A stretch of 23,581 bases of DNA from a virus: positions 1 to 23,581 of IMG/VR virus record IMGVR_UViG_3300043395_000601. One strand, given 5' to 3'. Shown in pieces: positions 1 through 23,581 of this stretch; positions within the stretch are counted from its first letter, which is position 1, and every line of letters begins with the position of its first letter. The notes under the pieces are model-generated. The model saw nothing but the letters and a program-made list of their open reading frames with translations. It had not been told where the DNA came from and made no database searches. The position numbers were made by a program, and so were the translations under genes.

Positions 1-2
1 CG

Positions 3-731
3 CTGTACGAAATTCGCAAGAACACTGTCAACGAAGTTATCGACAGCCTAGGCAAAGACCCTAAAGCGTCAGCCAAATACGCAGCTAAGCTATTGAGCGA
101 AGTGCGTCCGTTAATCGACGACGCCATCATTAAAGCCGGCGGTACAGGCTGGAAGGATTACCTTGACACCTTTTCGCACGGCATGGACGTCATCAACCAA
201 CGCAAGATGGCGCAGACAGCCCGCGACTTGTACAAGAAAAGCCCGGACGAGTTTATTGCACTGGTGCGAGGCGAACGGCCTGACTTGGTCGAAGAAATCT
301 TTGGCCACGGTCGGTATGACTTGAAAGCCGAGATGGGCAGCAAGTTCAAGGCGCTTGACAATGTTGCGCATGAGCTAGAGCGCGCAAGCAAAATTAAGAC
401 CGGCGCGGAGGCTGGCGCGGCGCACTTGAAAGACATTGTCAGAGAAACCACGCCCACTCTGCGCATACCATTCTTTGGCCTAAAGGCCACGGTAGGTAAC
501 GCGGTGTTGAAAGAGCTGTCCGGCAGAATCAATACCAAAACTATGGCGATTCTGGAAAAAGGGTTTGAGTCCGGCAAAAATTTTGAAGATATGCTGAACG
601 AAGTGCCTTTTGGCGACCGGGGTCGGGTTTACAATGCGTTGCAAAAGGTTAACCGCGCGCAGCTGACCGGCGCGGCAACGGTATCAAACGCTTTGGCACC
701 GGAAAACAGAAACAGAATGAGGGCACCATAA
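3..731 (+). CDS. C-terminal part of a large virion protein (5' end outside window)
   Basis: The reading frame is open from the left edge of the window, so this is the tail of a longer protein; an internal TTG at 93 is not a convincing start. About 242 residues are visible. They are mostly helical and charged, with no membrane segment and no recognisable catalytic motif, and end in the basic, Asn-rich stretch ENRNRMRAP. The stop codon lies directly against the ATG of the tail-fibre gene at 732. In P22-like and related podoviruses the gene just before the tail fibre is often a very large internal virion, DNA-ejection or polyvalent protein, and the helical composition fits that. The assignment rests on position and composition only, not on a recognised domain. 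Confidence 0.6.
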   Translation: MYEIRKNTVNEVIDSLGKDPKASAKYAAKLLSEVRPLIDDAIIKAGGTGWKDYLDTFSHGMDVINQRKMAQTARDLYKKSPDEFIALVRGERPDLVEEIFGHGRYDLKAEMGSKFKALDNVAHELERASKIKTGAEAGAAHLKDIVRETTPTLRIPFFGLKATVGNAVLKELSGRINTKTMAILEKGFESGKNFEDMLNEVPFGDRGRVYNALQKVNRAQLTGAATVSNALAPENRNRMRAP

Positions 732-1619
732 ATGGCTTCGCTAACCCCAACACCCAAGCAGCAATTCTTCGACGCCAACGGTAACCCGCTGGTAGCCGGT
801 AAGGTCTACACCTACGCCGGCGGCACGACGACACCGATTGCGACCTACACGGATCAGGCAGGCACCACAGCCAACACCAACCCGATTATTCTTGACTCGC
901 GTGGCATGGCCAACATCTGGCTGCAGCCAACGATCGCGTACAAGTTTGTCATCACCGATGAGAACGACGTCACCCAGTACACCACGGACAATATTTTGGT
1001 GCCCTTGGACAACCTGTCGTTTGGCTCACCGCCCCCGATCGGTGACGTGTCGCCTAACACGGGCGCGTTCACCACCCTGTCAGCCACACAAGATGTCACC
1101 TTCTCCGGCTTTGGCTACGTCCAGATGCCCGTGGGTGCCACGACCGACCGGCCTGCTGTGCCTGCTGAAGGCATGTTCCGCTACAACAGCACGTTAGACG
1201 TCTTCGAAGGTTACTCCAATAGCGCCTGGGGGCAAGTGGGCGGCAATGGCGCGTCGGGTGGCGGCAGCGACGAAGTGTTCTACGAAAACGATCAAACCGT
1301 CACGATCAGCTATACAATACCGTCGACCAAGAATGCTATGTCCACCGGCCCGATCACGTTGGGTAGCGGGTTTAGTGGTACCGGCAGTATCGCAGGCACG
1401 ACATTGACGATCGCCTCGGTTACTACAGGCGCCTTGGGTGTGGGGTCGGTTATCACCGGGTCAGGTGTGACTGCCGGCACAACGATCACGGCGTTGGGTA
1501 CTGCTACTGGCGGCATCGGCACGTACACGGTGTCAGCTTCGCAGTCGGTGTCTTCGACGACAATTACGGCTGCGGTAATTGTCACCGTCTCATCCGGCAG
1601 TCGCTGGGTTGTGATTTAG
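732..1619 (+). CDS. Tail fibre / tailspike-like protein with head-binding N-terminus
   Basis: This 295-residue protein probably forms the adhesion appendage of the virion. Residues about 8-95 carry the pattern of the P22 tailspike head-binding domain: a [18 protein letters not shown] start, [11 protein letters not shown], then [13 protein letters not shown] and a [11 protein letters not shown] hairpin. That domain docks a fibre to the portal/tail machine. The middle (about 110-165) resembles the linker seen in many fibres. The C-terminal third is Gly/Thr/Ser-rich beta repeat ([13 protein letters not shown] and similar) of the kind common in phage adhesins. It lacks a long beta-helix or endosialidase domain, so it may be an adaptor for the small beta proteins encoded next to it. 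Start ATG 732 has a GAGGG upstream. The role is family-based; the receptor is unknown. Confidence 0.8.
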
Positions 1620-1635
1620 ATTTTAAGGGGTCATC

Positions 1636-2223
1636 ATGGCAAGTTTAGTTCTTTCAGGCGACACGTCCGGTTCGATTACGGTATCTGCCCCTGCTGTTGC
1701 TGGCAGTAATACGCAGACGTTGGTTGCGACCACGGGCACGCTGGCTCCGATTGTGTCGGGTACTGCGGTAGCATCTACGTCCGGTACGTCAATTGACTTT
1801 ACCGGTATTCCATCGTGGGTGAAGCGTATTACCGTGATGTTTAATGGTGTGAGTACAAATGGGACTTCTGTTGTTCAGATTCAAATAGGCGCATCCGGCG
1901 GCGTAGAAACAACTAATTACGTAGCTAATGCATCAATTATTACAAGCATTGTTGCTTCAGCTGCCTATACTTCTGGTTTTGGGGTGGTTCAACAACTTAT
2001 AGCCGGGGATGTTTTAAGCGGAGCCATTACTATTAGTTTAGTTAATTCTGGAACTAATACTTGGGCGGCATCGGGAAGTTTTGGGTACTCTGTAGGAAGA
2101 ACTGCCATGAGTGTGGCGGCGGGCGTTAAAGCTTTATCAGGAACTCTTGACCGCGTCCGTATCACTACCGTCAACGGCACAGACACCTTTGACGCTGGCA
2201 CTATTAACATTCTCTACGAATAA
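1636..2223 (+). CDS. Small beta-rich tail appendage protein
   Basis: A 195-residue, Ser/Thr/Gly/Val-rich protein with no membrane segment. The N-terminal 30 residues (SGDTSGSITVSAPAVAGSN) match a segment often seen at the start of phage tail-fibre-like proteins. The rest alternates short hydrophobic strands with polar turns, as in a jelly-roll or receptor-binding domain; I do not recognise a named family. A good AAGGGG Shine-Dalgarno precedes ATG 1636, 16 bases after the fibre gene. From about 1840 to 2120 the DNA turns A+T-rich with many TTA, GTT and ATT codons, unlike the flanking GC-rich coding sequence. This suggests that the receptor-facing domain was acquired by exchange. Confidence 0.65.
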   Translation: MASLVLSGDTSGSITVSAPAVAGSNTQTLVATTGTLAPIVSGTAVASTSGTSIDFTGIPSWVKRITVMFNGVSTNGTSVVQIQIGASGGVETTNYVANASIITSIVASAAYTSGFGVVQQLIAGDVLSGAITISLVNSGTNTWAASGSFGYSVGRTAMSVAAGVKALSGTLDRVRITTVNGTDTFDAGTINILYE

Positions 2224-2232
2224 GAGGACATC

Positions 2233-2658
2233 ATGGCTGGAACTATCGTAGCAGATAACATTCAGGCAGCATCAACAAGTACGTTGGTGCTAAAGAACGG
2301 TGTAGCTAGTACGCCACCGACGATTCAGGATAGTGCAGGTACTGAGATTGGTACGTTCTGTCGTGCATGGGTGAACTTTAACGGAACCGGCACTGTCGCT
2401 ATTCGCGCGTCGTTTAATGTGACTAGCATTACGGATAATGGTACTGGTGACTATACGGTCAACTTTACAACTGCAATGGCTGATGCAAATTATTCTTGGT
2501 CGTTTGGTGGAGATCAATCAGGAGCAAGACTTAATACATGGGGTGTGGCTAAAACTGGCTCTGCTGTTCCAACAACGTCTGCGCTGCGCGTTCAATTTTA
2601 CGACGATACGTCGTCAGCTATTGATACGGCCTATGCTTGCGTACAAATACACCGATAA
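2233..2658 (+). CDS. Small tail-fibre-like protein
   Basis: A 141-residue protein that opens with MAGTIVADNIQAASTSTLVL, a segment seen at the start of many phage tail proteins. It continues with RAWVNFNGTGTVAIRASFNV, then SITDNGTGDYTVNFTTAM and ANYSW. This arrangement recurs in tail-fibre-type proteins of many freshwater and marine phages, where it forms a beta-sandwich tip. The start is supported by an AGAGGA Shine-Dalgarno five bases upstream. Because it stands in a series with the genes at 1636 and 3095, it is probably one of several exchangeable tail appendages. It has no enzymatic motif. Confidence 0.7.
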   Translation: MAGTIVADNIQAASTSTLVLKNGVASTPPTIQDSAGTEIGTFCRAWVNFNGTGTVAIRASFNVTSITDNGTGDYTVNFTTAMADANYSWSFGGDQSGARLNTWGVAKTGSAVPTTSALRVQFYDDTSSAIDTAYACVQIHR

Positions 2659-2670
2659 TAAGGACTAACC

Positions 2671-2877
2671 ATGGACAAGCGCATAATTTATCCTAACGAC
2701 GATGGCGGCATTTGCATCCTGACTCCTGCACCTGAGTGCACCCTCAGTATTGAGGAGATTGCTGCTAAGGATGTTCCTGCTGGCAAGCCTTACAAGATCA
2801 TCGATGCGGCTGACGTACCTGCTGACCGTACATTCCGTAATGCTTGGACGGCTGACTTTACTGAGGTGACTGAATGA
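2671..2877 (+). CDS. Small conserved tail-region protein, function unknown
   Basis: A 68-residue acidic protein with the segments IIYPNDDGGICILTPAPEC, IEEIAAKDVPAGKPYKI and DVPADRTFRNAWTADF. The pattern is familiar from small phage proteins encoded beside tail fibres, some of which are annotated as fibre-assembly or chaperone-like; I cannot assign a reaction. AAGGA lies six bases before ATG 2671. The TGA at its end overlaps the next ATG (ATGA), so the two genes at 2671 and 2874 are probably translated together and may act as a pair. Confidence 0.65.
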   Translation: MDKRIIYPNDDGGICILTPAPECTLSIEEIAAKDVPAGKPYKIIDAADVPADRTFRNAWTADFTEVTE

Positions 2878-3104
2878 TTACGATTGACTTCACTAAAGCA
2901 CAGGCGATTACCAAAGACCGGCTTCGCGCTGAACGTGCCCCGCTCTTGGCCGCTCAAGATGTGGCCTTCATGCGCGCAACCGAAACAGCTGACGGCGTGG
3001 CCTTGGCCGCTGTGGCCGCTGAAAAGCAGCGCCTGCGTGACGTTACTAAGCTGGTGGACACTTGCACGACTTTAGATGAACTGAGGGGGTTGTCATGCCA
3101 GTAA
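2874..3104 (+). CDS. Small helical tail-region protein, function unknown
   Basis: A 76-residue Ala/Lys/Arg-rich protein, predicted by eye to be two or three helices (ITKDRLRAERAPLLAAQDV, then a second amphipathic run ending LDELRGLSCQ). It starts in an ATGA overlap with the preceding gene and ends 10 bases inside the next one. Position and size resemble small tail-fibre assembly or chaperone proteins, but no motif proves it. Confidence 0.6.
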   Translation: MITIDFTKAQAITKDRLRAERAPLLAAQDVAFMRATETADGVALAAVAAEKQRLRDVTKLVDTCTTLDELRGLSCQ

Positions 3105-3592
3105 CAATTAACGGTACAGGCACAATTACAGGGGTTCCCGGCGCCGTTTTACAAATGGTAAATTCCTCTACTGGCGCTGTTTCAACAGGAACTACGCTTA
3201 TTCCGTCAGATGACACGATACCTCAAAATACTGAAGGTAACGAGTACATGACTTTGGCGGTTACGCCAAGAGGTGCTACTAATAACTTGCGAATTGATGT
3301 TGTTGTTCAAGTCTCTAGTAGCGCTGCCGGCGGCAGAATGACAGCGGCGTTATTTCAAGACTCAACTGCTAATTCTTTAGCAGTAAGTACGCAAGGTTTT
3401 GTTGACGCAAACAAGCCTATGATGCTGTCCTTTACGCACTTTATGGCTGCGGGCACTACGTCAGCAACAACTTTTAAAGTTAGAGTTGGCGCGTCAGTAG
3501 CAGGGACTACAACATTTAACGGCGCAAGCGCTGCTAGGCTGTATGGTGGGGTAAGTTCATCCTCAATCACTATCACTGAAATCGCAACGTAA
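3095..3592 (+). CDS. Beta-rich tail appendage protein
   Basis: A 165-residue Thr/Ser/Ala/Gly-rich protein. It begins with a short strand-rich cap (MPVTINGTGTITGVPGAVLQ), followed by VNSSTGAVSTGTTLIPSDDT and alternating strands typical of a tail-tip beta-sandwich. ATG 3095 follows a strong GAGGGGG Shine-Dalgarno placed inside the end of the previous gene. The DNA is notably A+T-rich, with many GTA, ACT and TTA codons, compared with the lysis genes after it, pointing to a horizontally exchanged adhesin module. It belongs with the genes at 1636 and 2233 as a set of small appendage proteins. The family name is not known to me. Confidence 0.6.
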   Translation: MPVTINGTGTITGVPGAVLQMVNSSTGAVSTGTTLIPSDDTIPQNTEGNEYMTLAVTPRGATNNLRIDVVVQVSSSAAGGRMTAALFQDSTANSLAVSTQGFVDANKPMMLSFTHFMAAGTTSATTFKVRVGASVAGTTTFNGASAARLYGGVSSSSITITEIAT

Positions 3593-3597
3593 ACGCT

Positions 3598-3819
3598 ATG
3601 GACTCGCAAGTGCTTTTTAATATCGCTGTGGCGATCGCGGGCTTTTTCGGCGGTTGGGTGTTGAACAACATCCACCGCTCGATCGACCGGCTAGACACGG
3701 ACGTGCGTGCCATGCCGCACGTCTACGTCACCCGTGAAGACTACAAGGAAGACATGCGCGACATCAAAGAGATGTTAGGCAAGATATTTGACAGACTAGA
3801 GGCCAAGCAGGATAAATGA
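3598..3819 (+). CDS. Small membrane-anchored coiled-coil protein, possible holin accessory
   Basis: A 73-residue protein with one hydrophobic helix at about residues 6-24 and a charged C-terminal coiled coil (about 45-70). The layout recalls XhlA-type phage membrane proteins, which act with a holin; I infer a lysis-related role from that layout and from the holin two genes downstream. No clear Shine-Dalgarno precedes ATG 3598, so translation may depend on coupling to the tail gene ending at 3592. Its stop overlaps the next start (ATGA). Confidence 0.6.
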   Translation: MDSQVLFNIAVAIAGFFGGWVLNNIHRSIDRLDTDVRAMPHVYVTREDYKEDMRDIKEMLGKIFDRLEAKQDK

Positions 3820-4433
3820 TCGATCCGGTGACAATCGGTCTGGCGGTTGCGGGCGTCAAGGCTGTTGTCACTGGCGTCAAAGAGGCCGCAACGCTTGCCA
3901 AAGAAGCGTTTGATGAGATCAACGGCGCAGTCGAGTCCGGCAAGACCTTGGCCGACTCGATGTCGGGCGTCACTAAGTTTTTCTCAGCCGCCGGCAAGTA
4001 CGAGCACCATCGCACACAGCTTGAAGAGGCCAAGGTCGCCCAAGAGGCCGCAGTTGCCAAAGGCGAGCCGGTGCCCGACTACGTGTCTGACGCTGAGTAC
4101 GTCATGGAGCTGATGATTATCGATCGTCAAATCAAGCAGTATTACGACGACATCAAGCACATCTTCACCTATCATTTCCAAGAAGCCGGCATGTGGGATG
4201 AGTTCTGGCAGCGCATGGACAAGCTGCGCTCAGAACGCGAAGCCAAGGCCGAAGCAGCCAGGCAGGCTGAGACAGAGAAGCGCTTGCATGAAAAGACTTT
4301 AGAGATGAAAAAGCGCCGCGAACGGCAGCGCCTAATAGATGGTGTTGAAACGGTAGGCGCGGTTATCGTCATTGCCGCCATCATCGCGGCGTTTTGCTGG
4401 GCAATATGGTGGATGTTCCAACAAGGAGGCTGA
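3816..4433 (+). CDS. Hypothetical protein with long coiled coil and C-terminal membrane helix
   Basis: A 205-residue protein. The N-terminus (about 5-60) is a hydrophobic/amphipathic Ala/Val-rich helix pair. Residues about 65-125 contain YVMELMIIDRQIKQYYDDI and the segment EAGMWDEFWQRMDKL. A Glu/Lys/Arg-rich coiled coil spans about 130-170, and a strong transmembrane helix (VGAVIVIAAIIAAFCWAIWW) ends the protein. I do not recognise the family. Translation is coupled to the gene at 3598 by ATGA, and the next gene is the holin, so it may be a membrane protein of the lysis region or a late virion-membrane protein. The C-terminal anchor suggests a helical domain on one side of the inner membrane. 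Confidence 0.6.
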   Translation: MIDPVTIGLAVAGVKAVVTGVKEAATLAKEAFDEINGAVESGKTLADSMSGVTKFFSAAGKYEHHRTQLEEAKVAQEAAVAKGEPVPDYVSDAEYVMELMIIDRQIKQYYDDIKHIFTYHFQEAGMWDEFWQRMDKLRSEREAKAEAARQAETEKRLHEKTLEMKKRRERQRLIDGVETVGAVIVIAAIIAAFCWAIWWMFQQGG

Positions 4434-4434
4434 C

Positions 4435-4716
4435 ATGGAAAACGATTGGATGACGACCAAGTGGCGGCCTATGATGGCCATCACCTACATGATTATCTGT
4501 CTGTGCGACTTTGTGCTGTTTCCGATCTTGTGGACGGTTGTGCAGTTCTGGGAGACGCAAGCGGCTAACGACGCCTTTCGTGAGTGGAACTCATTGACGC
4601 TCCAATCTGGCGGTTTCATTCACATCACTTTCATGGCTATTCTAGGCATCTCTGCTTGGACCCGCGGCCAAGAAAAAATCGAAGCTATTAAAGCCGGGAC
4701 GCCTGAAAATGCCTAA
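4435..4716 (+). CDS. Holin, three-transmembrane-type
   Basis: A 93-residue protein that probably forms the inner-membrane lesion releasing the endolysin. The segment KWRPMMAITYMIICLCDFVL leads into a first hydrophobic region (about 15-38), and a later hydrophobic stretch (about 64-80) ends in the ISAWTRGQEKIEAIK motif. Both are characteristic of the small 3TM holins of phages and gene-transfer agents. An AAGGAGG Shine-Dalgarno six bases upstream decides ATG 4435 over an upstream in-frame ATG at 4372, which lies inside the previous gene. It overlaps the Rz-like gene by eight bases, placing it first in the compact lysis block. Confidence 0.8.
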   Translation: MENDWMTTKWRPMMAITYMIICLCDFVLFPILWTVVQFWETQAANDAFREWNSLTLQSGGFIHITFMAILGISAWTRGQEKIEAIKAGTPENA

Positions 4717-5221
4717 TCCTTACGTGATTATTGGCGCGCTTGTCTTTGCCGTGTGCGCTTACTTTTACGGGCATCACACGGGCGTACAAGTTACCAAGGC
4801 CGCGTGGGAGGCTGAGAAGGCTGCAGCGGCCATTGAAGCCGGCAAGGTGCTAGCCGCCGAGCAGGCCAAGGTAGCCGAGTATGAGCATCTGCTGGCAAAC
4901 ACGCAAACTAAAGTGGAGAAGGTCTATGTCGACAAGATTAGGACTGTGGAAGTGGAAAAGCAAAAGCTTGTTACTGTTGCTCGTACTGACGGGTTGTTCA
5001 TCGACGCCGCGTGTCCAGACCGTAGTAACGCCGTGCCCAGTGCTGCCCCCGCTCCCAGCAGCAGTAATGGAAACACGAAAGCCCGACTTTCAGGAGAGGC
5101 TGCAGAAGCTCTTATCGCCATCGCAGCCGACGCCGACGAAGTCACCCACCAATTAACCGCCTGTCAGGAGATATTGAGAAATGAAAGAGAACTTCGACGA
5201 AGCTCTGAAAGCAGTCCTTAA
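4709..5221 (+). CDS. Rz: Rz-like inner-membrane spanin subunit
   Basis: A 170-residue type II membrane protein: one N-terminal helix (about residues 5-22, IIGALVFAVCAYFYG) and then a long Ala/Glu/Lys coiled-coil periplasmic region to about residue 95. That is the architecture of the i-spanin that links the inner membrane to an outer-membrane lipoprotein and fuses the membranes in the last lysis step. The identification is strengthened by a lipoprotein gene wholly embedded in another frame (4926-5156), as in lambda Rz/Rz1. Its 3' end overlaps the endolysin gene by 41 bases. A C-terminal pair of cysteines (in DAACPDRS and TACQEIL) could form a disulfide. Confidence 0.85.
   Translation: MPNPYVIIGALVFAVCAYFYGHHTGVQVTKAAWEAEKAAAAIEAGKVLAAEQAKVAEYEHLLANTQTKVEKVYVDKIRTVEVEKQKLVTVARTDGLFIDAACPDRSNAVPSAAPAPSSSNGNTKARLSGEAAEALIAIAADADEVTHQLTACQEILRNERELRRSSESSP
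4926..5156 (+). CDS. Rz1: Rz1-like outer-membrane lipoprotein spanin subunit, nested in Rz
   Basis: A 76-residue protein in the +1 frame inside the Rz gene. A basic N-terminus is followed by a Leu run and the lipobox LTGC, with the lipidated cysteine at residue 24 from ATG 4926. The mature part has Pro-rich segments (TPCPVLPPLPAA) typical of Rz1. ATG 4926 is preferred over ATG 4881 because GGAGAAGG lies just upstream and the resulting signal peptide has normal length. Known Rz1 proteins are sorted to the outer membrane and bind Rz across the periplasm. Embedding, lipobox and proline content together make this assignment strong. Confidence 0.85.
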   Translation: MSTRLGLWKWKSKSLLLLLVLTGCSSTPRVQTVVTPCPVLPPLPAAVMETRKPDFQERLQKLLSPSQPTPTKSPTN

Positions 5222-5693
5222 GCACGAAGGCGGGTACGTTAATCATCCATCCGACCCTGGTGGCATGACCAACCTGGGCGTAACCAAGAAAGTGTGGGAA
5301 GAATGGGTCGGTCATCCTGTTGGCGAAAAAGAGATGCGCGCGTTGACCCCGGATACAGTGGCACCGATGTACCGCAAGAAATACTGGGATGCGGTCAAGG
5401 CCGACGAGCTGCCAACGGGGCTAGACTATCTGATGTTCGACTTTGCGATCAATGCAGGGCCAGGCAGAGCGATCAAGACCATGCAGAAAGCGATCGGAAC
5501 GACGCCTGATGGCGCCATCGGCCCCAAGACTATGCAGGCGTTGAAAGACGCTGACCAGAAGGATTTGGTGGCCAAGTTCAGCATGGAGAAGGAGCTGTTC
5601 TACAAGGCGCTCCCGACGTTCGCAACCTTCGGCAAAGGCTGGATGCGCCGGGTAGCAGAGGCGCAATCACATGCGGTGACGATGCTGGCGTAA
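5181..5693 (+). CDS. Endolysin, GH108-type N-acetylmuramidase
   Basis: A 170-residue peptidoglycan hydrolase expected to cleave the glycan strand during host lysis. The N-terminal domain holds the GH108 signature LKHEGGYVNHPSDPGGMTNLG: catalytic Glu16 in EGGY, then Asp25 and the PGG/TN/GVT segment. The C-terminal half contains IGTTPDGAIGPKTMQAL, matching the peptidoglycan-binding domain usually fused to this family. There is no signal peptide or membrane anchor, so export would rely on the holin at 4435. AGGAGA lies about nine bases before ATG 5181. The gene follows Rz/Rz1 rather than preceding them, unlike lambda. The 3' end overlaps a convergent leftward gene by 27 bases, and no terminator is obvious. 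Confidence 0.9.
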   Translation: MKENFDEALKAVLKHEGGYVNHPSDPGGMTNLGVTKKVWEEWVGHPVGEKEMRALTPDTVAPMYRKKYWDAVKADELPTGLDYLMFDFAINAGPGRAIKTMQKAIGTTPDGAIGPKTMQALKDADQKDLVAKFSMEKELFYKALPTFATFGKGWMRRVAEAQSHAVTMLA

Positions 5694-5855
5694 CTGCCGG
5701 CAGACCTCACGGTCGCGTACCGACATGTCCGGCGATATCTCGGCCACACCGCACTCAGCCGGTGTGGGCCGGGATTCGTCTGGTACGAAGAACGCCAGAA
5801 AGCCGACGGTGGCCACCACGATGGCCGCGTAGTAAACCCAGACAAGTTCTTTCAT
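5667..5855 (-). CDS. Small membrane protein, function unknown
   Basis: A 62-residue protein with one transmembrane helix at about residues 5-24 (VWVYYAAIVVATVGFLAFFV) and a polar tail with two cysteines (Cys35, Cys52). Its start overlaps the stop of the gene at 5852 as ATGA, which argues that it is translated. It is the last gene of the leftward operon and runs tail-to-tail into the endolysin gene with a 27-base overlap. A membrane-associated accessory role is all that can be inferred. Confidence 0.55.
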   Translation of the reverse strand: MKELVWVYYAAIVVATVGFLAFFVPDESRPTPAECGVAEISPDMSVRDREVCRQLRQHRHRM

Positions 5856-6034
5856 ACGCCTAAGAGCCTGCCAAATAGTTTGACCACAGGCGACTCATGC
5901 TCTGGGCGATGCCCCAGCATGATGTCCTGAACGAACCGCTCTTCAGGCGTGGATGGCCGCGCGTAGAACTGCGGAATGTAGTGCGCGCCGATCTTGGGTG
6001 GCTCTTCTTTAATAAAGTATCCATCACGTAGCAT
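5852..6034 (-). CDS. Small conserved phage protein, function unknown
   Basis: A 60-residue soluble protein with aromatic and proline-rich centre (IGAHYIPQFYARPSTPEERF). ATG 6034 is chosen because a strong AGGAGG sits seven bases upstream; longer in-frame starts up to 6073 lack this. It overlaps the preceding zinc-ribbon gene by 11 bases and the following membrane-protein gene by ATGA. No domain recognised. Confidence 0.6.
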   Translation of the reverse strand: MLRDGYFIKEEPPKIGAHYIPQFYARPSTPEERFVQDIMLGHRPEHESPVVKLFGRLLGV

Positions 6035-6269
6035 CTTTTTTCCTCCTATCTTCATTTGCGCGGCGAGCGTCAACGCCTTTCTTTTTTATCAACGCTGCCT
6101 CGTCCTTAGTATAAATCGATTTCCCCACCATCACGTTGCCTGCGACCCACACTTCTGCTGAGTAGGCATTGTTCTTGCATGATGGGCACCTGCGTTGCCG
6201 CCGAATGCCGCCTGGCTGCTGGGTTGTGTTCACTACGTGAGTCTTGCTGCCGCAATTCAAACACTTCAT
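6024..6269 (-). CDS. Zinc-ribbon protein (NrdR-type N-terminal ribbon)
   Basis: An 81-residue protein whose first 35 residues form a treble-clef/zinc ribbon: Cys3-x2-Cys6 and Cys28-x2-Cys31, with an Arg-rich loop (GGIRRQRRCPSC) between them. This pattern matches the DNA-binding zinc ribbon at the N-terminus of NrdR-like repressors and small phage regulators. The ATP-cone domain of true NrdR is absent, and the C-terminal half is a basic helix (DEAALIKKKGVDARRANEDRRKK). It probably binds nucleic acid or modulates transcription, but its target is unknown. ATG 6269 is in an ATGA overlap with the upstream gene. Confidence 0.7.
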   Translation of the reverse strand: MKCLNCGSKTHVVNTTQQPGGIRRQRRCPSCKNNAYSAEVWVAGNVMVGKSIYTKDEAALIKKKGVDARRANEDRRKKDAT

Positions 6270-6460
6270 GGACGTACCGCCTTTGCCATGATTTCTAGCC
6301 GTTCACGGGCGTCACGCAGCGCGCAGTAGCGCTGGTGCAGGCGCTGCAGGTGGGAGCTGCGACGCTCATGCAGCGTTTCATGCGTCAGTAGCGCGAACAC
6401 CTCGTCCTCTGACAATGACGGCAACTGGTCATTCAGTGCGCGCCAGCTTTGCTTTTTCAT
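6266..6460 (-). CDS. Small helical conserved phage protein
   Basis: A 64-residue protein built of charged helices: SWRALNDQLPSLSEDEVFAL, then HERRSSHLQRLHQRYCALR and ARERLEIMAKA. The same layout is familiar from small early proteins of proteobacterial phages, usually annotated hypothetical. AGGA lies six bases upstream of ATG 6460, and the stop forms ATGA with the zinc-ribbon gene. It overlaps the 3' end of the gene at 6429. Function unknown. Confidence 0.65.
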   Translation of the reverse strand: MKKQSWRALNDQLPSLSEDEVFALLTHETLHERRSSHLQRLHQRYCALRDARERLEIMAKAVRP

Positions 6461-6602
6461 CTTCTATCCTTTGTTCAATTTCAGTTACCTTCTCGACAGC
6501 TCGCTCAAAGGCTCGCGCCATCTGGTTCAATTCTTTCTGGCGTATGCGCTCCTCTGCACGGGCGGCAGGCAGCTTCGCCTTCCAGTAGTCAATTCTTTTC
6601 AC
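6429..6602 (-). CDS. Small coiled-coil protein, function unknown
   Basis: A 57-residue, highly charged, fully helical protein (IDYWKAKLPAARAEERIRQK then ERAVEKVTEIEQRIEDEK), likely a coiled coil. The start is taken as GTG 6602, which has GGAGG nine bases upstream; an earlier in-frame ATG at 6671 would extend the protein deep into the preceding gene with unlikely residues. It overlaps both neighbours (14 bases with 6589, 32 with 6266), typical of this compressed operon. Confidence 0.6.
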   Translation of the reverse strand: MKRIDYWKAKLPAARAEERIRQKELNQMARAFERAVEKVTEIEQRIEDEKAKLARTE

Positions 6603-6735
6603 GTTGTTCGGCCTCCAGTTCGCGCAGATCGTTGGCCACATCGGACACGCCGTGCCAATCGCTGCGGGCAATCATGACATGCAGGTAGTCGATCAGAATC
6701 TCACGCTGCGTCTCGTACTTGGTAAAGTCCGTCAT
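6589..6735 (-). CDS. Small conserved phage protein (48 residues)
   Basis: A short gene with strong translation signals: AGGAGG about six bases upstream of ATG 6735, and an ATGA overlap with the secreted-protein gene upstream. The product begins MTDFTKYETQREILIDYLHV and continues with DWHGVSDVANDLRELEAEQ, an acidic, helical protein. I recall similar small proteins from phages of Burkholderia and relatives, always of unknown function. Its end overlaps the next gene's GTG start. Confidence 0.65.
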   Translation of the reverse strand: MTDFTKYETQREILIDYLHVMIARSDWHGVSDVANDLRELEAEQREKN

Positions 6736-7010
6736 TTTGCTTCCTCCTTGGGTTTGGTAAATCGAGAGATGGGAATGATACGTTTGCTGCCGTCCAACAT
6801 TTCAATATGCACAAAGCCCTGCGACAAGGCCCAGCAGCCGTAGTAGGCGCGATCTAGCCCATCGATGTCGAAAGCCATCTTCATGCCGTGGCACCAGTCG
6901 GGCCGGTCTTGGGTTAACACCGTCTGAACGCTGATGTCGTTCGTGTACGTCAGGTAGCCGGGCGAAGCAGCCATCGCAGGTGCTGCCAGTAATAAAAGTA
7001 GATATCTCAT
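6732..7010 (-). CDS. Small secreted (signal-peptide) protein
   Basis: A 92-residue protein with a clear N-terminal signal peptide: MRYLLLLLAAPAMAA, with cleavage likely after the AMA or MAA triplet. The mature part is about 76 residues, with two cysteines (in DWCHGMKM and YYGCWALS) that could form a disulfide in the periplasm, and a basic tail. I do not recognise the family. A GGAGG seven bases upstream and ATGA overlaps on both sides tie it to the helicase operon. A periplasmic protein in a replication-type operon is unexpected; superinfection exclusion or envelope modification would fit but is speculation. Confidence 0.65.
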   Translation of the reverse strand: MRYLLLLLAAPAMAASPGYLTYTNDISVQTVLTQDRPDWCHGMKMAFDIDGLDRAYYGCWALSQGFVHIEMLDGSKRIIPISRFTKPKEEAK

Positions 7011-8353
7011 TTCAGTGCCTCCATCGCTATGTCGGAAATTGCTCGTTTGTCGTGGAGCGCTGCCCAGATCTTTTCGTCAACTGTCTTCTCGGCGAGTAGG
7101 ATATACACCCAGACGTCATGCAGTTGCCCGGAACGGTGCAGTCGTCCAACCGTTTGCTCGTACAGCTCCAGGCTCCACGGCAGCGACAGAAATACCATGT
7201 GGCTTCCCCCATGCTGTAGATTAAGTCCATGTCCCGCTGACTTAGGGTGGACGGCAAGAAGTTCGATTTGTCCGGCGTTCCATCGCTCGATTGCCCGGTC
7301 GTCGTCGAGGGTGGCAAGCCTTGGATAGCGGCGACGAAGTTCTGCCACCTCTTCTTGAAACTGGTAAACGATAAGCGTATTCGCATGTTGGTTCTCCTCC
7401 AGTAAGTCGTCTAATCGATCAAACTTGTGACTGCTAAACCACACCGCCGTCTTGCTCGTAGTGAACTGACCCGGCGCGTCACTTGCCACACGGCTGCTGT
7501 CGTACACAAAGCCAGACGCCATCTGTTGCAACTTGCTTGTGACCGCTGCTGCGTTTGCCGCCAGAATCTCAGCGGTCGGGAACTGCACCACAAAGTCACG
7601 CTTCATCTTCTCGTAAGGCTGCCGGTCGTCTAGCTGACTGCGCAGCTCGACCACATGACAGGGCGGCAGCTTGTCGCGGTACTCGCCAGGCTCCAGCACG
7701 AACGTGGCAGGCTTGATCTTTTCCATGACCAACTGCAGGGCGCCTGGGCGTGGCAGCCACTCGCCGAAGTCGCGGTTCATACATACAAAGTATTGCTGCA
7801 AGAACGCGCCTTTGGCACGGCCTAAGAGCTTCTCGTCGACGATCTTGCACTGGCCGAAGACGTCTTCAAGGCCGTTACTGGTGAATGAGCCGGTCAGACC
7901 CCATCGAATCTTGAACTGATCGATCACCTTGTGCAGCGCCTTGAAGCGCGTGCCGGAGGGGTTCTTGAGCTTAGTCAGCTCGTCAAACACAATCGCATCG
8001 AACTCGGACAAGTCCTGCTCGGCTAACCACTGAATGTTGTCGTAGTTGGTCGCCACGATGTGAGCGTCGGAGTCCAGCGCCTCGCCTCGACTGCGTGGTG
8101 TGCCCACCGCCGTGCGACAGTGCAACATCGGCGCCCACTTACGCGACTCGATCGGCCACACGTCGGTGCAAACACGCTTCGGCGCCAAGACAAGGAACCG
8201 GCTTGCGTAGCCGTCTTTGACCATCGCCTGCATCGCGGTCAATGTAATCGCCGTCTTGCCCGCGCCAACAGGCGCCAAGATCATCGCCCGATCGCGTTCG
8301 TACAGAAAATCAGCGGCTTCATCTTGGTACGGCCTGAGTGCTAATCCACCCAT
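7007..8353 (-). CDS. SNF2-like superfamily 2 helicase / DNA translocase
   Basis: A 448-residue ATP-dependent DNA-remodelling enzyme. Motifs in order: a Q-like RPYQ at residues 7-10, Walker A APVGAGKT at 27-34, an ATNYDN motif near 103, Walker B DELT near 125, LTGSFTSN (motif III-like) near 155, and in the second RecA domain the segments KSAGHGLNLQ and QTVGRLHRSGQ (motifs V and VI). The final RSGQ arginine-finger motif is typical of SNF2 proteins. Phage homologues usually sit beside VRR-NUC, DUF2800 and family A polymerase genes, as here, and are thought to serve replication or recombination. ATG 8353 has AGGAG seven bases upstream and lies 35 bases inside the VRR-NUC gene. Confidence 0.9.
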   Translation of the reverse strand: MGGLALRPYQDEAADFLYERDRAMILAPVGAGKTAITLTAMQAMVKDGYASRFLVLAPKRVCTDVWPIESRKWAPMLHCRTAVGTPRSRGEALDSDAHIVATNYDNIQWLAEQDLSEFDAIVFDELTKLKNPSGTRFKALHKVIDQFKIRWGLTGSFTSNGLEDVFGQCKIVDEKLLGRAKGAFLQQYFVCMNRDFGEWLPRPGALQLVMEKIKPATFVLEPGEYRDKLPPCHVVELRSQLDDRQPYEKMKRDFVVQFPTAEILAANAAAVTSKLQQMASGFVYDSSRVASDAPGQFTTSKTAVWFSSHKFDRLDDLLEENQHANTLIVYQFQEEVAELRRRYPRLATLDDDRAIERWNAGQIELLAVHPKSAGHGLNLQHGGSHMVFLSLPWSLELYEQTVGRLHRSGQLHDVWVYILLAEKTVDEKIWAALHDKRAISDIAMEALK

Positions 8354-8603
8354 CTATTTGCTCCTTAGTCCATAAACAAACGTAGTTCTGTCGCAACGCA
8401 ATAACGTTGTCAGCAAATCGTTTTTGTAATTCAGACAGTCGACCACCTTTGGTTTTCAATTCGACAAACCATGTGCTGCCATCAGGCATACAAGCTAAGC
8501 GATCACTAACCCCACGTTGTGTGGGAGACTTGAACTTGTACGTCTTGCCGCCAGCACGCTCGACCGTCCACACAAAGTAGTTCTCGATTTCTTTTTCTAA
8601 CAT
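8319..8603 (-). CDS. VRR-NUC domain nuclease
   Basis: A 94-residue single-domain nuclease of the PD-(D/E)xK fold. Catalytic-type residues are visible: Asp34 in GVSDRL, and Glu48-x-Lys50 in FVELKTKGGRLSELQK, with Glu5 near the N-terminus. Standalone VRR-NUC proteins cleave branched DNA such as Holliday junctions as dimers. In a phage this fits processing of recombination or replication intermediates before packaging. It is the first gene of the leftward replication operon and overlaps the helicase start. No Shine-Dalgarno is present before ATG 8603; the predicted promoter would start transcription at or next to this ATG, suggesting a leaderless message. Confidence 0.9.
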   Translation of the reverse strand: MLEKEIENYFVWTVERAGGKTYKFKSPTQRGVSDRLACMPDGSTWFVELKTKGGRLSELQKRFADNVIALRQNYVCLWTKEQIDGWISTQAVPR

Positions 8604-8609
8604 GGCGCA

Positions 8610-8638
8610 AATATAAAGGCTAAAAAAGTATTTGACAA
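8610..8638 (-). promoter_or_regulatory. Predicted leftward sigma70 promoter for VRR-NUC/helicase operon
   Basis: On the minus strand TTGTCA (8638-8633) is separated by exactly 17 bases from TATATT (8615-8610), each one mismatch from consensus. The -10 element ends six bases before ATG 8603, so +1 would fall on or next to the start codon. Its -35 hexamer overlaps that of the rightward promoter by five bases. Confidence 0.65.
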
Positions 8639-8660
8639 GGATTATTTTAGGGTCTACAGT
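8632..8660 (+). promoter_or_regulatory. Predicted rightward sigma70 promoter for DUF2800/polymerase operon
   Basis: TTGACA (8632-8637, perfect) is followed after 17 bases by TACAGT (8655-8660, four of six consensus positions). It points to the DUF2800-type gene at 8694 and would give a leader of about 25-30 bases. The hexamer is shared back-to-back with the leftward promoter, so one factor bound here could control both replication transcripts. Confidence 0.65.
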
Positions 8661-8693
8661 CGAGGCTCAATCACTACACGGGAGTACAGTTCA

Positions 8694-9812
8694 ATGTCAC
8701 ATTCCAATATCGTCGGCGGCTCCACCGCCAAGCGCGTCATCAACTGCCCAGCGTCAGTCAAGCTGGTGCAACAGATGCCACCACAGGTCGAGTCCGAACA
8801 CGCAGCACGCGGAACTCTCCTGCATAACGTCATCGCCGAACTGCTTGAGTTCGACAAGAAGCCCGCGCAGTGCTTGGGCGCACAGTACAAAGATCAGACA
8901 CTCACACCGGAGCTACTCGATGAAAAGATTATTCCCGCTCTTGCGCTACTCGATGAAGTCGACCCAGAAAAGCAAATGGAGTACATGGTTGAGACCCGAG
9001 TTGCCTTTGGCGATTTTCTGCCTGGTGTCTTTGGTAGCACTGACTTACTTGGGCGTAAAGGTAAACGCGCCATCGTTCTTGATTGGAAATTTGGCGATGG
9101 CGTACTTGTTGATGCTGTGGAAAATCCTCAGCTCTTATTTTACGCAGCAGCAGCCATGAGAACACCGGCAGCGCAATGGATATTTGAAGGCGCTGAAGAG
9201 ATCGAGTGCATTATCGTGCAGCCGCCATCGATCCGTCGTTGGGTCACCACACCTGAGCGCATCAAGCAGTTCGAGCAAGAACTCCTCTACGCTGTACGTC
9301 TCTCGTCATGGCCAGAAGCACCGTTTGCAACAGGCGACCACTGCCGTTGGTGCACCGCAAAACCTATTTGCCCACGCATGACCGGTGCGGCTGATCGTGC
9401 GCTGAAGGTGCAGCTGACTAACCTGCCGGCAGAGCAGATCGCAACGCAGCTGCGTCAGGCTGATATGCTGGAGGACTACATCAAGGAGCTGCGCGCGCTT
9501 GCGTTCCAGATGCTTGAGAACGACCGTCCCGTGCCTGGCTACAAACTGGTCGCCAAGCGTGGCACACGCCAGTGGGTGGACGAGGCGAAGATTGAAGCAT
9601 GGGCGGACGCGAATGGCGTAGAAGACGCCTACGAGACAAAAATTAAATCGCCCGCACAGCTTGAAAAAGTCTTGAAAAAGACTACACTAGATTTCCCGTC
9701 GGATTTGGTTGTATCGATCTCGTCGGGGAGTACGTTGGCGCCGGAGTCTGATCCGAGGCCAGCGGTTCTGCAAATCGGGAAGCAGTTGACTGCCGCCCTT
9801 TCTAAACTTTAA
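8694..9812 (+). CDS. DUF2800 family Cas4/RecB-like nuclease
   Basis: A 372-residue protein with the PD-(D/E)xK exonuclease pattern of the Cas4/RecB group. His44 is in RGTLLHNVIAEL, Asp117 in FGSTDLL, Asp130-x-Lys132 in VLDWKFG, and Gln146 in NPQLLFYA. Cys18 together with Cys217, Cys220 and Cys226 (CRWCTAKPIC) has the spacing of the Fe-S cluster cysteines of Cas4 and AddB. It probably processes DNA ends during phage replication or recombination. GGGAG lies about nine bases before ATG 8694, and it is first in the rightward replication operon. The family and fold are well supported; its exact substrate is unknown. Confidence 0.85.
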   Translation: MSHSNIVGGSTAKRVINCPASVKLVQQMPPQVESEHAARGTLLHNVIAELLEFDKKPAQCLGAQYKDQTLTPELLDEKIIPALALLDEVDPEKQMEYMVETRVAFGDFLPGVFGSTDLLGRKGKRAIVLDWKFGDGVLVDAVENPQLLFYAAAAMRTPAAQWIFEGAEEIECIIVQPPSIRRWVTTPERIKQFEQELLYAVRLSSWPEAPFATGDHCRWCTAKPICPRMTGAADRALKVQLTNLPAEQIATQLRQADMLEDYIKELRALAFQMLENDRPVPGYKLVAKRGTRQWVDEAKIEAWADANGVEDAYETKIKSPAQLEKVLKKTTLDFPSDLVVSISSGSTLAPESDPRPAVLQIGKQLTAALSKL

Positions 9813-9825
9813 TAGGAGTAAAGTA

Positions 9826-10467
9826 ATGTCCAATATGGTCACGTTCAAAGGTGCAAACCTTCCAGCAGTATCTACCCTCTCCACCGCACTGCGCACGCTT
9901 GAAACCGAAGTCGGCCCGGCAGGCTCCGTCATCCTGAAAATGGACAAGACCGGCCACTGGGTGTTTGGTGCAGACCAGACCGAAGTTGATGACGACGCAA
10001 CATGGGCGATCAACCCGTTCTCTTTTATCCACGGCTTTATTGCATGGGGTGAAGGCGAAGTGTTGGGCGAGAAGATGGTGTCGGTGTCCGAGCCGCTGCC
10101 AGAGATGGAAGCAGCACCACCCAACGCCAAGCGTGGTTGGGAGGCGCAGGTCGGCATGTCGTTGAAGTGCGTCACTGGCGCCGACAAGGACATGGAGGCG
10201 CGCTACACCGTCACGTCCGTGGGTGGCAAACGAGCTGTTCAGCAGTTGGCGGTTGCGATTGCCGAGCAGGTTGAGAAGAACCAGAGCAAGCCAGTGCCGA
10301 TCGTGCGTCTGAAAAAGGACCACTACACGCACAAGTCGTATGGCCGTATCTTCACGCCGGTCTTTGAGATCGTCGAGTGGGTGTCGATGGATGGTAAAGC
10401 AGACGAGGCCGAGGAGCAGGAAGCATGTGCAGCCGAAGCCGCACCTGCCCGCCGCCGTCGCGGCTAA
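9826..10467 (+). CDS. Conserved phage protein, possible single-strand DNA-binding accessory
   Basis: A 213-residue protein encoded between the DUF2800 nuclease and DNA polymerase, a position commonly held by DUF2815-type ssDNA-binding proteins, although I do not see the DUF2815 sequence pattern itself. Visible features: ILKMDKTGHWVFGADQTEV, WAINPFSFIHGFIAWGEGEV, and IVRLKKDHYTHKSYGRIFTP followed by the strand FEIVEWVSMDG. The last 25 residues switch from acidic (DEAEEQEA) to a basic RRRRG end. I infer an OB-fold-like, DNA-associated role from context only. AGGAG lies before ATG 9826. Confidence 0.65.
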   Translation: MSNMVTFKGANLPAVSTLSTALRTLETEVGPAGSVILKMDKTGHWVFGADQTEVDDDATWAINPFSFIHGFIAWGEGEVLGEKMVSVSEPLPEMEAAPPNAKRGWEAQVGMSLKCVTGADKDMEARYTVTSVGGKRAVQQLAVAIAEQVEKNQSKPVPIVRLKKDHYTHKSYGRIFTPVFEIVEWVSMDGKADEAEEQEACAAEAAPARRRRG

Positions 10468-10542
10468 GTAGTATGGGGGAAAGCGGATGCTGACCAGTTA
10501 GCTGAAATGCAAAGGCAGTGCAGCGAGTACCCCACCTTTTCT

Positions 10543-10556
10543 ATGACCCCGGTCAT
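10543..10556. promoter_or_regulatory. Palindrome upstream of DNA polymerase gene
   Basis: ATGACC-CC-GGTCAT, a perfect 6-2-6 inverted repeat in the 159-base gap between the genes at 9826 and 10627. The loop is too short for a stable hairpin, so a dimeric-protein operator is more likely than a terminator. Related half sites (TGAC/GTCA) recur near 10605-10616. Confidence 0.35.
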
Positions 10557-10608
10557 CTAATCATCAGGTTCTTCCTTGGTCGGTTCGGCCTGATGCTGGC
10601 AAGATGAC

Positions 10609-10621
10609 AGGGGTCACCCCT
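10609..10621. promoter_or_regulatory. Palindrome immediately before polymerase start
   Basis: AGGGGT-C-ACCCCT, a perfect 6-1-6 palindrome ending five bases before ATG 10627, in the place of a ribosome-binding site. An overlapping TGAC-AGGG-GTCA (10605-10616) repeats the half site of the palindrome at 10543. It could be an operator or translational control element; the AGGGG itself may be the weak Shine-Dalgarno of the polymerase gene. Confidence 0.35.
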
Positions 10622-10626
10622 ACACC

Positions 10627-12594
10627 ATGACCATATTGTTTGCTGACTTCGAGACCCGCAGTCGATGCGACCTTCCGTCGCGCGGCGGGTACAACTATAG
10701 CTTAGACGCAAGCACATCCATTCTGTGCTTTTCCTACGCATTTGGAGACGACGATGTACAAACGTGGACGCCAGATCAACCATTCCCTGAATCCGTATCA
10801 GAACACATTCGCGCTGGTAAACAACTGCGGTTTCATAACGCCGGTTTTGATCGTCAGATCTTTTGGAACGTCCTATGCCAAGATTTTGGCGTACCAAAGC
10901 CTGCGCTTGAACAATTCTATTGCACCGCTGCACAAGCGCGTGCGAACTGCTTACCTGGCAGCCTTGAAGACGTCGGACGCGCCATTAGCAGTGTTATGCG
11001 AAAAGATCATCGCGGAGCCCAGCTCATCCGTGCCTTATCGATCCCTAAAGCGGATGGCAGCTTTAATAGCGATCCGAGACTAATGCAGGAGATGATCGAG
11101 TATTGCGAGGCCGACGTCAGAGCCATGCGAGCCATCAGTAAGGCCATGCGCCCGCTCTCAGACGAGGAGCTTGCCGACTACCACACCAACGAGCGCATCA
11201 ACGACCGTGGCGTGCTACTTGACTTGCCACTCGCGCAGGCCGCCATCCGCTACGCGTCGGTCGAGCTTGAAGAGATCGAGACACTGGTCGCTGACCTGAC
11301 CGAGGGTTCGATCAAGTCCGTGCGCAGCCCCAAGATGCGCCAGTGGGTGATTGATAGGGTTGGCCCGCAGGCGTTGAAGATGATGGAGACGTACAAGGAC
11401 GGCGACTTGAAGTATTCTATCGACAAGTCCGTACGTGCCAATTTACTGGCTTTTGCCGAGGAAAACCCCGATGAGATTCCGACCACTGTTGCGGACGTCA
11501 TTCAATGCGCAGATGACCTCTGGGCGTCGTCGGTTGCGAAGTTCAGCCGCCTTGCGAGCTTGGCAGATGAAGACGATCAACGAGTACGAGGTGCTTTCGT
11601 ATTTGCAGGAGGATCTGCCACCGGACGTGCTTCAAGCTATGGCGCGCAAGTTCACAACTTTACGCGCAAGTGCGCCCAAGAACCCGACGCAGTACGCCAC
11701 GCTATGGTCCGTGGCCACAGCATCGTCCCAAGATTTGGAAAACGCGTTACGGATGTTCTCAAGGGAATGCTCCGGCCCGCACTGATACCCGCACCGGGTA
11801 AGCAGTTCGTTGTCGCCGATTGGTCAGCCGTGGAGGCCCGCGTCACCGCCTGGGCGTCAGCCGACCCGCAGGCCGAGGACGTGCTGCAGGTCTTCCGCGA
11901 GGGCCGCGACATCTACAAGCGTGAAGCCGCCGGCATCTACCGCGTGGCCGAGGACGCAGTCGATAAGGAGCAGCGCCAGATTGGCAAGGTCGCGATTCTC
12001 TCGCTTGGTTTCGGTGGGTCGATTGGCGCATTCTCTGCGATGGGTCGCAATTATGGCGTCTTCATGCCCGAGTCCGATTCGCGTCGGATTGTAGACGCCT
12101 GGCGTCGTGCTAATGCGTGGGCGGTGCGGTACTGGGAAAAGCTCGAGAGCGCCTACACGCGGGCGCTACGCAATCCTAATCGCGAGTTCTCAGCCGGTCG
12201 GGTCACCTACCTGTATGACGGTCAGCACCTCTGGTACGCGCTGCCATCGGGGCGCATCCTGTGCTATCCATTTGCTAAGTTTGAGGGTGATGAGATCACT
12301 TACGTCAAAGCAGCATGGAAGCCGGCAGCCGATGCGAAGGAATGGCCACGGGCACGCTTGTGGCGAGGTCTGGCTTGTGAGAACATAACGCAAGCGATCG
12401 CCAACGATCTGCTACGGCACGCTTTACGCCAGCTTCCTGACGTAGTGCTGCACGTACATGACGAGATCGTAATGGAGACCGCCGACCCCGATGCACCCAA
12501 TACCCTAAAGCAAGTGATGTGTACGCCGCCTGAGTGGGCGGCTGGACTGCCTTTGTCCGCTGAAGCGGAAGTAATGAATCGTTACGGCAAATAA
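10627..12594 (+). CDS. DNA polymerase, family A, with 3'-5' exonuclease domain
   Basis: A 655-residue replicative polymerase. The N-terminal exonuclease domain opens with FADFETRS (Asp7 and Glu9, exo I). The polymerase domain shows motif A VVADWSAVEARVTAW (metal-binding Asp398), motif B with Arg450 and Lys454 followed by LGFGGSIGAF, and motif C VLHVHDEIVME (Asp612). The DWSAVEAR variant of motif A is typical of the phage PolA group that travels with DUF2800, VRR-NUC and SNF2 genes. Length fits a polymerase lacking the 5'-3' nuclease domain. The start is consistent with family N-termini, although only a weak AGGGG precedes it. A hairpin follows the stop directly. Confidence 0.93.
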   Translation: MTILFADFETRSRCDLPSRGGYNYSLDASTSILCFSYAFGDDDVQTWTPDQPFPESVSEHIRAGKQLRFHNAGFDRQIFWNVLCQDFGVPKPALEQFYCTAAQARANCLPGSLEDVGRAISSVMRKDHRGAQLIRALSIPKADGSFNSDPRLMQEMIEYCEADVRAMRAISKAMRPLSDEELADYHTNERINDRGVLLDLPLAQAAIRYASVELEEIETLVADLTEGSIKSVRSPKMRQWVIDRVGPQALKMMETYKDGDLKYSIDKSVRANLLAFAEENPDEIPTTVADVIQCADDLWASSVAKFSRLASLADEDDQRVRGAFVFAGGSATGRASSYGAQVHNFTRKCAQEPDAVRHAMVRGHSIVPRFGKRVTDVLKGMLRPALIPAPGKQFVVADWSAVEARVTAWASADPQAEDVLQVFREGRDIYKREAAGIYRVAEDAVDKEQRQIGKVAILSLGFGGSIGAFSAMGRNYGVFMPESDSRRIVDAWRRANAWAVRYWEKLESAYTRALRNPNREFSAGRVTYLYDGQHLWYALPSGRILCYPFAKFEGDEITYVKAAWKPAADAKEWPRARLWRGLACENITQAIANDLLRHALRQLPDVVLHVHDEIVMETADPDAPNTLKQVMCTPPEWAAGLPLSAEAEVMNRYGK

Positions 12595-12595
12595 A

Positions 12596-12619
12596 AAAGC
12601 CGCCTGGCAGGGCGGCTTT
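12596..12619. terminator. Intrinsic terminator-like hairpin after polymerase gene
   Basis: AAAGCCGCC and GGCGGCTTT form a perfect nine-base-pair stem with loop TGGCAG, starting two bases after the TAA at 12594. The plus strand has only TTTC after the GC stem; the minus strand has six T then ATTT, so it would terminate better leftward. It may attenuate rather than stop transcription into the primase gene, whose ATG is only 20 bases on. Confidence 0.65.
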
Positions 12620-12638
12620 CTCAACTACAAGGACTGCA

Positions 12639-14951
12639 ATGGATTTCCTAGAATTTTATACTAATCTGGCCCCAGTGGGTGAGACTGCGCTGATTGTGCG
12701 CCAAAAGCCACAGCTAAAGTCCGGTCAGCTGCAATTCCACGCCGATGGCGCGATCAAATGCACTTGGCCGGCGTACCTGCCCGACTACCCAACCAAACCC
12801 GATTGGGCCATTTACGGCAACACGGCAAGCTTCATTGTTGACCGGTTCAAGGACGGCCACGTTTCCGCGTCAGCAGCCAATGCCGATTACGTTCTCGTCA
12901 TGGTCTTGGATGACGTGGGCGACCCCGAGAAGGCGCCGAACCTGCCGAACCTGCCGCCGACATGGATTATGGAGACGTCCGAAGGATCATTCCAGTGGGG
13001 TTACGCTTTCGCCGAGCAGCCGACGACCGGCGAGTACGCCGCAGCCATCCGAGCGATTGCGGACGCCGGCTACACGGATCCTGGCGCCTGCAACGCGGTG
13101 CGCAACTGGCGTCTGCCGGGGTCGATCAACTTAAAACCCAACAAGAACAATTTCGCCGCTCGGCTGGTCGAGTTCCACCCCGACCGCGAGTACAGCCTGC
13201 CCGAGATTTGCGACGCGTTAGGTGTTACGCCCGCGCCCGCCGAGTCGTTAGGCGTGCGCCCTATCCGTTTGTCCGACGATGGCGCTGACGACGTGATGGC
13301 CTGGCTCTCGCATCAGGGCGTGCTGTTGTCGCTGCCAAACCCTGCCGGCTGGGCCGGCGTCCTGTGCCCGAACAAGGACGAGCATACCGATGGCAACCCA
13401 GAGGGGCGCTACAGCCCGTCGACGCGCTCTTACCGGTGCCTGCACTCGCACTGCGTCGACTTCGACTCTCACGCGTTCCTTGATTGGGTGTCGGCCAATG
13501 GTGGGCCGAAGCACGCCCCAGGCTTGCGTGAGGAACTACTGGCTCACGCGATGGATATGGCGCTATCTAAATTAGCGCCGACCGAGGCATTTCCTGACAA
13601 GGGTGCCGAGGTGATCGCCGAGATCGAGAAAAAACAACTGGATAGGGTCGAAAAGGAGGGCTGGTATGAGCGCTTTGCGTACATTCAAAACGAAGATGCA
13701 TTCTTTGATATGTTGGATAGACGCGAGATTAGTCGCGGCACTTTTAACGCACTCTTTCGCCACATTTCCTGCTATTCCATTCACAAAAGCAAAACGCCGC
13801 GCCGAATTGAGGCGTCTATATGCTATGACGAGAACCGGCAGGCCAAGGGCGCGTTGACCGTTGCAGGCATCACGTATGCGGCGGGCGAGACCGTGCTTGT
13901 GTCGCGAGAGGGCCAAGTGTACGGCAACCGGTGGGTCGATCACCGGCCGACAGCGGCCACCGGCAACGCAAAAATATGGCTCGACCATGTTGAGCGCATG
14001 ATCCCCGACCCTGTTGAGCGTAACCACGTACTGGATGTGATGGCCTACAAGCTTCAGCACCCGAACCGCAAGATCAACCACGCGGTGCTGCATATCGGGC
14101 ACCCAGGCTCCGGCAAAGATACGATGTGGCAGCCGTTCCTGTGGGGCATCGGCGGCGAGGCGCTCTCGAACGTATCAATCGTGCGTAACGAAGAGATTCA
14201 GTCGCAATGGGGTTACGCGTACGAGTCCGAGGTGATGGTGTTTGAAGAGCTGCGCCAGAGCGAGGCAAAAGACCGCCGCGCGCTTGAGAACCATCTGAAA
14301 CCCATCATTGCAGCGCCGCCGGACTTCTTGCAGGTCAACCGCAAGGGTCTGCACCCGTATCAAGCACTAAACCGCATTTTCGTTCTCGCGTTCTCGAATG
14401 AGCGTGTGCCTATATCGGTGTCAGGGGATGATCGCCGCTGGTTTGTTACGTACTCCGAGGCGCCGAGGATGACTGAGCAGGAAGCCTGCGCGATTTGGGA
14501 CTGGTACAAGGCCGGCGGGCTGGCTGTGGCTGCTGGCTGGCTTTACGAGCGTGACGTATCCCGATTCAACCCAGGCGGCACCCCACCACTGACCGAGGCG
14601 AAAATAATCATGGTCGAGCAGGGCAGGTCAACGGCTGAATCGTACCTTGTCGAGATGATCGAGCGCCGCTTGGGCGAGTTCTCTGCGGGCGTGGTAGCCG
14701 CACCGTTTTATAGCTTGTGTGACAAATTGCAGAATGGCGCGCCGGTAGGCACCCGCGTGGTACAGCAGGCACTACTGCATGCGCTGAAGGAAGCCGGTTG
14801 GGTCGATATGGGGCGCCTGAAGTCGCGCGAGTTTGACACCCGTAAGCACATCATCTGCGCACCAGAACTGGCCGACACGGCGAGCAAGTCAGAACTGCGC
14901 CGCATGGTCGAAGAAACACCACCGCCGTCCGCCGTTCGCCTGGTCAAATAA
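12639..14951 (+). CDS. Primase-helicase fusion (RepB-like primase plus DUF5906-type ATPase)
   Basis: A 770-residue protein combining primer synthesis and DNA unwinding. Residues about 60-170 resemble the RepB/archaeo-eukaryotic primase group: paired acidic Asp91-Asp92 in VLDDVGD, ETSEGSFQWGY at 112-122 and RNWRLPGSINLKP at 155-167. A Cys/His segment around 240-275 (LCPNKDEH then RCLHSHC) could bind zinc. The C-terminal half is a phage-type superfamily 3-like ATPase with Walker A GHPGSGKDT (Lys493) and Walker B EVMVFEEL (Glu536/537), then LAFSNERVPISVSGDDRRWF, typical of DUF5906/primase-C proteins. AAGGA precedes ATG 12639. With the family A polymerase it makes a minimal phage replisome. Confidence 0.87.
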   Translation: MDFLEFYTNLAPVGETALIVRQKPQLKSGQLQFHADGAIKCTWPAYLPDYPTKPDWAIYGNTASFIVDRFKDGHVSASAANADYVLVMVLDDVGDPEKAPNLPNLPPTWIMETSEGSFQWGYAFAEQPTTGEYAAAIRAIADAGYTDPGACNAVRNWRLPGSINLKPNKNNFAARLVEFHPDREYSLPEICDALGVTPAPAESLGVRPIRLSDDGADDVMAWLSHQGVLLSLPNPAGWAGVLCPNKDEHTDGNPEGRYSPSTRSYRCLHSHCVDFDSHAFLDWVSANGGPKHAPGLREELLAHAMDMALSKLAPTEAFPDKGAEVIAEIEKKQLDRVEKEGWYERFAYIQNEDAFFDMLDRREISRGTFNALFRHISCYSIHKSKTPRRIEASICYDENRQAKGALTVAGITYAAGETVLVSREGQVYGNRWVDHRPTAATGNAKIWLDHVERMIPDPVERNHVLDVMAYKLQHPNRKINHAVLHIGHPGSGKDTMWQPFLWGIGGEALSNVSIVRNEEIQSQWGYAYESEVMVFEELRQSEAKDRRALENHLKPIIAAPPDFLQVNRKGLHPYQALNRIFVLAFSNERVPISVSGDDRRWFVTYSEAPRMTEQEACAIWDWYKAGGLAVAAGWLYERDVSRFNPGGTPPLTEAKIIMVEQGRSTAESYLVEMIERRLGEFSAGVVAAPFYSLCDKLQNGAPVGTRVVQQALLHALKEAGWVDMGRLKSREFDTRKHIICAPELADTASKSELRRMVEETPPPSAVRLVK

Positions 14952-14974
14952 AAAAAGCCCGCCGGAAGGCGGGC
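14950..14974 (-). terminator. Intrinsic terminator of the leftward operon
   Basis: GCCCGCC-GGAA-GGCGGGC (14957-14974) gives a perfect seven-base-pair GC stem with tetraloop. Read leftward it is followed by seven T and then ATTT, a classical rho-independent terminator for the genes at 15022-17694. Read rightward it lacks a T-run. The T/A tract overlaps the primase-helicase stop codon. Confidence 0.8.
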
Positions 14975-15021
14975 CAAAACCGAAGGATGGCCCGAGGGCC
15001 AGCGGCCGGAGAGTAGCCGCG

Positions 15022-15081
15022 TCACAACCCTAGCACGATCGCGAGCAGGGCCGCAAGTATCAATCCGATGAGAGCGAACAT
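15022..15081 (-). CDS. Putative 19-residue membrane micropeptide
   Basis: A tiny frame read as MFALIGLILAALLAIVLGL: essentially one hydrophobic transmembrane helix with no charged residue. It has a strong GGAGG four bases before ATG 15081, overlaps the end of the gene at 15060 by 22 bases, and is the last coding frame before the leftward terminator. The ribosome-binding site and pure membrane-helix composition support expression, but the small size means chance cannot be excluded. It could modulate a membrane protein or act as a toxic or regulatory peptide; no function can be assigned. Confidence 0.5.
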   Translation of the reverse strand: MFALIGLILAALLAIVLGL

Positions 15082-15308
15082 GCAGCCTCCGATTCAATGT
15101 CACGGATAATCGTATCTTTGAGCAGGTCGACCACGTCGACACCACCGGCGTACGCGTGGATCAGCCAAGCATTACCGGCAAACCCGACTGACCGGTCTGC
15201 GGGTTCCCAGTCGACAAAGCAGAGCAGTTCGATGTCGCCGTGTGTGTACGTGTACGGCCAGAGATGCGCCGGATACCACGGCGCTGAGGTGTCAATTTGC
15301 GGTTTCAT
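15060..15308 (-). CDS. Small acidic protein, function unknown
   Basis: An 82-residue acidic protein rich in Trp and Tyr (APWYPAHLWPYTYTHGDIEL, FVDWEPADRS, GNAWLIHAYAGGVDVVDLLK). The mix of strands and aromatic residues suggests a compact alpha/beta fold; I recognise no family. GAGGA lies about nine bases upstream, and ATG 15308 overlaps the stop of the preceding gene as ATGA, so it is translationally coupled. Confidence 0.6.
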   Translation of the reverse strand: MKPQIDTSAPWYPAHLWPYTYTHGDIELLCFVDWEPADRSVGFAGNAWLIHAYAGGVDVVDLLKDTIIRDIESEAACSLSSD

Positions 15309-15583
15309 TCTGATATATCCTCAAGTAGTGGCATGGTGAGATCGTACTGCGCGGTGCTTTCGACGTTTAAACGCGGGAAATACTCCAGCGCCTGCAGGCA
15401 ATTCATCGAATCAAACAGCGCCACGTAGCGCGCCGTCGACATATTCGGAGTCCATGTCGGAAACTTGCGCAGGTCTTTAAACTTGGCCGGCTTATAGGGT
15501 TTGCGCGCCGCTTTGGCCATTTGGACCGGATCGCGGTCAAATTTAATTTTGTACGTAGTGCCGTCAATTTTTATCGTTTGCAT
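15305..15583 (-). CDS. Small basic protein, function unknown
   Basis: A 92-residue protein with a strongly basic first half (TYKIKFDRDPVQMAKAARKP then YKPAKFKDLRKFPTWTPNM) and a neutral, more hydrophobic second half (VALFDSMNCLQALEYFPRLN). A nucleic-acid or ribosome contact would fit the basic segment, but this is inference from charge alone. GGAG lies eight bases before ATG 15583. It overlaps its neighbours on both sides (13 bases upstream, ATGA downstream). Confidence 0.6.
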   Translation of the reverse strand: MQTIKIDGTTYKIKFDRDPVQMAKAARKPYKPAKFKDLRKFPTWTPNMSTARYVALFDSMNCLQALEYFPRLNVESTAQYDLTMPLLEDISE

Positions 15584-15774
15584 AGCTCAGACTCCAGTAA
15601 GTAAGTATTGATTAAATGCAGCGCTTTTTCGGCGCTTGTCAGGCCTTCATCCGGTTCGGGATTATTGATTGCGTCCGATAACGCATCTCTGGCGCGCCAG
15701 AGTAGCGATTCATTAGTGCCGATAATGTCGGCGGTTTCCTGCGCGCGCAGGATCGCGGTTTTAAGCTTTGCCAT
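15571..15774 (-). CDS. Small helical protein, function unknown
   Basis: A 67-residue protein of two or three amphipathic helices (KLKTAILRAQETADIIG, LLWRARDALSDAINN, SAEKALHLINTYLLE). No motif recognised. ATG 15774 has an AGGG eight bases upstream, within the space after the HTH gene's stop. The 3' end overlaps the next gene by 13 bases. Confidence 0.55.
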   Translation of the reverse strand: MAKLKTAILRAQETADIIGTNESLLWRARDALSDAINNPEPDEGLTSAEKALHLINTYLLESELCKR

Positions 15775-15786
15775 GATTAAACCCTC

Positions 15787-15918
15787 TCAATATTCATCGT
15801 CAGTACAGGTCAAAATGAATTTTAGTTCTTTAATTGATAACCCTGTAATGCGTGATAATTGAGCCAAAGTCATGTCAGGGTTTGAGTCGTACATATACTT
15901 AATTTCAGCGATTGTCAT
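15787..15918 (-). CDS. Small helix-turn-helix-like protein (43 residues)
   Basis: The product begins MTIAEIKYMYDSNPDMT and contains LAQLSRITGLSIKELKFIL. The pattern helix, short turn with Gly, second helix resembles the HTH of small phage DNA-binding proteins and sigma-like or RpiR/MarR recognition helices. AAAGG lies eight bases before ATG 15918. The gene is compact, A+T-rich relative to its neighbours, and sits in the operon between two unknown genes. It is a candidate regulator, for instance of the palindromic sites in the control region at 17.7-18.4 kb, but no binding has been shown. Confidence 0.55.
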   Translation of the reverse strand: MTIAEIKYMYDSNPDMTLAQLSRITGLSIKELKFILTCTDDEY

Positions 15919-15935
15919 AACGATACCTTTCAGAT

Positions 15936-16100
15936 TTACCATAGCGCCGTGCCATGAGTTTCAATTGTCGGAATTAGACGCGCCGGTACGGGCACGCGCC
16001 GTGTGATATAGGGTCCGCTAGTCGGGACCCAATTAAGCCAGCGAATCACGCGGCCGGCATCATCTAGCAGGCCATATTGCAGGTGATAGCGGCCGCTCAT
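15936..16100 (-). CDS. Small protein of unknown function
   Basis: A 54-residue strand-rich protein (MSGRYHLQYGLLDDAGRVIR, WLNWVPTSGPYITRRVPV, ARLIPTIETHG). ATG 16100 is chosen because it forms ATGA with the stop of the upstream gene; a TTG seven codons upstream lacks support. There is no independent Shine-Dalgarno, so translation likely depends on coupling. Two NotI-type GCGGCCGC words lie at or near its 5' end. Confidence 0.55.
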   Translation of the reverse strand: MSGRYHLQYGLLDDAGRVIRWLNWVPTSGPYITRRVPVPARLIPTIETHGTALW

Positions 16101-16324
16101 ATCGTGCAACAGCCGCAACAAGGCGCATCAATACAGCGGCCGCGTGCATTCTGATAGTACGTTTGCGGGCCGCTTTCGCCGTACAGCGTGATCGTATCCA
16201 CGGCCGTGCGGCGCCGTTCTAATAGCACCGTGCGACCCTTGGACCATTGGATTAAATCGCCGGCCAGTATGCGCGCGCCAGTGACGGCGCATGTGCCGGT
16301 ATATTTTGCGGTTATGGTACGCAT
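16097..16324 (-). CDS. Small Cys-rich, putative metal-binding protein
   Basis: A 75-residue protein. The start, ITAKYTGTCAVTGARILAGD followed by LIQWSKG, matches a type of small phage and bacterial protein in which a Cys-x2-Cys zinc knuckle occupies the TCAVTG position; here one cysteine of the pair is replaced. The C-terminus is unusually rich in cysteine (CIDAPCCGCC, Cys64, 69, 70, 72, 73), probably a metal site. GGAAAG lies about nine bases before ATG 16324. A nucleic-acid or metal-binding role is inferred; no family is certain. Confidence 0.6.
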   Translation of the reverse strand: MRTITAKYTGTCAVTGARILAGDLIQWSKGRTVLLERRRTAVDTITLYGESGPQTYYQNARGRCIDAPCCGCCTI

Positions 16325-16326
16325 AA

Positions 16327-16602
16327 TTAACTTTCCGAATAAATTTCGGGATCATCGAAACAATCCCAGCAGGCGGTCCAAAACACGCGGTCCAAATTGG
16401 CCGCATGATTCTCTAATTCGTCATCATCCCAAACGCCGTATTCACGCAAAACGCTTTTCAATACCGCCGGGTCAATGTCGGGTTTTGATTCAGCGGCCAC
16501 GGCCGCATCATTGGCGCCGGGTTTACATACACTATCAATTTGCGCTTGTGTAATCTGGAATTCCACGCGGCCAGAGCCGTCACACCAAAAGTAAGTTTTC
16601 AT
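16327..16602 (-). CDS. Small acidic protein, function unknown
   Basis: A 91-residue acidic protein: MKTYFWCDGSGRVEFQIT at the N-terminus, a loop, then an acidic tail rich in Asp, Glu and Trp (REYGVWDDDELENHAANLD, TACWDCFDDPEIY). The negative charge could indicate DNA mimicry or binding to a basic host protein, but that is speculation. GGGAGGG lies about seven bases before ATG 16602, and the start overlaps the stop of the DUF7227-like gene (TGATG). Confidence 0.6.
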   Translation of the reverse strand: MKTYFWCDGSGRVEFQITQAQIDSVCKPGANDAAVAAESKPDIDPAVLKSVLREYGVWDDDELENHAANLDRVFWTACWDCFDDPEIYSES

Positions 16603-17360
16603 CAATAATCCCTCCCCTTAATTTGAACGAAACCGCCGGTATCGCGTTTTGCTTTCCCTTTGGCATACAAGGCCACCACCACACCGGCCGGCTCAATGTG
16701 ACGGACGTCAGTGTCATCGCCGTCAACGACCGGCCAACCGCGAAATTCGGCCGGAATATCCGCCTGCTTTTGGAATACCACGGCCGTCCGCTTGTTGGCT
16801 GGATTGATCAGGCCTTTGATACTGATCGGTTTCGGCGTGATAGCCGAAAATGAATACGTCAGATCATAATTGCCGGCCGTTTTGCCGTCGAGCTTGCGCG
16901 ATGGATGTTTTGTGTAATCGTAGAATTGAACGAGCGGAAACAATTGGAAAATCGTTTTGCCGTCGATCAGAATGTTTTCAAAGGGTATATCGCTTGTGCC
17001 GTTCGGCCGTACCAGCGGAATCAACCCGAGCTTTTCCGCACGGCGCGCGTGCGACCATACGTCAGCGGCCATGGATAGCATGAACGCGCGTTGATTCTCG
17101 CGAAAGAACGCGGTTTTCGCGGCTCTGGCGCGTTGCGTACTGTTAAACGCGCCACGGCCGGATGATTTCAGGCACGGCTCGAAACAACCGGCCATTATCG
17201 CGAACGGGCAAAGCTTTTCATCCGGTACTAGGTAACAAATAGCCGTCAAGTAGCCGATTTTTTGGCCTTTGATCGTTTTGGCGCTGGATTCGCCCAAAAT
17301 CGGCCGATAAAGTAGATTTTCGCGTTTTAATTGTGCTTTGAATGGGTTTTGCATTTTCAT
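16602..17360 (-). CDS. DUF7227-like phage protein, Cys-rich, possible TIM-barrel enzyme
   Basis: A 252-residue protein resembling a widespread phage family of unknown function. The N-terminus MKMQNPFKAQLKRENLLYRP is followed by KTIKGQKIGYLTAICYL and a cysteine cluster, Cys51-Pro-x6-Cys59-x3-Cys63 (CPFAIMAGCFEPC) with Cys42 nearby. Later conserved-looking strands are PLVRPNGTSDIPFE (about 115-128), VQFYDYTK, YDLTYSFS, TAVVFQ and VVDGDDTDVRHIEP (211-224). The repeated strand pattern recalls a TIM-barrel and the Cys cluster a metal or Fe-S site, as suggested for the GP88-type phage proteins; this is inference. ATG 17360 with an upstream AAGGG is preferred over a far longer frame from 17534. It is the largest gene of the leftward operon. 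Confidence 0.7.
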   Translation of the reverse strand: MKMQNPFKAQLKRENLLYRPILGESSAKTIKGQKIGYLTAICYLVPDEKLCPFAIMAGCFEPCLKSSGRGAFNSTQRARAAKTAFFRENQRAFMLSMAADVWSHARRAEKLGLIPLVRPNGTSDIPFENILIDGKTIFQLFPLVQFYDYTKHPSRKLDGKTAGNYDLTYSFSAITPKPISIKGLINPANKRTAVVFQKQADIPAEFRGWPVVDGDDTDVRHIEPAGVVVALYAKGKAKRDTGGFVQIKGRDY

Positions 17361-17380
17361 GATCGGTTCCCTTCGTTTGG

Positions 17381-17467
17381 TTAATAAGCAAGGCACATAA
17401 AGACAAACAGCGCGAGTGATGCAAAGCCGATCACGGCGCAAGCGATTTCGAGAATAGTAGGTTTCAT
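17381..17467 (-). CDS. Putative 28-residue membrane micropeptide
   Basis: A short frame read as MKPTILEIACAVIGFASLALF followed by a VFMCLAY end: a near-complete transmembrane helix with two cysteines and a lysine near the N-terminus. Its ATG overlaps the stop of the preceding gene as ATGA, the same coupling used throughout this operon, and it fills the otherwise empty gap before the DUF7227-like gene. Expression is therefore plausible. It may act on a membrane protein or on the host envelope; function unknown. Confidence 0.55.
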   Translation of the reverse strand: MKPTILEIACAVIGFASLALFVFMCLAY

Positions 17468-17694
17468 GCGCGCGCCCCTTCAAAAGCCGCGCGGCTTTCA
17501 GCGCGCCGCTTGGCCGGCGTGATGACGCGCACAATGCGCGCGCTTGGCGGCCGTGCGTATAGTTCAGCGGCGCGTATCGCTTCGGCTTTTTCTTCGGCTA
17601 CTGCGCGCGTCATCGCGCCGTCGATCGTCGCAAAACCATTGACGGCAAGCGCGCCGTTTTGCGCAGATATTTGAATCAGATATTTTGCTTTCAT
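17464..17694 (-). CDS. First gene of leftward operon, function unknown
   Basis: A 76-residue, Ala/Arg-rich basic protein (KAKYLIQISAQNGALAVNGF, then AVAEEKAEAIRAAELYAR and RIVRVITPAKRRAESRAAF). It appears to be a short strand hairpin followed by helices. It has the strongest ribosome-binding site of the operon, GGAGG six bases before ATG 17694, and lies about 60 bases downstream of a perfect-consensus promoter, so it should be abundantly made early. The DNA is exceptionally rich in GCGC and GCGCGC words. Confidence 0.65.
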   Translation of the reverse strand: MKAKYLIQISAQNGALAVNGFATIDGAMTRAVAEEKAEAIRAAELYARPPSARIVRVITPAKRRAESRAAFEGARA

Positions 17695-17712
17695 GTTATC
17701 CTCCGGTTAATT

Positions 17713-17727
17713 GCCTAAAATTTAGGC
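17713..17727. promoter_or_regulatory. Palindrome in the leftward operon leader
   Basis: GCCTAAA-A-TTTAGGC, a perfect 7-1-7 palindrome lying about 30-45 bases downstream of the predicted start of the leftward promoter and just before the Shine-Dalgarno of the gene at 17464. Its position in the leader suits an operator for a dimeric repressor. Confidence 0.5.
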
Positions 17728-17763
17728 AGTTATTTTGCTACACAATGTTTTGTTGCTGAAACC

Positions 17764-17791
17764 ATTATAGCGACACAAAAATAAATGTCAA
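17764..17791 (-). promoter_or_regulatory. Strong leftward sigma70 promoter
   Basis: On the minus strand TTGACA (17791-17786) and TATAAT (17769-17764), both perfect matches to consensus, are separated by 16 bases in an A+T-rich stretch. It reads into the leftward operon 17694-15022. A strong, host-recognised promoter of this kind is typical of early phage genes. Confidence 0.85.
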
Positions 17792-17910
17792 GGATTGTTT
17801 TGCATTTATTTTCGGGTTTTTTTGTGACAGAGTTGGGCAGATTGTGGCCGTCAAAAATCGCCCCTCTTGACCCACGCGATAACCTAGTCTGCAAGCGGCT
17901 TTTGGCTATT

Positions 17911-17928
17911 TGTGGGCAATGTGGGTCA
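17911..17928 (-). repeat. Tandem nonamer pair
   Basis: On the minus strand TGACCCACA (17928-17920) and TTGCCCACA (17919-17911) stand head-to-tail. TTGCCCACA recurs in the plus orientation at 18047-18055, 18154-18162 and 18528-18536, with TAGCCCACA at 18519-18527. It is therefore a repeated nine-base unit in both orientations across the control region, resembling the DnaA-box shape. Confidence 0.6.
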
Positions 17929-17959
17929 TTAAATCTGTAAAGCTAGAATTTATATTTTT

Positions 17960-17981
17960 ATACAGTAGTGCATACAGTAGT
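17960..17981 (+). repeat. Direct repeat, ATACAGTAGT twice
   Basis: ATACAGTAGT occurs at 17960-17969 and 17972-17981, 12 bases apart start to start, in an A+T-rich stretch. Another pair of imperfect direct repeats, CCTTGATTTTAAAAGG at 18063-18078 and CCTTTGATTTTAAACAGG at 18115-18132, follows. Confidence 0.5.
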
Positions 17982-18046
17982 TTGCTGCATAGCCCCCTGT
18001 ACCCCACGCTATACACAGCCGACGACTTTAAAAAAAGGGTCTTAAA

Positions 18047-18055
18047 TTGCCCACA
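18047..18055 (+). repeat. TTGCCCACA nonamer
   Basis: One copy of the nine-base unit found also, inverted, at 17911-17919, and direct at 18154-18162 and 18528-18536. Confidence 0.5.
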
Positions 18056-18153
18056 CGCAAACCCTTGATTTTAAAAGGCTTTTTTTATTACCTTTTGATA
18101 ACAAAAGTTGTAAGCCTTTGATTTTAAACAGGAAAAGTGTGGGTTTTTGCGAA

Positions 18154-18171
18154 TTGCCCACATTATCCACC
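18154..18171 (+). repeat. TTGCCCACA nonamer fused to DnaA-box-like TTATCCACC
   Basis: TTGCCCACA (18154-18162) is directly followed by TTATCCACC (18163-18171), which differs from the DnaA box TTATCCACA only in the last base. The abutting arrangement suggests a bipartite binding site. Confidence 0.55.
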
Positions 18172-18194
18172 AATGCTAGTAGGGTTATTATGAG

Positions 18195-18203
18195 TTATCC
18201 ACA
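18195..18203 (+). promoter_or_regulatory. Perfect DnaA box
   Basis: TTATCCACA, the consensus binding site of the host initiator DnaA, 32 bases downstream of and in the same orientation as the near-match at 18163. Such boxes are common in origins that recruit host replication proteins. Confidence 0.65.
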
Positions 18204-18205
18204 GA

Positions 18206-18217
18206 TTTGTATACAAA
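18206..18217. promoter_or_regulatory. 12-base palindrome
   Basis: TTTGTATACAAA is a perfect palindrome two bases after the DnaA box, in A+T-rich DNA. It may be an operator or part of an unwinding element. Confidence 0.4.
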
Positions 18218-18225
18218 AAGGCAAC

Positions 18226-18252
18226 AAAAAAGGGCCCTAGCAAAAAGGGCCC
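18226..18252 (-). terminator. Possible leftward terminator made of repeated GGGCCC
   Basis: AAAAAGGGCCC occurs at 18227-18237 and 18242-18252. The two GGGCCC blocks can pair through a nine-base loop; read leftward, the hairpin is followed by six T. It could insulate the origin region from leftward transcription, or the GGGCCC blocks may simply be repeats. Confidence 0.4.
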
Positions 18253-18261
18253 CAGCCACAT

Positions 18262-18419
18262 GTTAGTGACCACTAACCCGCTCGCCAAAAAGTGAGTACT
18301 CACTAACCTGGGCAGTTAGTTAGTGCTTACTAACTGACGCAGTTAGTGCTCACTAACCTGGTAAATGAGTGCTTACTAACTTGTCAGCCTGGCAACCACG
18401 TAAGTGAGTGCTTACTAAC
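18262..18419. repeat. Array of six palindromic iterons
   Basis: Six 16-base units with consensus GTKAGTGCTYACTAAC at 18262, 18292, 18319, 18342, 18365 and 18404. They are GTTAGTGACCACTAAC, GTGAGTACTCACTAAC, GTTAGTGCTTACTAAC, GTTAGTGCTCACTAAC, ATGAGTGCTTACTAAC and GTGAGTGCTTACTAAC. Start-to-start distances are 30, 27, 23, 23 and 39 bases. Each unit is itself a perfect or near-perfect inverted repeat, so it should bind a dimer. Arrays of this kind serve as origin iterons, repressor operators or terminase recognition sites. Confidence 0.8.
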
Positions 18420-18421
18420 GT

Positions 18422-18438
18422 GGGGGGGTGGGGGGCCC
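18422..18438 (+). other. G-tract block
   Basis: Seven G, one T, six G and then CCC, directly after the last iteron. It could form a G-quadruplex or an unusual DNA structure next to the iteron array. Confidence 0.45.
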
Positions 18439-18538
18439 GTGGCTGGCCGGTCACGATTACGGAGGTATCACACAAAATTTTTTTTCTTTATAAAACCAGC
18501 CAACGACCACCAGAAAAATAGCCCACATTGCCCACAAA

Positions 18539-18566
18539 TTGACATCACACGCAAATGCGCTAATAT
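18539..18566 (+). promoter_or_regulatory. Predicted promoter of the terminase operon
   Basis: TTGACA (18539-18544, perfect) and TAATAT (18561-18566, four of six) with a 16-base spacer. The -10 element ends six bases before ATG 18573, so transcription would begin at or beside the start codon. The tandem TAGCCCACA/TTGCCCACA nonamers at 18519-18536 abut the -35 and could be an operator. Confidence 0.55.
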
Positions 18567-18572
18567 GCAGCC

Positions 18573-19022
18573 ATGTTCAAATCCATCCCGTTCACCCCGC
18601 GCAAAGTCGAGGCGACCGAAGCCAGGCTGCAGGCCATCTATGACGCAGCTGCCTTGGGTCTGAAGGGCGACTCGCTCGCCTTGGCCGCCGGTATGCTGCC
18701 CACCGAGTTTAGGCAGCTGTGCGAGCTTGACCCAGCAGCGAACATGGCAGCGTTAAAAGGCCGCGCCGACAGCGAGATGGAGGCAAGCGCCCACCTGCGT
18801 GATGCAGCCCGCTCTGGCGACGCTAAGGCGGCGCTCGCGATCCTGCAGCACGCCCACGGCTGGACGGCCCGCCAAGAGATTAGCGTCGACATCACGAACA
18901 AGATCAGCATCACGCAGGCGCTGCAGCAGGCACAAGAACGCGTCATCGACGGACTGATTACGGAACAGCAACCGGAGTATCTGGAAAATGCCACAGAACG
19001 CACTCGCGTCCAGAACGCTTAA
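18573..19022 (+). CDS. terS: Terminase small subunit-like DNA-packaging protein
   Basis: A 149-residue protein. The N-terminal half is helical with an HTH-like segment (ARLQAIYDAAALGLKGDSLA, then AAGMLPTEFRQLCE). The middle AHLRDAARSGDAKAALAILQ and HAHGWTARQEISVDI match the C-terminal part of small terminase subunits of podoviruses related to Bcep22 and similar phages. The small subunit recognises the packaging site on viral DNA and hands it to the large subunit encoded at 19722. No Shine-Dalgarno precedes ATG 18573, consistent with a leaderless transcript. The iteron-rich control region lies just upstream. Its 3' end overlaps the next frame by 35 bases. Confidence 0.78.
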   Translation: MFKSIPFTPRKVEATEARLQAIYDAAALGLKGDSLALAAGMLPTEFRQLCELDPAANMAALKGRADSEMEASAHLRDAARSGDAKAALAILQHAHGWTARQEISVDITNKISITQALQQAQERVIDGLITEQQPEYLENATERTRVQNA

Positions 19023-19722
19023 CGTTAACGCGCTAAACATGGCGCCTTATGAGGCCAAATATTCGGTTAAGAATATTGGCAGCACCGACCGTAAAATTGC
19101 CGACAACCTTTATTCGGGATTGTTGCCAGAAATAATGCGCGCGCATTTTCCTGAATATTTAGCGTTTTCGCCGGCCACCATTACCGCAGACAAGCCTAGC
19201 GACCCCCGTAGCTTAGGTGAATTTAGCCGCGCTCGCCGAACAATTACGTTAGCCCCTAACGGCATTAACGCTATGTTTATGTCTCCTTATGAAGGCCACG
19301 GGGGGTACATTGGCGACACAAAAAACAACGCGACTACAGAAGAAGTTTTAAATGCACTAAACATAATGTTGCATGAAGCCACACACGCCCGCACACGAGG
19401 ATTGCCTAACGCAAAAATGGGGCGCGAACATCCGGCAGAACAACTAAAAGCTCAAATGGGGCGGGATAAGTTTCAAGAAATGTTAGCTGATATACGTGTT
19501 AGCGGGCTGCCGTCTGTACTTGACCAAACCGACCCAAAAGAAATTATTAATGAATATTTTGCTACCGCTACACCAACCCGGCAAATGGCCGGAAAAAACA
19601 TGTCTACTGATAAAACTTGGGGGTACTTAAGCAAGATAAATAGCTTGAGTAAAAAATACCCAGAGCTAGAAAGAATGCGCCGCGATTGGGATCATCCTGA
19701 AATATTTATGGATACCCGCTAA
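18988..19722 (+). CDS. Zincin-like (HExxH) protein inserted between terminase genes
   Basis: A 244-residue protein with the metallopeptidase motif HEATH (His129, Glu130, His133) inside a helix MLHEATHARTRG. It is preceded by the edge-strand-like ARRTITLAPNG, and a possible third ligand, Glu189 in INEYFAT, lies 56 residues later. This is the layout of gluzincin-type domains, which in phages also occur inside large polyvalent ejection proteins. There is no signal peptide. The start may be ATG 18988, with GGAG about 11 bases upstream and overlapping terS, or ATG 19039. The stop overlaps the terL start as TAATG. The codons are much more A+T-rich than in terS and terL, suggesting insertion by transfer. 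Substrate unknown; self-cleavage, prohead processing or a host-directed effector are all possible. Confidence 0.75.
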   Translation: MPQNALASRTLNVNALNMAPYEAKYSVKNIGSTDRKIADNLYSGLLPEIMRAHFPEYLAFSPATITADKPSDPRSLGEFSRARRTITLAPNGINAMFMSPYEGHGGYIGDTKNNATTEEVLNALNIMLHEATHARTRGLPNAKMGREHPAEQLKAQMGRDKFQEMLADIRVSGLPSVLDQTDPKEIINEYFATATPTRQMAGKNMSTDKTWGYLSKINSLSKKYPELERMRRDWDHPEIFMDTR

Positions 19723-21260
19723 TGGCGCAACAGCCGATCTATGACGCTGAGGGCGAGCAGCTCCTGATGACGCGCCTCTGGGCGCCGACCATCGCTGACG
19801 ACCCCGAGGCGTTCGTGCTGTTCGCGTTTCCGTGGGGGCAGGCGAACACGCCGCTGGCCAAGTTTAAAGGCCCGCGCACCTGGCAGCGCAAGATACTGCG
19901 CAGGATAGCCAGCCACATCAAGAACAACCGAGGTCAGATCGACATGGATGCGCTGCGTACTGCGGTTGCGTCCGGTCGAGGCATCGGTAAGTCGGCTCTA
20001 GTCAGCTGGCTCGTCTTGTGGATGCTGTCGACCCGCATCGGCTCCTCAGTCATCGTCAGCGCCAACTCAGAGGCCCAGCTCAGATCCGTGACATGGGGTG
20101 AGCTGACCAAGTGGCAGGCGATGGTGATCAACAGCCACTGGTGGGAGATCAGCGCAACGAAGCTGGTGCCGGCCAAGTGGATCACGGAGTTAGTCGAGCG
20201 CGACTTGAAGAAAGGTACGCGCTACTGGGCGGCGGAAGGCAAGCTGTGGTCGGAAGAGAACCCTGACAGCTACGCCGGTGTGCACAACCACGACGGCATG
20301 ATGCTGATCTTCGATGAAGCGTCAGGTATTCCGGACGCCATCTGGTCGGTCGGTGCGGGCTTCTTTACAGAACCCATTTTAGACCGGTATTGGTTCGCGT
20401 TCTCCAACCCCCGGCGTAATCAAGGCTACTTCTACGAGTGCTTCCACGCCAAGCGCAACTTCTGGCACACGGAGAACATTGACTCCCGAACGGTCGAGGA
20501 CACGGACAAACAGATATATGAGCAGATCATTGCGGAGTATGGCGAGGATTCGCCACAGGCTAGGGTTGAGGTCTACGGTGAATTCCCTTCGGCTGGCGAA
20601 GATCAGTTTATTGGTGCGTCTGCTGTCGACGATGCCGCCAACCGGCCACGCTACAAGGACGAGACGGCGCCAGTTGTTGTCGGCGTTGACCCAGCTCGAG
20701 GCGGCGCGGACGCAACCGTCATCGTCGTCAGACAAGGCCGCGACTTGGTAGCGATCAAACGGTACCACGGCGAGGACACGATGACGACCGTTGGCCGGGT
20801 GATTGACGCCATCGAGGAGTACCGCCCGGCGCTCACCGTGATCGACGAAGGTGGTCTGGGTTACGGGGTACTTGACAGGCTAAAAGAACAGCGTTACAAG
20901 GTGCGGGGAGTGAACTTCGGATGGAAGTCGAGCAAGCCCGTCATGTGGGGCAACAAGCGTGCTGAGATGTGGGGTGCGATGAAGGATTGGCTAAAGACAG
21001 CCAGCATCCCCAACGATAGGCAGTTGAAAGCCGATCTGACCGGCCCGATGAAGAAACCCGACTCGTCGGGAACGATCTATCTGGAAGGCAAGAAAGAGAT
21101 GAAGTCGCGTGGCTTGGCGTCACCGGACGCAGCCGACGCACTAGCAGTGACGTTCGCGTTCCCGGTGGCAAGTCGTGAGTCAAGCTACGAACGGGCGGCA
21201 CGGTCAGCACCGCGAGCGTACCAACAGCAAACAGCCGCAACCGGCTGGATGGGGAACTGA
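19722..21260 (+). CDS. terL: Terminase large subunit
   Basis: A 512-residue packaging motor protein with an ATPase and a nuclease domain. Walker A-like ASGRGIGKS is at residues 83-91, and Walker B MMLIFDEAS lies around 188-196, after HNHDG. The C-terminal RNase H-like nuclease carries VVVGVDPARGGADATVIVV (metal-binding Asp), then VIDEGGLGYGV and SPDAADALAVTFA. These provide the acidic residues used to cut the concatemer. The length is normal and there is no intein. ATG 19722 overlaps the stop of the preceding gene (TAATG), implying coupled translation. The C-terminus (residues about 490-512) is Arg/Gln/Ala-rich and variable, as usual. Confidence 0.93.
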   Translation: MAQQPIYDAEGEQLLMTRLWAPTIADDPEAFVLFAFPWGQANTPLAKFKGPRTWQRKILRRIASHIKNNRGQIDMDALRTAVASGRGIGKSALVSWLVLWMLSTRIGSSVIVSANSEAQLRSVTWGELTKWQAMVINSHWWEISATKLVPAKWITELVERDLKKGTRYWAAEGKLWSEENPDSYAGVHNHDGMMLIFDEASGIPDAIWSVGAGFFTEPILDRYWFAFSNPRRNQGYFYECFHAKRNFWHTENIDSRTVEDTDKQIYEQIIAEYGEDSPQARVEVYGEFPSAGEDQFIGASAVDDAANRPRYKDETAPVVVGVDPARGGADATVIVVRQGRDLVAIKRYHGEDTMTTVGRVIDAIEEYRPALTVIDEGGLGYGVLDRLKEQRYKVRGVNFGWKSSKPVMWGNKRAEMWGAMKDWLKTASIPNDRQLKADLTGPMKKPDSSGTIYLEGKKEMKSRGLASPDAADALAVTFAFPVASRESSYERAARSAPRAYQQQTAATGWMGN

Positions 21261-21261
21261 G

Positions 21262-21522
21262 ATGGCAGCTAAAAAAGGTGTGTCGTTAAGCGTTGGCCGG
21301 GGCGAGAAGCTGCCGGTTAGCAAGGGTGCCGGCCTGACAGCCAAGGGGCGGGAAAAGTACAACCGCGAGACAGGCAGCAACTTGAAGGCGCCGGCGCCAC
21401 ACCCGAAGACGAAGGCTGATGAGGGTAGGAAAAAGTCGTTCTGTGCCCGCATGGGCGCTGTCGCGGCTAATGCTAAAGACGGCGAACGCGCGAAAGCGTC
21501 ACTTAAACGGTGGAAATGCTAA
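21262..21522 (+). CDS. Small basic DUF6321-like phage protein
   Basis: An 86-residue, Lys/Arg-rich protein with LTAKGREKYNRETGSNLKAP, then a PHPKTKADEGRKKSFCARM segment and a terminal KASLKRWKC. This matches a small family (DUF6321) found beside terminase and portal genes in many phages and proposed to be DNA-associated. The basic composition supports that, but no function is established. GGGGA lies about eight bases before ATG 21262, two bases after the terL stop. Confidence 0.75.
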   Translation: MAAKKGVSLSVGRGEKLPVSKGAGLTAKGREKYNRETGSNLKAPAPHPKTKADEGRKKSFCARMGAVAANAKDGERAKASLKRWKC

Positions 21523-21677
21523 TGGCTACTAAACCAGGACTGTACGCGAACATTCACGCCAAGCAAGCGCGCATCAAAGCTGGCTCTGGCGAGAAGATGA
21601 GGAAGCCCGGCTCGCCTGGCGCGCCGACCAACAAAGACTTCAAGCAGTCTGCCAAGACAGCTAAAAAGGGGAAGTAA
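21522..21677 (+). CDS. Small conserved basic phage protein (51 residues)
   Basis: The product starts MATKPGLYANIHAKQARIKAG and continues with SGEKMRKPGSPGAPTNKDF and a Lys-rich end. This highly conserved phage pattern (GLYANIHAK...GEKMRKPG.PGAPT) is common between terL and portal genes, but its function is unknown. Its ATG overlaps the preceding stop as TAATG. Confidence 0.75.
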   Translation: MATKPGLYANIHAKQARIKAGSGEKMRKPGSPGAPTNKDFKQSAKTAKKGK

Positions 21678-21678
21678 A

Positions 21679-21825
21679 ATGCCGCTCGTAAAGTCCGCAA
21701 GCAAGGAAGCCTTTCGTAAAAATGTAGCCGCTGAGGTAAAATCCGGAAAATCGGTAAAACAAAGTGTGGCCATCGCGTATGCGACCAAGCGCGCAGCCGC
21801 CAAACCAGCGAAAAAGATGAAGTAA
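21679..21825 (+). CDS. Small conserved basic phage protein (48 residues)
   Basis: A Lys/Ala-rich protein, MPLVKSASKEAFRKNVAAEV followed by KSGKSVKQSVAIAYATKRAA, in the style of the small DUF6496-like proteins found in phage packaging/head regions. It is probably helical and nucleic-acid associated; function unknown. GGGG lies about eight bases before ATG 21679. Confidence 0.7.
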   Translation: MPLVKSASKEAFRKNVAAEVKSGKSVKQSVAIAYATKRAAAKPAKKMK

Positions 21826-22155
21826 ATGGATCTCTCGCCCGACGAACAAGCAGTCATTGACTACCACAGGTCAAACCTGTACCAGAACCGGGGGATGAAG
21901 AACCCCGATGGGTCAATTACGACGTTCAAAGGGTCGGTTGTAGGCGCCGATGGCGGCCATATGATCCTACCAACTTACTGGCATGGGCAGGTTAGAGATA
22001 TTCCCCAAGCTATGCGTTTTGCCATAAAATCCGGCATAAAGTTTCCTGTGTACCCAACAGTTGATGAAGCATTGGCCGCTGAACAGCGCCTGCACGGTAT
22101 TATGGAGCAGGATTTGCGCGACTATAACGCGCGACCACAACCAAAGACGAAATAA
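21826..22155 (+). CDS. Conserved phage head-region protein (109 residues)
   Basis: Contains DEQAVIDYHRSNLYQNRG, then MKNPDGSITTFKGSVVGADG, MILPTYWHGQVRDIPQAMRF, AIKSGIKFPVYPTVDEALAA and EQRLHGIMEQD. The same arrangement recurs in proteins encoded beside the portal in many phages and may be a minor structural or internal protein. ATG 21826 directly follows the previous stop (TAA-ATG). Its end is also directly followed by the portal ATG. Function not established. Confidence 0.75.
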   Translation: MDLSPDEQAVIDYHRSNLYQNRGMKNPDGSITTFKGSVVGADGGHMILPTYWHGQVRDIPQAMRFAIKSGIKFPVYPTVDEALAAEQRLHGIMEQDLRDYNARPQPKTK

Positions 22156-23581
22156 ATGGACTACACCGGCATAAATACCGCAGCGAAAGTTGCAGCCGTC
22201 GGAGGCAACCCGCCCACCAAGAAGGGCGACGAAAGCGACAGCGACACGCTAGCCACGATGCGCAGTCGCCTGACGATGGCGATCTCTGCGATGTCGGAGT
22301 CTCGTGAAGACGAACTCGACGACTTGAAGTTTTATGCCGGCTCGCCCGACAACCACTGGCAGTGGCCTGCCGACGTACTAGCTACTCGCGGTGCGGTGCA
22401 GGGGCAGACGATCAACGCCCGCCCGACACTGACGATCAACAAGCTGCCACAGCATGTCCGACAAGTCACCAACGACCAAAGACAAAACCGTCCGAGCGGC
22501 AAAGTTATACCCGCTGACGACCAAGCCGACCCAGAAGTCGCCGAAATCTACCAAGGCATGGTCAGGCACATCGAGTACATCTCGGACGCCGACGTTGCCA
22601 TCGACACCGCCTGCGAGAACCAAGTAAGTTACGGCGAAGGTTACATCCGCATCATCACCGAATACTGTGACGATAACTCGTTCGATCAAGACATCAAGAT
22701 CATGCGGGTTCGCAATTCGTTTTCGGTCTACATGGACCCCACCATTCAAGACCCTTGTGGGTCGGATGCCAAGTGGTGCTTCATCACCGAAGACGTCACG
22801 CGCGACGAATATCAGCGCATGTTCCCAGATGCGTCGCCGATCTCTAGCCTTGAGAACTCTGGCGTAGGCGATCAGTCGCTAAACGTCTGGATTAACGAGG
22901 ACACGGTGCGTATTGCCGAGTATTACTACGTTGAATACGACAAGGCAACGCTCCACTTGTACCCAGGCAACATCACCGCTTTTGAAGGCTCGCCCGAATC
23001 CAAGCAATTAAAGCAGATGGGCGTCAAACCTATCCGTAGCCGTGAGGTAGACGCCAAACGAGTCAAGTGGTGCAAGACCAACGGGTACGAATTCTTGGAC
23101 AAACGCGACTGGGCAGGCAAGTGGATACCGGTTATTCGCGTTGTCGGCAATGAATTTGAGGTCGATGGCCGTCTGTATGTCTCTGGATTGGTCAGAAATG
23201 CCAAAGATGCTCAGAGAATGTACAACTATTGGGTGTCTCAAGAGGCAGAAATGCTTGCTTTGGCGCCAAAAGCGCCATTTATTGGCTACGGCGGCCAGTT
23301 TGAAGGCTACGAAATGCAGTGGAAGACGGCCAACACGCAAAATTGGCCGTATTTGGAGGTCAATCCGGACGTAACTGACGGAAATGGTGCAGTGCTTCCG
23401 CTGCCACAGCGTGCCGCACCGCCTCTGCCGCAAACTGGTCTGATTCAGGCCAAAATGGGCGCCTCAGACGACATCAAATCGACCACTGGACAGTACGACA
23501 CTAGTCTTGGAGCGACATCAAATGAGCGTTCGGGCAAGGCAATTATGGCGCGCGAGCGTCAGTCTGACACTGGCACTTATC
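22156..23581 (+). CDS. P22-like portal protein, 3' end outside window
   Basis: 475 residues are visible and the frame stays open to the edge. Features of the P22-type portal are present: a helical N-terminus (about 30-60) with EDELDDLKFYAGSPDNHW, then RPTLTINKLPQHVRQVTNDQ, VSYGEGYIRIIT, KIMRVRNSFSVYMDP and IAEYYYVEYD. Later come KWIPVIRVVGNEFEVDGRLY and the wing/stem region VRNAKDAQRMYNYWVSQEAE. Portal rings form the DNA gate at the capsid vertex, bind the terminase encoded just upstream, and anchor the tail. The usual length of this family (about 700 residues) means roughly a third is missing from the window. Confidence 0.9.
   Translation, partial: MDYTGINTAAKVAAVGGNPPTKKGDESDSDTLATMRSRLTMAISAMSESREDELDDLKFYAGSPDNHWQWPADVLATRGAVQGQTINARPTLTINKLPQHVRQVTNDQRQNRPSGKVIPADDQADPEVAEIYQGMVRHIEYISDADVAIDTACENQVSYGEGYIRIITEYCDDNSFDQDIKIMRVRNSFSVYMDPTIQDPCGSDAKWCFITEDVTRDEYQRMFPDASPISSLENSGVGDQSLNVWINEDTVRIAEYYYVEYDKATLHLYPGNITAFEGSPESKQLKQMGVKPIRSREVDAKRVKWCKTNGYEFLDKRDWAGKWIPVIRVVGNEFEVDGRLYVSGLVRNAKDAQRMYNYWVSQEAEMLALAPKAPFIGYGGQFEGYEMQWKTANTQNWPYLEVNPDVTDGNGAVLPLPQRAAPPLPQTGLIQAKMGASDDIKSTTGQYDTSLGATSNERSGKAIMARERQSDTGTY

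Follow-up and report, generated by a model that had tools for sequence, protein, structure and literature searches.

A predicted pair of divergent sigma-70-type promoters sharing one -35 element between the two replication gene arms of a phage family

The DNA analysed here, referred to as the window, is a virus record of 23.6 kb (23,581 nucleotides). The longest related records have 36-39 kb, and the window is part of a genome of roughly 37 kb. Two gene arms diverge from the region 8610-8660 of the window (Table 1). A short nuclease gene and a helicase gene lie leftward, and the rightward arm has, besides the ORFs listed in the table, a nucleotidyltransferase-like ORF; the lysis, terminase and portal genes are located elsewhere in the window. 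The 94-aa nuclease matches the phrog_93 endonuclease with an E value of 1e-22, and its VRR_NUC score of 19.1 bits is under the cut-off of 23.8. Toward the distal end of the leftward arm, a short ORF at 6024-6269 (-) has a zinc ribbon resembling that of NrdR (Zn_ribbon_NrdR, E 6e-7). Among the relatives close in sequence just one is named, MW202483.1 (Podoviridae sp. ctNMl277, Manatee Spring). A search of genome contigs for relatives of the DUF2800 protein, made to find a host, yielded none, and an Rfam scan of the window gave no match.

Table 1. Genes and putative promoter elements around the divergence point (window coordinates)
Feature	Position	Strand	Remark
SNF2/DEAD-type helicase ORF, 448 aa	7007..8353	-	phrog_62; 35-bp overlap with the VRR ORF
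VRR-NUC-like endonuclease ORF, 94 aa, predicted leaderless	8319..8603	-	phrog_93; relatives align from codon 1
6-nt discriminator TGCGCC, leftward -10 to ATG	8604..8609	-	predicted start at 8603, first base of the ATG
Leftward -10 TATATT, 17-nt spacer	8610..8615	-	position and sequence conserved in relatives
A-tract, UP-element-like, just upstream of the rightward -35	8622..8627	+	inside the leftward spacer
Shared -35 core TTGACAA	8632..8638	both	no variation at the 7 positions among class A representatives (as the class definition requires)
TTATTTT (A-rich on the - strand), UP-element-like, upstream of the leftward -35	8642..8648	-	inside the rightward spacer
Rightward -10 TACAGT, 17-nt spacer	8655..8660	+	conserved in class A
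Rightward -10-to-ATG stretch	8661..8693	+	inferred start, likely A8669 after a conserved TC; Shine-Dalgarno GGGAG 8680-8684
DUF2800 / PD-(D/E)XK exonuclease ORF, 372 aa	8694..9812	+	DUF2800, phrog_69
DNA polymerase A ORF, rightward arm	10627..12594	+	family-A polymerase
Primase-like (DUF5906) ORF, rightward arm	12639..14951	+	DUF5906

The heptamer TTGACAA at 8632-8638 can be read as a -35 element in both directions, as TTGACA rightward and as TTGTCA leftward. The rightward promoter would consist of TTGACA at 8632-8637 (+), a spacer of 17 nt and TACAGT at 8655-8660, and the leftward one of TTGTCA at 8638-8633 (-), again 17 nt and TATATT at 8615-8610; each has 10 of the 12 consensus bases. An earlier note on this DNA had proposed this core with a 17-base spacer to a -10 box on either side, and its coordinates and spacings turned out to be exact when they were checked again. 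Outward -35 and -10 hexamers at a spacing of 16-18 nt, by which divergent back-to-back sigma-70 promoters are recognized, are found on both strands. As judged from its sequence, 8610-8660 is an overlapping divergent promoter, of a known general kind and with the uncommon geometry of one shared -35 and two separate -10s.

How often would such a pair arise by chance? A shared -35 pair with at least 9/12 consensus bases occurs once in the window, at 8610-8660 only. Among 120 dinucleotide shuffles of the window, pairs of at least 9/12 appeared in 8 and pairs of at least 10/12 in none, and shuffling the 90-bp gap gave a pair of this quality in 2 of 20,000 cases; these counts should be read with the caveat that TTGACAA is near-symmetric, and TTGACA followed by A gives five of the six bases of a leftward -35 for free, so that the information added is that of the leftward -10. 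The pattern AATATA-N16-18-TTGACAA-N15-18-TANNNT has one match in the window and none in 100 shuffles. The near-symmetry suggests another explanation, in which two ordinary divergent promoters are squeezed into the 90-bp gap and their overlap results from compactness and the form of the -35, with no regulatory consequence. TTGACAA indeed supplies the second -35 for one extra base, and we regard this explanation as a real possibility, if not a favoured one.

Is the shared -35 pair a general device of phages? In scans of viral contigs, ATTATA-N-TTGACAA-N-TATAAT gave at least 120 matches, wrong-orientation and wrong-spacing controls likewise gave at least 120 each, and a control with the reversed core was rarer, with 20 matches. 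Among the non-redundant matches listed, a divergent-gene context was seen for 11 of 69 with the motif versus 10 of 77 with the wrong orientation and 15 of 73 with the wrong spacing. Since divergent context is no commoner than in the controls, the idea that such pairs are general in phages was dropped. The lack of special context for the bare motif in other phages also agrees with ordinary promoters. As the bare motif does no better than the controls, the evidence for 8610-8660 is conservation within the family and not the motif.

To describe this conservation across what is a large family of uncultivated phages, 242 loci were used, namely the protein-search matches, MW202483.1 and the window; 229 of them have the nuclease gene, giving 164 distinct boundary regions. 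In most regions, and before they were sorted into classes, an unconstrained search for the best rightward promoter and a second search, for a leftward -10 near the start codon, led to the same -35 with a one-base offset. The 164 VRR/DUF2800 boundaries were classed by rule, and the resulting counts are not independent because the sequences are related: class A, with the shared TTGACAA and both -10s, has 77; class B, with a shared 8-bp core (TTGCACAA or one close variant) and both -10s, has 30; class C, interleaved, with the leftward -10 TGTGCTAAACT overlapping the rightward -35 region TTTAGCAC, has 20; class D, with abutting -35s within the palindrome TTGACNNGTCAA, has 16; and class E, with other or unclassified arrangements, has 21. 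Shared-type boundaries (A and B) amount to 107/164, and the shared -35 is absent from C, D and E (57/164). When only representatives with less than 80% helicase identity are kept, seven of class A and five of class B remain. On a helicase tree, in which many inner branches are weakly supported, class D is one clade and the labels A, B and C need six changes each, indicating that the architectures were exchanged several times.

In every class A representative the leftward -10 begins with TA and ends with T. The spacer and discriminator positions are mostly variable, except for the T-tract of the leftward strand (the A-tract at 8622..8627 on the plus strand), which is invariant. The class B core departs from TTGACAA at its centre but keeps TTG on both strands, with both -10s in place. 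Selection acting on both directions would be expected to leave TTG on each strand, spaced from the two -10s as a promoter needs, and this difference between the A and B cores speaks against ordinary promoters that overlap through compactness. On the other side, classes C and D lose or alter the sharing yet keep the divergent genes, and the interleaved (C) and abutting (D) promoters that relatives have in this position mean that sharing is not obligatory. Conservation thus gives strong support to the prediction that the locus holds two promoters maintained by selection and sharing a -35.

Could the core instead be mainly an operator, at which a regulator of the phage or of its host switches the two arms on or off jointly, with the likeness to promoters being secondary? 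An inverted repeat, AGCACAG-N9-CTGTGCT, lies between the -10s of class C, and class D has the palindrome, both of which would suit a regulator. No conserved operator dyad was found across classes A-D, however: the repeats are class-specific, none occurs in class A, and the conserved bases of class A are those of the -35, the -10s and the A-tracts. Nor was a repressor or other regulator gene recognized among the scanned ORFs of the window, a 23.6-kb fragment of the roughly 37-kb genome, apart from the NrdR-like zinc ribbon ORF. We consider an operator role improbable. Of the earlier interpretation, the shared -35 pair under selection is borne out by conservation, and the suggestion that the arms are switched together is not, as no family-wide operator was seen; joint switching would need a common regulator, of which none is visible in class A, and is purely conjectural. 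The repeats have features of their own. The class C repeat, which is perfect upstream of the VRR gene in L139 and L145, for example, carries an extended -10 TG in each half, and it could be an operator. In class D (for example L205, L206 and L216) the palindrome provides the two abutting -35s, and a leftward TAnnnn lies 17 nt from the -35 and 6 nt before the ATG, lacking the final T of a -10.

The two arms differ in their predicted leaders. The distance from the end of the leftward -10 to the ATG is 6-7 nt in 101 of the 107 distinct class A and B regions, and no Shine-Dalgarno is present in these short leaders. The remaining six have leaders of 21-27 nt with AGGAG in every case, lengths of 8-20 being absent; two of them (L046 and L047) have the nuclease as the gene behind this leader. 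PMC3160421 treats a TANNNT situated about 10-12 bp ahead of the start codon as the mark of a leaderless gene, and the VRR gene has it at this distance with no Shine-Dalgarno. The fixed distance together with this signature predicts that the nuclease/helicase mRNA starts at the AUG, and a leaderless VRR/helicase transcript, a point that the earlier note does not mention, is most likely. The likeness to the TA-led leaderless genes of bacteria (PMC3160421) lies in the motif and its position; unlike them, the gene here is a phage gene, it is tied to a shared -35, and a few relatives have a Shine-Dalgarno leader instead.

The same data bear on whether the rightward promoter alone works, with a leftward -10 that is a chance AT-rich match and a VRR gene expressed in some other way. 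A recognizable rightward promoter is found in more of the distant relatives, and the leftward -10 of class D has no key final T, as this explanation would have it. However, a leftward TAnnnT precedes an ATG by 6-7 nt in 75/77 class A regions, and TAAACT or TAAAGT does so in 19/20 class C regions, against about 5% for shuffled sequence in either case, and the Shine-Dalgarno is absent just where the leader is short. A rightward promoter acting alone is thus very unlikely.

On the rightward side, the DUF2800 transcript is predicted to have a leader of about 25 nt with the Shine-Dalgarno GGGAG at 8680-8684. At 8667-8684 (+), after the rightward -10, CTCAATCA...AAAGGAG-like sequence is kept in distant relatives. 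Another gene of the window has the same layout as the leftward arm: at 18539-18573 (+), TTGACA-16-TAATAT is followed by 6 nt and the ATG at 18573 of a 149-aa ORF ahead of the terminase and portal genes, which is predicted to give a second leaderless transcript. Most orthologues of this ORF, down to about 58% identity, have a TAnnnT -10-like motif 6-7 nt before the ATG, and the -35 is mostly unconserved.

The genes beside the pair are exchanged more freely than the pair itself. In many relatives a further small gene stands between the pair and DUF2800, giving gaps of 230-1000 bp, and the pair stays on the nuclease side. Such gaps have room enough for two promoters, and the persistence of the core in them argues against an overlap due to compactness. 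Moreover, an unrelated first leftward gene directly behind the same pair is found in L024 (166 aa), in L039, L052, L054 and L056 (59-60 aa), in L188 (195 aa) and in L229 (145 aa). Retention of the pair despite these swaps points to a promoter pair that is a fixed unit into which varying genes are plugged. The place is also an insertion hotspot, with varied small genes directly behind the pair on either side (L003, L013, L024, L039, L094, L188 and others), and these may be accessory or anti-defence genes.

How would the pair work? Host RNA polymerase would dock on TTGACAA in either orientation. A rightward start near 8667-8669 would give a Shine-Dalgarno-led mRNA for the DUF2800 exonuclease, polymerase and primase, and leftward transcription, beginning with the first base of the start codon (8603), would give a leaderless mRNA that encodes the helicase and the VRR-NUC-like nuclease. 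The A-rich tracts beside the core would each serve as an upstream element of one promoter within the spacer of the other. The footprint of RNA polymerase covers roughly -55 to +20. With predicted starts about 64-66 bp apart, two such footprints would overlap by about 45 bp, from which we infer mutually exclusive occupancy. Competition for one RNA polymerase, which the earlier note had suggested, is expected, as it would follow sterically from this geometry. One direction would be occupied at a time, the arms would fire alternately, and the left/right ratio would depend on how strong the two -10s are relative to each other. Note that the shared -10 bidirectional promoters of E. coli compete little at their basal strength and strongly when one direction has been made stronger (PMC12825309). 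The little competition between weakly active ones suits two ordinary promoters with no regulatory consequence; here both -35s are at or near consensus, which makes competition the more likely expectation. Overall, we think it probable that 8610-8660 is a divergent sigma-70-type pair with a shared -35, a leaderless leftward transcript and mutually exclusive firing. A more specific idea, which we hold to be rather doubtful, is that the shared -35 is kept by selection as a turnstile, making each polymerase in turn take one arm or the other, setting the ratio of the arms without a regulator and tying the leaderless arm to the state of the host ribosomes.

The closest known systems are the bidirectional promoters described by the Grainger laboratory (PMC12825309, PMC10268837), in which one element is likewise read both ways by sigma-70 polymerase and binding is mutually exclusive, as proposed here. 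They share a symmetric -10 and have starts 7-25 bp apart, typically 18, whereas here the -35 is shared and the predicted starts are about 64-66 bp apart. By the definition of Warman and Grainger (PMC10268837) the locus is not a bidirectional promoter, its separate -10s having 39 bp between them (8616-8654). The Pc/Pr promoters of plasmid pLS20, a mobile element, likewise diverge and overlap, have AT-rich tracts upstream and are part of a switch (PMC4207663). The start of Pr lies 6 bp upstream of the Pc -35, and Pr depends on the regulator Rco; unlike at 8610-8660, a shared -35 and a leaderless arm are not described in the available part of that report. Divergent phage promoters with leaderless mRNAs are known from cI/cro of phage PY54, shown by RACE (PMC4488713), and from lambda cI as cited there; the leaderless mRNA here is a prediction. 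PY54 and lambda have a repressor switch with operators, whereas here the genes are for replication, no repressor is recognized and the -35 is shared. A search of the open-access literature for divergent promoters with shared or overlapping -35s found no direct precedent: shared -10 bidirectional promoters are well described there, and a family-wide conserved shared -35 pair is not. The natural variants (7-bp core, 8-bp core, interleaved and abutting) form a ready set for asking whether steric sharing sets the ratio of two operons, and the swap of leaderless for Shine-Dalgarno-led mRNAs, with the promoter in front of them conserved, offers a clean natural experiment on how leaderless mRNAs are translated.

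Two further observations are in keeping with transcription by the host RNA polymerase. A search for a T7-type RNA polymerase in 27 related records gave no match, but the control genomes gave no match either, so that the result does not establish its absence. At 17791-17764 (-) there is a sigma-70 promoter with 12/12 consensus bases, probably the main early promoter; behind it come a hairpin and, at 17694, a gene with a Shine-Dalgarno.
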